Assembly: GCA_036339585.1 (NCBI GenBank)
Contig: JAYZAS010000010.1
Span: 62,001-126,000 of the forward strand
Origin: Pseudomonadota bacterium
GTDB taxonomy: Bacteria > Pseudomonadota > Alphaproteobacteria > UBA8366
Length of the DNA stretch: 64,000 nucleotides
Direction: 5' to 3'
This document shows positions 1 through 64,000 of the stretch, piece by piece. A program made the translations under genes and the position numbers. Position 1 is the first letter of the stretch; every line of letters starts with the position of its first letter. The notes beneath the pieces are model-generated. The model saw only the letters and a program-made list of their open reading frames with translations, had not been told where the DNA came from and ran no database searches.

Positions 1-300
1 AACATTTTCTGCTCGGCTTTGTGAAGAATTAATGCTGACAGCAGCCACGCCAAGAAGCTTCAAGGCGGTTACTTGATCTTGCATAAGTGCAACTAACGGA
101 GATATTACTACCGTAAGTCCGGGCCTTATCAATGCTGGAACCTGAAAACAAAAGCTTTTGCCAGAGCCCGTTGGCATAACAGCGAGTGCATTGTGACCAG
201 ACAAAAGCGTATCAATCACTTCCTCTTGCCCTGGCCTGAATTTGTCGAAGCCAAAAGTCTCCCGTAGGATCTTGTATTTATCAGACAATGAATTATTCAT
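1..300 (-). CDS. recQ: ATP-dependent DNA helicase RecQ, N-terminal part (runs off window)
   Basis: The reverse strand reads from an ATG at 300 to the window edge and gives the first 100 residues of a RecQ-type superfamily 2 helicase, a 3'-5' DNA helicase of recombination and replication repair. Visible are the RecQ motif 0 (FGFDKFRPGQEEVI, residues 14-27), Walker A MPTGSGKS (about 40-47) and the motif Ia region VISPLVALMQDQV. The catalytic DEAH box and the zinc and HRDC domains lie outside the window. The gene is divergent from the NTF2-like gene at 458. The identification rests on the motif 0 plus Walker A combination, which is diagnostic for RecQ. Confidence 0.93.
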   Translation of the reverse strand, partial: MNNSLSDKYKILRETFGFDKFRPGQEEVIDTLLSGHNALAVMPTGSGKSFCFQVPALIRPGLTVVISPLVALMQDQVTALKLLGVAAVSINSSQSRAENV

Positions 301-457
301 TTAACTTAGGTCGTGTTTATAATACCGTGAACATAACCTTTCTAAATAAATGTGTGACGTCGGAATAGTTATTTAAATCATTTCCTTGTGGACGAAATTG
401 GGGATGTTTGAGTAGTGATTTCCTCGCGATTAATATACAAACAGGGAGCATCCTAAG

Positions 458-838
458 ATGGAAGCAGCCAAATTTGCAGCCAATTGGGTAGATGTTGTTA
501 ATAAAAAATCCGTGACCCAGATACTTGCTCTTTACTCCGGAAGAGCCACTTTGCTGCCAACTTTTTCATCTATACCAGCCAAAGGGCACAATCAGATTGA
601 AGCTTATTTTAGGCGATTGTTGTCTCGGGATGCTGTCGCTGTGGAGCTTGATGACGAATCAGTCGGCGTAGATGATATATCAGCGAATACAAAGTCTACT
701 TATGGGACATATACTTTTTTGTACAACGTACGGGGAGTGAGAAAAAGTTTTCCGGCGCGATTCACCTTCGTTCTTGATACGGATAATATTGCACCCATAA
801 TACATCACCATTCATCACTAATTCCTCCTTCTTCATAA
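458..838 (+). CDS. NTF2-fold (SgcJ/EcaC or CaMKII-association-domain type) protein
   Basis: A 126-residue protein with no signal peptide or membrane segment. It opens with an AxxWVDVVNKKSVTQILALY helix typical of SnoaL/NTF2-like cone folds and ends with IIHHHSSLIPP, matching the I-x-HHSS-x-x-P signature of the SgcJ/EcaC and CaMKII-association-domain group. Members are small dimeric pockets; many have no known reaction. A purine-rich stretch ending in AGGGAGC lies about 10 nt before the ATG. It is an isolated gene between recQ and tRNA-Thr, so context gives no function. The family fold is well supported; the role is unknown. Confidence 0.75.
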   Translation: MEAAKFAANWVDVVNKKSVTQILALYSGRATLLPTFSSIPAKGHNQIEAYFRRLLSRDAVAVELDDESVGVDDISANTKSTYGTYTFLYNVRGVRKSFPARFTFVLDTDNIAPIIHHHSSLIPPSS

Positions 839-847
839 TTTGGAGGC

Positions 848-922
848 TGGTGCCGCCGAGTGGAATTGAACCACTGGCCTCGCCCTTACCAAGGGCGCGC
901 TCTACCCCTGAGCTACGGCGGC
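848..922 (-). tRNA. tRNA-Thr (anticodon GGT)
   Basis: The reverse strand folds as a full cloverleaf. The 7-bp acceptor GCCGCCG pairs with CGGCGGC, the D arm reads GCTCAGGGGTAGAGC, and the anticodon stem CGCCC/GGGCG closes a TTGGTAA loop with anticodon GGT (reads ACC). The T arm contains GTGGTTCAATTCCAC. The 3' CCA is encoded (848-850). Confidence 0.96.
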
Positions 923-1054
923 ACAACTGCTGAATGCCCGGTATATGCCATAGTGAACTTTGTCCGGCAAGCTGTTGAATTATTATCGTAACTGGTTTTT
1001 TTCGTTCGGTAGGTTTATTTATGAACGAACCTGTTAAACCGAATCACTTGGCAA

Positions 1055-1204
1055 ATGAATAAAAAAACCGCGAAACCGGAAACATCTAAAAATCTCAATG
1101 CGAGCGAAAAACGATCTAGCCGAAAAGCGCGACAGGGTGAAGCGTTGCGAGAGAACTTATTGAAAAGAAAGGCACAAAGAAGGCAGCGGCTAGAAAAGAA
1201 TTAA
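1055..1204 (+). CDS. Small highly basic protein (49 aa)
   Basis: A 49-residue reading frame from the ATG at 1055, rich in Lys and Arg. The C-terminal half (GEALRENLLKRKAQRRQR) resembles a short Arg/Lys-rich peptide with an LREAL..NL.RRK pattern that I recall being encoded near tRNA and murA genes in other alphaproteobacteria; that resemblance is from memory. It has no membrane segment and no cysteine. A 13-codon reading frame starting at 1021 overlaps its start in another frame. The function is unknown; nucleic-acid or ribosome contact would fit the charge but is only a guess. Confidence 0.5.
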   Translation: MNKKTAKPETSKNLNASEKRSSRKARQGEALRENLLKRKAQRRQRLEKN

Positions 1205-1312
1205 AAAAATAGGTGTTTTTCTTCCAAGACAAAAATTCAGAACTGAGCCTCGTCTTGTGAACCCGACCTTCATCGTTTAGTCATCAAATACAACAAAAAA
1301 AGTGGGGATAAC

Positions 1313-1867
1313 ATGACAATCATGCCAGATAGTTGGATTCGCGAGAAAGCCCATAAAGATGGCATGATTGATCCTTTTATTGATGCACAGAACCGTGATG
1401 GGACCATTTCGTTTGGTGTTTCATCATATGGATATGATGCGAGAGTAAGCAGAGAATTTAAGATTTTTACGAACGTGGATAATGCGATCGTTGATCCGAA
1501 GGCATTTTCGGACCAAAGTTTTGTCGAACGTGATACAGATGTCTGCATCATCCCACCAAATTCTTTTGCTCTTGCCTCTACGGTGGAATATTTCCGTATC
1601 CCTCGGAATGTTTTGGTTATTTGCCTTGGTAAGTCAACGTATGCTCGTTGCGGAATAATTGTGAATGTTACGCCGTTGGAGCCTGAGTGGGAAGGACATG
1701 TAACACTCGAATTTTCAAATACCACGCCATTGCCAGCGAAAATATATGCCGAAGAGGGAGCGTGCCAATTTTTGTTTCTCAAGGGTGATGGTGAGCCGGA
1801 TATATCATATGCCGACCGGAAGGGAAAATATATGGGGCAACGAGGGGTAACTCTGCCTAGGTTGTAA
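1313..1867 (+). CDS. dcd: dCTP deaminase
   Basis: This 184-residue protein converts dCTP to dUTP in the cytoplasm, feeding dUMP and thymidylate synthesis. It starts [11 protein letters not shown], like other Dcd proteins. Ser108 and Arg112 in GKSTYARCG, and Glu133 in the conserved [15 protein letters not shown] segment, correspond to the E. coli Ser111, Arg115 and catalytic Glu138. It is a trimeric dUTPase-fold enzyme, and the length suits the monofunctional deaminase. It lies upstream of murA on the same strand with an 83-nt gap, so the two may be co-transcribed. Confidence 0.96.
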
Positions 1868-1950
1868 AAAATTAGTTCTACATGGGTACTGAGTAATTCA
1901 GCTTCGACTGAATGGTATCTACTTTCCCAGCGGTGAAATTGAAGAGTGCT

Positions 1951-3225
1951 ATGGATCGCGTAAGAATCAAAGGCGGACACAGAATTGAGGGAATAATTCC
2001 AATTAGTGGAGCCAAGAATGCTGCTCTGCCTTTAATGGCCGCAAGTTTACTCACCGGGGAGCCGGTAACATTATCTAATGTGCCGAATTTGGAGGATATA
2101 AGAACGCTAGCTGACTTGCTTGAACAGCATGGTGTGTTTGTTGATAGACATTTAGATAGGGCAGAAATTACCTTTACTGCGTGCGAAATAAGTAACACGA
2201 CAGCACCTTATGATTTGGTGAGGAAGATGAGGGCTAGCGTGCTTGTGCTCGGACCTATTCTCAGCCGATTCGGTAAAGCCAAAGTGTCATTGCCTGGTGG
2301 TTGTGCGATTGGTACTAGGCCTATTGATTTGCATTTAAAGGCTCTAGAGCTTTTGGGTGCAGATATAGTTCTCGATGGGGGCTATGTCTTGGCTTCAGCT
2401 CCCTGCGGATTGAAGGGCGCCGATATCACGTTTCCTTTCGTTTCAGTGGGAGCTACCGAAAATATTATGATGGCAGCCACCCTCGCTGACGGAGAAACGA
2501 GGTTGATCAATGCTGCCCGTGAACCTGAAATAATTGATCTCGCGAATTGTTTAACTTCCATGGGCGCAAGTATCGAGGGGATAGGGAGTGATACGCTGGT
2601 AATTCAGGGCAGAAAATTACTTGGAGGTGTGCGCCACACAGTCATGCCAGACAGAATTGAGACCGGGACATATGCAATGGCTGCTGCAGCTACCGGCGGC
2701 GACGTACTGCTGAAAGGTGCTCAACCGAAACATCTTGTTGCGGTAACTGATAAACTAACGGAGGCTGGGGCTGTAATCACAGAGATTCCCGGAAAGAACG
2801 GAGGGCTACGAATAGCTTGTCAAGGCGGTGGTTTAGTTGGTGTTGACGTTATGACTGAGCCCTTTCCCGGTTTTCCAACAGACCTTCAGGCCCAATTTAT
2901 GGCTCTGCTGAGTCTATCGGATGGAGCGTCGATGATAACGGAGCAAATCTTTGAAAATCGATTCATGCATGTACCTGAACTGATGCGTATGGGTGCAAAC
3001 ATAAATTTGCATGGAGGGTCGGCAATGGTTCGAGGTGTTAAGGCCCTTAAAGGAGCGCCTGTGATGGCTACTGATCTTCGCGCTTCCGTTAGCTTAGTAA
3101 TAGCGGGTCTTGCTGCTGAAGGTGAGACGCTAGTGAGTAGAGTCTATCATCTCGATCGTGGTTATGAATGTCTGGAAAGAAAATTAGCATCGTGTGGTGC
3201 GCAGATAGAGCGCATTGAGGATTAG
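1951..3225 (+). CDS. murA: UDP-N-acetylglucosamine 1-carboxyvinyltransferase MurA
   Basis: MurA transfers enolpyruvate from PEP to UDP-GlcNAc, the first committed step of peptidoglycan synthesis, in the cytoplasm. From the ATG at 1951 the protein has 424 residues beginning [14 protein letters not shown], the usual MurA start; the frame stays open upstream to an ATG at 1912 that would add 13 unrelated residues. Lys22 and Asn23 lie in AKNAALP. The PEP-reactive Cys118 lies in [11 protein letters not shown], so the enzyme is the fosfomycin-sensitive Cys type. DUF2948 follows after 3 nt. Confidence 0.96.
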
Positions 3226-3228
3226 CCA

Positions 3229-3660
3229 ATGACTGAAGAGGCGGAATATTCGCCTATAAAATTGAGAGCATGTTCGCTTGAAGACCTTTCGTTAATCTCG
3301 GCACTATTGCAGGACGCGATAGTGCCGATCGGAGATATTGCATTTCTTAAGGATGAGAAATCCTTTGTCTTAGTTGCAAGCAGATATTGCTGGGAATATG
3401 ATAATAAGGGGAGCGGGCTTCGTGTTTTGTCCGGGCTCCGTTTTGATTGTGTAAAGCGCGCAGTTTCCAGAGAAATTGATCGTCGTGATAGAAACCAATT
3501 TCTGGAATTATTATCTATAAATTATTCAGATGGCTTTGTTGCAATCCATTTTTCTCGAGGAGGAGCGGTCCGTCTGGAGGTTGAGCGTCTCAACGTTGCT
3601 GTCCAAGACCTTTCCGAACCCCACCCAACAACATTTCAACCTCGGCATTCCGAAAATTGA
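3229..3660 (+). CDS. DUF2948 family protein
   Basis: A 143-residue cytoplasmic protein recognised as DUF2948, an alphaproteobacterial family usually found between murA and hisD. Signature stretches are LEDLSLISALLQDAI and the SRYCWE-type motif near residue 55. A DLSEPHPTTFQPRH tail matches the family's typical C-terminus, so the gene is complete. It begins 3 nt after murA and is surely in the same transcript. The biochemical role is not known. The expected downstream partner hisD is displaced by about 7.6 kb here. Confidence 0.85.
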   Translation: MTEEAEYSPIKLRACSLEDLSLISALLQDAIVPIGDIAFLKDEKSFVLVASRYCWEYDNKGSGLRVLSGLRFDCVKRAVSREIDRRDRNQFLELLSINYSDGFVAIHFSRGGAVRLEVERLNVAVQDLSEPHPTTFQPRHSEN

Positions 3661-3790
3661 ACTCTTACCGAATGCGATCAAAGGTTCAAAATTAAAAGTT
3701 TTGATATTCTAATTAAAAGGCTGAGTTGTAAATGCCGTAAAATAACACTTCACTTGATAAGGATCATTGTGTTGTAGATATCACAACGAT

Positions 3791-4177
3791 TTAAAGGTTT
3801 TTGTCGATGCGTTTCCAGTAACTATCCTTCACTGCAATTTTATCATCTCGGAATGTGTAAATATCTATGCCTCTTTGATCAACTACAGTACCATCATTAA
3901 GTTCTCCAGTGGCACGGAAACAGCCGAACACTTTTTCTTCGGAAAAATGGATGGATGTTTCGGAAAACTTTATTTCTTTGGTCGCGAGATCACGTTCTTG
4001 TAGAGCTGCGCGAACCGCATCTTTCCCGCTGACAAGCTTGCCATCAGGTGCGTCCGGACCCTCTGCAAGTCGCCATTGGAAATCCTCAGTTACACATTCC
4101 AAAATACCCTCGATATCGCCTTTATTAAAAGCTTTGCCAAAGTGCCGCAGTAAGCTCATTGCTTTTTCCTGGTCCAT
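3791..4177 (-). CDS. SnoaL/NTF2-like protein, ketosteroid-isomerase fold
   Basis: A 128-residue protein with the NTF2-like pattern: an N-terminal helix (LLRHFGKAFNKGDIEGILECV), TEDFQWRL, a conserved central GKDAVRAAL, and a C-terminal beta strand pair with RGIDIYTFRDDKIAVKDSYWK. Proteins of this type are small isomerases, hydratases or simply ligand binders. It lies downstream of the MmgE/PrpD gene on the same strand with a 160-nt gap and may be expressed with it. No catalytic assignment is possible. Confidence 0.75.
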   Translation of the reverse strand: MDQEKAMSLLRHFGKAFNKGDIEGILECVTEDFQWRLAEGPDAPDGKLVSGKDAVRAALQERDLATKEIKFSETSIHFSEEKVFGCFRATGELNDGTVVDQRGIDIYTFRDDKIAVKDSYWKRIDKNL

Positions 4178-4338
4178 TTAAATTTACCATTCCTTTTTCA
4201 TTTTAATAAGTTATTAAGAACCAATATGCCCAATCAGGTGTTGCTAATACGCCCCCAATGACTGCAATTATTGATGGGGGGAAAAGAATTTTTAGAGAGA
4301 AAAATTAGGCCCTTTGCCAAATTATTTGGTTAACTTTA

Positions 4339-5712
4339 TCATTCCGGTGTATGCGCTTTTCCCACTCGTATTATATCCATTAGTTCGGTGATATTACCTA
4401 GACTTTCTAGTTTCGCAACGAGCTCAATTACTCTTTCAATGTGCCTATTTGGAAGTGCAAATTCACAACAATCGCGAAACTTTGCTAAACGTTCATCATG
4501 AGTAAGTGGATGACCCCACATGCCGCGGGGCTTATCGCAGCGCTCTAAAAGTTCTTTGCCGGTTTTGGTTTTCACTCGGACGATGGCGTAACAATCTTGA
4601 AAGCTCCTAGGGATGTCACTGCGCATATTTAGATGGACTTTTGGCAACAAAGCTTTCACGTCTTCTGCAAAGCGTCTTTTATCTGAAAAGGTTGCCACTT
4701 TGACTTTTCGGTCAAGCAGTGCAACAGCAGTCGTATATTGAACCGAAAATTTACCGTCAAGTCCACTTTCTGGCTCTGGCCTGTCAACATAATGAAAATT
4801 CGGAAAATCGACTATAACGCTATGAATGTCGTCGGCATTTAGATCATGTTTGGTCGCCAGCTGTATCGCCGCGTCAATCGGTCGATGCGTGAAATAATTT
4901 GCGGGATGTTTTTTGAAACCTACGCCGGGATTTTCCATTCTAAAGGGTTTTGCAAAATCCTTTAGGAAGAGATCAAGCTCAACGTTTTTGGCTCCGTAAA
5001 AAAGCTCAAAAAATCCGCCTGCTCCCAACATATCCCGGTTGGCAGTCCATCCTAATCTCGCAAGTGTCGCACACTCCACCCCCATTCTAGCTGCGTGGCC
5101 CGAATGGCTGGATTTAGTCATTGTTCCCGTATTGGTTGAAATCGATCCAGCTCGCGAGCCCCCTATACCTATTGCACGCAAAAATTCTGGTTTATCCAGC
5201 TGAAGCAATATTCCGGATGCCGTAACTGCACCCATCAGGCCAGATACACCAGGTTTATGAAAACCTGTTCCAGCATCAATGGCTGCAGATGCTACCCGCA
5301 TGCGTCCTTGTACCTCGAAGGCCAGGGTAATAGCTCTTATTATTTCTGTTCCTGGAGATTTGTCGCGCTCTGCGATTGCTAATATTGCCGGCAGAGTTGG
5401 TGAAGTTGGATGATTTAGCGGCCACCAAGTGTTGTCGAAGTCAAGCGCATGAGCAAGACATCCATTCGCATAAGCTGCATTCAACACATTTGATTTAAAA
5501 TTACCGCAAATGAGGCTTGAGGTGGGGCTACCGCCTAACTCTTTCGTATATTCGAACACGATACGCCCTAGCCCAAGCGGCTCACCGGCGCCTGCTATCA
5601 TGACGCCAATCCCGTCGAGGCATACCTGGCGAGCTATCTCCTGTACATCATCAGGAATATCTTCATATTTTGTTGAGACTAGAATATCGACAAGATTTTC
5701 AGTTAATGTCAC
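4339..5712 (-). CDS. MmgE/PrpD family protein (copy 1)
   Basis: A 457-residue member of the MmgE/PrpD superfamily, which includes 2-methylcitrate dehydratase PrpD, cis-aconitate decarboxylase and iminodisuccinate epimerase. Family landmarks are the N-terminal LDGIGVMIAGA, CLAHALDFDNTW (the AHxxDFDD-like active-site loop), SHSGHAARMGVECATLARLG, and the KKHPANYFTHRPIDA segment. The frame remains open to an ATG at 5751, but GGAGGG six nt before a GTG at 5712 makes the GTG the likely start. It is divergent from queE. The true substrate cannot be predicted; three further paralogues sit in this window. Confidence 0.85.
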   Translation of the reverse strand: MTLTENLVDILVSTKYEDIPDDVQEIARQVCLDGIGVMIAGAGEPLGLGRIVFEYTKELGGSPTSSLICGNFKSNVLNAAYANGCLAHALDFDNTWWPLNHPTSPTLPAILAIAERDKSPGTEIIRAITLAFEVQGRMRVASAAIDAGTGFHKPGVSGLMGAVTASGILLQLDKPEFLRAIGIGGSRAGSISTNTGTMTKSSHSGHAARMGVECATLARLGWTANRDMLGAGGFFELFYGAKNVELDLFLKDFAKPFRMENPGVGFKKHPANYFTHRPIDAAIQLATKHDLNADDIHSVIVDFPNFHYVDRPEPESGLDGKFSVQYTTAVALLDRKVKVATFSDKRRFAEDVKALLPKVHLNMRSDIPRSFQDCYAIVRVKTKTGKELLERCDKPRGMWGHPLTHDERLAKFRDCCEFALPNRHIERVIELVAKLESLGNITELMDIIRVGKAHTPE

Positions 5713-5718
5713 CTCTAT

Positions 5719-5724
5719 CCCTCC
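5719..5724 (-). promoter_or_regulatory. Shine-Dalgarno deciding the MmgE/PrpD start
   Basis: GGAGGG on the reverse strand, with a 6-nt spacer to the GTG at 5712. The ATG 39 nt upstream has no comparable site. Confidence 0.7.
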
Positions 5725-5815
5725 GGTGATATGTGTTGCGTAGCGGCCCATGTAAAGGCATTAAAGACTGAAGTGAAATTGGCGGCAAGATAGCTACCAG
5801 AATAAGGTTTGAACG

Positions 5816-6454
5816 ATGGTTTATAGTGTGAAAGAACTTTATTATACCTTGCAAGGAGAAGGCATTCAAACAGGCCGGCCAGCTGTGTTTTGTCGTTTTT
5901 CTGGCTGCAACCTATGGAGTGGGCGAGAAAGGGAGAGACCTACCGCTATTTGCCAATTTTGTGACACAGAATTTGTTGGAGTAGATGGGCCGGGTGGTGG
6001 AAAGTTTAATAATGCTCTAGAACTGGCACGAGCAATCGCGGAAACTTGGGCAAGCTCATCAGAGGGAGGAGTGCCCTATGTGGTATGCACTGGCGGAGAA
6101 CCTTTATTGCAATTGGATACACCTTTAATCGAGGCTTTAAAACAGGAACAATTTCAGATAGGGATTGAAACTAACGGCACAATTTCGGCCCCCGAAGGCT
6201 TAGACTGGGTCTGTGTCAGCCCGAAAGCTAATTCAGCATTGGTTCAGACAAGCGGTAATGAGTTGAAACTTGTGTATCCACAACATGGAGTCGACCCGGC
6301 TATTTATATTCACCTCGCTTTTGAACATTTCCTACTTCAACCGAAAGACGGACCTAATCGTGATATAAATACATCTCGGGCAGCCAAATATTGCGAAGAA
6401 CACAAAGAATGGCGTGTGAGCGTACAGACACATAAATTAGTTGGTTTGATGTAA
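5816..6454 (+). CDS. queE: 7-carboxy-7-deazaguanine synthase QueE (radical SAM)
   Basis: QueE rearranges 6-carboxytetrahydropterin to 7-carboxy-7-deazaguanine, the radical-SAM step of queuosine (preQ0) synthesis. The 212-residue protein begins YSVKELYYTLQGEG, the family's start. The cluster cysteines are Cys31, Cys46 and Cys49 with 14 residues between the first two, the extended CX14CX2C spacing known from Burkholderia-type QueE rather than a plain CX3CX2C. The C-terminus WRVSVQTHKLVGLM is typical and complete. It is an isolated plus-strand gene between minus-strand catabolic genes; queC, queD and queF are not in the window. Confidence 0.93.
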   Translation: MVYSVKELYYTLQGEGIQTGRPAVFCRFSGCNLWSGRERERPTAICQFCDTEFVGVDGPGGGKFNNALELARAIAETWASSSEGGVPYVVCTGGEPLLQLDTPLIEALKQEQFQIGIETNGTISAPEGLDWVCVSPKANSALVQTSGNELKLVYPQHGVDPAIYIHLAFEHFLLQPKDGPNRDINTSRAAKYCEEHKEWRVSVQTHKLVGLM

Positions 6455-6519
6455 AGCTTTTCGTGGAGTGCATAAACAATATTGTGTGGCACTATCGTGT
6501 AAGTATGCCATTGGTTTTG

Positions 6520-7356
6520 TCAATGTGTGGGGGTGCCTCTTACGGTCGTGCGCAGGAAAATTCGCGGCTGTCGCAGAGGGTTGTCCCCTGTTGCACGATG
6601 CCAACAGCAACGGTTATCCCAGACAATAGTATCATTCATACGCCATTCGTGTGTTTCTTGGAATTGAGACTGAACGCACCACGCAAACACTTCATTCAAT
6701 AAAGCCCACGCTTTTTCGTGATCCAAACCCATTATCGAGACCGTGTGCGCAGGATTTATAAACACAGATTTTTTGCCGGTCTCTGGATGGGTCCTTATTG
6801 CAGGATGTTGCACGGGATGCCTATTTTTATTGCGCGTTGAAAGTCTTTCTTGGCCGCTTGCAGTAATACCACCGTAGCGAAAAGTGGCCAACTGCCCTTC
6901 TATCCGCGACTTGAGGTGACTCGGCATTTTTGCAAACGCGAGTGTCATATTAGCAAATTCTGTATCGCCACCAACATCAGGAATTTGTTGAGTATGCAGG
7001 AGTGTTGCTTTAGCAGGAGACTCGAAGTAACACATATCAGTATGCCATGCATTACCCCGTGCTTCTTTAGCCGAATCAATTTCACCATTCTCATCGAGGT
7101 TGGTCATTACTATCAGTTCTTCAAAGTCTGGGTGTCTATACTTCTTAGTGATATGAGGTTGGAGGGCGCCAAACTGTGCAGCAAACTGTACAAATAAGCT
7201 TGGCGTCAGAGGTTGGTCTCTAAATACGAGGACCTTATGGTCAAGGAAGGCGTGATTAATATGATCCCATGTCTCAGGGTCAATAGGCCGAGTGATATCG
7301 ACGCCGGTGATCTCGGCTAACATCACTTTCCCAAGCTTATTGATCTCGACGGCCAT
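6520..7356 (-). CDS. TauD/TfdA family Fe(II)/2-oxoglutarate dioxygenase (1)
   Basis: A 278-residue cytoplasmic dioxygenase of the TauD/TfdA family, which uses 2-oxoglutarate and O2 to hydroxylate a small substrate such as taurine or an aryloxyacetate, often releasing sulfite or an aldehyde. The iron ligands are His105 and Asp107 in WHTDMCY plus His253 in CCWHRATGDN; the 2OG-binding Arg lies in PRIFLRTTVRG (265 or 269). It starts 2 nt after the carboxyltransferase stop, so the two are one transcript. The substrate is unknown. Confidence 0.88.
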   Translation of the reverse strand: MAVEINKLGKVMLAEITGVDITRPIDPETWDHINHAFLDHKVLVFRDQPLTPSLFVQFAAQFGALQPHITKKYRHPDFEELIVMTNLDENGEIDSAKEARGNAWHTDMCYFESPAKATLLHTQQIPDVGGDTEFANMTLAFAKMPSHLKSRIEGQLATFRYGGITASGQERLSTRNKNRHPVQHPAIRTHPETGKKSVFINPAHTVSIMGLDHEKAWALLNEVFAWCVQSQFQETHEWRMNDTIVWDNRCCWHRATGDNPLRQPRIFLRTTVRGTPTH

Positions 7357-7358
7357 CC

Positions 7359-8909
7359 TTATGGACGCATTGTCTTTGCTACCGGACCAAGATGCGATTT
7401 TGTTACCTCATATGCTTCCTCGATCCAATCACAGAGCAGGGGACGAGTTTCTCTCGGATCAATGATGTCCGGTATTGAAAATTTTTCCGCAGTACGAAAT
7501 GGCGATGTGAATTTAGAGTAATATTGTTCCAGTTCATTTAGTCGAGCCTCGGGGTTCTCAGAGGCTTCAATGTCTTTTCGGTATGCCGCCCAAATACCTC
7601 CCTCAAGAGGAATAGAGCCCCAGTATCCTGATGGCCAAGCATAGCGAAGGTTAATGCCTCTTTTCCGACCGTGCATGCCACCTGCTAATCCAAAGGCCCG
7701 CTTCATGATGATTGAGCACCATGGAGTTTGGCTTTGCTCAATGGCGGCCAAACATTTAAGGACTGATCTTATAGTGCCAGTTTTCTCTGCAGCAAGGCCC
7801 GGCATCACACCAGGAACGTCGACAAAATTGACGATAGGGATATGGAAGTTGTCACACAGGTCAACAAACTTTTCAGTCTTCATCGCTGATGCACGTGTCA
7901 TTGCTCCTCCTGCATAATTGGGGTCATTCGCCATAACTCCAACAACGTACCCATTGAGCCTCGCGAGACTAGTCACAAGTGAAGGCCCGATCTTTGGCGC
8001 TATTTCAAAAATTGAGTTTTTGTCGAGCACTGCCTCAAGGATTTGGCGCACTTTATAACTTCGGCGGCGGTTCCGAGGTATCACCCCCAATAGCATTTCC
8101 TCACGTCGGTCCGGGGTGTCCGAAGTCTCTATACGGGGTGGCAAATGATGAACGTTCTGTGGCATGTAGGATAAAAATTGTCGGGCTTGATCGAAGGCGT
8201 CTTGTTCATCTTTTGCGGCATTGTCTACGGCCCCATTGTCACGTGTTTGTATTCGCCAACCTCCAAGTTCTTCTTTGTCAAGGTCCTCTGCCATTGCAGC
8301 TTTCACTACAGGTGGTCCCGCAGCAAAAACCTGGCTGGTACCCTTAACCATTACTGAAAAGTGAGCGTAGCCAACTTTGATAGCCCCAAGGCCTGCGCAG
8401 GCACCTAGCGCGATACCCACAACAGGCACTTCTCCCATCAGTTGAAATTGCGGCCAGCTGGGATAACCTGGAATTTTTGTGAAACCCATCTTTTCAAGAA
8501 GTTTAACACTGCCACCGGCACTATCCACAAGTCGCAGCAGAGGCATCTTCATTTCGAGGGCATATCGTTCAATGTAAAGCCATTTCTCAGCAATTGTTGC
8601 TTCTGATGAGCCTCCTCGAATTGTGAAATCGTCAATTGAAACAGCCACTTTCTTTTGGTTGATACGACCCTTGCCAATGATTGCGTTGGATGGTGTTGAC
8701 GAAATAAAGTCACCTTTCTCGTCATATTCACCTTTGCCCGCAATTTTACCCATTTCCCGGAAACTATTTGTATCAAGAAGCATGTCGATACGTTCCCGTG
8801 CCGTATTCTTCCCTATTGAATGCTGATAATCTCGCCCCTTTTTGCCGCCAAGCTGTTCTGCCAAATCAGCTCGTTTATTCAACTCATCAACTTCTGACTT
8901 CCAACTCAT
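7359..8909 (-). CDS. Acyl-CoA carboxylase, carboxyltransferase (beta) subunit
   Basis: A 516-residue carboxyltransferase of the propionyl-CoA / methylmalonyl-CoA / acyl-CoA carboxylase class, which moves carboxyl from carboxybiotin onto an acyl-CoA. The N half has GKNTARERIDMLLD and the acyl-CoA-binding LVDSAGGSVKLLE. The C half has MANDPNYAGGAMTRASAMKTEKFVD-type carboxybiotin segments and FVDVPGVMPG, AFGLAGGMHG. An ATG at 8969 is in frame, but the family starts at MSWKSEVDELNKRA (8909), preceded by GGGAAAG. No biotin carboxylase or carrier is adjacent; candidates lie at 38.4-40.0 kb. It is co-transcribed with the dioxygenase at 6520 and divergent from the SucC-like gene. Substrate is uncertain. 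Confidence 0.88.
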   Translation of the reverse strand: MSWKSEVDELNKRADLAEQLGGKKGRDYQHSIGKNTARERIDMLLDTNSFREMGKIAGKGEYDEKGDFISSTPSNAIIGKGRINQKKVAVSIDDFTIRGGSSEATIAEKWLYIERYALEMKMPLLRLVDSAGGSVKLLEKMGFTKIPGYPSWPQFQLMGEVPVVGIALGACAGLGAIKVGYAHFSVMVKGTSQVFAAGPPVVKAAMAEDLDKEELGGWRIQTRDNGAVDNAAKDEQDAFDQARQFLSYMPQNVHHLPPRIETSDTPDRREEMLLGVIPRNRRRSYKVRQILEAVLDKNSIFEIAPKIGPSLVTSLARLNGYVVGVMANDPNYAGGAMTRASAMKTEKFVDLCDNFHIPIVNFVDVPGVMPGLAAEKTGTIRSVLKCLAAIEQSQTPWCSIIMKRAFGLAGGMHGRKRGINLRYAWPSGYWGSIPLEGGIWAAYRKDIEASENPEARLNELEQYYSKFTSPFRTAEKFSIPDIIDPRETRPLLCDWIEEAYEVTKSHLGPVAKTMRP

Positions 8910-9019
8910 TTTTTCTTTCCCGATCTTTTGTTGAATGGCATTACGTTTGTTATTATTTCCAATATCCATTAGGAGTGGTGTGTAAATAGCTGTGAGTTAT
9001 ATCAGAAGCAATAAGTTTG

Positions 9020-9027
9020 AGGAGGGG
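9020..9027 (+). promoter_or_regulatory. Shine-Dalgarno deciding the SucC-like start
   Basis: AGGAGGGG followed by a 6-nt spacer to a GTG at 9034. The upstream in-frame GTG at 8992 has only a distant AGGAG. Confidence 0.7.
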
Positions 9028-9033
9028 CGAAGC

Positions 9034-10245
9034 GTGTTGACGCTTACAGAGGATCTTACGAAAGCATTTTTAATTGATTTGGGTTTGCCTGTTCCACAAG
9101 GCTTGGCATTCGATAACTCAGGTGAAGCAGCACGATATGCGGAAACATTGGGTAGCGGTGCGGTAGTGAAGGCACTAATTCCAACGGGAAGACGCGGTAA
9201 AGCCGGCGCAGTTGTATTAACGGATACATCCGAGGAAGTTAATACCGCGGCTGGGCGTCTTTTGGGTACCGAGGTGCATGGTTTTGCTGTTGAAAAAATT
9301 TACGTCGAGAGCAAAGTCGAGATTTGTCGTGAATTCTACCTAAGCTTTAGTTTGGACAGTTTCCCGGGCCAAATCTTGATATCTTCAAGCGGTGGGGTCG
9401 ATATCGAAGAGACACATGCACGCGACTCTGAAACAGTCATCCGAGGTGATATTGATCCTATTCAAGGGGTAAACAAAAAACAGGCAAATTTTCTTTGGCA
9501 GAAAGCAGGCGTTACTGGAGATGAATTAGCAGCAGTAGTCTCTGTAACAACTTCTTTGTATGATGCCTTTGTGAAGGCAGATGCAGTCATGATGGAAATT
9601 AACCCTTTGGTATTGGACTCAGATGGGGCGGTATCAATAGTGGGTGCAATGCTTGCAATTGATGAGAATGGCTTGCCTCGCCATCCAGATTGGGCAGAGA
9701 TCGCTGACGGCAGTTTAATAGCCTCGTGGCGTAAGTTTAATGCCCGGGAACTCAGTGTTTCTGAGGCTAATAGAAAGATAAAGGGTGGTGCCGTGCGTTA
9801 TACTGAGCTTGACGGTGATATAGCGCTTCTTGTCGGCGGCGGCGGTGCGGGGTTATTGCAGCATGACATGATGTTGGCCCTTGGCGGCAGACCGGCCAAC
9901 CACACAGATACCAATCCGGGGGCCGGTATAGAAGAAAAATTCAAAGTCACAATCCGTGCAATTTTTGATAATCCGAATGTGAAGTGCTTACTAGTTAGTT
10001 TTAACCATCAGCAACTTACCCATTGTGCTCGGAAGGCCCAACCTTTGGCTGAAATCCTTCGCGAACGAAATATTAACACTAATGAATTTCCCATTATTGT
10101 TCGTCTTGTTGGTCCTGGTGAAGAGGAAGCTAAGGAAATCCTTGATGAATTTCCTGGTCTTACTTATTTGCCGTTCGACGCATCACTGGATGATGCAGTG
10201 CGCGCAGCTGTTGATATCCGTAACGCAATGGAGAATGTCAAATGA
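9034..10245 (+). CDS. SucC-like acyl-CoA ligase (ADP-grasp) beta subunit
   Basis: A 403-residue ATP-grasp protein related to the beta subunit of succinyl-CoA synthetase and malate-CoA ligase, which forms an acyl-CoA with ATP or GTP via a phosphohistidine on the partner subunit. Seen are a GRRGKAGAVVLTD nucleotide loop, a SSSGGVDIEE segment, the metal-binding VMMEINPLVLD, and LVGGGGAGLLQHD leading the C-terminal flavodoxin-like domain. The start at GTG 9034 is chosen from its strong ribosome site and because VLTLTEDLTKAFL matches the family opening. Its stop overlaps the next start by 4 nt (ATGA). The sequence differs from housekeeping SucC, so a different dicarboxylate is likely. Confidence 0.82.
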   Translation: MLTLTEDLTKAFLIDLGLPVPQGLAFDNSGEAARYAETLGSGAVVKALIPTGRRGKAGAVVLTDTSEEVNTAAGRLLGTEVHGFAVEKIYVESKVEICREFYLSFSLDSFPGQILISSSGGVDIEETHARDSETVIRGDIDPIQGVNKKQANFLWQKAGVTGDELAAVVSVTTSLYDAFVKADAVMMEINPLVLDSDGAVSIVGAMLAIDENGLPRHPDWAEIADGSLIASWRKFNARELSVSEANRKIKGGAVRYTELDGDIALLVGGGGAGLLQHDMMLALGGRPANHTDTNPGAGIEEKFKVTIRAIFDNPNVKCLLVSFNHQQLTHCARKAQPLAEILRERNINTNEFPIIVRLVGPGEEEAKEILDEFPGLTYLPFDASLDDAVRAAVDIRNAMENVK

Positions 10246-11138
10246 GTATCCTTATAGATGAAAATACAAAAGTATTAGCGCAGGGATTAACTGGTGCCCA
10301 GGGCACACGAGATGCCGAGTTTTGTTTGCGGTACGGTACTAAAATTGTGTGCGGAGTAACACCAGGTAAGGGCGGGGCGGAGGTTCATAACCTTCCAGTC
10401 TACGAGAGTGTAAAAGAGGCTTGCCAACAACACCAAGTGGATGCGAGCGTCGTGTACGCTCCACCGCTTTCAACAAAGGAGGCGGTAATAGAAGCACTGG
10501 AAGCCGGCCTGAAATTAATTGTTGCACTAGCGGAATTTGTTCCGCGTCATGACACAGCTGTAATTGCAGCAGCTGCCCGCGAATATGGGGCAGTGGTTGT
10601 CGGCTGTAATACTAATGGGATAATCTCCCCAGGCAAAAGTAAACTTGGTGCGATTGGCGGCGATGATCCATCAGAGGTTTTTGCGCCGGGCCGCATCGGT
10701 GTTGTCTCACGATCTGGAGGTATGTCAGCAGAGCTTTCATTGGCAGTTAAGCGCGGTGGGCTTGGGGTATCGACTTGTATTTCTATGGGTGGTGATGTGA
10801 TACCAGGTAACCCGATGGTTGATTATATTCAGCGGTTCGTGGCAGACCCTGATACTGACGCAATCGTTATGTTTGGTGAGCCTGGCACCAAAGCAGAGCA
10901 TGAGGTGGCCGCATATTTGAGAACTAAGGCCTGCACTAAACCGCTGATTGCACTGTTAGCAGGCGAATTTCAGGAAAATTACCCAAAAGGTGTAAGTTTT
11001 GGCCATGTTGCTGCGATGATAAATGAAGTCGAAGATACGGTGTCAGCCAAGCGCAAAATGCTCTCTGCCGCAGGTGCAATCGTAGTAAATTCACTTGGCG
11101 AAATTCCTTTAAAAATACGGGAACAGCTGGGTTCCTGA
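10242..11138 (+). CDS. SucD-like acyl-CoA ligase alpha subunit
   Basis: A 298-residue partner of the preceding gene. The N-terminal CoA-binding Rossmann domain has LAQGLTGAQGT and VTPGKGG, as in SucD. The phosphorylated histidine is His255 in SFGHVAAMI, replacing the usual GHAGAII; the stabilising Glu is probably Glu213 in FGEPGTKAE. Together the pair would make a heterodimeric succinyl/malyl-type CoA ligase in the cytoplasm. The 4-nt overlap with the beta subunit implies translational coupling. The altered loop around the His supports a substrate other than succinate, but this is inference. Confidence 0.82.
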   Translation: MSILIDENTKVLAQGLTGAQGTRDAEFCLRYGTKIVCGVTPGKGGAEVHNLPVYESVKEACQQHQVDASVVYAPPLSTKEAVIEALEAGLKLIVALAEFVPRHDTAVIAAAAREYGAVVVGCNTNGIISPGKSKLGAIGGDDPSEVFAPGRIGVVSRSGGMSAELSLAVKRGGLGVSTCISMGGDVIPGNPMVDYIQRFVADPDTDAIVMFGEPGTKAEHEVAAYLRTKACTKPLIALLAGEFQENYPKGVSFGHVAAMINEVEDTVSAKRKMLSAAGAIVVNSLGEIPLKIREQLGS

Positions 11139-11307
11139 AAAACAATTGACTTCTAGCCAATTTATGCTGCTATGCAATACAAACGTGTTAAGCTGTTGTT
11201 GAATTTTGTTTATGAGCACCAACAGTCTGCAATTATTGGTTTTCGAAACATTAGGGTCTCAAGTGATTTCATAGCTTGTATTGACCGACCATCACTATAG
11301 TGTGCCC

Positions 11308-12618
11308 ATGCCGATTACATTAGACACCACCGAAATAGATTTTTCTTCCCAGTTTTCTCATTTCATTAATTCGCAACGAGATGTAGTGGAAGATGTAGAT
11401 AACGTGGTTGCTGAAATCCTCTGCGATGTAGATGAAAGAGGTGATGCGGCGTTGCTTCACTATACAAAGAAATTTGACCGTATAGAGTTGAATGCGCCGG
11501 GAATGCGGTTTACAGAGTCCGAAATCAGTGATGCTAGGGATCAATGCAGCAAAAGTGCAATATCAGCTTTGATTTTAGCCGCTGAAAGGATACGCGAGTT
11601 CCACTTAAGGCAAATCCCTGAGGGGTATCAATTCCAGGATGGTGTTGGAGTAAAGCTGGGTATGCGGTGGACGCCCATAACTGCAGCTGGGTTATATGTT
11701 CCTGGTGGCACAGCTGCCTATCCAAGTTCCGTTTTAATGAATGGTATTCCAGCAACAGTTGCTGGTGTCGAGAGAGTAGCTATGGTGGTTCCAACGCCAG
11801 ATGGAGAAATTAATCCTCTTGTACTAGCTGCAGCAGATATTGCAGGCATATCCGAAATATACCGCGTCGGTGGCGCTCAAGCCGTTGGTGCGCTGGCCTT
11901 TGGGACAGAAACAATTGACCCTGTCGACAAGATAACGGGACCAGGAAATGCTTTCGTTGCTTCTGCTAAGCGACAGGTATTTGGCAGGGTTGGCATTGAT
12001 ATGATTGCGGGGCCGTCGGAAATTTTGATTGTGGCTGATTCTGATAATGATCCGGATTGGATTGCTGCGGATTTATTGAGTCAGGCCGAGCATGATGAAA
12101 ACGCACAATCTGTGCTGATTACCAATAGTAGTGATACGGCCCAAGCCGTGATGGAGTCCATAGACAAACAATTGGCATTCCTAGATAGAAAAGAGATAGC
12201 TAGGAAAAGCTGGAACGAAAATGGTGTCATTATTATTGCAAATACTTGGGACGAGGTACCTGAGCTAGTTGATCGTATTGCTCCTGAACATCTCGAGCTT
12301 GCTGTTAAAGAGCCTGAGATGTTGGCTGAAAAAATAAGGAATGCGGGTGCTATATTTCTTGGGAGACACACTCCAGAAGCGATAGGAGACTATGTTGCCG
12401 GCCCCAACCACGTTTTGCCTACGGCACGGTCAGCTCGGTTTTCATCTGGATTGGGAGCCATAGATTTTATGAAGCGCACAACTCTTGTAAAGTGTGATTC
12501 AAATAGTATCCAGGAAATTGGACCTGCAGCACGTATTCTCGCAGATGCAGAGGGGCTAGATGCTCATGCGCGGTCGGTATCGTTAAGATTGAGTCCGGAG
12601 GGAAAGGCCCGTGCCTAA
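11308..12618 (+). CDS. hisD: Histidinol dehydrogenase
   Basis: HisD oxidises histidinol to histidine in two NAD-dependent steps, the last reactions of histidine synthesis. The 436-residue product has the GGTAAYPSSVLMN segment, the zinc-ligand region LSQAEHDENAQ, the catalytic Glu-His in RIAPEHLELA, and AGPNHVLPT near the end. A TTG at 11281 is in frame and would add nine residues; the ATG at 11308 is preferred though neither has a strong ribosome site. It heads the tight set hisD, UPF0262, maf, rng, yacG. In many alphaproteobacteria it follows DUF2948 directly, which it does not here. Confidence 0.94.
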   Translation: MPITLDTTEIDFSSQFSHFINSQRDVVEDVDNVVAEILCDVDERGDAALLHYTKKFDRIELNAPGMRFTESEISDARDQCSKSAISALILAAERIREFHLRQIPEGYQFQDGVGVKLGMRWTPITAAGLYVPGGTAAYPSSVLMNGIPATVAGVERVAMVVPTPDGEINPLVLAAADIAGISEIYRVGGAQAVGALAFGTETIDPVDKITGPGNAFVASAKRQVFGRVGIDMIAGPSEILIVADSDNDPDWIAADLLSQAEHDENAQSVLITNSSDTAQAVMESIDKQLAFLDRKEIARKSWNENGVIIIANTWDEVPELVDRIAPEHLELAVKEPEMLAEKIRNAGAIFLGRHTPEAIGDYVAGPNHVLPTARSARFSSGLGAIDFMKRTTLVKCDSNSIQEIGPAARILADAEGLDAHARSVSLRLSPEGKARA

Positions 12619-13084
12619 ATCCTGTATCTCTGACATAACTCTCGATGAAGTCTCGCTTATTCGATATAGGCCTGAGATAGAACACGAGAGGAAAGTGGCA
12701 ATATATGATTTGCTCGCTAGTAATTACTTCGCTCCCAAAGATGATGATCGAGGTCCATACAGGGTACGTCTTAGCGTGTCGGACACAAATCGTTTAGTGA
12801 TTGATATAAATGATGAGAATGATCAGCCTCTTCGTCAAATTTTCGTGTCATTGATGTCATTGCGCCGCGTTGTTAAGGATTATTTTAAAATTTGTGAAAG
12901 TTATTTCGATGCGTTGCAAAAGCGGACCGTGCAGCAACTCGAAAGTATAGATATGGCGCGCAGAGGTCTGCATGACGAAGGGGCAGATTTATTAATTGAA
13001 CGTCTCGCTGATAAAATTGATATGGATGCTGATACAGCCCGGAGGCTCTTTACTCTCATTTGCGTCCTACACATACGAGCCTAA
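12611..13084 (+). CDS. UPF0262 family protein
   Basis: A 157-residue protein of UPF0262, an alphaproteobacterial family that almost always follows hisD. It starts with GTG at 12611 inside the last 8 nt of hisD, so it is translationally coupled. Conserved-looking parts are HERKVAIYDLLASNYF, the GPYRVRLSV strand and DNRLVIDI-type segments, then a helical tail. No catalytic motif or membrane segment is visible, and no function is established for the family. Confidence 0.85.
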   Translation: MPKSCISDITLDEVSLIRYRPEIEHERKVAIYDLLASNYFAPKDDDRGPYRVRLSVSDTNRLVIDINDENDQPLRQIFVSLMSLRRVVKDYFKICESYFDALQKRTVQQLESIDMARRGLHDEGADLLIERLADKIDMDADTARRLFTLICVLHIRA

Positions 13085-13113
13085 TATAGCAACGAGAATT
13101 ATCTCTATTTTTT

Positions 13114-13695
13114 ATGACACAAACTACTACAATTAAATTAATTTTAGCCTCGAGTTCTCCACGCAGGCTTCATTTATTAGCACAAATAGGTATTACACCT
13201 GATTCAATAGTGTATCCTGACATCGATGAGTCTGTTACTCAAAACGAAAAACCTCGTGAATATGTGAAGCGCATGGCATCTGCGAAAGCAGATGTAGCGA
13301 AGAAATCTGGTGAGTATTTACTAGCTGCAGATACGGCGGTGGTCTGTGGGAACCGAATTCTCCCAAAGGCCGAAACCAAGGATGCGGCTGGTGATTGTCT
13401 GTCGCTTCTTTCGGGACGCCGCCATAAAGTTTTGGGCGGCATCTGCCTTCTATTACCAAATGGTGAACGAAGGATGCGCTTAGTCGAGACTACAGTCTCA
13501 TTCAAAAGACTAACGGAAAGTGAAATTGACTCTTATTTAAACAGCAGCGAATGGGATGGTAAAGCTGGAGGCTATGCGATTCAGGGTCGCGCAGCTTCAT
13601 TCGTAAAACATATTTCTGGGTCTTATAGTAATGTTGTTGGCTTGCCTCTCTACAATGTATCGCAATTACTGCGCGGCAACGGTTATCTATGGTGA
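13114..13695 (+). CDS. maf: Maf family nucleoside triphosphate pyrophosphatase
   Basis: A 193-residue cytoplasmic house-cleaning enzyme that hydrolyses non-canonical or excess NTPs (dTTP/UTP or m7GTP type) to NMP and pyrophosphate. Landmarks are ILASSSPRRLHLL at the start, YVKRMASAKA, the catalytic LAADTAVV, LSGRRHKVLGG, and GKAGGYAIQGRAASFV. The gene overlaps rng by 7 nt and is part of the hisD transcript unit. In many relatives a low-molecular-weight phosphatase gene and infA sit just upstream; only 29 nt separate it from UPF0262 here. Confidence 0.93.
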   Translation: MTQTTTIKLILASSSPRRLHLLAQIGITPDSIVYPDIDESVTQNEKPREYVKRMASAKADVAKKSGEYLLAADTAVVCGNRILPKAETKDAAGDCLSLLSGRRHKVLGGICLLLPNGERRMRLVETTVSFKRLTESEIDSYLNSSEWDGKAGGYAIQGRAASFVKHISGSYSNVVGLPLYNVSQLLRGNGYLW

Positions 13696-15053
13696 ATACG
13701 CCCGTTGAAATTTTAATTGAAGGCTCTCCAGCAGAAGTGCGAGTTGCACTCTTAGACGTGAATGGAAAGCTCCTTCGGTTTTTTAGGTCATTATATTGCA
13801 GGCCAAGTAAAATAGACGGGATTTATCTTGGTCGGCTCAGCACTGTGGATAAGGTAAGCGGTGGTGGATTTCTAGATATTGGCAAGGGGAAAACCGCGTA
13901 TTTGCCCCGGACAAAGGGGTTTACGGAAGGGCAGGACCTAATTGTACAAGTCATTCGGGATGAGCATAGAGGCAAGTCTGCAGTTGTTACTACAGTACCG
14001 ACATTGCGCGGACGTTACATCTCCTTACAGCCGCAACGCGATGGTATCCATATTGAGAGAGGAATAAAAAAATATGAAGTAGACAGAAAGCTGACTGACA
14101 TAGAGGACTTATTTGAAAAGGGGCGTATCACTATTCGAGGACCTGGTGCTGACGCATCATCAATTGAAATTAGGGACGAATTTCAATTCCTTGCTAGGAA
14201 ATGGGAAGAAATACAGGACATGGCAGATTCGGCAAAACCACCCACAAGGCTTACGCCTGCACCTGATATTAGCAAACGAATATTACGGGATACTAACGTT
14301 ATTAAGCAAGTTTTGATCGGTGATCGTAATCTATTCTACAAGTTGAATAAAATAACAGAATATTGGCCGGATCTTGAGGGCCGAATAAGTTTTCTGAGGG
14401 ACCAGACTAATATTTTTGAGGTTGGAGATGCAGAGTCACAGTGGTTAGCTGCATTGGACCGCGAAGTGCCACTTAAGGGAGGGGGGCGTATTACAATCGA
14501 TGAAACTGAGGCGTTAATAGCTATTGATGTTGATAGCGCGAGAGCGCGTGGCAAGTCTGATACAATTAGGCGGATTAATCTTGCGGCCATGTCTGAAATT
14601 GCTCATCAAATTTGTTTACGGAATCTGGCTGGCTTAATTATTATTGATCCCATAAGTATGTCTAACCGGAAACACCGGAAAGAATTAGTCGATATATTAC
14701 GGCGTGCGATGAAAGGAGATGATCGTGTAACGGATATCTTGGGTATGACGCCTGGCGGCTTAATCGAGATGACCCGTCAACGTATAGGAGCTAACTTTAA
14801 CGAGGAATATTTGACAAAGAAGGCACCAGACATACGTTTGACGGCTACTTGTGAAGCTGCAGATTTATTGCGGCGTGCGTTGACATTACAAGGGTCCGGT
14901 CGTCTTATAGTGGCAGCCCATTCTGATATCATTTCTGAATTGCGTGGAATGCTCTCCGGAGCATTGGCTGAGACGGAGCGGCGTTTGGGCCAAAACTTGG
15001 TGTTACGTGTCGACAATAAAATATCGGTTTCAAATATTTATTTTGAGAGGTGA
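13689..15053 (+). CDS. rng: Ribonuclease E/G (RNase G type)
   Basis: A 454-residue endoribonuclease of the RNase E/G family, active in rRNA maturation and mRNA decay. An S1-like RNA-binding segment lies early (GIYLGRLSTVDKVSGGGFLDIG, about 44-64, in two parts). The catalytic metal-binding aspartates are Asp280 in ALIAIDVDSAR and Asp320 in LIIIDPISM. The CPxC zinc link that tetramerises RNase E is absent, as in other short alphaproteobacterial forms, and there is no long scaffold tail. It overlaps maf at its start and yacG at its end. Confidence 0.9.
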   Translation: MVNTPVEILIEGSPAEVRVALLDVNGKLLRFFRSLYCRPSKIDGIYLGRLSTVDKVSGGGFLDIGKGKTAYLPRTKGFTEGQDLIVQVIRDEHRGKSAVVTTVPTLRGRYISLQPQRDGIHIERGIKKYEVDRKLTDIEDLFEKGRITIRGPGADASSIEIRDEFQFLARKWEEIQDMADSAKPPTRLTPAPDISKRILRDTNVIKQVLIGDRNLFYKLNKITEYWPDLEGRISFLRDQTNIFEVGDAESQWLAALDREVPLKGGGRITIDETEALIAIDVDSARARGKSDTIRRINLAAMSEIAHQICLRNLAGLIIIDPISMSNRKHRKELVDILRRAMKGDDRVTDILGMTPGGLIEMTRQRIGANFNEEYLTKKAPDIRLTATCEAADLLRRALTLQGSGRLIVAAHSDIISELRGMLSGALAETERRLGQNLVLRVDNKISVSNIYFER

Positions 15054-15265
15054 TAGAAGTGGCAAAGCTCGGAAGAAAACCCAAGTGTCCAATGTGTGGG
15101 AAAATTGCAACCCATGAATTCCGCCCATTTTGCTCGAAGAATTGTTCAAATTTGGATCTAAACAGATGGTTTAGAGGCCAATATCGAGTGGAAACTGAAG
15201 AAAGGCCCAGCTTGGATGATTTTCCTGAAAGTTTTGCTCTTAGAGGCAAAGAAAATTTTCATTAA
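15050..15265 (+). CDS. yacG: DNA gyrase inhibitor YacG (zinc protein)
   Basis: A 71-residue zinc protein of the YacG/DUF329 family, which binds GyrB and inhibits gyrase in E. coli. The four zinc cysteines are Cys13, Cys16, Cys28 and Cys32 (KCPMCGK and PFCSKNC), followed by the DLNRWF motif and an acidic tail. The start is GTG at 15050, overlapping the rng stop; a GTG three codons later is an alternative. Position after rng and before tRNA-Phe is typical of the group. Confidence 0.92.
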   Translation: MIEVAKLGRKPKCPMCGKIATHEFRPFCSKNCSNLDLNRWFRGQYRVETEERPSLDDFPESFALRGKENFH

Positions 15266-15373
15266 ACCCCCATACAATTAATTCTTAAAATCATATAATT
15301 ATTGCATATAACTAGACTTTATATAAATAATTAGATATCCGCAGATGCTCTTTTTTGGTTAAATGAGGTTGTT

Positions 15374-15449
<76 letters not shown>

Positions 15450-15771
15450 TTTAACTGGTGATTTAAAAAGCACACAAAATAGGGAGTGCCCATTGATCAT
15501 CTTACCCATGCCGTTGGCTAAACGCAGCCGTGTGAACACATGGATTAAGCAAAAAAAGTAGCATAACTTGATATACGACCCGAATTTGCGTGTTGAGTGA
15601 AATAGCTATCAAAAGAGGTTTAAGCGTGTGTACACCTCTTTAATGCGAATTGTAAAAACGTACACTCACCTAATTTTTTTCCAGAGATTTTGAAATAAGG
15701 AAAGTCAGTTCCACAGAGGTGATTGTTCCAACAATATTCAGCTATTGTTAATTCAAATAGTATGTGGGGAA
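15450..15771. other. Intergenic stretch without a gene
   Basis: About 320 bases after tRNA-Phe. The only structure seen is an 8-bp inverted repeat AAAGAGGT/ACCTCTTT (15612-15619 with 15634-15641) with a 14-nt loop and no T tract. No convincing coding frame was seen. Confidence 0.5.
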
Positions 15772-16175
15772 TTATAACTTCTTGGTTCCGGGAAATATCG
15801 CCTCACGTTCCTCCGCGTCGCAAGCTTTATTATAATCTTCATCTAGGTGACCGGTATCGCCCGGTGGGCTCTTTACAGTGAAGAAAGTCGCTTCGCCGTT
15901 AATAGCACGACTCCTATGTTTCGTGTTACGGGGAATGTGGATCATATCGCCGGCTTTGACAATGCGTTCCTCTTTTTCCAGATATATTGTAGCTCTCCCG
16001 TCAATATGTAGGTGAATTGTTCTTCACTAGGATGCGAGTGCAAAGGCGGACCGGAACCCTCTGGTTTTGTAACAACCCCAGCTTTCAGAAACTCCCCTGC
16101 AACTTGCCGTCTGCTCTGATGCGGGTTTGCTAGCCCGTGGTGTATATCCATCTCATTAGGAAAATAATAAGGCAT
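15772..16175 (-). pseudogene. Cupin-domain protein gene broken by a 1-nt frameshift
   Basis: The reverse strand encodes a single-domain cupin in two frames. From ATG 16175 the first frame carries cupin motif 1 (PPLHSHPSEEQFTYILTG, two metal His and Glu) and then stops at 15942. The second frame, from about 15995 on, carries motif 2 (AGDMIHIPRNTKHRSRAIN) and runs to TAA at 15772-15774, ending FPGTKKL. The span of 404 nt is not a multiple of three, and restoring one base in the GGGAGAG stretch (15993-15999) joins the two parts into about 134 residues. A perfect ribosome site is retained. It is either a recent pseudogene or an assembly error. Confidence 0.8.
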
Positions 16176-16177
16176 GT

Positions 16178-16189
16178 GATCACCTCCTT
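16178..16189 (-). promoter_or_regulatory. Near-perfect Shine-Dalgarno of the cupin gene
   Basis: AAGGAGGTGATC on the reverse strand, complementary over the full anti-SD tail of 16S rRNA. It lies just before ATG 16175 and rules out the in-frame ATG at 16205. Confidence 0.75.
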
Positions 16190-16458
16190 CTTTATCACAC
16201 TCCATAATTCAAGTATTTATAATCGATGCCCTCTCTAAGTTCCATCCAAGAGGTAAACCCAAGGATATCTTGCAATTCATGTATACCTAACGTTTGACAA
16301 AGGCTCTGGAAACTAAAGTTCATCGTTTTGGACTTGAAAAATACCTCAATTAATTTTTGGTAATCTCTTTGTAATACAAAATGATCATGCCGGGATTGTC
16401 AATTTGACTGTAATTTTCACGGATTGCTTATAACGGATAAATTTGGTAGAGGGCGAAG

Positions 16459-18066
16459 ATGCAATTTGATTATGTAATAGTTGGGGGTGGCTCCGCTGGC
16501 TGCACATTGGCTAATCGTCTGACGGCAAATGGAAAGTACACAGTATGTTTGTTGGAGGCTGGTGGAAAAGACCGTAATCCTTGGATACACATCCCTGCTG
16601 GTTTCGTCAAAACTATGGTCGATCCATCTGTGAATTGGTTGTTTGAGACCAAGCCACAGGATGGTACCGGGAATCGTCCGATACCGATCCCACGGGGTAA
16701 AGTGATAGGTGGCAGTAGCTCAATCAATGGCATGCTCTATGTGCGGGGACAGCCTACCGATTATGACGTTTGGGCTCAAATGGGTTGTACGGGCTGGTCT
16801 TATAAGGATGTGTTGCCCTATTTTAAAAAATCAGAAAATTGGGAGTGTGGGGGAAATAGCTATCGTGGTGAGGGTGGTCCACTAAATGTTGCAGAAACGA
16901 GAAATAGGTATGATATTTTAGATAAAGTTATCGAGGCTGGAATTAGTTTGGGCTATGTGCCAGAGCATGACTATAATTCTGACAGTCAAGCAGGTTTTTT
17001 TTATTATCAACTTACTCAAAAAAACGGTCGGCGGTTTAGTGCGAAGCATGCTTACCTGGACCCAGCTCGCAATCGAACCAACCTCACGGTCTGGACTCGA
17101 GCGTTAGCAAAGAAGATCTTAATCAAAGATGGCCGTGCTTGGGGTGTAACTTTCAGAAACCAAGGCCAAGACAAAACTGTGGCAGCAAGAAAAGAGGTAA
17201 TCATATCTGCGGGGGCAATTCAATCTCCCCAGCTACTTGAGATATCAGGTGTCGGTCAAGGAGAACGACTTAGGTCATTAGGAATTGGGGTAGTAAAGGA
17301 TTTGCCAGGGGTGGGCGAAAACCTACAGGATCACTATATCGCACGCTTATCCTGGCGAATGACCCCAGGCACTATATCGATAAACCAACTTAGCCGTGGA
17401 GCAAAACTAGTTGGCGAGGTGATTAAATACGTCTTCAAACGGCAGGGCGCATTAGCCCAATCTGCTGGAATTGTTGGCGGTTTTATAAAGAGTCGACCAG
17501 AATTACTGGACGCTGATATCCAATTTCATATCGCCCACGCCACCTTTCGCAACACGCATAAACGTACCTTCGATTCTTTCCCCGGTATTACAATAGGCCC
17601 ATGCCAGCTTAGGCCGGAAAGTCGGGGTGAGATTCACAGCATTACACCTAGGATATCTGATAAACCGGTAATTTTGCCAAATTTTCTTTCTACCGACGTC
17701 GATCAGCAGGTCCTCTTATCGGGGATGCGATTTGCTCGCGCGATAGCGGAAAGCGACACGCTAAAGCCTTTTGTTTCGCATGAGCTTTCACCTGGTGAAG
17801 CTATTTTGGACGACGAAGGGTTACTAGATTATGCTCGTAACACTGGAGCGACACTCTACCATCCGGTTGGGACGTGTAAAATGGGCATTGATCCTATGGC
17901 TGTAGTTGATCCAGAACTGAAGATCTACGGGTTGCAGGGAATTCGAGTGGTGGATGCCTCTATAATGCCTCGCCTTTGTAGTGGTAACACAAATGCGCCA
18001 ACTATTATGATAGCTGAAAAAGCAGCAGATATGATTTTAGGTCAGAATTTAACGCAAAACGTTTAG
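16459..18066 (+). CDS. GMC family FAD oxidoreductase (choline/alcohol dehydrogenase-like)
   Basis: A 535-residue flavoprotein of the glucose-methanol-choline family, oxidising an alcohol to an aldehyde with FAD. It opens with the dinucleotide-binding [18 protein letters not shown] and the LLEAGG strand end, followed by the first GMC signature [20 protein letters not shown]. The second signature is [15 protein letters not shown]. The catalytic His is in [12 protein letters not shown]. The C-terminus [30 protein letters not shown] is complete. It has no signal peptide. AGAGGG lies before the ATG. A 6-bp hairpin (18072-18097) lies just downstream. Choline dehydrogenase is possible, but the neighbours (TauD-type and MmgE/PrpD genes) suggest another alcohol. 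Confidence 0.9.
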
Positions 18067-18300
18067 ATACCGCCTGAGTTGCGGCAATAATTCAGGCTCT
18101 TCAATACAATGAAATATGTTGGTTCAGAAATATTATGGGCCAGTTTAGTAACGTTCCCCGGGGTAAAGACGCAGCATCCTGCACCTCTGACATATCAGTT
18201 TTGGAAATATAATGCCTTAAAAGTAATCTGAATTAGTAAAATAATGGTGTGTTACTGCTGATCATTAAAATGCTAGTTATTATAATGTAAGTAGACCACG

Positions 18301-19236
18301 ATGAACAAAATTACTAAGCGTTGCCGAGATGCCCCTTCAAGCTATAAAGATATAAGTATGTTTAGACAGTCTGAGGTTTATGAGCATATCGGTGTTGATC
18401 CCATTACTCCTGTCATTGGGGCCGAAGTTAGTCGTGTTAATTTAGCGCAAATACCGTTGCCCGATGTCTTGGAGGAAATTCATCTTGCCTTGATGCGGCA
18501 TCAGGTATTGTTCTTTCATAATCAGGATATAACTCCTGCAGAATTCTCTACCTGGGCTGGTCAATTCGGTAGGCTTAGAAAAGCGCGTAGGGCGGCTTTT
18601 GAATTACTTGAAGAAGCGCCTGAGGTTGCGGTGATAGTAAATGATAAGGATCGTCCACCTAATGTGAACCATTTTCACTCAGACGGAATATTTCGTAAGC
18701 AACCGGAATTTGCATCAATGCTCCATTGCAAAGAGGTCCCAGAATACGGAGGAGACACTGTCTTTGTTAGTATGACCGCTGCGTACGAAGCTCTTTCCTC
18801 TGATATGAAGAGCTATCTGGCACCAAAGAGCGCGACGCAAGACTTTATGAAGTTACATGGCAGTGCAACCAAGGCCCGCAGCTGGAAAGGTGAGAATGCG
18901 GTTCGGATGAAGTCGATGGCTAAAGATCATCCGCCAATTACTCATCCAATAGTGCGTAAGCATCCGGTTACAGATCTGTCTAGCCTTTATGTTTCAGAGA
19001 GTTTCACGCGGTGCATAGAAGGGGTAACTGTGGATGAGTCAAATGCGAAACTGCTTGAATTGTATCGCCACTATGAAAGGCCAGAATTTCAATGTCGTTT
19101 CCGGTGGCGTCCCAATTCAATTGCTTTTTGGGACAACCGAGCAACATTACACTATGCTGTAGCTGATTATTGGCCTCAAAAAAGGCTGATGCATAGACTT
19201 ACTATCGAAACAGATGCGCTCGGTAGTGATGGTTGA
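18301..19236 (+). CDS. TauD/TfdA family Fe(II)/2-oxoglutarate dioxygenase (2)
   Basis: A 311-residue dioxygenase of the same broad family as the one at 6520 but clearly divergent from it. Iron ligands are His126 and Asp128 in HFHSDGIF and His284 in NRATLHYAVADYW; Arg299 in RLMHRLTIE should bind 2-oxoglutarate. The start at 18301 has a weak ribosome site and Met20 is an alternative. Two MmgE/PrpD genes follow on the same strand (60- and 79-nt gaps), suggesting one catabolic transcript. The substrate is unknown. Confidence 0.86.
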   Translation: MNKITKRCRDAPSSYKDISMFRQSEVYEHIGVDPITPVIGAEVSRVNLAQIPLPDVLEEIHLALMRHQVLFFHNQDITPAEFSTWAGQFGRLRKARRAAFELLEEAPEVAVIVNDKDRPPNVNHFHSDGIFRKQPEFASMLHCKEVPEYGGDTVFVSMTAAYEALSSDMKSYLAPKSATQDFMKLHGSATKARSWKGENAVRMKSMAKDHPPITHPIVRKHPVTDLSSLYVSESFTRCIEGVTVDESNAKLLELYRHYERPEFQCRFRWRPNSIAFWDNRATLHYAVADYWPQKRLMHRLTIETDALGSDG

Positions 19237-19296
19237 GGGCTTCGCATCCATTAATGTAATACAGAAGGTATCCTATTAAAACGGAAGGACACCAAG

Positions 19297-20709
19297 ATGA
19301 GTAAACTGTCTGAACCCTTTAATGCAGTTGGAAGAGGTGCAACCGCAGCGTTGGCAGAATTTATTGTGAATTTTGATTTAGCGTCCGTAGATGATTTTAC
19401 TTTAGGTAGGGCTCGTACTCATTTGTTTGATACCTTGGGCGCCTGCATTGCAGGCGCTGTGCAACAAGTGACCATTGCGAGTGAAAAGACGATGGCGGAT
19501 TTAGCGCCCGATGGGGATGTACCGGTGCCTGGTCAAAGTGGGCGCTATAATGTGCTTACGGCAGCATTCCTCGCGGGCACTGCTGGGCATGGGCTCGAAC
19601 TCGATGACGGATATCGTCCAGCCGGCTCTCATCCAGGCGTGGCTATCGTTCCAGCCATCCTTGCCGCTGGCTATTATTATAATATCAGTGGCCGAAGTTT
19701 TTTAAGCGCAATGATTGTTGGTTATGAAGTAATGGGACGTGTTGCTGCAGCTATGCATCCACGTCAACGTCAACGCGGATTTCACGGCACACCAATCGCT
19801 GGTGTATTAGGTGCTGCTGCTGCTGTGTCTGCAATAAAAGGGCATTCTGCTGCGATAATTCGCAACGCTTTTGGTCTAGCTGCATCAATGGCATCTGGTA
19901 TCAATACACATCGATCGGGCGGAGATGCAAAGCGTATGCATCCAGGGTTAGCCGCTCACAATGGCATTATGGCGTCAAACTTGGCGGAGAACGGGTTTTC
20001 CGGGCTTGAGACGGCTCTCGAAGATAAATATGGGTTTTTTGCTACTTTCGCTGGCACGGATGGAGACGCTCCAGATTGGGATAACATTGACATTATGTGC
20101 CAGGGTGGACGGATTAATTCAGATTATGTAATCGGTGATTGCTATATTAAGCCGCACGCCTGTTGTAGGCATTTGCATCCAATGTTGGATGCGCTGATAG
20201 ATATCCTTGTTAAGGAAGAATTAAACCCCAAGGATATCGATGGTATTAATGTTGGTATTTACGAGGTAGGGCTTGTGCATGGTGATATTGGTTGGGATAC
20301 CTTTACTACAGCACAGATGTCCATTCCCTTCACGGCCGCAACTGCTCTTCATTATCGTTCCGTACAGCTCGGACATTTCACGCCGGAGGCGAGGAAAAAC
20401 ATCTCTGTCATAGAGGATTGCGCTAAAGTGAATACTTATCTTGATAAGGAGCTAGATGCGGTTTATCCGCAAAAACGGCCAACGCGCGTCGAGGTTAGGA
20501 CTGCGGATGGGCGTAAGTTTTCGAAACAAGTAGATGAGCCATTGGGTTCGGCGCGTAACCCCGTATCAGATACTGCAATGATTGCAAAATATGAAGGCCT
20601 TACTGTGCCAGTTCTCGGCGAAACTTGTGCAAAAGAAGTATTAGCTAATCTGCAACAAATCGAGACGATAGATGACTTGCGTCGGGTTATTCAATTAATG
20701 GCGATATAG
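19297..20709 (+). CDS. MmgE/PrpD family protein (copy 2)
   Basis: A 470-residue MmgE/PrpD protein. The family pattern is seen in LFDTLGACIAGA, GHGLELDDGYRPAGSHPG (active-site loop), GYEVMGRVAAAMHPRQRQRGFH, SGGDAKRMHPGLAAHNG and KPHACCRHLHPMLDA. The superfamily covers dehydratases, decarboxylases and epimerases of small polycarboxylates. AAGGA precedes the ATG by 7 nt. It is part of a run dioxygenase, MmgE/PrpD, MmgE/PrpD. It resembles the copy at 26690 (both have the KRMH-G and CC/CV-G segments) more than the copy at 4339, judged by eye. Confidence 0.87.
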   Translation: MSKLSEPFNAVGRGATAALAEFIVNFDLASVDDFTLGRARTHLFDTLGACIAGAVQQVTIASEKTMADLAPDGDVPVPGQSGRYNVLTAAFLAGTAGHGLELDDGYRPAGSHPGVAIVPAILAAGYYYNISGRSFLSAMIVGYEVMGRVAAAMHPRQRQRGFHGTPIAGVLGAAAAVSAIKGHSAAIIRNAFGLAASMASGINTHRSGGDAKRMHPGLAAHNGIMASNLAENGFSGLETALEDKYGFFATFAGTDGDAPDWDNIDIMCQGGRINSDYVIGDCYIKPHACCRHLHPMLDALIDILVKEELNPKDIDGINVGIYEVGLVHGDIGWDTFTTAQMSIPFTAATALHYRSVQLGHFTPEARKNISVIEDCAKVNTYLDKELDAVYPQKRPTRVEVRTADGRKFSKQVDEPLGSARNPVSDTAMIAKYEGLTVPVLGETCAKEVLANLQQIETIDDLRRVIQLMAI

Positions 20710-20788
20710 GTTTTTGTTGAGCATAAGGTGTGTCCATTAATGGTGGTGCCAGGGTTTGCGCAATGCATGATGTCTAACGGGGATAGAA

Positions 20789-22150
20789 ATGAGTGAAAAA
20801 AAGATAGAGACAAGCGAGGTAATGAAGAAACTGGCTGCTTATATAGCAGACGCAGGTCAAATGACCTTACCTGTGGATGCTGCTGAACACGGGAAGCATC
20901 ATCTTATCGATACTATAGCCTCTATAATATCTGGCTCGAGGTTAGCGCCTGGCAAAGTCATTATGAAGTACATGAGAAGTCTAGGTGGCACCGAAGAGGC
21001 TTTGTTGTTAGGAAGTGATTATGTGACAACCGCAGTCAATGCTGCTTTTGGCAACGCTATGATGGCTCATGCCGATGAGACCGATGATTCACATAAGGAG
21101 TCCCGGAGCCATATAGGATGCGGGGCAGTGCCAGCAGCTCTTGCAATGGCGGAACGTGAGGGGACGTCTGGTAAGGAGCTATTAAACGCAGTTGTCCTTG
21201 GTTACGACATAGGTGCCAGAACCAATTTTTCTATTGGTGTCCACTCTATGTATGATGCTGGACATAGCACACATACTTTTGCCCCTACTTTTGGTGCGGC
21301 TGCCTCAGCTATGGCGTTGGCAGGGCTCAGTGCAGATCAGGTTCGCTGGGGCATATCGTATACGGCGCAACAGGTGAGCGGCATAAACTGCTGGCAGCGT
21401 GATTTAGACCATGTTGAAAAGGGCTTTGACTTTGGTGGTATGGCTGGCCGAAATGGTGTTACGGCAGCCACACTTGTGCAGTCCGGTTTCACTGGCGTTG
21501 ACGATGTGTTTGTTGGACCACGTAATTTTTATTCTACTTATTCAACTGAGCCTAGGCCTGAAGCTATGGTTGATGGGCTGGGTGAACGATTTGAAGTTAT
21601 ACAAACGAATATAAAGAAGTGGACCGTTGGATCTCCCATACAAGCCCCTCTCGACTGCATAGAGATATTGCAGAGAGATAATGATCTATCGAAAGAAAAT
21701 ATCAAACACATAAAGCTTCGCCTCTCGGATATGGAAAGTCCGGTGGTTGATGATCGGCATATGGCCGACATTTGCATTCAACATATGGTTGCTTTGATGA
21801 TCTTGGATGGAACAGTAACATTTGCTTCTGCTCACGATGAGGTACGCATGACAGACCCAGCTGTGATTGAATTCCGCAAGAAGATTGAGCTTATTGGTGA
21901 AAAAGACATACAGCGACGAAATGCTATCGTAGAGGTTACCCTAACCAATGGCGATGTTCTCTCACATAAACAAGTTGCAGTTCGAGGCACTCCAGACAAT
22001 CCAATGACCCGTCAGGAAGTAGATGACAAAGCATTTGAGCTAATGGCGCCAATTTTAGGGCAGAGTAACACACGGTCCTTAATTGATAAGGTTTGGGAAA
22101 TTGAGGTCATTGATAATGTGCAGGAATTACGACCATTGATGGTAGCTTGA
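20789..22150 (+). CDS. MmgE/PrpD family protein (copy 3)
   Basis: A 453-residue MmgE/PrpD protein directly downstream of copy 2. It has LIDTIASIISGS, AHADETDDSHKESRSHIGCG (active-site loop with an altered context), GYDIGARTNFSIG, and GGMAGRNGVTAATLVQSGF. It lacks the KRMHxG motif of copies 2 and 4, having FDFGGMAGRNG instead, so the tandem genes belong to different subfamilies rather than being a fresh duplication. GGGGAT lies before the ATG. Two unlike subunits or two steps of one pathway are both possible. Confidence 0.85.
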   Translation: MSEKKIETSEVMKKLAAYIADAGQMTLPVDAAEHGKHHLIDTIASIISGSRLAPGKVIMKYMRSLGGTEEALLLGSDYVTTAVNAAFGNAMMAHADETDDSHKESRSHIGCGAVPAALAMAEREGTSGKELLNAVVLGYDIGARTNFSIGVHSMYDAGHSTHTFAPTFGAAASAMALAGLSADQVRWGISYTAQQVSGINCWQRDLDHVEKGFDFGGMAGRNGVTAATLVQSGFTGVDDVFVGPRNFYSTYSTEPRPEAMVDGLGERFEVIQTNIKKWTVGSPIQAPLDCIEILQRDNDLSKENIKHIKLRLSDMESPVVDDRHMADICIQHMVALMILDGTVTFASAHDEVRMTDPAVIEFRKKIELIGEKDIQRRNAIVEVTLTNGDVLSHKQVAVRGTPDNPMTRQEVDDKAFELMAPILGQSNTRSLIDKVWEIEVIDNVQELRPLMVA

Positions 22151-22335
22151 ATTTCCTAGTTTAATTCGGAGACAGATCGTAAATAGTGCCATACATCTGT
22201 ATTATGGCTTCAAGAAGTCAGAAATAAGCAGCTTTCGATGGAGTAGCGGCGCGGCATGATCATGAGGCCGGCAAACCCGAGTGCCCTTGTTTATTTTTTG
22301 CAACAATTTGCATTTTAACGCACGGTTCACGGCGA

Positions 22336-22366
22336 CCCAATCACCATTAAATAAGCGGTGGTTGGG
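22336..22366. repeat. 10-bp inverted repeat between convergent genes
   Basis: CCCAATCACC and GGTGGTTGGG (one G-U) flank an 11-nt loop. An ATCGGCCGAT palindrome follows at once. It sits between the convergent MmgE/PrpD and tctA genes and may help end transcription, although no T tract follows on either strand. Confidence 0.45.
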
Positions 22367-22432
22367 ATCGGCCGATATTGTTTGCTGGCAATTAAGGTCT
22401 GCCTCCAGCAGCCAAGTTCAACAATTTAGGTT

Positions 22433-24430
22433 TTATTGCGGGCCTCCGATCCAGAAAGGCATCTCATAGCCAAAATATGTTGCACTAACCCACTGCAAAA
22501 GGCCTGGAGGATATTCTAATGTAAGAGCGCCGGAGAGTATGCCAAGGAATACAAAAGCAGATAATCCTAACAAACCATTCCTAACATGGTCTTTTCCAAC
22601 CTTAACATGGACGAAATGCCATATAAAGAACATTGCTCCAAGCGGGTATCCGACAATTGACATAAACACAAGCATGCCGATTATCCATAACAAATAATAC
22701 CATTCTGAGTGCGCAGTCTCAGTATTAGTTTCTCTATCGCATAAGGCTGTCCGTGGCACTGTTGAGAAGCATTGTTGATACAGTAATGGAAGAATAAATA
22801 ATAAGCCTACCCCACCAACCGCAAATGGGAATATCCGGCCCATAGTTTCGTATTTGAAACCATCAACGGCTGCAGCAGTTACTATACCCAACATAATGAG
22901 TGTAAATATAATTTGCGGACGCTTATTTCGTGTGGTGTGATCACTATCCTCGCTGTACTCCTTGCCAGCGTTAGGATTGTAGCGAAGAGCCGCGATTATT
23001 GAAACTATTGTCAAAGCCACTAGCAACCACAGCATCCAGCGCCCTTCAATTTTTTCCCACGAATTATAGATTTGCAGCGACTGATAGAGGCTGGTTTCTA
23101 TTCTTGTGGAGAGAAAGAAGCCTATTAACAACGCAGGTCGCGACCAGCCAAAGCGCTTCATAAAGACCCCAAGGGTGCCAAAGATAAAAAGACTGATTAG
23201 GTCAGCCCAGATACGCGTTGCTTGGAATGCAGCAAAAAAGATCAGAACTAGCATGAATGGTGCTAAGTATCCGTATTTTATAGTTGTCAAACGAGCGATA
23301 TATGGAGCCAAGAGAATACAAGAGCCTGCTCCGAAAACGTTCGCGAGAGCAAGTGACCAAATCATTGTATACGTTAAATGGAGCTTGGTCGTGATCATTT
23401 CCGTGCCCGGTTCAATACCGATAAGAATAAAGCCGGACAACATAATCGCATAGCTGCCTGAACCTGGAATGCCAAATAATATCGTGGGGATCATTGCTCC
23501 ACCCTCTTTGGCATTATTTGATGACTCAGGAGCCAGCACACCGCGGATATCTCCGGTCCCGAATTTTTCTCGGTCTTTCGATGTTTGGATTACGTGGCCG
23601 TATGCAATCCAATCGACTACAGAACCGCCCAGCCCCGGAAGCGCGCCAACGATGCAACCGATGGTTGCGCAACGAATGACGATGAACCAATTCTTAAAAG
23701 CGTCTTTCACACCGCGTAACCAGCCCTGGCCGAGAACCGTTCCATCTTCGGAAATTGTTTGATGGCGGCGTACGAGATCAATGATCTCTGGCATCGCGAA
23801 CATACCTAGACCGATGATAACAATTTTGATCCCATCGCTTAAGTAGATGAGATCAAATGTTAGGCGAAACGCTCCGTGTGGCTCATAGCCCACCATGCCA
23901 ATTACGAGACCCACCACACATGTGGCTAAACCCTTTAACGCATTATTCCCTGTTAACATACCAATCATGCTGAGTGCGAGCATAATAAGCATAAATTGTT
24001 CAATTAATCCGAATAGTAATATTATGGGACGCGCTGCAAATATTGCGGCAGTAAGGACACATGCTCCAAAAAGTCCCCCAAATAATGAAGCAGTGAAAGC
24101 TGCACCTAATGCTCGGGCGCCTTCACCCCTTTTTGAGAGTGGGAAACCATCCATAACCGTAGCTTGCGATCCGGATGTACCAGGAATTCCCATTAAGACA
24201 GATGGGAATGTATCAGAGGTCGTTGTTGGTGCCAGAAGACCTACCATCATAGCGAGCGCGGAAGCTTGATCCATATCAAAAACAAAAGGAAGTAGTAGCG
24301 ATAAACCAGCTACCCCTCCAAGGCCCGGTAACACACCCACCACAAGGCCTAAAGCAGTTCCGAGTAACAAGAAAAACAGGTGCTCTAACGCAAAAAGATT
24401 TACCAGAGCCTGAAAGAAAACGTCATCCAT
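22433..24430 (-). CDS. tctA: Tripartite tricarboxylate transporter, TctA-TctB fusion
   Basis: A 665-residue inner-membrane protein. Residues 1 to about 490 are the large TctA permease, with LGTALGLVVGVLPGLGGVAGLSLLLP at the start, PGTSGSQATVMDG, and the internal repeat GCIVGALPGLGGSVVDW. After a short hydrophilic linker (about 490-505) residues 510-660 give four more membrane helices with the pattern of the small TctB subunit. Normally these are separate genes. With TctC it would import a carboxylate using the ion gradient. GGAGG lies 7 nt before the ATG. It is the second gene after tctC, separated by a hairpin terminator. Confidence 0.88.
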   Translation of the reverse strand: MDDVFFQALVNLFALEHLFFLLLGTALGLVVGVLPGLGGVAGLSLLLPFVFDMDQASALAMMVGLLAPTTTSDTFPSVLMGIPGTSGSQATVMDGFPLSKRGEGARALGAAFTASLFGGLFGACVLTAAIFAARPIILLFGLIEQFMLIMLALSMIGMLTGNNALKGLATCVVGLVIGMVGYEPHGAFRLTFDLIYLSDGIKIVIIGLGMFAMPEIIDLVRRHQTISEDGTVLGQGWLRGVKDAFKNWFIVIRCATIGCIVGALPGLGGSVVDWIAYGHVIQTSKDREKFGTGDIRGVLAPESSNNAKEGGAMIPTILFGIPGSGSYAIMLSGFILIGIEPGTEMITTKLHLTYTMIWSLALANVFGAGSCILLAPYIARLTTIKYGYLAPFMLVLIFFAAFQATRIWADLISLFIFGTLGVFMKRFGWSRPALLIGFFLSTRIETSLYQSLQIYNSWEKIEGRWMLWLLVALTIVSIIAALRYNPNAGKEYSEDSDHTTRNKRPQIIFTLIMLGIVTAAAVDGFKYETMGRIFPFAVGGVGLLFILPLLYQQCFSTVPRTALCDRETNTETAHSEWYYLLWIIGMLVFMSIVGYPLGAMFFIWHFVHVKVGKDHVRNGLLGLSAFVFLGILSGALTLEYPPGLLQWVSATYFGYEMPFWIGGPQ

Positions 24431-24710
24431 TGCTAACCCTCCACCCTTTTGCTCAGGGAGCCTTTATGCAAATCGTAAATATGGATACTAAGTGTTCCTA
24501 ATACATTATTTTTAGCGCACTTATTGAAACCAGGAAAGTGGCAAATTCAAATAAGATGACATGATGTTCGACTATTACACGAACTGAGGGGTGTTATTGT
24601 GGGTAATTGATACTGTGCAGGCTTTCAATGCCCCAGCATTTAACAAGTGATGATGGAAAGGACGAATTGTAAGTCGTAGCTTCAAAAAGCTACAAAAGAT
24701 ATAGTGCCTC

Positions 24711-24744
24711 AAAAAGAAAGCGCCCGGAATGACATCCGGGCGCT
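24711..24744 (-). terminator. Rho-independent terminator between tctC and tctA
   Basis: AGCGCCCGGA and TCCGGGCGCT (24719-24728 with 24735-24744) form a perfect 10-bp stem with a 6-nt loop. Read on the reverse strand it is followed by TTTCTTTTT. It lies 22 nt after the tctC stop, inside the transporter operon. It should reduce read-through into tctA, giving more binding protein than permease. Confidence 0.85.
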
Positions 24745-24766
24745 AACACTACTAACTTTGGTTAAT

Positions 24767-25915
24767 TTAGATCTTTAGATCAAGATTATACCGAGTTTTT
24801 AGGTATTTCCTGAAATATGCCTTCTCGCCATTCGTCAGAGAGAAGTTTTGCTTCATAACGGCACCCGCTGCTTCACCAATTGTAACAGCATAGGGTCCGA
24901 TGATCCGATCTTTTCTTTTGATAAAGTCAGGATCTGCCATTGCCTTTTTGAAAGCTCCACGCCACGCTTTCAATACTGGAGCAGATGTACCGCCTTGTAG
25001 CAAGTAGGCTTTGTTGACATTAACCCCAATCTTGGTCAGCTTCATTGTGGCTTCTGCCGCGGCACCCGTGAACTTCTTGCCGGTTGCTGCCTCATAATAC
25101 TCGAAATATGAGGGTACGTTCGGCCAGACTGCATCACGATTCCATTTTCCGTTCTTATCTTTCCATTTGCCGTTAATGTCTGGCGCGCCAAATGTGAACA
25201 ATTCAACCGATAATCCTTCATCGCGGAAAGATTTACGATTGTTTAGATACGATAAACAATTATCATACATAAGCGTAAATTCACCACGTTCAAATGCCAG
25301 AGCCATCGGGCCATTACCTTTCATGCCCCAAACGTTTTTTAGCTCAATGCCCATTAACGAAAAGGCTGCACGATAATTGATGTCCGTGGAGGTTGGTGTT
25401 TTACCGCCCATCACAAGTGCATCTTTAGGCAAAGATGCCATTTTTGCCAACTGAGCTTTCGGGCTTAACCCTTTGAGACCAAGCTCTGGACGGCTATAGA
25501 TCATGGCACTTCGTGGCAAGAGGGCGATAGGATCCCATTTCATGATATCAAACTTTACCCTTGGATCTTTGAGTACATAGTTCATAACAGTTGAAATAGA
25601 AACAGCCATTACCCACGTGCCGTCTTTCTTAGCGCGAGCTTGGAAGTAGTTACCTCCAACTATGCCACCTGCACCCGGCTTGTTGACAACCAGAATTTTG
25701 GGTTTTCCTGGCAAATGCCGCTCCAAATATGGCTGTAAGAAACGGGCAAGACTATCCGTGCCACCACCCTCGTTAAAGGGTATAATTACGCGGATGCGCT
25801 TTCCCGCGAAGTCGACCGCTTTGGCTTCGTTTGCGGTCGTCACGCCGAGCGAAATGGCAAATGCCGATATGGCAAAAGCGCAAGCCACGCGGCCTGAGAA
25901 CAATTTCTTGATCAT
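24767..25915 (-). CDS. tctC: Tripartite tricarboxylate transporter binding protein TctC (Bug family)
   Basis: A 382-residue periplasmic solute receptor. Residues 1-33 form a Sec signal peptide (basic start, hydrophobic core, ANEAKA before VDFAGK). The mature protein starts with the family's KRIRVIIPFNEGGGTDSLARFLQPYLERHLPGKP and has NKPGAGGIVGGNYF, the ligand-loop region. It is longer than the usual 320-330 residues because of inserts in the middle. GGGAGG precedes the ATG. Bug-family receptors bind citrate, dicarboxylates, amino acids or aromatic acids; the ligand is not predictable here. Confidence 0.88.
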   Translation of the reverse strand: MIKKLFSGRVACAFAISAFAISLGVTTANEAKAVDFAGKRIRVIIPFNEGGGTDSLARFLQPYLERHLPGKPKILVVNKPGAGGIVGGNYFQARAKKDGTWVMAVSISTVMNYVLKDPRVKFDIMKWDPIALLPRSAMIYSRPELGLKGLSPKAQLAKMASLPKDALVMGGKTPTSTDINYRAAFSLMGIELKNVWGMKGNGPMALAFERGEFTLMYDNCLSYLNNRKSFRDEGLSVELFTFGAPDINGKWKDKNGKWNRDAVWPNVPSYFEYYEAATGKKFTGAAAEATMKLTKIGVNVNKAYLLQGGTSAPVLKAWRGAFKKAMADPDFIKRKDRIIGPYAVTIGEAAGAVMKQNFSLTNGEKAYFRKYLKTRYNLDLKI

Positions 25916-25993
25916 AAAAAGGCCTCCCTTATGAGGTTACAAATTTTCCGGAAGCGATGCCACTCGCTACACGGATTTTAACAAATAAGCGTT

Positions 25994-26011
25994 CTGTTAC
26001 AGTTATAACAG
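25994..26011. promoter_or_regulatory. Candidate operator upstream of tctC
   Basis: CTGTTA and TAACAG spaced by 6 nt form a dyad about 80 nt upstream of the tctC start. The half-site with flank, TTATAACAG, recurs at 26159-26167. The spacing suits a dimeric repressor, but no regulator gene is adjacent. Confidence 0.4.
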
Positions 26012-26676
26012 CACACTATGATGGGAGATATAGCGGTTTTGTTAAAAAGCCGCTAGTCCTGAATCGCACTCTTTTCAAATAAAAAAAAACTGCAACCAGA
26101 TGTAGCTGTATGACGCTGTAGCTTGAAAGGTAGATATGCCAATGTTTAAACGTCTGGATTATAACAGTTTTAACAACGAGATGTTAAAAAAACTTACCAC
26201 AATGCTCAGTAAACTACTGAAATAAGTAAATAAAATCGGGGCAATGCTGAATGTTACCGGATGCCTGCCCAATAATTTGACTTTCTTTTTGTCAGCAGTC
26301 AGCTTGTTTTTTTGTCAACTGGATCACATTCCCAAAAAATTTCCTCGGACGAAATAAATACTTTTCTGACGAGGAAAGCTTTGCTTACCGATAGAATATC
26401 CTGCCAAATTGCGGAATTATTTTTATTTTCGGCATTGGTGGTATCACACATGATTACTTGCCGAATATATCCAACCTTATCAACACATCGTAGTTTGCCG
26501 GCAATTCATCTAAACTTATTCGCGATGTCAAAAAATCCATACCAACTGGTTTTAAGCCACTTGGCAAGTTTATCAATATTTTGATAACACATTGTAAGAG
26601 GGCGAACAGAAACGTCTGATTTTTGCACTGCACCTATTTCTTAAACGTGGTGGGTGATACTTTATATCTTTAAGAC

Positions 26677-26683
26677 AGGGGAG
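26677..26683 (+). promoter_or_regulatory. Shine-Dalgarno deciding the MmgE/PrpD copy 4 start
   Basis: AGGGGAG with a 6-nt spacer to ATG 26690. The upstream in-frame ATG has no such site. Confidence 0.65.
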
Positions 26684-26689
26684 AGAAAA

Positions 26690-28090
26690 ATGGCGCAGCA
26701 CATCGTACGGGACAATCCTTACACGCGTGGGATAGCGAAATTCGTTTCTGGATTACGATATGATGATATACCGAAGAATGTTCGCGATCGCATCAAATTA
26801 CTGATTCTGGATTCCTTGGGGTGCGCTCTTTATGCTGTAGACTTGGAATGGTCTCAGATATTAATGAAAACACTTGGGCGCTCTGACAGCTCTGAACAGT
26901 GTGGTGTGTGGGGAACCAACCAACGTATTTCGGCGCCTCATGCTGCTTTGATCAATGGCACCCTAACCCAAGGGTTTGAGCTCGATGATGTACATCGGCG
27001 GGGGATTTTGCATGTGGGCGCGGTTACGCTGCCTGCACTAGTTTCTGTGGTTGAGCTGAAAGGTGCATTAAGCGGAAAAGACTTTCTAACCTCTGCTGTT
27101 GCTGGATACGAAATTGGTCCTCGTGTTGGTGTCTGCATGGGTAACGAGCATATCACACAAGGTTGGCACTCTGGAGCTACTGTGGGTGTATTCTCGGCTG
27201 CCGCTGGCGCATCATCTGGACTAGGCCTCTCTGAGGATCAAACAGTACATGCACTTGGTGTTGCTGGGACGCAGGCTGCCGGTCTTATGGCCGCACAATT
27301 CGGAGGCATGGTAAAACGAATGCACGCAGGTCGTTCTTCTCAAAGTGGTCTTTACGGAGCCCTTCTGGCAGAACAGGGATTCACCGGGATTACTGATGTG
27401 CTGGAGAGCGAGTATGGTGGCTTCTGCACCACTTTTTCGCGGTCTCAGGATCGCTTTGACTTAGAACAGTTAAATCATGGATTTGGCGACGTCTGGGAGA
27501 CGATGGGGATAGCCTTGAAATTTTATTCTTGTGTTGGCACTAATCATACCACGATGGATGCATTGAAAATAATTCGGGAGCGGCGTCCTTTTGAGCCCCA
27601 TGACGTAAAGGAAATTATTATTCACGGCTCCAAAGTTACCGTCGAGCATGTTGGTTGGGAATATAAGCCGGAGGGAGTAACATCAGCACAGCTAAACCTG
27701 CCATTCTGCGTAGCAACGATGCTGATTGAGGGTGACTGTTTTGTTGACCAGTTTAGTGAAGCGATTGTTGCTGATCCAACAAGAATGGAATTTGCAAAAA
27801 AAGTTAAGACGTTTGAAGATCCTGAAATAACCGCCAAGGGACCGTCTTACAGACACAGTGTTAATGTTGAGATCCACTTCAATGATGGGTCCGTTGAGAA
27901 AGAATCGGTTGAGGCAGCACGCGGCAGTGAAAAACACTTTGCATCTGATTCTGACGTCATAGAAAAATTTGAAAAGCTAGCCTCAAAGAGTTTGGATCAG
28001 AAACAAGTTGTTGAGTTACGCGATGTAATTCTTAATATCGAAGACGTTAAAGACGCGGGCACCATTGCGAGGCTTCTTACAGTAACGTAA
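26690..28090 (+). CDS. MmgE/PrpD family protein (copy 4)
   Basis: A 466-residue MmgE/PrpD protein. Landmarks are LLILDSLGCALYAVD, TQGFELDDVHRRGILHVG (active-site loop), GYEIGPRVGVCMG, HSGATVGVFSAAAGAS and GGMVKRMHAGRSSQSG. The frame is open to an ATG at 26654, but AGGGGAG six nt before the ATG at 26690 and a MAQHIVRDNPYTRGIAKF start favour the latter. It is divergent from the tctC-tctA transporter, which could supply its polycarboxylate substrate. Confidence 0.87.
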   Translation: MAQHIVRDNPYTRGIAKFVSGLRYDDIPKNVRDRIKLLILDSLGCALYAVDLEWSQILMKTLGRSDSSEQCGVWGTNQRISAPHAALINGTLTQGFELDDVHRRGILHVGAVTLPALVSVVELKGALSGKDFLTSAVAGYEIGPRVGVCMGNEHITQGWHSGATVGVFSAAAGASSGLGLSEDQTVHALGVAGTQAAGLMAAQFGGMVKRMHAGRSSQSGLYGALLAEQGFTGITDVLESEYGGFCTTFSRSQDRFDLEQLNHGFGDVWETMGIALKFYSCVGTNHTTMDALKIIRERRPFEPHDVKEIIIHGSKVTVEHVGWEYKPEGVTSAQLNLPFCVATMLIEGDCFVDQFSEAIVADPTRMEFAKKVKTFEDPEITAKGPSYRHSVNVEIHFNDGSVEKESVEAARGSEKHFASDSDVIEKFEKLASKSLDQKQVVELRDVILNIEDVKDAGTIARLLTVT

Positions 28091-28257
28091 CGTTTTAAGA
28101 AGATGATTTTGATATATCGACATTAGATCTTTTCAATGCATTAGCATACCTTTGGAGCTTTGAAGCGTGTTTGTCGCATTGCATGGCAAATGCAGCCTCA
28201 ACACCAACGGAGATAAACTGCTTGGTGTTTATGAGTTTGAGCCAAAACTTAGTTCAT

Positions 28258-29451
28258 TCACCCTATGATCTTTGATTTCTTAAGTTCCGCAATTTCATTG
28301 CTTGTGTAGCCCAAATCTTTGAGTATTTCTGTATTGTGCTGACCGAATGTAGGCGGTGGACTATCTACCCTAGGACCCTCCTCAGCATATTTAAATGCGG
28401 CAACGGGCACAGTATACTCACCATCAACTTCCTGGGATCCGTCCTTATAGCAGTGAAAAATATTACGATACTTTACTTGCGGGTCGGAAATCGCCTCCTC
28501 GACACTACGTTGGCGTGCAGCAGGAATATGATTTTCCTGAAGAAAGTCTTCCCATTCCTGAGCTGTTTTTGTCGCAATCAATTTTCTGAGTGCCTCAGCT
28601 TCTTGGGTTCGATTCTGTCTTCTGTAAGAATCTGATTTGTTAGCCCTCTCTGGCTGGCCAACCAACTCCCAAAATCGCGTATGTTGGCGGTGATTACTTG
28701 CTCCCAGAAGTAGCATGTTGTCCTCTGCCATATATTCACTATGGGTAGCCTGCCCTCTGTCGGGTGTTTGATAATCTAATTTTTTGCCGGTTCTAAGAGC
28801 GCCAGTGATCTGGGCTCCCATCAAAATGAACGCTGTATCTGTTAGGCAGCCATCGATATATTGACCATTTCCAGTCCGTTCACGTTGAAACAGCGCACTT
28901 GCTATTGCAAAGGCCGCAGTAGTCCCTGTTGCAAAATCAATTAGTTGAGGGCCGCACCGCATCGGACCTGTTTCGGAATTACCGGTTATAGACATCATTC
29001 CTGAATAACCCTGAATAACTTGATCGTATCCGGTTTGTTGGCCGCGTGGTCCCTCTTGACCCCACGCCGTCAACGAGCAGTAAATGATAGTAGGATTAAT
29101 CTTTTTAATGTCCTCATACCCAATCCCCAAAGCATTGAGCGCACCGGACCTGTAATTTTCTACGAGTACATCGGCTTCCTTTGCCAATGCTTTTATTATT
29201 TCTTGCCCTTTTTTTGTTTTTAGATTGACCGTAAAAGAGCGTTTGTTCGATCCTGTGGTGAGAAAACTTGTGCCCATATTACATTCATTTAATAAATGGT
29301 CAGAACCCGAGGTGCGGGCTTGATCTGGGTCTTCCGGATTTTCAACTTTGATTACATCGGCACCAAGTAGGGCAAGTTGATTGGTTGAGAAAGGCCCAGC
29401 AAGTACGTGGGTAATATCGATAACCTTAATACCTTTAAAGGGACGACTCAT
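28258..29451 (-). CDS. CaiB/BaiF family (class III) CoA-transferase
   Basis: A 397-residue CoA-transferase of the formyl-CoA:oxalate (Frc) / CaiB class, which moves CoA between carboxylates without ATP. It opens PFKGIKVIDITHVLAGPF and has GADVIKVENP. The catalytic aspartate should be Asp172 in GPQLIDFATGTTAAF, in the place of Frc Asp169. RTGNGQYIDGCLTD follows. The C-terminus with FGQHNTEILKDLGYT is typical and complete. It converges with MmgE/PrpD copy 4 and precedes nothing on its own strand nearby except the acyl-CoA dehydrogenase upstream. Donor and acceptor are unknown. Confidence 0.9.
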   Translation of the reverse strand: MSRPFKGIKVIDITHVLAGPFSTNQLALLGADVIKVENPEDPDQARTSGSDHLLNECNMGTSFLTTGSNKRSFTVNLKTKKGQEIIKALAKEADVLVENYRSGALNALGIGYEDIKKINPTIIYCSLTAWGQEGPRGQQTGYDQVIQGYSGMMSITGNSETGPMRCGPQLIDFATGTTAAFAIASALFQRERTGNGQYIDGCLTDTAFILMGAQITGALRTGKKLDYQTPDRGQATHSEYMAEDNMLLLGASNHRQHTRFWELVGQPERANKSDSYRRQNRTQEAEALRKLIATKTAQEWEDFLQENHIPAARQRSVEEAISDPQVKYRNIFHCYKDGSQEVDGEYTVPVAAFKYAEEGPRVDSPPPTFGQHNTEILKDLGYTSNEIAELKKSKIIG

Positions 29452-29572
29452 ATTCAGGTACTTCCTCTGATAAATGCCTTATGATCCAAAGCCAGAAGGT
29501 GTCAAAAGCACTCTTGGATTGTGTTTTTGGTGCTAACGGAGACTTATTGGGGTCGTTGCTAGCGTGGTCGTG

Positions 29573-30724
29573 CTAATGCGCATTCTTGATCATATCACGA
29601 GCAATGATAAGCTGTTGAATTTGCGACGTGCCCTCATACAATCGAAATAAACGGACGTCGCGATAAAAACGTTCGACTTTATATTCTGCAATATAGCCGG
29701 CACCCCCATGAATCTGCACAGCACGATCTGCGACGCGGCCAACCATTTCCGTTGCATAATACTTGGCACAAGCGGCTACACGCGCGGTATTTTCGCCTGC
29801 ATCTCTGCGTCTGCAAGCATCTAAAGTCATAGTCCGTGCTGCATAAAGTTCGGTTTCGCTGTCTGCCAACATTGCCTGTATGAGCTGAAAGTTTGCAATC
29901 GGTTTTCCAAACTGCTTACGTTCCATAGCGTAGGCTAGCGAGTCATCGATAAGACGTCTTGCCATGCCGACACAGGCTGCAGCCAGATGCAACCGCCCTC
30001 TGTCTAACACCTTCATAGCAGTCTTAAAACCCAAGCCTTCCTCATGCCCAAGTAATTGGGTTGCTGGCACACGGCAATCCTCAAAAATCACATCGGAGGT
30101 TAAAGTGCCTTTTTGTCCCATTTTTTTGTCTGTTTTACCCGTAGTCATCCCATCTGTACCAGCCTCCACCAGGATTGCAGAGACGCCACTTGCATTTTTA
30201 TCACTCGGGTTGGTACGAGCATATACCGTGTATAACCCAGCACGCGGCGCATTGGTAATATAACGTTTAGTTCCATTCAGAACATACTCGTTACCATCAA
30301 GAATAGCCGTGGTTTGGACCGCTTTTGCATCGGATCCAGCATTCGGTTCGGTAAGGCAGAAAGACCCTATGATGTCGCCTGCCGCCAATTGAGGTAAATA
30401 TTTTTGTTTTTGCTCTTCCGTGCCATCCATAACCAGGCCTTGGCTTCCAATTCCTATCGTCGTTCCAAATACCGAGCGAAACGCAGGCGCAGCTTTACCA
30501 ACCTCGAACATCAATCGCGCCTCCTCTTCCGTGTTGAGGCCAAGCCCTCCATATTCCTCCGGCACCGTCAGCCCGAACAAACCAAGTTCTTTCATCTCAT
30601 CTATGATATTCTCAGGAACTTCCCCTGTCTCTTCGACTTGGTCTTCGGCTGGCACCCACCGTTCGCGTACTACCCGTGCTATCGTGTCTTCGAGTTGCTG
30701 AAATATTCCTGTATCGAGTGTCAT
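29573..30724 (-). CDS. Acyl-CoA dehydrogenase
   Basis: A 383-residue flavoenzyme of the acyl-CoA dehydrogenase family, introducing the 2,3 double bond and passing electrons to ETF. Visible are the N-terminal helical domain with VPEEYGGLGL, the FAD-contact CLTEPNAGSDA, NGTKRYITNAP, the second signature HLAAACVGMARRLIDDSLAYAMERKQFG in parts, and QIHGGAGYIAEYKVERFYRDVR. The catalytic base is probably Glu364 in LYEGTSQI. AGGGGAT precedes the ATG. With the CoA-transferase 121 nt downstream it forms an activation/oxidation pair for a short or branched acyl-CoA. Confidence 0.9.
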   Translation of the reverse strand: MTLDTGIFQQLEDTIARVVRERWVPAEDQVEETGEVPENIIDEMKELGLFGLTVPEEYGGLGLNTEEEARLMFEVGKAAPAFRSVFGTTIGIGSQGLVMDGTEEQKQKYLPQLAAGDIIGSFCLTEPNAGSDAKAVQTTAILDGNEYVLNGTKRYITNAPRAGLYTVYARTNPSDKNASGVSAILVEAGTDGMTTGKTDKKMGQKGTLTSDVIFEDCRVPATQLLGHEEGLGFKTAMKVLDRGRLHLAAACVGMARRLIDDSLAYAMERKQFGKPIANFQLIQAMLADSETELYAARTMTLDACRRRDAGENTARVAACAKYYATEMVGRVADRAVQIHGGAGYIAEYKVERFYRDVRLFRLYEGTSQIQQLIIARDMIKNAH

Positions 30725-30839
30725 AAATTATCCCCTATAAACGACATACATCTTTACTAATTTGCTAGAATTCTCCAAGACACGGAAAACCTTATTCAAC
30801 ATATAAAGTCAAGGGACAGTCTGTCGCTATCAAACCGTA

Positions 30840-31718
30840 ATGTATAAAAACTTTAAAGAAAAATATACTAGCGTTTCAGGAGTAGAGATATTTCTCCGAA
30901 ACGGCGGAGAGGGTCCCCCCCTATTGCTGCTACATGGTTACCCTCAGAACCATATCATGTGGCATATGGTTGCCCCAAAGCTAGCAAATTATTTTACGTT
31001 AATCTGCCCAGATATGCGAGGTTATGGACGTTCAGATAAGCCAGCACGAGTGCAAAACTTTGAAAATTTCTCAAAACGCGTAATGGCTAATGATATGGTG
31101 AAAGTCATGGAAACACTTGGCTACAACAAGTTTAGTGTAATTGGTCATGATAGAGGAGGGCGATGCGGCTATCGTTTGGCTTTATATTTTCCCGATAGAT
31201 TAAAAAAACTTGTTGTGCTTGATATCGTGCCCACGTACGAACAATTAATTCGTTTGAATGCGAGAGGCGCATACGGTGGTTTTCATTGGTATTTTATGGG
31301 CCAGGAACCAGGCTTTCCAGAGAAACTAATTGGTGCCAACCCCGAGTTTTATTTTACGTTTTTGTGCAATAAATGGGCCGGCAAGGAAGATCCTTTCACT
31401 CCGGAAGCACACGAACAGTGCATTGCTGATTTCAAAAACCCTGAAACTATTCGTGCAACTTGTGATGAATATCGTAATAATGTCCGGGCAGATTTCGAAC
31501 ATGATAAAACTGACAAGGAGTCAGGACATAAAATCTCGTGCCCCACTTCAGTGCTATGGGGCAATCTAGGCAGGCCGGGTAGAAATGAGAGCCCGTTAGA
31601 AATATGGCGCGGGTGGGCCGTGGACGTGCAGGGACGGGGGCTCGAATGTGGACATTTTCTAGCTGAAGAATTGCCTGATGAGAGGGCAGCTGAGATAACG
31701 TCATTTATGGTGGATTGA
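30840..31718 (+). CDS. Alpha/beta hydrolase, haloacetate (fluoroacetate) dehalogenase-like
   Basis: A 292-residue cytoplasmic alpha/beta hydrolase. The nucleophile is Asp104 in IGHDRGGR, where serine hydrolases have Ser. The set Asp104, Arg105, Arg108, Asp128, His149-Trp150, Tyr211 and His272 lines up with the residues of fluoroacetate dehalogenase RPA1163 (Asp110, Arg111, Arg114, Asp134, His155-Trp156, Tyr219, His280), aligned from memory. This predicts haloacetate hydrolysis to glycolate; epoxide hydrolases share the Asp but not the HW halide pocket. The ribosome site is weak. It ends 5 nt before rmlA, an unexpected partner. Confidence 0.8.
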
Positions 31719-31723
31719 AAAAT

Positions 31724-32599
31724 ATGGCTCGCAAAGGGATCTTACTCGCCGGAGGTGCAGGCACTAGGCTGTATCCATTAACATTAGCAATCAGCAAGCA
31801 ACTGATGCCTGTATATGACAAGCCTCTGATCTATTACCCTTTATCAGTTCTGATGTTGGCACGTATTAAAGATGTTTTGATTATCTCGACGCCCGAAGAT
31901 TTGCCTATTTTTAAGAGATTACTTGGTGACGGAACGGCGCTTGGAATGTGTTTTCAGTATGCGACTCAACGATCACCCGATGGTATCGCACAATCTTTCT
32001 GTATAGCTAAAAATTTCCTATCAGGTAGCCCTGCTGCATTAGTTCTTGGTGACAACATCTTTTATGGACAAGGCCTTAGTGCTAGATTGCAGGCTGTAAA
32101 TGCTAAAGAGATGGGTGCGACAGTATTTGCATATGCGGTCAAGGATGCGAAACGCTACGGCGTGGTTGAGATGAACGAATTTGGACGCGCCATTTCAATT
32201 GAAGAAAAACCTGCTCAGCCGAAATCCAATATGGCAGTCACAGGGCTATATTTCTGTGATAATGAGGCAGTTGACATCGCATCGACATTGACCCCCTCTG
32301 CAAGAGGTGAACTTGAAATTACAGACTTGTTAAATGATTATATGGCACGAGACGCCCTCAATGTGGAACTGTTGGGGCGCGGCTTCGCATGGCTTGATAC
32401 CGGCACACATGACTCGCTTCTTGACGCGTCAACTTACGTCGCTGCTATCGAGCGCCGACAAGACCAAAAGATCTCTTGTTTGGAGGAAATTGCTTGGCGG
32501 AATAAATGGATTAGTGACCAGGAGCTGTTAGCGTTAGCACAACCATTTTCTAAATGTGCATATGGTGTCTATTTAAAATCCTTAATTCAGCGAGGTTAG
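31724..32599 (+). CDS. rmlA: Glucose-1-phosphate thymidylyltransferase
   Basis: RmlA joins dTTP and glucose-1-phosphate to give dTDP-glucose, the first step to dTDP-L-rhamnose. The 291-residue product starts [20 protein letters not shown], the nucleotide-binding signature, then [28 protein letters not shown], and [21 protein letters not shown]. The ATG at 31724 is chosen over an upstream in-frame TTG at 31715 that overlaps the hydrolase gene. The length is typical. It leads the set rmlA, rmlC, rmlD with almost no spacing. Confidence 0.95.
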
Positions 32600-32602
32600 G
32601 GG

Positions 32603-33160
32603 ATGGATGTCTCCAAGACAGCACTGCCAGAGGTTTTGCTGATAAAACCCAAGAAATTTGATGATAATAGAGGATATTTCTACGAGAGTTGGAACCAGGA
32701 TCGATATGCTGGGTACGGTATACCCGGCGATTTCGCACAAGATAATGTTTCGCTATCAACAAAAGGCACGCTGCGCGGACTTCACTATCAGGCACCAATG
32801 GCTCAAGGCAAATTAGTCTCGGTGCTAGTTGGACGAGTTTTTGACGTTGCAGTAGATTTGCGGCGTGGAAGTCCTAGGTTTGGTAGTTGGGTTGGTATTG
32901 AGCTCAGTGGTGAGACGCGTGAGCAACTATGGATTCCAGAGGGTTTCGCACACGGTTTTTGTGTGATAAGTGAACGAGCCGAATTTTTTTACAAATGTAC
33001 GGCCCCCTATAATCCTGCGACTGAGCATACCATCCGATACAATGACCCAGAGATTGGAATCAAGTGGCCCGTAGAAGTGCCGGTCTTGTCTGAAAAGGAC
33101 AAAAACGCTTGTTCCTTGGCTGATGCGACCACGCTGCCAATGTTCGACAGTAAGCCATGA
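32603..33160 (+). CDS. rmlC: dTDP-4-dehydrorhamnose 3,5-epimerase
   Basis: RmlC epimerises dTDP-4-keto-6-deoxyglucose at C3 and C5. This 185-residue cupin-fold enzyme has DNRGYFYESWN, the KGTLRGLHYQAP segment with catalytic His61, VFDVAVDLRRGSPRFG, LWIPEGFAHGF and YKCTAPYNP. It starts 3 nt after rmlA and its stop overlaps the rmlD start (ATGA). Confidence 0.95.
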   Translation: MDVSKTALPEVLLIKPKKFDDNRGYFYESWNQDRYAGYGIPGDFAQDNVSLSTKGTLRGLHYQAPMAQGKLVSVLVGRVFDVAVDLRRGSPRFGSWVGIELSGETREQLWIPEGFAHGFCVISERAEFFYKCTAPYNPATEHTIRYNDPEIGIKWPVEVPVLSEKDKNACSLADATTLPMFDSKP

Positions 33161-34053
33161 GAGTTTTGCTGACTGGTAGACACGGGCAAATAGGCAGCCA
33201 TTTAGGCCACCTTTTGCTGAATGTATGTGAGTGCAAGTTGGTAAGCCGAGAAGAGTTCGATCTTAAAAAGCCATCAAATCTGAGGGCTGCCTTAACAAGA
33301 TTTAAGCCAGATCTAATAGTTAATACAGCTGCGTACACTGATGTTGACGGCGCAGAGAAAAATAGAGAGCATGCATTTGCCGTGAATGCATTGGCGCCTG
33401 GGGTCATGGCCAATTGGTGTGCGACTAATAATGCTGCCATGATACATTTTTCAACCGACTATGTTTATGACGGCAGCGGAAAGAGCCCTCACTTTGAAGA
33501 TGCTGAGCCACGGCCCGTGAATGTCTATGGGGAGAGCAAGCTAGCTGGTGATCGAGCGATCGCTAGTAGTGGCATTCCGCACTTGATTTTGAGAACGAGC
33601 TGGGTCTACAGCGCTTCGGGGAACAATTTCTTTGTAACGATGTTAAGGCTTGGGGCGGCGCAGGAAAAATTATCGGTTGTTTCAGATCAAATCGGTGCCC
33701 CAACATCTGCAGAGTTAGTCGCTTCATCAACAGCCAGCATTATCAAACAAATACATGAATTTGGAATAAGAGAAATTTTTGAAAAGGCAAACTTGGTTCA
33801 TTGTACTGCGTCCGGCCAGACAAGTTGGCATGGCTTTTCAGAGGCTATATTTTCAGGAGCGCGGCTGCGTGGGGCGCAGCTACGAGTTAAAGAGGTGAGA
33901 CCGGTATCGTCCGTCGAGTATCCAACACTGGCAACCAGACCTGCTAATAGTCGACTGTCATTAAAACGTCTCAAAGACAGCTATTCTATTGAAACGCCTG
34001 ATTGGCGTGACGAACTTGACAATGTTCTCGATAAAAAATTCGGTGTGAGGTGA
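33157..34053 (+). CDS. rmlD: dTDP-4-dehydrorhamnose reductase
   Basis: RmlD makes dTDP-L-rhamnose by NAD(P)H reduction. The 298-residue short-chain reductase has the Rossmann start RVLLTGRHGQIGSHL, VNTAAYTDVDGAE, HFSTDYVYDG, and the catalytic Tyr-x3-Lys in NVYGESKLAGD. RTSWVYSASGNNFF follows, and the RPANSRLSLKRL end is typical. No dehydratase gene rmlB is present in the operon or the window, so the pathway must be completed elsewhere. Confidence 0.94.
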   Translation: MRVLLTGRHGQIGSHLGHLLLNVCECKLVSREEFDLKKPSNLRAALTRFKPDLIVNTAAYTDVDGAEKNREHAFAVNALAPGVMANWCATNNAAMIHFSTDYVYDGSGKSPHFEDAEPRPVNVYGESKLAGDRAIASSGIPHLILRTSWVYSASGNNFFVTMLRLGAAQEKLSVVSDQIGAPTSAELVASSTASIIKQIHEFGIREIFEKANLVHCTASGQTSWHGFSEAIFSGARLRGAQLRVKEVRPVSSVEYPTLATRPANSRLSLKRLKDSYSIETPDWRDELDNVLDKKFGVR

Positions 34054-34056
34054 CGA

Positions 34057-35508
34057 ATGGCGGGTTTGGCCACAGTATTTCAAAAGTTTAATGTTTGCGT
34101 CGGCTCACTGCCTTGGCCATTTTGGGCTGTTTCCGGCACATATTTCCTTTGTAATGTAGTAATTGCTGTTTTCGCAGAGCCGGGCGCTAGTTTAGCTCAA
34201 GGAGGTGATGCAAATTCTTATTGGGATCCGGCAATAGCATTTCTGAAGTATGGCGATTTTGTTGAGCTTAACAATCCCGCGGAACCGAATCTGTATCGCA
34301 CACCGCTCTATCCATTAATGATCTCGGTGCTTGTATTTTTATTCGGAGAGTCCCCAGGGGCCGTTGTTAGTTTGCAGGTAATTTTGCTTTTTGGTGTTGG
34401 GGTTCTATTTAGGATCATTGTCAGTGACTGGCTGTCGGGCTGGGAGGATGTTGGGTTGGCGCTGGTTATCTTAAATCCTAATCTTCTTGGCACAGCCCAT
34501 TTAATTCAAAGTGAAACACTTTTCCTTTTTTTTATAACGATCGGGTTCTGGTCGTTACTTCGAATTGTCCGTAAAGATTTTAGATGGCAGAATGCTGTTA
34601 TTATCGGGATTGCATTGGCTTTAGCATGCCTAGTAAAACCCACATCACAATTTCTTGTCATCGCTCTCCCAATTTCTTTGCCAATAATCGCTTTATTAGC
34701 TGGTGCTAAATCTTCTTTTTGGAGATTATTTATTCAAGGAATTACGGCCAGTTTGGTAGCAATAGCGATAATGGTACCATGGGCTATGAAGCTTTCTGCT
34801 GCAGGCAATGGTTATTCACTATCAGAGCACGAGATTAGATATCGTTTTTTATGGGACCAAGTGGTCATGCTAGAGGCAAATATGCACGGGGTTAGCTATC
34901 ATGAGGCAGAAAAACGCATTACCGCCCCGGGGTCTTTTCATGCAAAAGTGATAGCCGCTCAAGGTGAGGGCTGGGACATGTTGAGTGGTGTGGAGAAATT
35001 CGCAGTCTTAGAGAGACATGGTTATGAAGCTATTTTGTCATATCCTGCCGAAATAATTGCAAAAGTAACAGCTCGATCTATCATTCAATTTATGTTTTCA
35101 GGGGGTGCCGGAAATTTCCACAATATTCTGGGAATCGATACCGCACGGTTAAATCGCGTCTGGTTTAAAACATCTCAACAAAACGTGAGAGCCATGCTAG
35201 TTACATTTTTTGGTGAGGCGCCGATGGCTGCTCTAAGTTTGAGTTTCTTGGCGCTTTTTTTTGCCTTTCTTACACGATGTATTGGCCTTGTCGGGATCTG
35301 TGCGATGTGGCGCCGCGGCCATTATGCCTTAATGTTCACTCTTTTAGCATTCATCGGTTATTTCGTCGCAGTACACCTATTTCATGGCAATTCTCGTTAT
35401 AGAATTCCAACAGAACCGGCTATGATGTTGTTTGCTTTGTATGGTTTTCAATTCGTTTGGGCAAAATTTTGCGACTGGCGGCGTAAAAAGCTTAGGGATA
35501 AAGTGTAA
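34057..35508 (+). CDS. GT-C fold membrane glycosyltransferase (PMT/ArnT-like), putative
   Basis: A 483-residue polytopic membrane protein with roughly ten hydrophobic segments. The first periplasmic loop has GGDANSYWDPAIAFLKYGDF and YRTPLYPLMIS, the pattern of GT39/GT-C lipid-sugar transferases in which an Asp in this loop is catalytic (here probably Asp50, in GGDAN). It starts 3 nt after rmlD and overlaps the next gene by one base. It may move a sugar, perhaps rhamnose, from a polyprenyl carrier to a glycan, lipid or protein. The precise activity is not known. Confidence 0.65.
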   Translation: MAGLATVFQKFNVCVGSLPWPFWAVSGTYFLCNVVIAVFAEPGASLAQGGDANSYWDPAIAFLKYGDFVELNNPAEPNLYRTPLYPLMISVLVFLFGESPGAVVSLQVILLFGVGVLFRIIVSDWLSGWEDVGLALVILNPNLLGTAHLIQSETLFLFFITIGFWSLLRIVRKDFRWQNAVIIGIALALACLVKPTSQFLVIALPISLPIIALLAGAKSSFWRLFIQGITASLVAIAIMVPWAMKLSAAGNGYSLSEHEIRYRFLWDQVVMLEANMHGVSYHEAEKRITAPGSFHAKVIAAQGEGWDMLSGVEKFAVLERHGYEAILSYPAEIIAKVTARSIIQFMFSGGAGNFHNILGIDTARLNRVWFKTSQQNVRAMLVTFFGEAPMAALSLSFLALFFAFLTRCIGLVGICAMWRRGHYALMFTLLAFIGYFVAVHLFHGNSRYRIPTEPAMMLFALYGFQFVWAKFCDWRRKKLRDKV

Positions 35509-36335
35509 TGGCAGTCCTTGATTATAAAAACTTGGCAGCGCGGTTACCCTCTGACATGGTGACTTTTCGGAATTCAGATCCTTTCCCATATATAGTTATC
35601 GACAATTTCTTGGAAAATAAGAGCGCGGAACTTTTATTAAAGGAGTTTGGTCAGACACCAAGCGACGGTGGCTCTTGGAATCAATATACTCATTTTAATG
35701 AGCGTAAATCGGGCCTTACTCGGATGGATGCAATGGGTGAGATTACGCGCAGTGTTATTGATGAATTGTCATCTCAAGAATTTATTAGTTGGTTAAGTGA
35801 ACTTTCAGGCATTGAGGGTCTCATGCCCGATCCCGACCTAGATGGAGGCGGCCTGCATGAGATAAAGGCCGGGGGCTTCCTTAATATCCATACGGACTTT
35901 TTATCTCACACAGAGCGTCCTAATTGGCGTAGACAGCTCAATTTACTTCTTTACCTTAACAAGGGTTGGCAGCGTGAGTGGAATGGTGATCTAGAATTGT
36001 GGGGTGAGGGCATGGAGTTTCAGGCTGCATCCATTGAGCCAATGTTTAATAGATGCGTAATATTTCATACAACAGAAAAAAGTTTTCATGGACATCCTGT
36101 TCCTTTGGAGTGCCCAGAATATGCCTCACGAAAATCGTTAGCACTCTATTATTTCAGTGATGCCGGTGTGCCATTGAAGTTAAAACCGACTTACTATAAG
36201 GCAAAGCCCGACGAATCTGTCACAAAGCATGTGTTGGTCGCATTGGACCGCTGGCTCGTGAGGGCATATTCTTTTCTCAAAAGATATACCCCTCTGAATG
36301 ACAGTATCGTCAGTAAGTTTACACGAAAAAAATAA
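35508..36335 (+). CDS. Fe(II)/2-oxoglutarate oxygenase, prolyl-4-hydroxylase-like
   Basis: A 275-residue enzyme of the 2OG-FeII_Oxy_3 type. His128 and Asp130 in FLNIHTDF and His194 in SFHGHPVPL are the iron ligands; Arg208 in ASRKSLALYYFS should hold 2-oxoglutarate. KAGGFLNIHTD and LNLLLYLNKGW are typical of this group. It overlaps the preceding gene by one base and closes the rml transcript. A role in hydroxylating a glycan, lipid or protein made by this cluster is plausible. It has no signal peptide. Confidence 0.82.
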   Translation: MAVLDYKNLAARLPSDMVTFRNSDPFPYIVIDNFLENKSAELLLKEFGQTPSDGGSWNQYTHFNERKSGLTRMDAMGEITRSVIDELSSQEFISWLSELSGIEGLMPDPDLDGGGLHEIKAGGFLNIHTDFLSHTERPNWRRQLNLLLYLNKGWQREWNGDLELWGEGMEFQAASIEPMFNRCVIFHTTEKSFHGHPVPLECPEYASRKSLALYYFSDAGVPLKLKPTYYKAKPDESVTKHVLVALDRWLVRAYSFLKRYTPLNDSIVSKFTRKK

Positions 36336-36340
36336 TATTA

Positions 36341-37933
36341 TTAGCGTTCTTTGTTGTTTCGCGTGTTACTTTCATTTGAACGCTTTGCTGATTGAACTAT
36401 CGCATCTTTGAGTAAAAAAGGTAATGACGTACTTGGCCGAAATACATAAAACATTTGATATGAAAATGCATTGCGCCAAACCTTTATCAATGCTTTATTA
36501 AAAGCAAAGAGTGCTTTGCTGGTAACAGTGTCTCCTAAAACCATTGGAAATGGTGCCGGCACGCCCTCGCATTTGACCAATTCAAATCCCCCTTGCTCAA
36601 ATAAACGCTTTAACGTTGCAAACGTAAAAAGTCTTGTATGGGTTATGTCTAGGATCCCGCGTTTGCCATAGTTAAATTGTCCAAAAAGGTGCATTACACG
36701 CGCAACTATAAAACTCACATTACCACTGGATACTAATATTCGAACGCCTGGCGCCATTTCTGAGGCAGCACGCAACTGATCGACGAAATTTTCAGGCGCT
36801 AACAGGTGTTCTATGACGTCTAACATCAGCACGTAGTCGTAGCCCTCAAGAGTTACAGGCAGTGTGTCTTGGTTGAGATCGTGTTCGATGAACTGTTGAA
36901 ACTTAATCTCTTCAGTCGGAGTGAAGGCATCTATGCCTGTAACGTCATTACCTGATTTGGTAAGTGCATTCGCGATATAACCCCCTGCACAGCCGAGATC
37001 GAGCACGCGTTTTTTACTTCCCACTATTTCTAAAGCAATACTATGTGGACTTCTAAAGTCTAGTTTTGGTAGGTAGTGAGAAGTGCCGGGCGTGCTGCTA
37101 CTGCAGTCAAATCGTCGATCATAAAAAATGCTAAGCTGTTGAGCTTTAGCTTTTAGAACCGTCATAGTTACATCCCAAGCATATTTCAGTCCGTTAACGT
37201 GGCAAATTTCGTCACCGTAATAGGTAGGAATTTCTATTTCTTTGATCCTAAGTTGAGCGATTACAAATTGAACTATTATTTCACTGTCGAAGTGAAAGTC
37301 TTTTGTGTTCAAGTCGAATGGAATTTTCTGCAATGCTGCGACTGAGTAAAGTCGATAACCTGAGTGAAATTCAGTGAAATGGGTGCGAAGCATTTTATTT
37401 TCGAACCAGCTGAGAATCTTATTCCCAACGAATTTGTATTTAGGCATGCCCCCTTTTAATGCAGCACCTTTTTTCATCATTCGGCTTCCAAAAACCGCAT
37501 CGGCTTTACCTTCTTTAAGTGGTCGAGCAAGATCTGGCAGACACTCAGGTGCGTACTGACCATCTCCATGTAAAAGTGCGACAAAGTCGAACATCTTTTC
37601 GATGGCAAAGTGATAACCGATTTTCTGGTTGCCTCCGTAACCTTGATTTACCGGATTAAAAAGCACGTGGAGTGTGAACGGAAAGTCCCCCTTCTTCTGA
37701 ATTTCTTTGCCGCGCTCGAAGGTCCCATCATCGCTTGCATCATCGATGATAAGCACTTCGACTGTAAACTCGTTAGCAAGCGTTTCCGGAATACGTGTAA
37801 GGACGTCTTCTATCGTCTTCTCCGCATTGTACGCCACAATGAAGATCAATAATCTTGGCTTATGCCCCTCAGGACTCTTTTTTTCAGCAACCGATTTTTT
37901 CACAGGAAACTCACTATTGATAGGCAATATCAT
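36341..37933 (-). CDS. Fusion: GT2 glycosyltransferase + SAM methyltransferase
   Basis: A 530-residue two-domain protein. Residues 26-250 are a family 2 glycosyltransferase of the dolichol-phosphate mannose synthase type (FIVAYNAEKTI, IIDDASDDG at 62-70, LLHGDGQYAPE with the metal motif, and HSGYRLYS). Residues 280-500 are a class I SAM methyltransferase (RVLDLGCAGGYIANAL at 309-324, GIDAF, and MLDVIEHLLAPENFV). It has no membrane helix that is clear. It would load a sugar on a polyprenyl phosphate and methylate an unknown target. It converges on the 2OG oxygenase gene with 5 nt between stops. Confidence 0.85.
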   Translation of the reverse strand: MILPINSEFPVKKSVAEKKSPEGHKPRLLIFIVAYNAEKTIEDVLTRIPETLANEFTVEVLIIDDASDDGTFERGKEIQKKGDFPFTLHVLFNPVNQGYGGNQKIGYHFAIEKMFDFVALLHGDGQYAPECLPDLARPLKEGKADAVFGSRMMKKGAALKGGMPKYKFVGNKILSWFENKMLRTHFTEFHSGYRLYSVAALQKIPFDLNTKDFHFDSEIIVQFVIAQLRIKEIEIPTYYGDEICHVNGLKYAWDVTMTVLKAKAQQLSIFYDRRFDCSSSTPGTSHYLPKLDFRSPHSIALEIVGSKKRVLDLGCAGGYIANALTKSGNDVTGIDAFTPTEEIKFQQFIEHDLNQDTLPVTLEGYDYVLMLDVIEHLLAPENFVDQLRAASEMAPGVRILVSSGNVSFIVARVMHLFGQFNYGKRGILDITHTRLFTFATLKRLFEQGGFELVKCEGVPAPFPMVLGDTVTSKALFAFNKALIKVWRNAFSYQMFYVFRPSTSLPFLLKDAIVQSAKRSNESNTRNNKER

Positions 37934-38389
37934 GCGAAATAATAGCCTCTGACCTCTCTCATCGCTAGCCTTTAACAGGCCTATTAGCCCGATACGATGC
38001 CCACTCTACTTAAGTGGTGATGTATTTTGCAATTTGCCTATAATTCATAACTTTCCGCCCTAAGAATATCGACCCACCTAGAAATGAGAAGGGATTGAAC
38101 AGAGAGACAGTGTTAAGTTCAGTCTTCGCATTACAACTAACACTGGCTTAATTGTTTGGGCAACCGATACAAATCACAAACTATCTAAGACAATTAGGGC
38201 CTTTCTTGCCAATTATGCAATAACATGAGTTTGATACAATTGTTTGTAATTAAGTCACTTGCCATGTGGCGCAGCACGCCATAAAACCCAAGACATAACT
38301 TGGTGTGGTTGAGAATACCAAAAAGATGCTTGACCTCTGAGTATTGAGAAATGTCAGTTTTTACTATGGAGCGGAATTCAAAAGTGGCC
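37934..38389. other. Intergenic region with a long hairpin
   Basis: No convincing gene was seen. A stem CAGTGTTA-(a)-GTT with AAC-TAACACTG (38108-38119 with 38135-38145) gives 11 bp with one bulged A and a 15-nt loop. No T tract follows on the plus strand. It lies between divergent genes, so it could be an operator or a leader structure. Confidence 0.5.
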
Positions 38390-39724
38390 ATGTTTGAGAA
38401 AATCTTGATAGCGAATCGAGGTGCCATTGCATCACGCATACTTCGCACCCTCAAGAAACTTGGTGTTGGATCGGTGGTCGTCTATTCAGAAGCCGACGCT
38501 AGAGCGCCCTACGTGGTGGAAGCCGACGAGGCTTTTGCAGTTGGGCCAGCCCATCCAAAAGAAAGTTATCTTAACCAAAAAGCGATCGGTGATGTAATTT
38601 GCAGAAGCGGCGCCGATGGGGTTCACCCAGGGTATGGTTTTCTTGCTGAAAACCCCGATTTTTGTGATTGCGTTGAAAAAGCAGGTGCTACCTTTATTGG
38701 CCCCTCGTCACGATGGATTACGGCTATGGGGCACAAGACCAAAGCGCGGGAGTTGATGGCCAAGCATGGTATGCAAGTAGGCAGCGGGTCAGGATTATTA
38801 ACAGATGATGTAGCAATGATTAATGAGGCAAACCGAATAGGTTACCCGGTATTAATCAAGCCGGCTGCGGGAGGCGGCGGTATTGGCATGTTGCCGGCGC
38901 ACGATGAGTCTCAAATGCTGAAGGCTGCAAGCCGTGCGCGATCAATGGCTGAACGTGGGTTTGGCAATGGTGATATTTACATCGAGAAACTTGTTGAAAA
39001 ACCTAGGCACGTAGAATTTCAGGTTCTTGGTGATGCATATGGCAATGTTCGCCACATTTTTGAAAGAGATTGCTCCATACAACGCCGGCACCAAAAAATC
39101 ATAGAGGAGGCGCCAGCGCCCGGTGTAATGCGCGGCGTTATCTTGGACAGGGCTAGCAGTATTGTATCTACTCTCAAAGCGTTGCCTTATGACAATATAG
39201 GCACTGTTGAAATGCTAATGGACCAAGACAAGAATTTCAGCTTTTTAGAGATGAATACAAGGCTGCAAGTGGAGCACGGGGTGAGTGAAGAAATTACTGG
39301 CATTGATCTCGTTGCTGCGCAAATTCGTTCCGCTGCAGGTGAGTCCGTTGAGGATATAGTTCCGCCAGACATTTCGGTTTCTGGACATTCAATCCAAGCA
39401 AGGGTGTATGCTGAGGATCCTCAAAAATTTTTCCCATCTCCAGGACATCTTGAAAAATATCGGCCGCCTAAGGAGGACGGTGTGCGTGTGGAGACCGGCT
39501 TTGTTGAAGGTATGGACGTAACTCCTTATTATGACCCTTTGCTTGCTAAGGTTATAGCTCGTGGAAATAATCGCGAGGAGGTTACGCAAATTCTAATATG
39601 CGCATTGGAAAGATTTCAAATTGAAGGCATAAAGTGTAATATCCCGGCACTGGTGAAAATACTTCGATCTGAAGAATTCCAATCGGGCGATGTTCACACT
39701 GGCCTCGTAAATGAGGTTATTTAA
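38390..39724 (+). CDS. Biotin carboxylase subunit of an acyl-CoA/2-oxoacid carboxylase
   Basis: A 445-residue AccC-type protein that carboxylates biotin with ATP and bicarbonate. It starts MFEKILIANRGAIASRIL; in-frame starts at 38351, 38366 and 38384 exist but give non-family residues. The ATP-grasp loop is KPAAGGGGIGM (157-167), followed by RDCSIQRRHQKIIEEAPA and MNTRLQVEHGVSEEITGIDL. The usual EHPVTE is EHGVSE here. It lacks a fused carrier domain; a free biotin carrier starts 21 nt downstream. The missing carboxyltransferase could be the one at 7359-8909. Confidence 0.88.
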   Translation: MFEKILIANRGAIASRILRTLKKLGVGSVVVYSEADARAPYVVEADEAFAVGPAHPKESYLNQKAIGDVICRSGADGVHPGYGFLAENPDFCDCVEKAGATFIGPSSRWITAMGHKTKARELMAKHGMQVGSGSGLLTDDVAMINEANRIGYPVLIKPAAGGGGIGMLPAHDESQMLKAASRARSMAERGFGNGDIYIEKLVEKPRHVEFQVLGDAYGNVRHIFERDCSIQRRHQKIIEEAPAPGVMRGVILDRASSIVSTLKALPYDNIGTVEMLMDQDKNFSFLEMNTRLQVEHGVSEEITGIDLVAAQIRSAAGESVEDIVPPDISVSGHSIQARVYAEDPQKFFPSPGHLEKYRPPKEDGVRVETGFVEGMDVTPYYDPLLAKVIARGNNREEVTQILICALERFQIEGIKCNIPALVKILRSEEFQSGDVHTGLVNEVI

Positions 39725-39744
39725 GAATAGGGAGACTTAGGAAT

Positions 39745-39969
39745 ATGGCGACGGAAAATATTGAATCTGAAGTGACAGGTACCGTTTGGAAGATTGAATG
39801 CAAAGTAGGCGATGAGGTTGTTGATGGTGACACGTTAATGATACTTGAGTCTATGAAGATGGAAATACCAGTAATCTGTCCCGAGGATGGGACGATCACT
39901 GAAATTAAGGTACAGGAAGAAGATCCTGTTGCTGAGGGAGATACTGTAGTTGTTCTTGAAGTTCAGTGA
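39745..39969 (+). CDS. Biotin carboxyl carrier protein (biotinyl domain)
   Basis: A 74-residue free-standing biotinyl domain. Lys38 in ESMKMEIP is the biotinylation site, with the hydrophobic strands and GD-x-V turns of the half-motif repeats on either side. It has no AccB-type N-terminal extension, which fits acyl-CoA or oxaloacetate-type carboxylases rather than the main acetyl-CoA carboxylase. It lies 20 nt after the biotin carboxylase in the same transcript and is followed by a hairpin with a T-rich tail. Confidence 0.93.
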   Translation: MATENIESEVTGTVWKIECKVGDEVVDGDTLMILESMKMEIPVICPEDGTITEIKVQEEDPVAEGDTVVVLEVQ

Positions 39970-40030
39970 GCTGACAAAGCATCGTACTATATCCTAACAC
40001 TATTACGATTGAATGTTTTTAAAAATGAGG

Positions 40031-40080
40031 TCGCCTGTAGGTTAGGATGGATGCGTTATCCTAGGCGATATTTTATTTTT
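40031..40080 (+). terminator. Candidate terminator after the biotin carrier gene
   Basis: TCGCCT (40031-40036) plus AGGAT (40044-40048) pair with ATCCT (40058-40062) plus AGGCGA (40063-40068), leaving a 7-nt bulge on the left arm. A T-rich tail, TATTTTATTTTT, follows. The bulge makes it imperfect. Confidence 0.5.
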
Positions 40081-40431
40081 CAGGTTTTAAAAGAGTCCTT
40101 TTGAATAGTAATACCAATAGGGGTTTACAATTTGTGTGTATTCAAAAAATGACTATCCTTATTCTGCCGTAGCTTCCTAACGGTTAAATGAGTAAACATA
40201 AAGCACAAAAGATCAACAAGACATGCTGCATGTTATAAAAAAGAATATACGATCAGGAATATGAGCTAGGCATGTGGAGGCTGTAGCTCGGTGTTCCCTA
40301 GGCCAAGTCAAAAGGAATTCGGGTCAAATAACAGATTATTAATGATTATTTATGTAACCATAAGTTTCGATTTTTTATTTTGAGATGGTTATTTATCAAA
40401 AGCAAGCTATCCGATTATTCGGAAGTTTCTT
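40081..40431. other. Intergenic stretch without a gene
   Basis: About 350 AT-rich bases between the hairpin and the MFS gene. No convincing reading frame, tRNA or strong repeat was seen; the MFS promoter must be here. Confidence 0.4.
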
Positions 40432-41727
40432 ATGCGCAGCCTTGAAATACTAGTTCGCCGTATTCCCTTTTTTTACGGTTGGGTAATTGTTGGGTGTGCA
40501 ATGTGTGCCAACTTTTCTCGGCAGGGCGCAGCCGTCGCCACTCTCTCGATTTTCGCAGTACCTATGACAGAAGAATTCGATTGGTCCAGAACGGCATTCT
40601 CCGGTGCTGTGTCTTTAGGGGGGCTATTGGGTGCTCTTATATCGCCAAAGGTTGGGGTGTTTGTAGATCGAAGGGGTTCTGGACAAGTCCTTGCTATTGG
40701 CACCTTATTAATTGGAGTAAGCGCGGCAGCACTCTCGCAGACTAATTCATTAATCTGGTTTTATGTCGCATTCTGTCTTGGGCGTATGTCTTTTTCCGGA
40801 CCTTTTGAGATTGCCGTCACGAGCGCTGTAGCCAATTGGTTCATCGTGTCACGAGGACGAGCCATGTCCTTGGCGGCCCTCGCTCACAGTATAGGCCTTA
40901 CTTTACTGCCAATTATTTCTTTTGCCGTTATAGCAATGTGGAATTGGCGGATCGGGTGGCTCGCCGTGGCTACTGTAGTGCTGCTCGTGGGTATTTTGCC
41001 CAATATATTTTTGATGGTTCATCGACCTGAGGATGTAGGCCTTCGGCCGTTTTCCAGTCGTAAATCTTCCAAAAAAAACCAAAATACATTGGATAAGTCT
41101 TTAGAAGGAACGGAACATAGCTTCACGCGACGCGAGGCTTCAAGGACACGAACATTTTGGGTTCTCGTTATTTTTTCTGTTTTTATATACCCTGTACAAG
41201 CGGGTGTGAGTTTGCACCAAGCCCCCCATCTCATTGAACGAGGAATATCGCTCGGGGTAGCCGCAACAGCTGTGAGCAGCTTCTCATTTATGAGTGCCAT
41301 AGGCGGATTAGTATTTGGCCAACTTGAGCTAAAGTTTGGTGCCCGGAAGAGCTTGTCTGTTGCTGCAGCGTTAATGGCGATAGGAACTATTTTAATGATA
41401 CTCGTTGTCGATAATTTGACAGCATACATTTCAGCGATGGTTTTTGGTGCAGGCATTGGTGGGCTTATGACATTGTTGCCGGTTGCTTGGGCTGATAGCT
41501 TCGGGCGTCAGCATATAGGATCCATTAGAGGCATTACGGTTCCTTTACAGACCCTGGCGCAGGCCTCCGGTCCTCTTATTTCAGGGTCGTTATATGACTT
41601 AACTGGTGGATATGATGCGGCGCTCAGGTTATTTTGTGTATGCAGCTTAATAGCCATGGTAATGGCACCTTTCGCTGTAAAACCAGAAGTTAGGATGAAA
41701 AAGACGTTTAGACAGGTCAGAAAATGA
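40432..41727 (+). CDS. Major facilitator superfamily transporter
   Basis: A 431-residue, 12-helix inner-membrane carrier. The N half has FFYGWVIVGCAMCANFSRQG (helix 1), SRTAFSGAVSLGGLLGALISPKVGVFVDRRG (helix 2 and the A-loop DRRG motif), and FSGPFEIAVTSAVANWF. A long hydrophilic loop of about 200-240 splits the halves. The C half has VFGAGIGGLMTLLPVAWADSFG. The opening YGW-x-IV-x-C resembles oxalate/formate and monocarboxylate-type MFS carriers, so an organic anion is a reasonable guess. It stands alone on its strand. Confidence 0.85.
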   Translation: MRSLEILVRRIPFFYGWVIVGCAMCANFSRQGAAVATLSIFAVPMTEEFDWSRTAFSGAVSLGGLLGALISPKVGVFVDRRGSGQVLAIGTLLIGVSAAALSQTNSLIWFYVAFCLGRMSFSGPFEIAVTSAVANWFIVSRGRAMSLAALAHSIGLTLLPIISFAVIAMWNWRIGWLAVATVVLLVGILPNIFLMVHRPEDVGLRPFSSRKSSKKNQNTLDKSLEGTEHSFTRREASRTRTFWVLVIFSVFIYPVQAGVSLHQAPHLIERGISLGVAATAVSSFSFMSAIGGLVFGQLELKFGARKSLSVAAALMAIGTILMILVVDNLTAYISAMVFGAGIGGLMTLLPVAWADSFGRQHIGSIRGITVPLQTLAQASGPLISGSLYDLTGGYDAALRLFCVCSLIAMVMAPFAVKPEVRMKKTFRQVRK

Positions 41728-41790
41728 AATCGTGTGAAATAACTTTTTATCCTCAATCAAGTTTTAATGTATCAACAAGGATATAATCTC

Positions 41791-41979
41791 ATGGCCAGTG
41801 AAAAAAAAATAAATATGAATTTTGAAGTTACCGAAGAGATGAAAGAATTTCTGGAAAAAATGGTTAAAGAATACGATTTGCCTGATATTTCCAAAGCTCT
41901 CAGATGCCTTTTAGATTTTGCGCAAGAGGACGGTGACTTGGAAGAAATTTTTGAGGAAATTCGTTGCAGAAGATGCTGA
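41791..41979 (+). CDS. Small protein with C-terminal CxxC (62 aa), function unknown
   Basis: A 62-residue acidic protein. The N-terminal INMNFEVTEEMKEFLEKM strand-helix followed by DISKALRCLLDFAQ resembles the ribbon-helix-helix layout of small DNA-binding proteins. The extreme C-terminus is IRCRRC, a CxxC pair that could bind metal. AAGGA nine nt before the ATG at 41791 favours this start over the ATG at 41767, which lacks a ribosome site. The UGA stop comes directly after the last Cys, and the frame stays open for another 33 codons. No function is assigned. Confidence 0.6.
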   Translation: MASEKKINMNFEVTEEMKEFLEKMVKEYDLPDISKALRCLLDFAQEDGDLEEIFEEIRCRRC

Positions 41980-42115
41980 CCGTGCTCAGGGAAAGTGACG
42001 GGCATGATGCCTCACATAAACTATTACAATCCAGAAGGTTTGTTTGCATTCTTAGATCTAATTGAGCATGCGATAGCATGATTATTTTGCGATCATTTTG
42101 AAAGTGCTGAGGATA

Positions 42116-42616
42116 ATGAGATTACAAACCATTGGAATTTTGGCACTTGCGGGATTGATGTCATCGTGCGCCTCACTTATCGAAGGAACCGATCAAGTTG
42201 TTAATTTCAGTATCTCCCCAAAGACAGGCATTTGCACGATCAAGCAAAAAGGTAAAGCGCTAGGTACGCTCAAAAACGGAGGTGGGTCGATACGAGTTTT
42301 GAAAAGTTTTACGGAACTTACTGCAGATTGCAATGCGCCGGGCATGGTGCGCGAAAAATTTAAATTTGCTTCTTCGCCGTCTAGCTGGGGCCTAGCAGGC
42401 TGTCTCCTTGATTTTTGTATCGTAGACCACACCACAGGAGCGTTTTATAAATATCAAGAGGAAGTTGCGATTAAGCTTCGAAACATTGACCTGCCCCTTC
42501 CTTCGGTAAAGCCAAAGCTTGCAGAAAAAGCCTTTAAAAAGCGCAAAGAACTAGTACTGCCTGCAACCAATCGTGGCGGCAGTCCTCAAGCAACACTCAC
42601 ATTTGGTCCCGTCTAG
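42116..42616 (+). CDS. Small putative lipoprotein
   Basis: A 166-residue exported protein. Residues 1-17 are a signal peptide ending in the lipobox LMSSC, so the mature protein would begin with a lipid-modified cysteine. CASLIEGTDQVVNFSISPKTGICTI then resembles a proteobacterial lipoprotein family with a SLI.GT.Q.I...P..A.C pattern. The later GWGLAGC-like stretch is hydrophobic and may touch the membrane. The start is uncertain: a TTG at 42098 and a GTG at 42104 are in frame; the ATG at 42116 follows GAGG at close spacing. No enzymatic role is visible. Confidence 0.65.
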   Translation: MRLQTIGILALAGLMSSCASLIEGTDQVVNFSISPKTGICTIKQKGKALGTLKNGGGSIRVLKSFTELTADCNAPGMVREKFKFASSPSSWGLAGCLLDFCIVDHTTGAFYKYQEEVAIKLRNIDLPLPSVKPKLAEKAFKKRKELVLPATNRGGSPQATLTFGPV

Positions 42617-42845
42617 TGATTCGTTGACCAAGGCCCTTCGAGTTTGGAAAACGGTACATTCTCGCGTGCGAGCATATTGGGGATCAAATCCACGGAGTGA
42701 TTTTTTTGAAATGCCCGAGCATGTATCCCTCACGAGAATTCGATGGCAACAACACTGGGGCTTATTTGAGTATGTGGCACGTAACGGTAACCGAGGGACC
42801 GTATGGATTGCATTAAATGAGGTTGAACCGACTGACAGCCGCTAA
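42573..42845 (+). CDS. Hypothetical protein, doubtful
   Basis: A 90-residue reading frame starting with GTG inside the previous gene in another frame. The C-terminal part beyond about residue 45 (SLTRIRWQQHWGLFEYVARNGNRGTVWIALNEV) looks like a folded sequence, while the N-terminal part in the overlap may not be translated. It could be a shorter gene, a remnant or chance. No family was recognised. Confidence 0.3.
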   Translation: MAAVLKQHSHLVPSSDSLTKALRVWKTVHSRVRAYWGSNPRSDFFEMPEHVSLTRIRWQQHWGLFEYVARNGNRGTVWIALNEVEPTDSR

Positions 42846-42864
42846 CTTGTTGAGAACTAATTCG

Positions 42865-44799
42865 CTAGCTAACTCGAAAAGGATTTCCAATAATAATTTT
42901 GTAATGTCCCTCCTTGTCCCGATCACCTTGTAATTTCAGGTATATAAATACGGGTCGACGCTTATCATCGTCGGACCAATAGGCAATGTATTGTCCTGCA
43001 TTCACGTTAGGGTTGAGCGCCTTCCAAAACGACATGGTCTTTGGAACCTGCCGGCTTGCGACACCAATATGATCACGCGGAAGTCGCACTTTTATAGACT
43101 TCAGCACCTGTTCAAAACGTCTTCTTGCCTCTATCCCGTTAGGGGTCTCATCTCTTAACGGCTTACTTTTTATTTTTATTGCAACTAGCCTATTCCTTGC
43201 TTGGCTATCAAATTGTGCTTCTATATTTGCTATATCGCGTAACCATCCATTAGACTTGACGGTGCAAATTAGATACCGGAGGTCAACTTTTTGGCATTTT
43301 TTCGCCTTATGGCGTACCGAGTCGACATTATCAAACCAAGAGAATCCCAGCATGATCTCGTCATATTTTTGTGCCTCTGCGCGGAATACAAGAAGTTCAT
43401 GAAGCCGTTTATCGCCGTGCATTGCGGCGAATTCAGCCGCTGTCATACCCATTTTGGTCTGGGCGGAAGGGTTTGCCCCATGCGTTAGCATTAAAGTTAC
43501 CAATTTTCTGTCGCCCATGAATGCTGCACGCATAAGTACGGTCAGTCCATCGTAAAAAGTATTTATTTTACTACCATTCTTGACGAGAAAATTCGCAATT
43601 ATTCGCATATCTGGTTGCTCATAATTACTAACAGCTTGATGAAAAAGCTTTGTGCTTGGCACCATTCCAGCATTCATCAATCCTAACGCAATTCCATACT
43701 TACCTGAAAGTAATGAATGATCAACGGCTGAACGGTACCCTGTTGCGAATTTATCGCTTATGAACCTGGTTACTGTATCTAACTGAACGAGTTCTGGTCT
43801 ATTGAGTAATAGATGCTGTATGCGTTTGAGGTTGTTAGCTTCAATGGCATCAAATAACTCCTGTTCAAAGATTTCAAGGTCCTGTGGTATTTTGGTTTCT
43901 ACACTTTTAGATTTAAATGACGTTAGTCTGATCGTGTTTGAGTCTGGTTTTTCACGATTAGGTAGAGAACGTTTTTTTGAGTCGCCATTGTCATCTTGTT
44001 TCAAGTCAGAGACATTGGTTGATAGATCCTGCTTTTTAACAACAAAAGTACTTTTTATGTATGCATACACTTCCTCGAGATTATCCTTGGTGAGGCCCGA
44101 AAGAGATGCGCCGTATACCACAACTACCAAAGCTATGACTAATGATCCTAATATCGCAAAATATTTCCGGAATAAATTCTGTTCTGGTTCGATCAATTGA
44201 TCCTTAGGGTGTTGCGAATGTCTTTGAAAAAAAACCCGGCTTTCTTTATTTTGGCACGACACTTCCTCAGATGATTGTGAAAATTCTTTTGCTTTAGATT
44301 GGGCCAGAAACGAAGGACCATCTGTGTTTGGTGACCCGAATGGGTGAGCAGTTTTGGGGACTGTGCTTTCGTCGGGAGTTTTGGGCGCCTTCAGGTCTAA
44401 CTGAATGTCAGACAACTCATTTGTAGCGAGTTGCTCAGAGCCGTTCGATTCAATAAATGCATCTGACGAAAGTTCCTGCGTCTCGGGCGCTCCTTCTTTT
44501 ATTTTTTCGTGCAACCCAGACCTGATTCCTTGGCTGGCGCAGCTCAAAATTTCTCCGTTCCGAACAACTGCGAGTTCAGTGTATATCGTCTCACCATCAT
44601 CGGCGGGAAAGCTCGCTTTGTTTAGGCGGAGCTCTTGGTAGTTATTACTGCGGATTAAAACGTTAATATGCGTAAGTACATCATTTCGATTATTGCAACT
44701 ATGAAGATTATGCCACTCCTTGTCGCGAAAGCCCTGGATCCAATAAAAATGACTAATAAACAAAGTGTTTGAAGCCTCCCCGTGACGAGCAACGATCAA
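42865..44799 (-). CDS. Single-pass membrane protein with ankyrin repeats and unknown end domains
   Basis: A 644-residue protein not matched to a known architecture. Residues 1-95 form a compact unknown domain (ISHFYWIQGFRDKEW, YTELAVVRNGEILSC). Residues 96-210 are low-complexity and polar. A single membrane helix lies at about 213-235 (FAILGSLVIALVVVVYG). After another polar linker, residues 310-470 hold ankyrin-like repeats (the clearest is GLTVLMRAAFMGDRKLVTLMLTHGANPSAQ in parts, then GMTAAEFAAMHGDKRLHELL). Residues 480-644 form a last unknown domain with a possible disulfide pair (KKCQKVDLRYLICTV). With a cytoplasmic N domain the ankyrin part would be periplasmic. Confidence 0.7.
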   Translation of the reverse strand: MIVARHGEASNTLFISHFYWIQGFRDKEWHNLHSCNNRNDVLTHINVLIRSNNYQELRLNKASFPADDGETIYTELAVVRNGEILSCASQGIRSGLHEKIKEGAPETQELSSDAFIESNGSEQLATNELSDIQLDLKAPKTPDESTVPKTAHPFGSPNTDGPSFLAQSKAKEFSQSSEEVSCQNKESRVFFQRHSQHPKDQLIEPEQNLFRKYFAILGSLVIALVVVVYGASLSGLTKDNLEEVYAYIKSTFVVKKQDLSTNVSDLKQDDNGDSKKRSLPNREKPDSNTIRLTSFKSKSVETKIPQDLEIFEQELFDAIEANNLKRIQHLLLNRPELVQLDTVTRFISDKFATGYRSAVDHSLLSGKYGIALGLMNAGMVPSTKLFHQAVSNYEQPDMRIIANFLVKNGSKINTFYDGLTVLMRAAFMGDRKLVTLMLTHGANPSAQTKMGMTAAEFAAMHGDKRLHELLVFRAEAQKYDEIMLGFSWFDNVDSVRHKAKKCQKVDLRYLICTVKSNGWLRDIANIEAQFDSQARNRLVAIKIKSKPLRDETPNGIEARRRFEQVLKSIKVRLPRDHIGVASRQVPKTMSFWKALNPNVNAGQYIAYWSDDDKRRPVFIYLKLQGDRDKEGHYKIIIGNPFRVS

Positions 44800-45083
44800 A
44801 AATCTGCGTACTGGGTACCTTTTACGCGCTTTGCAACATGGTGACCCTTACTTGAGCAATACAATATATAGCAAAAAAAAAAAATTTGGCACCAAATGTT
44901 GAAATAAAATGGTTTTGCTTCCCGTCACACAGGATGTTAGCTTCTTCTCTCCAATCCGTTAATCGCCTACGATTTCTCTACCATTCGGCAAAGAACTCTC
45001 GCTCTAATCCCATTAAATTGCGATTTACAAAATTGAATTAATTTTTGGACCGTGTCGTGTTGTAGAACGGGGTTGAACCCTAA

Positions 45084-45704
45084 TCATTGCAAGCGGTTTT
45101 CTAGTTTCGTCAGCAAGCCCTTGAGACCATTCTTTTTGATGATGGCAGCGAACTCTGAACGTTGGGTAACTGCCATACTTATTCCTTCGACATATACGTC
45201 AATAATTTTTAGCTGACCTTTAAAATTCCTTACCCGCCAACTACACTTAATTAATGGGCTCCCATTGGTTTGGAGAATACGGGAATGCACTATGATATCG
45301 CCTTTGCCAGCATTTGAGGCTCGAGTAACCTGGAATGTCTCCCCGGAATATCCACCAAGTCGTGCTGTATACGTTTTGAGTACCCATTCGGAAAACAGAT
45401 GTTCATATTTACGGCGTTGCAAACGATTCATTTGTCGCCAATGAATGCCAATAACAAACCGAGCTATTCTTTTCATTGCGAATTCTTTTTGCAAAATGGC
45501 GCGTAATTTTTTTTCGCGGCTTGCAATTGTGCCGGTTTTATCACCAAGCGTGGCTAACGCTTTGGTTGCTAGTGATTGGATAAATCGTTGTGAGTCACTT
45601 ATGGCGGTGTGAGCTTGCGCGGTGCCGGCATGGCTCAAGTTGTGAACACCGAAGAACAATACTAAACCTAAGATTATTATGATGTTCGGTCGGAAAGCTC
45701 TCAT
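45084..45704 (-). CDS. MlaC/Ttg2D family phospholipid-binding protein
   Basis: A 206-residue periplasmic protein with a signal peptide at about 1-26 (hydrophobic core IIIILGLVLFFGV, cleavage near SHA). The mature part shows the Tol_Tol_Ttg2 family pattern: EKKLRAILQKEFAMKRIARFVIG, WRQMNRLQRRKYEHLFSEWVLKTYTARLGGYSG, and IIDVYVEGISMAVTQRSEFAAIIKKNG at the end. MlaC shuttles phospholipid between outer and inner membranes; HpnM in hopanoid clusters is a close relative. No other mla or hpn gene is near, so it is an orphan copy. Confidence 0.85.
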   Translation of the reverse strand: MRAFRPNIIIILGLVLFFGVHNLSHAGTAQAHTAISDSQRFIQSLATKALATLGDKTGTIASREKKLRAILQKEFAMKRIARFVIGIHWRQMNRLQRRKYEHLFSEWVLKTYTARLGGYSGETFQVTRASNAGKGDIIVHSRILQTNGSPLIKCSWRVRNFKGQLKIIDVYVEGISMAVTQRSEFAAIIKKNGLKGLLTKLENRLQ

Positions 45705-46045
45705 ACTAAAATTCCAAATTCATAAAGATCATGCAGGAATACACTACTTTTCAAAACGATAATACAGTTAGCGAGTGCAAGAGAACGGATACCCCACATT
45801 AAACTGCACCTATGTTGGCTAAGTGCGACATAGAGTGCAGTGATGGTTATAGAGATACTGAATTCTAAATTACAAGCGAAGAAGTATGAGATTTGATCAA
45901 ACTAGCTTAACTACTTGTACAATATGCGAAAGATTTTTTTGCACGCGCTAATATGTCTGCTCCAATGTGGTCATGTTGACGTATAATTAGAATCTAAATT
46001 ATCGAGTCGGGCTTTATTCGGTCTTTTAAGGTGGTTTTATTATGA
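45705..46045. other. Divergent intergenic region between mlaC-like gene and folP
   Basis: About 340 bases with no convincing gene. It holds the long hairpin described separately and TATAAT at 45982-45987, with no good -35 box at the right distance. Confidence 0.45.
45804..45840. repeat. 12-bp inverted repeat upstream of folP
   Basis: CTGCACCTATGT pairs with ACATAG-(a)-GTGCAG: twelve pairs with one bulged A and a 12-nt loop. No T tract follows on the plus strand. Its place between divergent genes suggests an operator or leader structure. Confidence 0.5.
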
Positions 46046-46960
46046 ATGTGGGGGAATCCAATGCTTCTTGATGATCATTTTAAATGGGGCAGCCGTTGTT
46101 ACGTAATGGGCATCTTGAACGTAACTCCAGATTCATTTTCGGGTGATGGAGTACTGGGTCAAATAGACCCAATATCGGTTGCGCTTGACCAAGCATGCAC
46201 ATTTTTTAATAGTGGGGCCGACGTGATTGATGTTGGGGGTGAAAGTACCCGCCCTGGCGCAACACCGGTAGGAGTCTCGGAAGAGATTGATCGTGTAGTG
46301 CCTGTGATTGAGGCAGTTTCCGCGGCTTTGCCTGAATGTATGATCTCAGTCGATACGAGCAAAGCTGAGGTCGCCGCTGCTGCATTAGTTGCAGGAGCCA
46401 ACATTATAAACGATATCTGGGCTTTGAAGTATGACAAAAATATTGCTGGGGTCGCTGCCGATGCAAAGGCACCTGTGATCCTAATGCACAACGCAAGCTG
46501 TGCATCTAGAGTTGAAAAGCTTGAGGAGGGAGGTGCTCAGTATACCCCACGTAGCTATGAACATTTTCTGGACGAAGTGTGTAAAGAATTATCACATAGT
46601 GCACGCACGGCGGAAGCGTGTGGTATCCCAGCTAATCAAATTATTTTGGATCCAGGCGTTGGGTTTGGCAAGTCACCATCTCAGAATTTATCTTTGATCA
46701 ATCACTTAGGCCGCATACGGGCTCTTGGGTATCCAATTTTGATTGGACCAAGCCGCAAATCGTTTATCAGCAAAGTATTAGGGGTTGAGGCTGAGTGTCG
46801 TGAGGAGGGGACAGCGGCCGCGATAGCTGCTGCCGTTCTTCGCGGGGCGGATATAGTCAGAGTTCACGATGTTACTGTTATGAAACGTATCGTAGACATG
46901 TGCGATTCAATTGCCCGGACTTCAGAAGATGGTGTAATTTCTTCTGAGAGAATGGCTTGA
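46046..46960 (+). CDS. folP: Dihydropteroate synthase
   Basis: FolP couples p-aminobenzoate to dihydropterin pyrophosphate in folate synthesis and is the sulfonamide target. The 304-residue TIM barrel has MGILNVTPDSFSGDG, DVIDVGGESTRPGA, SVDTSKAEVAAAALVAGANIIND in parts, VILMHN, LDPGVGFGKS, IGPSRKSFI and the final RVHDV, all in order. Met6 at 46061, preceded by GGGGGA, is an alternative start. folK follows 1 nt after the stop. Confidence 0.95.
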   Translation: MWGNPMLLDDHFKWGSRCYVMGILNVTPDSFSGDGVLGQIDPISVALDQACTFFNSGADVIDVGGESTRPGATPVGVSEEIDRVVPVIEAVSAALPECMISVDTSKAEVAAAALVAGANIINDIWALKYDKNIAGVAADAKAPVILMHNASCASRVEKLEEGGAQYTPRSYEHFLDEVCKELSHSARTAEACGIPANQIILDPGVGFGKSPSQNLSLINHLGRIRALGYPILIGPSRKSFISKVLGVEAECREEGTAAAIAAAVLRGADIVRVHDVTVMKRIVDMCDSIARTSEDGVISSERMA

Positions 46961-46961
46961 T

Positions 46962-47456
46962 ATGGAGGAATTATATATTGGGGTTGGCAGCAATGTAGGA
47001 GATAGGAAGGCTAATTTGAATGATGCTAGCCGCCGGCTTTCAGAATTTATGGTTATTACCAACAAGTCACAAGTTTATGAGACCGAGCCCCAATACCTGC
47101 TTAATCAGGCAAATTTTTATAATGCGGTTGTGTGTGGGTACACCGAATTAGAGCCGCTTGATATGTTGAAAAAATTAAAACAATTAGAAATTGCGTTGGG
47201 CCGCGTCGACGGGCCTCGAAATGGCCCGCGGCTAATTGATCTAGATATACTCTATTACGGTAGACGCTGCATCTCGACTGATACATTGACAGTGCCTCAC
47301 CCTCGGATACATGAGCGATATTTCGTGCTTCGCCCGCTCTTAGATATCGCGCCAAGTTTGAAACACCCCACTAATGGTAAAACTGTAAAACAGCTAATTA
47401 ACGAGTTGCCTATAGACATTCGTAGGGCAACACTGGCGCTTATGAGACTAGAATGA
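46962..47456 (+). CDS. folK: 2-amino-4-hydroxy-6-hydroxymethyldihydropteridine pyrophosphokinase
   Basis: FolK activates hydroxymethyl-dihydropterin with ATP, the step before FolP. The 164-residue product has YIGVGSNVGDRKANL, SQVYETEP, the ALGRVDGPRNGPRLIDLDILYYG signature in parts with the metal-binding Asp pair, and PHPRIHERYFVLRPLLDIAP. It follows folP by 1 nt; folB, often between them, is absent. Its 3' end overlaps the convergent acyl-CoA dehydrogenase gene by 9 nt. Confidence 0.95.
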   Translation: MEELYIGVGSNVGDRKANLNDASRRLSEFMVITNKSQVYETEPQYLLNQANFYNAVVCGYTELEPLDMLKKLKQLEIALGRVDGPRNGPRLIDLDILYYGRRCISTDTLTVPHPRIHERYFVLRPLLDIAPSLKHPTNGKTVKQLINELPIDIRRATLALMRLE

Positions 47457-49172
47457 AGTTTCTGGTAACGTCATAACCTCCTCATGGCCATACTCAATTG
47501 TTTGTCGAAGTCCCGAGATCTGCGGCAGTATGTGACAGGCATAAAATTTTGCAGTTATTACCTTTGCATTATGAAATGCACTGGTTTTATACTTAGTTTT
47601 GTTTGCCAAACTAGATGCATTACTCAATTGAACTGCTCCTGCGACAACGCCGAAAATTCTCAAATAAGCACAAGCGCCAGCCAGTGCCGGGTTTGGGGAT
47701 GTTACCGAATTTTCTAACATCCAATCTGTTACCTCTTCTAGATCATCGAGCCCTGCCTGTACTGCTTGGCCGATGCCATTTTTTGGATTATTTTGTATTG
47801 TTTCACGAGCATCATTAATCCATGCAAACATTGCTGCGCCTTTGTCACGTAATACTTTACGGCTTATCAGGTCGATAGACTGAATACCGTTGGTACCTTC
47901 GTAGATCGGGGCTATGCGGGCATCCCGAAAATGCTGGGCTACCCCTGTATTCTCCATAAATCCCGCACCTCCATGAATTTGAAGGGCAAGGGATGTGATC
48001 TCAACGCCAAGATCTGTGCACCATGCCTTGACCATTGGGATCAGTAGATCAATTCGAGCTTGTTGTGATTTTCCCGGTGATTTTTTTGCATAATCAAGCG
48101 CAAGTGCTGCATCATAAATCACTGCACGCATTGCTTCAATTTGGGTCTTCATTGTCATTAACATGCGCCGGATATCTGGATGTTTTACGATTGGCCCAAA
48201 TTGATGACGTTCCTTTGCGTAGTCGCGGGCTTGCTGGTATGCGCGTTCAGCAATTGCGAGGCCAGAGATCCCAATGTTTAGTCGAGCGTTATTCATCATC
48301 GTAAACATTGCGTTAAGGCCCCTCCCTTCCTTGCCAACTAGGTAGCCCACGGCTCCATTGTTATCTCCATAAGACATTACGCAGGTGGGACTTGCATTGA
48401 TGCCTAGCTTTTTCTCAAGAGATAAGCATCTTAGATCATTAGGGTCACCAAGTGTGCCATTGGGATTTACGAGAATTTTTGGAACAATGAATAGTGAGAT
48501 ACCCTTTGGACCGCTTTTTGCGTTAGGCGTGCGAGCAAGCACGAAATGGATGATGTTATCGGCCATGTCGTGGTCGCCGTACGTGATATAAATTTTTTGT
48601 CCTTGAATATTATAATGATCACCCGCTGGTATTGCTTTGCAGCTTAATTTTCCCAGGTCTGATCCGGCGTGTGGTTCAGTCAGATTCATAGTGCCAGACC
48701 ATGAACCCGAAATAAGTTTACCAAGGTAGAGTGATTTTTGTTCATCAGTCCCATGCTCACTGAGAAGTTCGACTGCTCCGGTGGTGAGAATTTGGCACAA
48801 TGACCAAGACGTATTAGCGGAAATCCACATTTCCTGCGTTGCCGCCGCGAGGATCCACGGCAGGTTCTGTCCGCCATAGACTGGATTAAAAGGCAGCGAT
48901 GCCCAGCCTCCGTCCACAAATTTCCGGTAGGCCACGGCGAATCCAGCTGGTGTGCTTACCACCCCACCATTGATCGAGGAACCCTCTATGTCAGCTGTGT
49001 GGTTTATTGGTGCCAACACCTCCCGGGCAAATGTCCCACCTCCTTCTAAAATCGCATCAATCACATCATTGCTGAGGTTTTTAAAGGCAGATAATTTTCG
49101 AACACGACTCACCACCCCCATTTCATGCAGACAGAACTGCATGTCACGGATCGGTGGCACGTAATCTATCAC
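47448..49172 (-). CDS. Large acyl-CoA dehydrogenase, DmdC/AcdA-like
   Basis: A 574-residue acyl-CoA dehydrogenase, longer than the usual 380-400 because of the extended N- and C-terminal parts of the group that includes DmdC (methylmercaptopropionyl-CoA dehydrogenase of DMSP demethylation). The start YVPPIRDMQFCLHE is typical of that group. FAD and acyl sites are seen in MNLTEPHAGSDLG, GQKIYITYGDHD, QIHGGAGFMENTG and the catalytic Glu region PIYEGTNGIQ. No other dmd gene is near, and the same subfamily covers ordinary fatty acyl-CoAs, so DMSP use is only a possibility. Confidence 0.85.
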   Translation of the reverse strand: MIDYVPPIRDMQFCLHEMGVVSRVRKLSAFKNLSNDVIDAILEGGGTFAREVLAPINHTADIEGSSINGGVVSTPAGFAVAYRKFVDGGWASLPFNPVYGGQNLPWILAAATQEMWISANTSWSLCQILTTGAVELLSEHGTDEQKSLYLGKLISGSWSGTMNLTEPHAGSDLGKLSCKAIPAGDHYNIQGQKIYITYGDHDMADNIIHFVLARTPNAKSGPKGISLFIVPKILVNPNGTLGDPNDLRCLSLEKKLGINASPTCVMSYGDNNGAVGYLVGKEGRGLNAMFTMMNNARLNIGISGLAIAERAYQQARDYAKERHQFGPIVKHPDIRRMLMTMKTQIEAMRAVIYDAALALDYAKKSPGKSQQARIDLLIPMVKAWCTDLGVEITSLALQIHGGAGFMENTGVAQHFRDARIAPIYEGTNGIQSIDLISRKVLRDKGAAMFAWINDARETIQNNPKNGIGQAVQAGLDDLEEVTDWMLENSVTSPNPALAGACAYLRIFGVVAGAVQLSNASSLANKTKYKTSAFHNAKVITAKFYACHILPQISGLRQTIEYGHEEVMTLPETSF

Positions 49173-49184
49173 GACTATTTCCCT

Positions 49185-50627
49185 TTAGAGCAGTTTGCCA
49201 GGATTCATGATCTTGTTAGGATCCAAAGTATTCTTCAACTGTTTCATCAAATGCAGATCGATTGATGGAGTATAATGAAGGAAAGAGTCACGTTTAAGCT
49301 GTCCGATTCCGTGCTCCGCGCTGAGGGACCCCTCCAAAGACGCGACGATGTCAAGAACAATTCCATTGATTTTTTCTTTATGACGGAAAAAAGCTTGATC
49401 CGTCATTGCTTTTGGCTTTGCGAAGTTAAAATGTAAATTGCCGTCCCCAACATGCCCAAAGTATATCGGACGAATGTTTGGCATATACTGATTTACCGCC
49501 AAAATTGCAGTTTCGACAAATTCGGGGATAGAACTTACGGGGACAGAGATGTCATGCTTCACACTAGCTCCTTCAATTTTTTCTGCCTCCGGTAAAAATT
49601 CGCGGAGCCTCCACAATGCTTGCCGCTGTGCCTCAGATTTTGCGATAACCGCATCGGATACCAAACCATCTGTTAGTGCCGATTCCAGAAAATCTTCCAT
49701 AATTTCTTCATTTACGTCGGCACTACTAGAGAATTCGATCAAAGCGTAAAGTTCCGAAGGCTCAGCGAGTGGGTCTGATAAGCCTTTTCCATGCTGAAAG
49801 GCAAGCTCCAAAGGCGGGCGAGTGATTAATTCAAAGCTGCTTACTCCATCGCCGCTGCGATGGCGAGCACGATCCAAAAGCTCAATGATTTCTTTTAAAC
49901 CTGCTACAGCGGTAAAACAGGTTTCAAAATATTTTGGTTTAGGAAAAAGTTTCAAGGTAGCAGCGGTGATTATGCCAAGTGTTCCCTCAGAACCAATGAA
50001 AAGATGCTTGAGGTCATAACCCGTATTATCTTTACGCAAGCCTTTCAAACCGCTCCAAATCTCACCATTAGGCAACACTGTCTCAAGCCCCAGAACAAGA
50101 TCACGCATGTTGCCATAACGAAGAACGTTTACTCCGCCGGCATTTGTTGCGAGATTCCCACCGATTTGGCAGGACCCTTCTGCACCTAAACTCAACGGAA
50201 AAAGACGATCCATTTGAGCTGCTTCTTTTTGAATATTCTGAAGCACACATCCTGCTTCGACGGCGATCGTGTAGTTGAGTGGGTCCCGGTGCCGAATTTT
50301 ATTCAAGCGAGTTGTACTTATGACTATGGAACTGCCGCTGTCGTCTGGTGTTGCGGCTCCGTTCATCCCGGTATTTCCACCCTGAGGCACAATCTTTATC
50401 TTATAGTCATTGCAGATACGGACAATATCCGCTATTTGCTTGGTGGTATCGGGTCGGAGCACCAAAGGGGATGTACCCTGAAATTGTCCACGCCAGTCCA
50501 AGAGGTATGGGGCTAGCTCTGCTTCATCTGTGATATAACCCTTGTGTCCAACAACATTTTTTAGTTGCTCAAACGCTTCAATGGGCAGCAGACTTGTATA
50601 ATCATCAGGAGACATAATTGCTCTCAT
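49185..50627 (-). CDS. FAD-linked oxidase, D-2-hydroxyacid dehydrogenase (GlcD/D2HGDH-like)
   Basis: A 480-residue flavoenzyme of the vanillyl-alcohol-oxidase fold that oxidises D-2-hydroxyacids such as D-2-hydroxyglutarate or D-lactate. The PCMH FAD-binding half has PLVLRPDTTKQIADIV, IVPQGGNTGMNGAA and LGAEGSCQIGGNLATNAGG. The C-terminal half has the substrate metal-site pattern RPIYFGHVGDGNLHFN and SAEHGIGQLKR. AAAGG lies before the ATG at 50627. It starts 12 nt upstream of the acyl-CoA dehydrogenase's own unit, so both may be transcribed together. Confidence 0.87.
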   Translation of the reverse strand: MRAIMSPDDYTSLLPIEAFEQLKNVVGHKGYITDEAELAPYLLDWRGQFQGTSPLVLRPDTTKQIADIVRICNDYKIKIVPQGGNTGMNGAATPDDSGSSIVISTTRLNKIRHRDPLNYTIAVEAGCVLQNIQKEAAQMDRLFPLSLGAEGSCQIGGNLATNAGGVNVLRYGNMRDLVLGLETVLPNGEIWSGLKGLRKDNTGYDLKHLFIGSEGTLGIITAATLKLFPKPKYFETCFTAVAGLKEIIELLDRARHRSGDGVSSFELITRPPLELAFQHGKGLSDPLAEPSELYALIEFSSSADVNEEIMEDFLESALTDGLVSDAVIAKSEAQRQALWRLREFLPEAEKIEGASVKHDISVPVSSIPEFVETAILAVNQYMPNIRPIYFGHVGDGNLHFNFAKPKAMTDQAFFRHKEKINGIVLDIVASLEGSLSAEHGIGQLKRDSFLHYTPSIDLHLMKQLKNTLDPNKIMNPGKLL

Positions 50628-51009
50628 CTTGCCTTTCTTAGCGTACCCAAGCTTCGTATTTAAGTAATATACGTAACGTAATCAGTTTGAAGTTAAGTCA
50701 CCAATAAAATTTTAATTTGAAATGCATATTTCGAAGAGTTCGGGATTAAGAACTTTATAATCGTCGGTTATGAGAAACACTACAAATTATAGATTGCCGG
50801 TAATCTTTCTCAAGCCAGCATATAGTGAAAATCAGTAACTTTTCTGTTGTAGAATCTATGAAATAAAGCTGCATACGAACTAAGCTATTGTTTTATTGAA
50901 TTTTCGAATTCTATATCGCCCGGCTAATAAATGTATAACTTGCGACATACTGATAAAAGCTCGGTCTCTTAGCTCATTGATTGATAGTAATTTTGTTCGC
51001 GCTACGAGC
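50628..51009. other. Intergenic stretch without a gene
   Basis: About 380 AT-rich bases between two minus-strand genes. A short AGATT/AATCT hairpin was seen but nothing coding, no tRNA and no strong terminator. Confidence 0.4.
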
Positions 51010-51954
51010 CTATCGGCAAGCGGCACGCCGGAGCCTATCATTGATCGCCCAACCGATGGTCTCTGTTGGTATAGGCATCACGGCGATTCCTGTTGCTGGC
51101 ATTGAGTCGAGCCGATGCAAGTATGCGAAAAGATTTGCGGCTGCCTCCAACAAATCGCCCGTGGGGCTTAAGTTCAAATCAGCATTGATTGCATCTTTGC
51201 CAAATCCGAGGAATACTTCACCTGGGCGTGGCTTTTGTGCATTTATTCGAAGGGCTAAGGAGGGAGCATAGTGGTTCACAAGCATTCCCGGAGACTTTAT
51301 CTCGGTTTTACTCCCAGTGTTATGAAGCAATTTCCGGCCAATCACTTGCGCGATTGCTTCGCTTGTCAGTCCCCCGGGGCGTAATATCACGGGAATGTTT
51401 GTGCTTACATCGACTACTGTAGACTCCAACCCGATGTCGCAAGGACCACCATCAAGAATTAATGACACTTGTCTCTTGAGCTGGTTAGCAACATGTTCTG
51501 CACGGGTAGGGCTTAGTCGACCTGAAAGATTAGCGCTTGGTGCTGCAATTGGTTTACGGGCAGCTGTAATTAACTGCCTCGCAGCTGCATTGGCAGGCAC
51601 CCGAAGTGCTACGGTATCGAGCCCAGCGCTAGCTAGAGATGAAATTTCACATCTTTGGTGGCGCGGGAGCACGAGCGTTAGGGGACCAGGCCAAAATGCA
51701 TCAGCTAGAGCTTTAGCCGAGCTATTTAAAACTGCGTGTTCATAAGCCTCGCATTGGTCACTTAAATGAATGATTAATGGATTGAAAATAGGCCTATTTT
51801 TTGCGGCAAATATCTTTGCCACTGCGCGCCCGTCTTTTGCGTTCGCACCGAGTCCGTAAACAGTCTCGGTTGGGAAAGCCACTAAATTACCTTCAGCAAG
51901 TAGTTGGCCACCAGAGGCAATACTAGCCTTGTTAACTTGTCTTATCAATTCCAT
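51010..51954 (-). CDS. tsaC: L-threonylcarbamoyladenylate synthase (Sua5/YrdC type)
   Basis: This enzyme makes threonylcarbamoyl-AMP, the first step of the t6A37 modification of ANN-reading tRNAs. The 314-residue protein is the long Sua5 form: a YrdC domain at 1-200 (LVAFPTETVYGLGANA, KIFAAKNRPIFNPLIIHL, APSANLSGRLSPT, ILDGGPCDIGLESTVVD, LRPGGLT) followed by a linker and a C-terminal Sua5 domain (SPGMLVNHYAPS to the end). The ribosome site is unremarkable. It is a single gene here. Confidence 0.92.
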   Translation of the reverse strand: MELIRQVNKASIASGGQLLAEGNLVAFPTETVYGLGANAKDGRAVAKIFAAKNRPIFNPLIIHLSDQCEAYEHAVLNSSAKALADAFWPGPLTLVLPRHQRCEISSLASAGLDTVALRVPANAAARQLITAARKPIAAPSANLSGRLSPTRAEHVANQLKRQVSLILDGGPCDIGLESTVVDVSTNIPVILRPGGLTSEAIAQVIGRKLLHNTGSKTEIKSPGMLVNHYAPSLALRINAQKPRPGEVFLGFGKDAINADLNLSPTGDLLEAAANLFAYLHRLDSMPATGIAVMPIPTETIGWAINDRLRRAACR

Positions 51955-52043
51955 CTTAATGACTTACACTCGCGCAATCGTACTTGCAATCTCTCTAAAG
52001 CTCTGAGACAAGGCTATGTGGAAAAATGTGACGGGAGGACTTA

Positions 52044-53120
52044 ATGGCAGGTCGCAAAGAAACAATATCTTTCAGCATAGCGAATATTCCAGGAGATGGT
52101 ATTGGAAAAGAGGTCTTGCCAGAGGGGCTCAGGGTTTTGGATAAAGTGGCTAGCAGGTTTAATATCCGCTTTAAGACCAGTGATTTTCCATGGAGTTGCC
52201 AAACGTACTTAAACGATGGAAGGATGATGCCGGAGGATGGGATAGATCAATTACGGCTTCATGACGCGATTTTTTTGGGTGCTGTGGGATATCCTGGCGT
52301 GCCCGATCACGTGTCGCTCTGGGGTCTTCTAATTCCGATACGTCGTCATTTTGACCAGTATGTGAATCTGCGTCCTGTGCGGCTTCTGCCGGGGATAGAA
52401 GCTCCCGTAAAAGGCTACAAGCCTGGTGACATCGATATGTACGTTGTGCGAGAGAACGTTGAAGGCGAATATTCAGAAATGGGGGGAAGAATATTTGAGG
52501 GCACGGATCGAGAGACGGTTGTTCAAGAGACGGTTTTTACACGTCAGGGTGTTGATCGTATCCAACGGTTTGCTTTCGAGCTTGCGTTAAAGAGAAGGAA
52601 AAAGCTCACATCAGCAACAAAATCTAATGGTATTATGTATACAATGCCGTACTGGGATGAGCGATTTGCTGAAAATGCAAAAGATTATAGAGAGGTTGAG
52701 ACCGATCAATATCATATTGATATCCTGACCGCACATTTTGTTGGACGCCCGCATACCTTTGACGTGGTGGTAGGGTCAAACTTGTTTGGTGATATTCTTT
52801 CTGACTTGGGTCCTGGTGTGACCGGGACAATTGGAGTAGCGCCGTCCGCTAATATCAACCCGGAAGGAGAACATCCTTCAATGTTTGAGCCCGTGCATGG
52901 ATCCGCACCAGACATCGCCGGAGAGGGCATTGCTAATCCAATCGGGCAAATTTGGTCTGCGGCCATGATGTTAGGTCATTTGGGGCAGCACACAGCAAGC
53001 GCTGCAATCGTAGAGGCTATCGAAAACGTATTAGCCGACCCAAAGGCGCCTAAAACTCCAGATATGGGCGGTAAAGCAAAGACTAAGGAAGTGGGCAAAG
53101 CCATTGCTGATGCAATTTAA
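52044..53120 (+). CDS. Tartrate / D-malate dehydrogenase-like (isopropylmalate dehydrogenase family)
   Basis: A 358-residue NAD-dependent beta-decarboxylating dehydrogenase. The DHVSLWGLLIPIRRHFDQYVNLRPVRL segment is the tartrate-dehydrogenase/DmlA signature and differs from LeuB and Icd. YVVRENVEGEYSEMGG, SATKSNGIMYTMPYWDERF (catalytic Lys/Tyr region), GSNLFGDILSDLG and EPVHGSAPDIAG follow in family order. It would oxidise tartrate or D-malate in the cytoplasm. It has a GGGAGGA ribosome site. It is alone on its strand. Confidence 0.88.
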   Translation: MAGRKETISFSIANIPGDGIGKEVLPEGLRVLDKVASRFNIRFKTSDFPWSCQTYLNDGRMMPEDGIDQLRLHDAIFLGAVGYPGVPDHVSLWGLLIPIRRHFDQYVNLRPVRLLPGIEAPVKGYKPGDIDMYVVRENVEGEYSEMGGRIFEGTDRETVVQETVFTRQGVDRIQRFAFELALKRRKKLTSATKSNGIMYTMPYWDERFAENAKDYREVETDQYHIDILTAHFVGRPHTFDVVVGSNLFGDILSDLGPGVTGTIGVAPSANINPEGEHPSMFEPVHGSAPDIAGEGIANPIGQIWSAAMMLGHLGQHTASAAIVEAIENVLADPKAPKTPDMGGKAKTKEVGKAIADAI

Positions 53121-53220
53121 GGGATAACCTCTCCCGAATAATTATTGAACAAATAAATTCTATCGTTCGAATGCAAAAAGTATATGCCCGTTTGCTGACT
53201 TTTCTCTGGGACTTACGTAC

Positions 53221-55047
<1,827 letters not shown>

Positions 55048-55129
55048 TCAGTCCTCCAACCAAAATATTAATTCGACACAGGGAACGCATCGGAAGTGAG
55101 GAAAATGCTTTGGAGCTAGATTACAAAGG

Positions 55130-55219
55130 CGCTCCTTTCCTCCGCCGGCATAACCCGGATCAGGTTCTTAGGGTCACCGCGTCAGCGATATCTCAGCCTT
55201 TTACGAAGGCACCCCTAGG
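55130..55219 (-). promoter_or_regulatory. TPP riboswitch (thi box) controlling thiC
   Basis: On the reverse strand the order GGGGTGCC, GGCTGAGATA, ACCCT, GAACCTGATCCGGGTTATGCC and GGCGGAGGAAAGG is the canonical TPP aptamer with its two ligand-binding helices. It ends about 86 nt before the thiC start. The downstream GGAGG before the thiC start could be the target of translational control. Confidence 0.95.
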
Positions 55220-55497
55220 ATCCCTTATATTGATACTTTACACACAGTTCGTCAATCATTGCTAATTCCAAATGTTGCAGTTTATATAGAGAAACTCAAA
55301 GTATCTGCTCTTTTTGGGAACAATTTTATGTGCAATAATGATTTGTCTTTTCCAGACAAAACCTGAGACCTGCGGCAAAGGGGCGCAGTCAACCAAGAAA
55401 TATTGCATGGCAACATCTATCTGGTTGACGCAATGACCGGGTGTTCCTAAGGTCGTGCGGGTCGGTATCAGCCAAACCAGCTCTTTTGGAGTCACTA

Positions 55498-56649
55498 ATG
55501 AACAAGCCGCAAAGTAAGCCGAAGAACCCCAATTTCTCGTCCGGGCCTTGTGCAAAGCCGCCTGGCTGGTCACTCGAAGCATTAAACGATGCCGTGTTGG
55601 GGCGATCGCACCGGGCAGCTGTAGGCCTTGAAAAACTGCGTAATGTGATAGACACAAGTAAGGAGCTATTGGGTATTCCTGACGAGTACAGGCTAGCTAT
55701 AGTGCCTGGATCGGATACTGGTGCGATCGAAATGGCCATGTGGTCGCTCCTAGGGCAACGTGGCGTTGATGTATTGGCTTGGGAGAACTTTGGCCAAATG
55801 TGGGTCGTTGACATTATTAAACAACTCAACATTAAGGACAGCAGAGTTATGGAAGCTCCTTATGGCGAGATCACCGATCTGTCTTCGGTGGATTGCAATC
55901 GAGATGTAATTTTCACATGGAATGGAACTACGAGCGGAGTTTGCGTGCCGAATGGAGATTGGATCGACTCTAATCGCCGTGGGCTTACCTTTTGTGATGC
56001 CACCTCTGCGGTATTTGCGATGGAAATGCCGTGGAATAAGCTTGATGTTGTTACTTGGTCTTGGCAAAAAGTGCTAGGGGGTGAGGCTGCACATGGAATG
56101 CTAGCCTTAAGCCCTCGTGCTGCCCAACGGTTGGAATCTCATACACCGTCGTGGCCTTTGCCAAAGGTTTTCCGGATGGTCGCTAATGGTAAAGTCGATG
56201 AGGCACTATTTCGTGGAGCTACAATCAATACACCCTCAATGTTATGTGTGGAGGACGCGATATTTGCACTCGAGTGGGCTCGATCAGTTGGCGGCAAAAA
56301 AGGATTGGTATCTCGGTCTGCTGCGAATCTGAATGCAGTGGCTAACTGGGTGGAAAAAACAACCTGGGTAGAATTTCTTCCAAAGGATCCTGCCACACGG
56401 TCTTGTACATCAATCTGTGTTGAAATTTCTAAAGCAAGTGGCTTAGGCCCTGAGGCTTTGAAAAATGCCCCAAAGTATATCTCCTCATTGCTTGAAAATG
56501 AGGGGGTGGCCTACGACCTCAATAATCACAGGGCGGCGCCTCCAAGTTTACGTATATGGGGTGGGGCTACTGTTGAGACCGCGGATATAAAAGCATTGCT
56601 TCCGTGGCTAGACTGGGCGTTTACTCAATTTACAAAACAGACAAATTAA
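55498..56649 (+). CDS. serC: Phosphoserine aminotransferase
   Basis: SerC transaminates 3-phosphohydroxypyruvate to phosphoserine with PLP. The 383-residue product begins MNKPQSKPKNPNFSSGPCAKPPGW, the alphaproteobacterial/long type; the PLP lysine is in TWSWQKVLGGEAAHG. The frame is open upstream to 55441, but GGAG six nt before the ATG at 55498 marks the start. serA follows after 31 nt, and a terminator lies beyond serA, so serC-serA is one unit. Confidence 0.94.
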   Translation: MNKPQSKPKNPNFSSGPCAKPPGWSLEALNDAVLGRSHRAAVGLEKLRNVIDTSKELLGIPDEYRLAIVPGSDTGAIEMAMWSLLGQRGVDVLAWENFGQMWVVDIIKQLNIKDSRVMEAPYGEITDLSSVDCNRDVIFTWNGTTSGVCVPNGDWIDSNRRGLTFCDATSAVFAMEMPWNKLDVVTWSWQKVLGGEAAHGMLALSPRAAQRLESHTPSWPLPKVFRMVANGKVDEALFRGATINTPSMLCVEDAIFALEWARSVGGKKGLVSRSAANLNAVANWVEKTTWVEFLPKDPATRSCTSICVEISKASGLGPEALKNAPKYISSLLENEGVAYDLNNHRAAPPSLRIWGGATVETADIKALLPWLDWAFTQFTKQTN

Positions 56650-56680
56650 TTTTGGAAAAGCAGATATAGGACGTAAAACT

Positions 56681-58258
56681 ATGGCAAAAGTTCTGATTTC
56701 GGACAAACTAAGCCAAGATGCGGCCAAAGTGTTTGAAAACCGCGGCATCGAGGTGGATTTCAAGCCGGGTTTGAGCAAAGATGATTTATTAGGCATTATT
56801 GGTCAGTATGACGGACTGGCCGTTCGCTCTGCGACAAAGGTGACAGCAGAGATTTTGGATGCTGCGGAAAAACTGAAATTAGTCGGACGGGCAGGCATCG
56901 GTGTAGACAATATCGATTTAGACGCAGCGTCAAAAAAAGGCGTTATTGTTATGAATACGCCATTTGGAAACACCACTACAACGGCAGAACATGCCATTGC
57001 TATGTTAATGGCTCTTGCTAGGCAAATCCCTGCAGCGAACTCATCGACGCAAGATGGGAAATGGGAAAAAAATAGGTTTATGGGTGTCGAGATTACTGGA
57101 AAAACCCTGGGTGTGGTTGGTTGTGGTAATATCGGAACAATTGTAGTGGATCGCGCAAAGGGCCTCAAAATGAGGGTTGTTGTTTATGATCCTTTTCTTT
57201 CTGAGGAGCGAGCTAATGAAATAGGTGCGGAGAAAGTAGAATTGGAAATGCTTTTTGCCCGCGCTGATTTCATAACGATTCATACTCCACTGGTTGAGGC
57301 AACGCGTAATCTCATCAATAAAAGCGCGATAGAAAAAATGCGGGATGGAGTGCGTATCATTAACTGTGCGAGGGGTGGAATTGTTGACGAGGATGATCTC
57401 CGCGAAGCGCTCGATAATGGTAAAGTAGCTGGAGCTGCATTTGATGTATTTGTAAATGAGCCGGCGGATAGCAATCCTTTGTTTGGGCATGAGGAATTTG
57501 TCGCAACTCCTCATCTTGGCGCTGCAACCACCGAGGCACAGGAAATTGTCTCAGTGCAGGTTGCAGAACAAATGGCCGACTATCTATTAACGGGGACTGT
57601 GCAAAATGCGATTAATGCGCCTTCAGTTTCTGCCGAAGATGCTCCTCGCTTGCAACCCTATATGACACTAGTTGAGGAGCTTGGCAGCTTTGCCGGACAA
57701 TTGACCGAAACCGGACTAACAGCAGTTACCATTGAATTTTACGGGACCGTTACACAGCTAAACACCAAGCCTCTTGTTAGTTGCATGCTGCATGGGTTGT
57801 TAAAACCTCTTCTCGAAAATGTAAATATGGTAAGTGCGCCCATCATAGCAAGGGATAGGGGTATAGATGTTGGGGTTGTTAGCCACGAAAATCCTGATGA
57901 ATATGAAAATTTGATCCGGGTTATAGTGAAAACTGAGCGCCGTGAACGGAGTGTGTCAGGTACTCTGTTCGGTGGTAACCGAGGCCGCGTTGTTGCAATA
58001 AATGAAATACCAATTGAGGCCGAACTTGGGCCACATATGTTGTACATCGCAAACAATGATCGGCCTGGAGTAATTGGAGCAATTGGTGGCGCTTTAGGCG
58101 AAGCAAATGTTAATATTGCTACTTTTCACTTAGGCCGGGTTGATGCAGGAGAGGAGGCAATTGCTTTGATACAAATTGACGATGCCGCCGCTCTTGAAAC
58201 GCTTGAGTCAATTAGAGCCCTCCCGAATGTGACGCAGGTCAAATCGCTTAAATTCTGA
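56681..58258 (+). CDS. serA: D-3-phosphoglycerate dehydrogenase
   Basis: SerA oxidises 3-phosphoglycerate, the first step of serine synthesis. The 525-residue protein is the long type with an extra domain. The nucleotide-binding KTLGVVGCGNIGTIVVDRA (about 140-158), the ARGGIVDEDDL signature and the catalytic His in TPHLGAATTEAQ are present. An intervening allosteric-substrate domain follows, and a C-terminal ACT domain (NNDRPGVIGAIGGALGEANVNIATFHLGR in parts) can mediate serine feedback. It follows serC by 31 nt. Confidence 0.95.
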   Translation: MAKVLISDKLSQDAAKVFENRGIEVDFKPGLSKDDLLGIIGQYDGLAVRSATKVTAEILDAAEKLKLVGRAGIGVDNIDLDAASKKGVIVMNTPFGNTTTTAEHAIAMLMALARQIPAANSSTQDGKWEKNRFMGVEITGKTLGVVGCGNIGTIVVDRAKGLKMRVVVYDPFLSEERANEIGAEKVELEMLFARADFITIHTPLVEATRNLINKSAIEKMRDGVRIINCARGGIVDEDDLREALDNGKVAGAAFDVFVNEPADSNPLFGHEEFVATPHLGAATTEAQEIVSVQVAEQMADYLLTGTVQNAINAPSVSAEDAPRLQPYMTLVEELGSFAGQLTETGLTAVTIEFYGTVTQLNTKPLVSCMLHGLLKPLLENVNMVSAPIIARDRGIDVGVVSHENPDEYENLIRVIVKTERRERSVSGTLFGGNRGRVVAINEIPIEAELGPHMLYIANNDRPGVIGAIGGALGEANVNIATFHLGRVDAGEEAIALIQIDDAAALETLESIRALPNVTQVKSLKF

Positions 58259-58352
58259 TCTGTTCACCATCAAATCACTATTATCAAATACCTTTTTGTT
58301 ATTGAGGGGTTTTACTTTACTGAGAAACTAATTTGATGAAGATTGTTAGTCG

Positions 58353-58397
58353 AATACTCAGTTTTTTCGACAAAACAACGAGTATTGTTTTTTCTTT
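58353..58397 (+). terminator. Rho-independent terminator after serA
   Basis: AATACTC (58353-58359) pairs with GAGTATT (58380-58386) and an inner GTTTT/AAAAC (58361-58365 with 58372-58376) stacks inside it. A run of six T then CTTT follows. It lies 95 nt after serA. Confidence 0.65.
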
Positions 58398-58661
58398 CAG
58401 AAAAGCCTTCCAAGTACTATTCTAAAATGCTGACAAATTTACGAAACTGGCTTGATGAAAGTTTGCTTTGTTAAAACAATCTGAAATTTTTAAAGCATAT
58501 TGGTCAGTCAGAATAACAAAGCATGGCATAAATTTGGGTGATGCCCAATTGAAGTGCAACAAAACGATAGAGCACGAGCTTTCCTGAAACTACAATGCTG
58601 GGTGCGCCGCCTATCATTGATATTATTTAGTGAAAGACGGGCCATAAAAATGGAGGGGACT
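58398..58661. other. Leader region of purA
   Basis: About 260 bases between the serA terminator and purA. No gene, and in particular no hisZ, is found here. The purA frame stays open upstream to 58554, but those residues do not look like PurA. Confidence 0.5.
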
Positions 58662-59954
58662 ATGAGTAATGTGGTCGTTGTTGGCGCTCAATGGGGTGAT
58701 GAGGGGAAAGGCAAAATTGTCGATTGGCTCAGTGAACGAGCAGATGTAATTGTTCGGTTTCAAGGAGGGCACAATGCTGGCCATACACTCGTCATTAATG
58801 GAACCGAATATAAGTTGAGTCTGTTGCCGTCGGGAGTAGTGCGTTCCGGAAAGCTTTCAGTTATTGGTAACGGGGTGGTTGTTGACCCGCGTGCTCTAAT
58901 AGATGAAATACAGCGGCTTCGTTTGGCGGGTGTAGATATTTCTCCGGAGAAATTAAAAATAGCAGACAATGCGGTATTAATTTTGCCATTGCACCAAGAA
59001 CTGGATTTGGCGAGAGAAAAGGCTAGTGGAAAATCAGCTATTGGTACCACTGGCCGTGGCATCGGTCCTGCCTATGAAGACAAGGCTGCACGGCGAGCAA
59101 TCCGTGTTTGTGACTTAAAAGATCCTGACGTATTGGAATTCAAAGCAAACGAATTATTGCGGCATCACAATCCGTTGCGGCGCAGTTTCGGCATAGCGTC
59201 TCTAGAAGCATCAATGATAATCAATACGCTTAGGGAAACAAAAGACGAACTCCTTAGTTATGCAGCTCCGGTCTGGTTAGAGTTAGATAATGCACGAAAC
59301 GTGGGTAAGCGGATCTTGTTTGAGGGAGCTCAAGGCGTCATGCTCGATATTGATCATGGGACTTACCCGTTTGTAACGTCATCAAATACTCTTGCAGGAC
59401 AAGCGGCAACAGGTACGGGTATCGGTATTGGAGCTCTGGATTACGTTTTGGGAATTACGAAAGCATATACAACGAGAGTTGGCAGTGGTCCATTTCCAAC
59501 GGAACTGAACGATGAAATAGGGCAGCGTATTGGGCAAAAAGGGCGCGAATTCGGCACAGTAACTGGTCGCCAACGGCGGTGTGGCTGGTTTGATGCGGTT
59601 ATGGTCCGCCAAGCAATCAAAACTGCCGGCATAAATGGTATTGCACTCACTAAACTTGATGTTCTTGATGGGCTCGATAATCTTAATATCTGCACTTCCT
59701 ATAAACTAGATGGCGAAAGTGTGGACTTCTTGCCTGCTTCGATGCGGGCTCAATCATCAGTATTACCTTGTTATGAGACGTTAGAAGGTTGGAAACAGAG
59801 CACAGAAGCAGCAAGATCATTGGATGAGCTGCCCGCTGCAGCTATAAAGTATATAGGGCGGATTGAAGAACTCATTGAAGCACCAGTTTCATTGCTTTCA
59901 ACTAGTCCGGAGCGGGACGATACCATTACCGTTATCGATCCGTTTGGTGGGTGA
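58662..59954 (+). CDS. purA: Adenylosuccinate synthetase
   Basis: PurA joins IMP and aspartate with GTP, the first step from IMP to AMP. The ATG at 58662 is preceded by GGAGGGG at close spacing and gives the canonical start [23 protein letters not shown], with catalytic Asp in the GDEGKGK loop; the in-frame upstream extension to 58554 is not family sequence. QGGHNAGHT (catalytic His), [20 protein letters not shown] in parts, [23 protein letters not shown] in parts and the GRQRRCGW segment follow. The length of 430 residues is usual. Confidence 0.96.
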
Positions 59955-60126
59955 GATGTTTCACTCAGTGGTTTTTGTGTAGGAAATGCGTGATGGAAAT
60001 TTATAAATGTGATTAGATAGGAAGCCTAAGGCACAATTGCCGTTTTGACTGGTTCAAGATTGCATATGCTGTAGGCACAAGAATACGTATCCAACGAAAC
60101 TGTGATTACTTGGTATCGGAGCCCTT

Positions 60127-62154
60127 ATGGCTGATGAAAACAGGCAACCGGGCGAACAAAATAGCGGCACGGTAAGTACTGAGGGCTGGTATGATGTTTT
60201 TTCAGATCAGCCGTTAAAGGAATTTGACTCGCCACCGGCGTTAGCTTACGCCGCTTCAGATGTTAACAATGCTGGCCGGGAATTGTTGGCTTTGGTCTGC
60301 GATCCCAAGCAGTCCCCGCGCCATGAACAAGTGTCGACGATGAACCGTGTTGATCAACCTGGGCTAGTCCGGGTTGTGGATTGGAAAGTAATAGATTGGC
60401 CTCTAGAAGATCGTCGTTGCCCGGTTTTAATTTACGAGCGCCCTCGTGGAAAAAGGGTAGCTGATAGTATCGATAGCCCAATTCAAATTGCTTCCGAGGA
60501 AATAATCACACAGAATTTTATAAAACCAGTAACGGCGGCGCTTCGCGATATTGATCATCAGAATCTGACGCATCGTGCTATCAGGCCAACCAATCTTTTT
60601 TACGATAGCGTCTCCACAGGTCAGGCGACAATTATGTTGGGTGAGTGCCTTGCGGCTCCTCCAGCAATTAATCAGCCAGTAGCTTATGAGACGGTAGAAA
60701 CGGCGATGGCTCCTGCAAGTGGGCGTGGGCTCGGATCGATATCGGATGATCTTTACTCTTTTGGCGTTTGCATATTGGCACTTTTGATTGGGCAAAGTCC
60801 TGGGACTGGGATGAGTGACGATGAAATTCTTTCTGCAAAACTGGAACGCGGAAGCTATAACGCACTCATATCTGGCCACCGCCTATCCCTAACCATGTTG
60901 GAGATTGTGCGAGGGCTTTTGATGGACGATGTTGATGAGCGTTGGACATTGGATGATTTAGAGCTTTGGCTCGCTGGGCGCAGGCTAAGTCCTAAACAAC
61001 AAGAAATTTCGAGAGCAACGCAAGCGTTTTCTTTCGGAGGTAATAAGATTTTTACCCGCCGTAATGTGGCTCGCGTGTTTGGACAAAAGTGGGATTCTGC
61101 TATTGAACCGGTACGTGGTGGCTCGCTCGATGAATGGCTAAGGCGAAGTTTGGGAAATGAAGAAGCGATCGAGGCTGTTAATACGGCTAAAGAACCCGCA
61201 GCCGGTGGCATTGAGACTGATGACCGCATGTTAGCTCGGATCATTATTGCGTTGGATCCGCTAGGACCAATAAGATTTAAAAATTTTTCTGCTACACTTG
61301 ATGGAATTGGTTATTTGATTGCCGCTCCAGGAGGTGACAAAGATCTTAGCAAGGATCTCTCGGAAGTTCTTAAAGGTGATCTAATATCGTTTGCGTGTAA
61401 AATGATGGGTAAAGCGGGGGAAGATATAACTCGCTTTATTTCGTTATATGACCAAATGATTCCATTCCTAGCCCATTCAGAACTTGGTCAGGGTTTCGAA
61501 AGGGTAATATACGAGCTCAATCCAAACGTACCTTGCCAATCACCGCTTTTAGAATCAGAGTATGTTTACGATATGGTTGAGATGCTTGAAGCATTCGAGC
61601 GCATAGCCATTGCCAATCCGGAGACACTTATAGAGCCTGTTGATCGGCATATTGCTGCGTTCTTAGTTGCTCGCATGAAAGTTAGCATTATGACTGAATT
61701 GCGTGAGCTTCAAAACCGTTCAGACCCTGCTGTTTTAGCTATTGCTAATGTTCGTATCTTAGGACACGTGCAGGAGGAAGCGGGCTCGTCTGTAGCACCT
61801 AACCTCTGTAAGATAGCAGTAGAAATTCTTGATCCGGCTATTGAACGTTTCCGCAGTCGACGTCAGAGAGATCTGGTTAGAAAACGATTGTCTGAAATTT
61901 CTAAAGATGGACGGCTAGCGGACATCTTGAGACTCGTCGACAATTCAAAATATCTTGAAAGTGACCGATCAGATAACGATAAAGCAGTTAAAGAATTTGC
62001 TGGGTCTATTCAAGCGATGCAAAGGATGGAATTTGAAAAAACTCATCGACTAGAATTGGCCAAAGTAATTGGAGCTGAGATAAGTGCCTTCTTCTCCTTA
62101 ATTCTGTCGATGATTGTCCTGATAAGCATGGGAGTGTATTGGATACTGGGGTAA
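60127..62154 (+). CDS. Membrane-anchored pseudokinase-like protein
   Basis: A 675-residue protein with a serine/threonine-kinase-like N-terminal half (about 20-290). The catalytic HRD is HRA (residues 149-151, in HRAIRPTN), the DFG position reads LGE (171-173), and the usual VAIK lysine is not visible, while the DDLYSFGV segment of subdomain IX is kept. It should therefore not phosphorylate in the normal way. The middle (300-640) is helical and of unknown fold. A C-terminal membrane helix lies at about 651-674. The next gene follows after 3 nt. The protein probably acts as a scaffold or signal receiver at the inner membrane. Confidence 0.7.
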   Translation: MADENRQPGEQNSGTVSTEGWYDVFSDQPLKEFDSPPALAYAASDVNNAGRELLALVCDPKQSPRHEQVSTMNRVDQPGLVRVVDWKVIDWPLEDRRCPVLIYERPRGKRVADSIDSPIQIASEEIITQNFIKPVTAALRDIDHQNLTHRAIRPTNLFYDSVSTGQATIMLGECLAAPPAINQPVAYETVETAMAPASGRGLGSISDDLYSFGVCILALLIGQSPGTGMSDDEILSAKLERGSYNALISGHRLSLTMLEIVRGLLMDDVDERWTLDDLELWLAGRRLSPKQQEISRATQAFSFGGNKIFTRRNVARVFGQKWDSAIEPVRGGSLDEWLRRSLGNEEAIEAVNTAKEPAAGGIETDDRMLARIIIALDPLGPIRFKNFSATLDGIGYLIAAPGGDKDLSKDLSEVLKGDLISFACKMMGKAGEDITRFISLYDQMIPFLAHSELGQGFERVIYELNPNVPCQSPLLESEYVYDMVEMLEAFERIAIANPETLIEPVDRHIAAFLVARMKVSIMTELRELQNRSDPAVLAIANVRILGHVQEEAGSSVAPNLCKIAVEILDPAIERFRSRRQRDLVRKRLSEISKDGRLADILRLVDNSKYLESDRSDNDKAVKEFAGSIQAMQRMEFEKTHRLELAKVIGAEISAFFSLILSMIVLISMGVYWILG

Positions 62155-62157
62155 AGC

Positions 62158-62721
62158 GTGATGGCAGACAAAAATAAAAAATCAGGTTCTATTAAAGCAG
62201 GCTCGATGAAAGCCTGGATTTATACCCTAGTTGCTGCGGCTTTAATCTTTTTTGTCTTTTTAGATGTTTTTATCTTAGTCGCCATAGGTATGGCGCCTAC
62301 GATGGGAGCATTAGTAATAGATCGATCATCGCGGCGGTATTTTACGATGACCGTTGCCTTTCCCAACGGGGTAGGGGTTCTACCTAGTGCAATCAAACTA
62401 TTTAGTGGGGGTAGCGGGGGGGTTGATGCAGCTCTCGAGTTGGTTAGTGATCCAATTGTGTTAGTTACGATGTACGCTGCCGGTGCTGTTGGCTGGATAA
62501 TCTATTATAGCGTGCCACCTTTTGTTGCTGTTTGGTTATCTATGCAAAGTGAGGTGAAAGCAGCAGCAATCAAGAAAAGACAGAAGGCATTAATAAAAAA
62601 CTGGGGAAACGAGGTTCGCTTCGAAGCCGAAAAACTAATCCCCGACGACGTCAATGTATCTGAACTTTTAGGTGAGCCACTTGATGCCGACAATGCCGAT
62701 TCTAACGATGGAAAAAGATGA
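62158..62721 (+). CDS. Small membrane protein paired with the pseudokinase
   Basis: A 187-residue inner-membrane protein with a basic N-terminus, a hydrophobic pair at about 18-55 (WIYTLVAAALIFFVFLDVF onward) and a second at about 100-130 (PIVLVTMYAAGAVGWIIYYS). A charged cytoplasmic tail follows (ending in DADNADSNDGKR). The start is GTG 62158 or ATG 62161. It follows the pseudokinase by 3 nt and the two surely form one transcript, so a physical complex is likely. It was not assigned to a named family. Confidence 0.65.
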   Translation: MMADKNKKSGSIKAGSMKAWIYTLVAAALIFFVFLDVFILVAIGMAPTMGALVIDRSSRRYFTMTVAFPNGVGVLPSAIKLFSGGSGGVDAALELVSDPIVLVTMYAAGAVGWIIYYSVPPFVAVWLSMQSEVKAAAIKKRQKALIKNWGNEVRFEAEKLIPDDVNVSELLGEPLDADNADSNDGKR

Positions 62722-62727
62722 CTGCTG

Positions 62728-63615
62728 CTATGTGATAAAGGTTTTTTCTGCGGCTTGAGATTGAATAGCTTTCTGGAGTTTCTCGAAGGCGCGTGCTTCT
62801 ATTTGTCGAACGCGTTCTCGACTAATTCCGTATTCATTGCTTAATTCTTCCAGAGTCATAGTATCATCCTTCAAACGGCGCATCTGAATTATATGTTTCT
62901 CTCGCTCGTTCAGAATAGCCATAGCGTTCGACAACATTTCACGCCGTTTTTGCAATTCTTGGGCCTCAGCCACTTGAATTTCTTGACTTTCGGTTTCATC
63001 CTCTAACCAGTCTTGCCATTCACCATCGCCCGATGCTTTCAGTGGCGTATTAAGAGAGTGGTCCTGTGCAGCTAGACGCCTGTTCATCGACACGACGTCA
63101 TGCTCGGGGACATTCAACTCCGAGGATATGTGTTCGACATGTTCAGGCGCCAAGTCGCCTTCCTCAAAAGCCTCCAATTTATTTTTCATTTTACGAAGGT
63201 TGAAGAACAACTTCTTCTGCGCTGCAGTGGTTCCCATTTTAACAAGAGACCACGAGTGTAAAACATACTCTTGAATGGATGCCTTAATCCACCACATTGC
63301 ATATGTTGCGAGACGGAACCCCCTGTCTGGTTCAAACCTCTTCACAGCCTGCATCAGACCAACGTTACCCTCAGAAATCAAATCGCTCACAGGCAGACCA
63401 GACCCCCGATAACCCATCGCAATTTTAGCAACGAGTCTTAAATGACTAGTCACTAGCTTGTGAGCCGCCTCAGTATCCTCATGTTCACGCCACCTTTTTG
63501 CAAGCATGTATTCTTCTTGCTTCTCCAGCATTGGAAACTGGCGAATTTGTTGCAGGTATCGTTGCAGATTGCCCTCAGGACTTATGCTTAAGCTTGGTAG
63601 TGTTGTTCCGGCCAC
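62728..63615 (-). CDS. rpoH: RNA polymerase sigma factor RpoH (sigma-32)
   Basis: The heat-shock sigma factor. The 295-residue protein has region 1.2 (NLQRYLQQIRQFPMLEKQEE in part), region 2 with DLISEGNVGLMQAVKRF and FRLATYAMWWIKASIQEYV, the RpoH box QKKLFFNLR (133-141) which is diagnostic, and a region 4 helix-turn-helix ELSNEYGISRERVRQIEARAFEKL in parts. The start is GTG at 63615 with AGGAG upstream. It converges on the pseudokinase pair and is divided from the RluA-type gene by 105 nt. Confidence 0.96.
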   Translation of the reverse strand: MAGTTLPSLSISPEGNLQRYLQQIRQFPMLEKQEEYMLAKRWREHEDTEAAHKLVTSHLRLVAKIAMGYRGSGLPVSDLISEGNVGLMQAVKRFEPDRGFRLATYAMWWIKASIQEYVLHSWSLVKMGTTAAQKKLFFNLRKMKNKLEAFEEGDLAPEHVEHISSELNVPEHDVVSMNRRLAAQDHSLNTPLKASGDGEWQDWLEDETESQEIQVAEAQELQKRREMLSNAMAILNEREKHIIQMRRLKDDTMTLEELSNEYGISRERVRQIEARAFEKLQKAIQSQAAEKTFIT

Positions 63616-63659
63616 CGATTTTCACTCCTAACACAATAGCGTGGCATTTAATACCACAC

Positions 63660-63689
63660 TAGATATGTGATTTTTATTATTTTTTTCAA
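63660..63689 (-). promoter_or_regulatory. Candidate rpoH promoter
   Basis: On the reverse strand TTGAAA (63684-63689), an 18-nt AT-rich spacer and TATCTA (63660-63665) precede the rpoH start by about 45 nt. It resembles a housekeeping promoter only loosely. Confidence 0.3.
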
Positions 63690-63720
63690 TAATATCGCTG
63701 AAATATATTTTTGAGAACTG

Positions 63721-64000
63721 TTAGCTCGGAGATTTAATCCGCTCAAATATCGACTCTAAATTCCTAAGGTCCTCAGGAAATTTTGAGCTAAAGCACATTT
63801 TTAATCCGCTCCTTGGATGTACAAAGCCGAGTGTTACTGCGTGGAGGGCTTGGCGTCTGCAGGTTTTTATTGACTCAATATCGCTTTCTGAAATACCGCT
63901 GAGGCGTGCTTCTGTTGTGCGACTATAAATAGGATCACCCACCAACGGGTGCCCTATATGTGCTAAATGTACGCGTATTTGATGGGTGCGTCCTGTTGCC
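63721..64000 (-). CDS. RluA/RluD-family 23S rRNA pseudouridine synthase, C-terminal part (runs off window)
   Basis: The frame enters at the window edge with ATGRTHQIRVHLAHIGHPLVGDPIYS, a signature of the RluA family beyond the catalytic domain core, and runs to the TAA at 63721. The last part, ALHAVTLGFVHPRSGLKMCFSSKFPEDL, is the usual RluD-type C-terminus. The catalytic Asp motif (GRLDxxTSG) lies outside the window. The place next to rpoH is typical of alphaproteobacteria. RluD is likely but RluA or RluC cannot be excluded. Confidence 0.9.
   Translation of the reverse strand, partial: ATGRTHQIRVHLAHIGHPLVGDPIYSRTTEARLSGISESDIESIKTCRRQALHAVTLGFVHPRSGLKMCFSSKFPEDLRNLESIFERIKSPS

Follow-up and report, generated by a model that had tools for sequence, protein, structure and literature searches.

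The window, a 64,000-nucleotide stretch of an alphaproteobacterial genome, carries two open reading frames between purA and the convergent gene rpoH, which we call kin and mem (Table 1). Both frames were found where the initial annotation had placed them. The start of mem was listed as a GTG at 62158, which leaves a gap of 3 nt to kin; we prefer the ATG at 62161, because mem homologues open with M-A-x, and the gap is then 6 nt. Homologues of kin bear the automatic label 'serine/threonine protein kinase', and the gene equivalent to rpoH in Azospirillum thermophilum carries the annotation rpoH. Over five close pairs, dN/dS ranged from 0.05 to 0.19 in kin and from 0.06 to 0.27 in mem; both genes are under purifying selection. 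These low ratios, together with full-length homologues throughout the class, indicate that neither frame is a product of chance. A sixth pair was unusable for kin because one of its sequences (locus L017) has an in-frame TGA. This codon splits kin at ~1501-3453 of a locus from a metagenome-assembled genome (MAG; G022) in which the neighbours look intact, and it represents either a sequencing error or a decayed copy. A sister genome of the window is also a MAG, labelled uncultured Rhodospirillaceae bacterium, and the sample code suggests a marine origin. Upstream, serA is followed directly by purA in the window; the stretch concerned is 58259-58553. At this place, immediately 5' of purA, A. thermophilum has a regulatory gene of ATP phosphoribosyltransferase, and many relatives have a same-strand frame of ~400 aa.

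Table 1. Features of the kin-mem locus, in positions of the window
Feature	Position	Strand	Remarks
purA	58554..59954	+	Conserved upstream neighbour of kin, given as context; Pfam 2e-174
kin	60127..62154	+	ATG start, 675 aa; membrane-anchored pseudokinase; from ORF, homologues and annotation
Kinase-like domain of kin	60184..60996	+	Residues ~20-290; PF00069, PDB-kinase profile and relatives profile
ALVC	60289..60300	+	Residues 55-58; replaces the β3 VIK/VAIK lysine motif; alignment to motif-complete relatives
HRA	60571..60579	+	Residues 149-151; replaces HRD; alignment to motif-complete relatives
Asn156	60592..60594	+	Catalytic loop; kept in 139/145
E173-C174-L175	60643..60651	+	Replaces DFG; HMMER and hhalign agree
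Post-kinase repeat A	61012..61260	+	Residues 296-378; common to motif-keeping kinases and kinase-helicase protein
Repeat B	61261..61482	+	Residues 379-452; second beta-hairpin plus helix unit
Helical-domain core	61483..61671	+	Residues 453-515, most conserved stretch; GxGxERxxYExNPxxPCxSP ... DRHxxAF
Long antiparallel helical hairpin	61945..62151	+	Leads into the C-terminal transmembrane helix, whose hydrophobic core is ~652-670
mem	62161..62721	+	~186 aa; two-hairpin membrane protein; alternative GTG start 62158
mem hairpin 1	62206..62319	+	Residues 16-53; GMxPT motif; both ends predicted cytoplasmic
mem hairpin 2	62338..62535	+	Residues 60-125; N69/G72 and G111/W112
mem cytoplasmic helix	62536..62637	+	Past the last membrane segment; ends in near-invariant W148-G149
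rpoH	62728..63615	-	Conserved convergent neighbour of mem, given as context; sigma-70-class match

The Pfam kinase model PF00069 matched kin below its threshold (28.2 bits versus a cut-off of 31.7; 1.6e-6). A profile of 14 members of the kin family matched solved kinases in the PDB with an E-value of 4.9e-13, and the kinase-like match first reported for kin is real. We compared its catalytic motifs with those of three Hanks-type kinases from other Proteobacteria (L058, L059 and L169). Where these kinases have VIK or ILK, kin has ALV; HRDIKPGN has become HRAIRPTN and GDFG has become GECL, and the activation loop is ~8 residues shorter in kin than in such motif-complete relatives. HRA had been correctly named as the counterpart of HRD, while LGE, proposed as the counterpart of DFG, was read in the wrong register: as the string G-D-F-G aligns with G-E-C-L, the position of DFG is E173-C174-L175.

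The same losses run through the family. Among 145 kin sequences, a β3 lysine occurred at neither position 56 nor position 58 and at position 57 in only two; the HRD aspartate was missing in 144 (Ala151 in the window), and no sequence had both residues. Two members (L142 and L143) may retain the β3 lysine, and one (L029) retains the HRD aspartate. The position of the DFG aspartate is acidic in 125 sequences, with Glu in 77 (among them the window, Glu173) and Asp in 48. Thus the protein in the window has none of the three residues looked for in an active Hanks-type Ser/Thr kinase (β3 lysine, HRD Asp and DFG Asp), and it has the features of a protein kinase-like fold with degraded catalytic motifs. 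Set against relatives in which the catalytic residues persist, the proposal that kin is a pseudokinase is well supported. Its own genome yielded no other match to PF00069 and hence no candidate for an active Hanks kinase; kin is therefore unlikely to serve as the allosteric partner of such a kinase in that genome.

The kin sequences form a clade with a support of 100/100, and the closest relatives found outside it are motif-complete kinases that carry several post-kinase repeats of the type seen in kin. L058, L059 and L169 align with kin over ~300 residues of the kinase fold, and they share with it the GL..RW..WL.G end and at least one copy of the repeat. Unlike kin, they retain VIK/ILK, HRDIKPGN and DFG, their repeats are more numerous and their C-terminus is a different one; the short loci seen show no mem-like gene. 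To judge by their motifs, they are presumably active enzymes. Because repeat A is common to motif-complete kinases and a kinase-helicase protein, kin appears to be a kinase that lost catalysis and not a fold assembled anew, and most simply this loss would have occurred in an alphaproteobacterial ancestor. The repeat itself looks like an unnamed kinase-associated domain. Besides the kinase-helicase protein just mentioned (L165, 4919-12001), a second one carries it (L166, 3330-6962); both are of the DLHK/MkoA type and have GFG in place of DFG.

Behind the kinase-like domain, repeats A and B of kin are alike in predicted secondary structure; the similarity of their sequences is not significant. 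In the AF2 model of residues 296-675 (mean pLDDT 95.8, pTM 0.85), two units of a beta-hairpin plus a helix are followed by a core made up of helices and by a long helical hairpin, the second arm of which ends in a predicted membrane helix. Both the helical region and the membrane helix had been recognized from the start, and the latter is present in 144 of the 145 kin homologues. In a family that reaches down to ~20% identity, Tyr462 and Cys470 are invariant (145/145), and other residues come close: Trp337 and Asp613 (143 each), Asp506 (142), Ser472 (140), Gln549 (135) and His508 (131). A Foldseek comparison of the helical domain with the PDB gave no match at E <= 0.001; the highest VIA Z was 6.4, over 71 residues of long helix. 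A sequence search of the PDB with the same domain returned only chance-like matches, mostly to designed repeat proteins. No Pfam family covers the region behind the kinase domain, and searches of kin against Pfam, NCBIfam and PADLOC returned generic kinase matches and nothing else.

For mem, the same three collections gave nothing significant, and no Pfam family covers it. The structure model of mem has a mean pLDDT of 89; compared with known folds, it yielded no match at E <= 0.001, and the highest Z was 4.7. As with the helical domain of kin, weak or absent matches are no proof of a new fold. Average charges over the mem family are +4.2 for the N-terminus, +0.8 for the loop 53-62, -1.1 for the loop 82-98 and +1.5 for the tail; this pattern is consistent with two hairpins whose N-terminus, middle loop and tail face the cytoplasm. 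The two hairpins described in the initial annotation thus agree with both the family charge pattern and the model. Conservation in mem is concentrated in GMxPT, N69, G72, G111, W112 and W148-G149.

The occurrence of the two genes was surveyed with family profiles in a sample of 385 genomes across Alphaproteobacteria. At E <= 0.001, the kin profile matched 138 genomes, or 131 after seven weak generic-kinase matches were dropped (G042, G045, G102, G183, G266, G274 and G280), and the mem profile matched 133. When the lists were compared by hand, 131 genomes had both genes, none had kin only, two had mem only (G070 and G084, which are 84% and 75% complete) and 252 had neither, so that the conserved membrane module suspected from a single locus is borne out across the class. 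In a phylum-wide sample, full-length kin was restricted to Alphaproteobacteria, and elsewhere the kinase part alone matched; a profile of the helical domain added weak partial matches beyond the class and no more. Near-complete genomes of only 1.4-1.7 Mb (G085, G209, G304 and G058) still carry kin.

The first 20 loci showed the order purA-kin-mem-rpoH in full or almost in full, as did many of ~100 others, often with serC and serA further 5', and beyond these neighbours no recurrent third gene was found near the pair. Mem lies immediately 3' of kin at nearly every locus, including those away from purA and rpoH. In Azospirillum ramasamyi, the pair is on a plasmid, near phaC and a histidine kinase gene, and in other families it also occurs apart from purA and rpoH; in A. 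thermophilum, the entire purA-kin-mem-rpoH block is on a plasmid. Since kin-mem is also found elsewhere, its housekeeping neighbourhood, which had been offered as a hint to function, is not a functional clue. Among plasmid records, the full pair was found in Azospirillum only, and phage records gave no match. One genome of six contigs, which is 100% complete (G339), has retained both genes although they are on separate contigs. Long frames around mem in high-GC genomes, which looked like fusions, are overlapping stop-free frames.

The two proteins also change together. Over 53 non-redundant loci, the distances of kin and mem correlated at 0.59. The partial rank correlation between kin and mem given purA and rpoH was 0.49, compared with 0.09 between purA and rpoH given kin and mem, and none of 2000 label permutations reached the value for kin and mem. 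Thus the rates of kin and mem co-vary beyond those of the flanking genes.

We then compared kin with described pseudokinases. A review treats seven annotated bacterial families (ActPs1, ActPs2, ActPs3, GLW, CP1, DYD and DLHK), and describes ActPs1 and ActPs2 as mainly actinobacterial (PMC12599244). DLHK proteins keep the HRD aspartate and have a linked helicase and no transmembrane region (PMC12599244). The DLHK/MkoA-like protein L165 resembles kin in its degraded motifs, in RGLL..RW..WL.G and in having an A repeat right behind the kinase fold, whereas kin differs from DLHK in its HRA, its lack of a helicase match and its C-terminal transmembrane helix. The best PADLOC match of kin is indeed MkoA (1.1e-10); this match is confined to the kinase part of MkoA (57-275 of 1112), and kin has no helicase domain, so we rejected it as a Mokosh MkoA. 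GLW pseudokinases, defined by GLW at HRD and LLLL/W at β3 (PMC12599244), are like kin proteobacterial, with degraded motifs and a membrane helix behind the kinase domain; kin instead has HRA (HRN or HRS in relatives), ALVC and a ~350-aa helical domain, as well as the partner gene mem, while PMC12599244 mentions no such partner for GLW. CP1 pseudokinases have a COG3899 ATPase domain and no transmembrane region (PMC12599244), whereas kin has no ATPase match and a C-terminal transmembrane helix. By the features given in PMC12599244, kin would fall outside GLW, CP1 and DLHK. Our literature search, which excluded most subscription journals, found no paper on kin-mem, and with no Pfam family for mem or the post-kinase region, the pair is apparently undescribed, as was first supposed; kin would be a pseudokinase family of a known kind.

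What could such a protein do? EssB/YukC and MviN are membrane-tethered pseudokinases that work without catalysis (PMC12599244), and by analogy bacterial pseudokinases can act in the way that we propose for kin. Kin lacks the neighbourhood or domains that go with their roles in type VII secretion and peptidoglycan synthesis, respectively; with neighbours serC, serA, purA and rpoH and no recurring secretion genes, it was rejected as an EssB/YukC of type VIIb secretion. The MviN-type pseudokinase acts through an FHA protein (MviN-FhaA). A general FHA partner was rejected for kin, as eight of ten pair-holding genomes gave no FHA match. Outside the window, the genome to which it belongs carries a couple of FHA-domain frames less than 2.5 kb apart (G000:C23:50282-52731), shared with its sister G002 and found in none of the eight other pair-holding genomes.

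Our preferred reading, to which we give a probability of about 0.6, is that kin is a non-catalytic, membrane-tethered adaptor in an obligate complex with mem. The near-perfect pairing of the two genes argues that kin needs mem, and the conserved helical core argues that kin binds something there. From these data we infer a physical complex, its topology in the cell, the binding of a client and a scaffold role, which the initial annotation had named beside signalling as a candidate function; the most economical reading would be that of an adaptor complex at the inner side of the cytoplasmic membrane. On this reading, a Hanks-type kinase with post-kinase repeats gave rise to kin: in an alphaproteobacterial ancestor it lost the β3 lysine and the catalytic aspartate and shortened its activation loop; with a C-terminal membrane anchor and mem gained as an obligate partner, kin would now act without phosphotransfer. 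Its kinase-like and helical domains would lie against the cytoplasmic surface of the membrane, where the tail helix of kin and the mem hairpins would hold them, and a cytoplasmic client would be bound through the region of Tyr462, Cys470, Asp506 and His508 in the helical core, with the pseudokinase fold providing a rigid or switchable docking platform. Some duplicated copies of kin without an adjacent mem (in L128, L133, L135 and L146) count against this reading, as do the possible β3 lysine of L142 and L143 and the HRD aspartate of L029.

Two active-site positions are kept in kin, Asn156 in 139/145 sequences and an acidic residue at 173 in 125/145, and they could point to residual metal or nucleotide binding or to an atypical activity. 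It is possible, if unlikely, that Asn156 and Glu/Asp173 still allow kin to bind nucleotide and metal and that kin is a ligand-gated switch, its bound or empty state controlling mem as the effector, that is, a channel, transporter or membrane remodeller. The loss of the other catalytic residues around these two, and the conserved Pro, Gly, Asn and Trp in the membrane part of mem, are consistent with such a switch; the β3 lysine, however, is lost as well, and no channel or transporter matched mem convincingly. We consider it distinctly unlikely that the helical domain is the working part of kin, as an enzyme or ligand-binding unit employing Cys470, Asp506 and His508, and that the pseudokinase merely positions it. 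The invariant Tyr462 and Cys470 could mark an enzyme, and they stand, together with Asp506 and His508, in the most conserved stretch of a highly divergent family and in a domain with no convincing match to a solved fold; yet an invariant Cys and Tyr may equally be structural. Just as doubtful in our estimate is the stronger form, a post-kinase helical domain of new fold with an active or ligand site at Tyr462/Cys470 (plus Asp506 and His508); the pseudokinase would gate this domain, which would act on the membrane via mem. If true, Alphaproteobacteria would have a new membrane regulatory system that spans the class.

An atypical enzyme, in which the degenerate kinase fold runs another transfer, as in SelO (AMPylation) and SidJ (glutamylation), appears very improbable. 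Re-purposed bacterial pseudokinases are documented (PMC12599244) and two polar active-site positions of kin remain, but SidJ (VAVK) and SelO (WHLK) both have a lysine at the ATP-binding motif (PMC12599244, Table 1), whereas kin has no conserved lysine at or near β3, and no replacement catalytic base was found. The active Ser/Thr kinase of the automatic annotation can practically be dismissed, as the β3 lysine and HRD aspartate are lost family-wide and kept in the outside relatives.

The gene pair probably has a basic role in its host bacteria, since it has been kept for so long and in genomes down to 1.4 Mb. The distinguishing parts of kin and mem have no family model, and kin is named a kinase automatically. 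Moreover, kin is a clear natural example of how a pseudokinase arises from a kinase, with motif-intact relatives, lost residues that can be named and an acquired partner that has been identified, and the pair is open to direct test in Azospirillum species, which are cultured and not pathogenic.

Finally, several loci and genomes hold additional copies. A tandem kin-mem-kin-mem arrangement occurs in L062, L064 and L111, in two cases inside the purA-rpoH interval. The genomes with a second kin that has no adjacent mem also hold a linked pair, and in these second copies HRD reads HGA, HGG or HGS. Two genomes (G052 and G184) have four mem matches each and, among the matches listed, one kin each; their surplus mem copies may pair with unseen kin paralogues, and one of the copies in G052 has an in-frame TGA.
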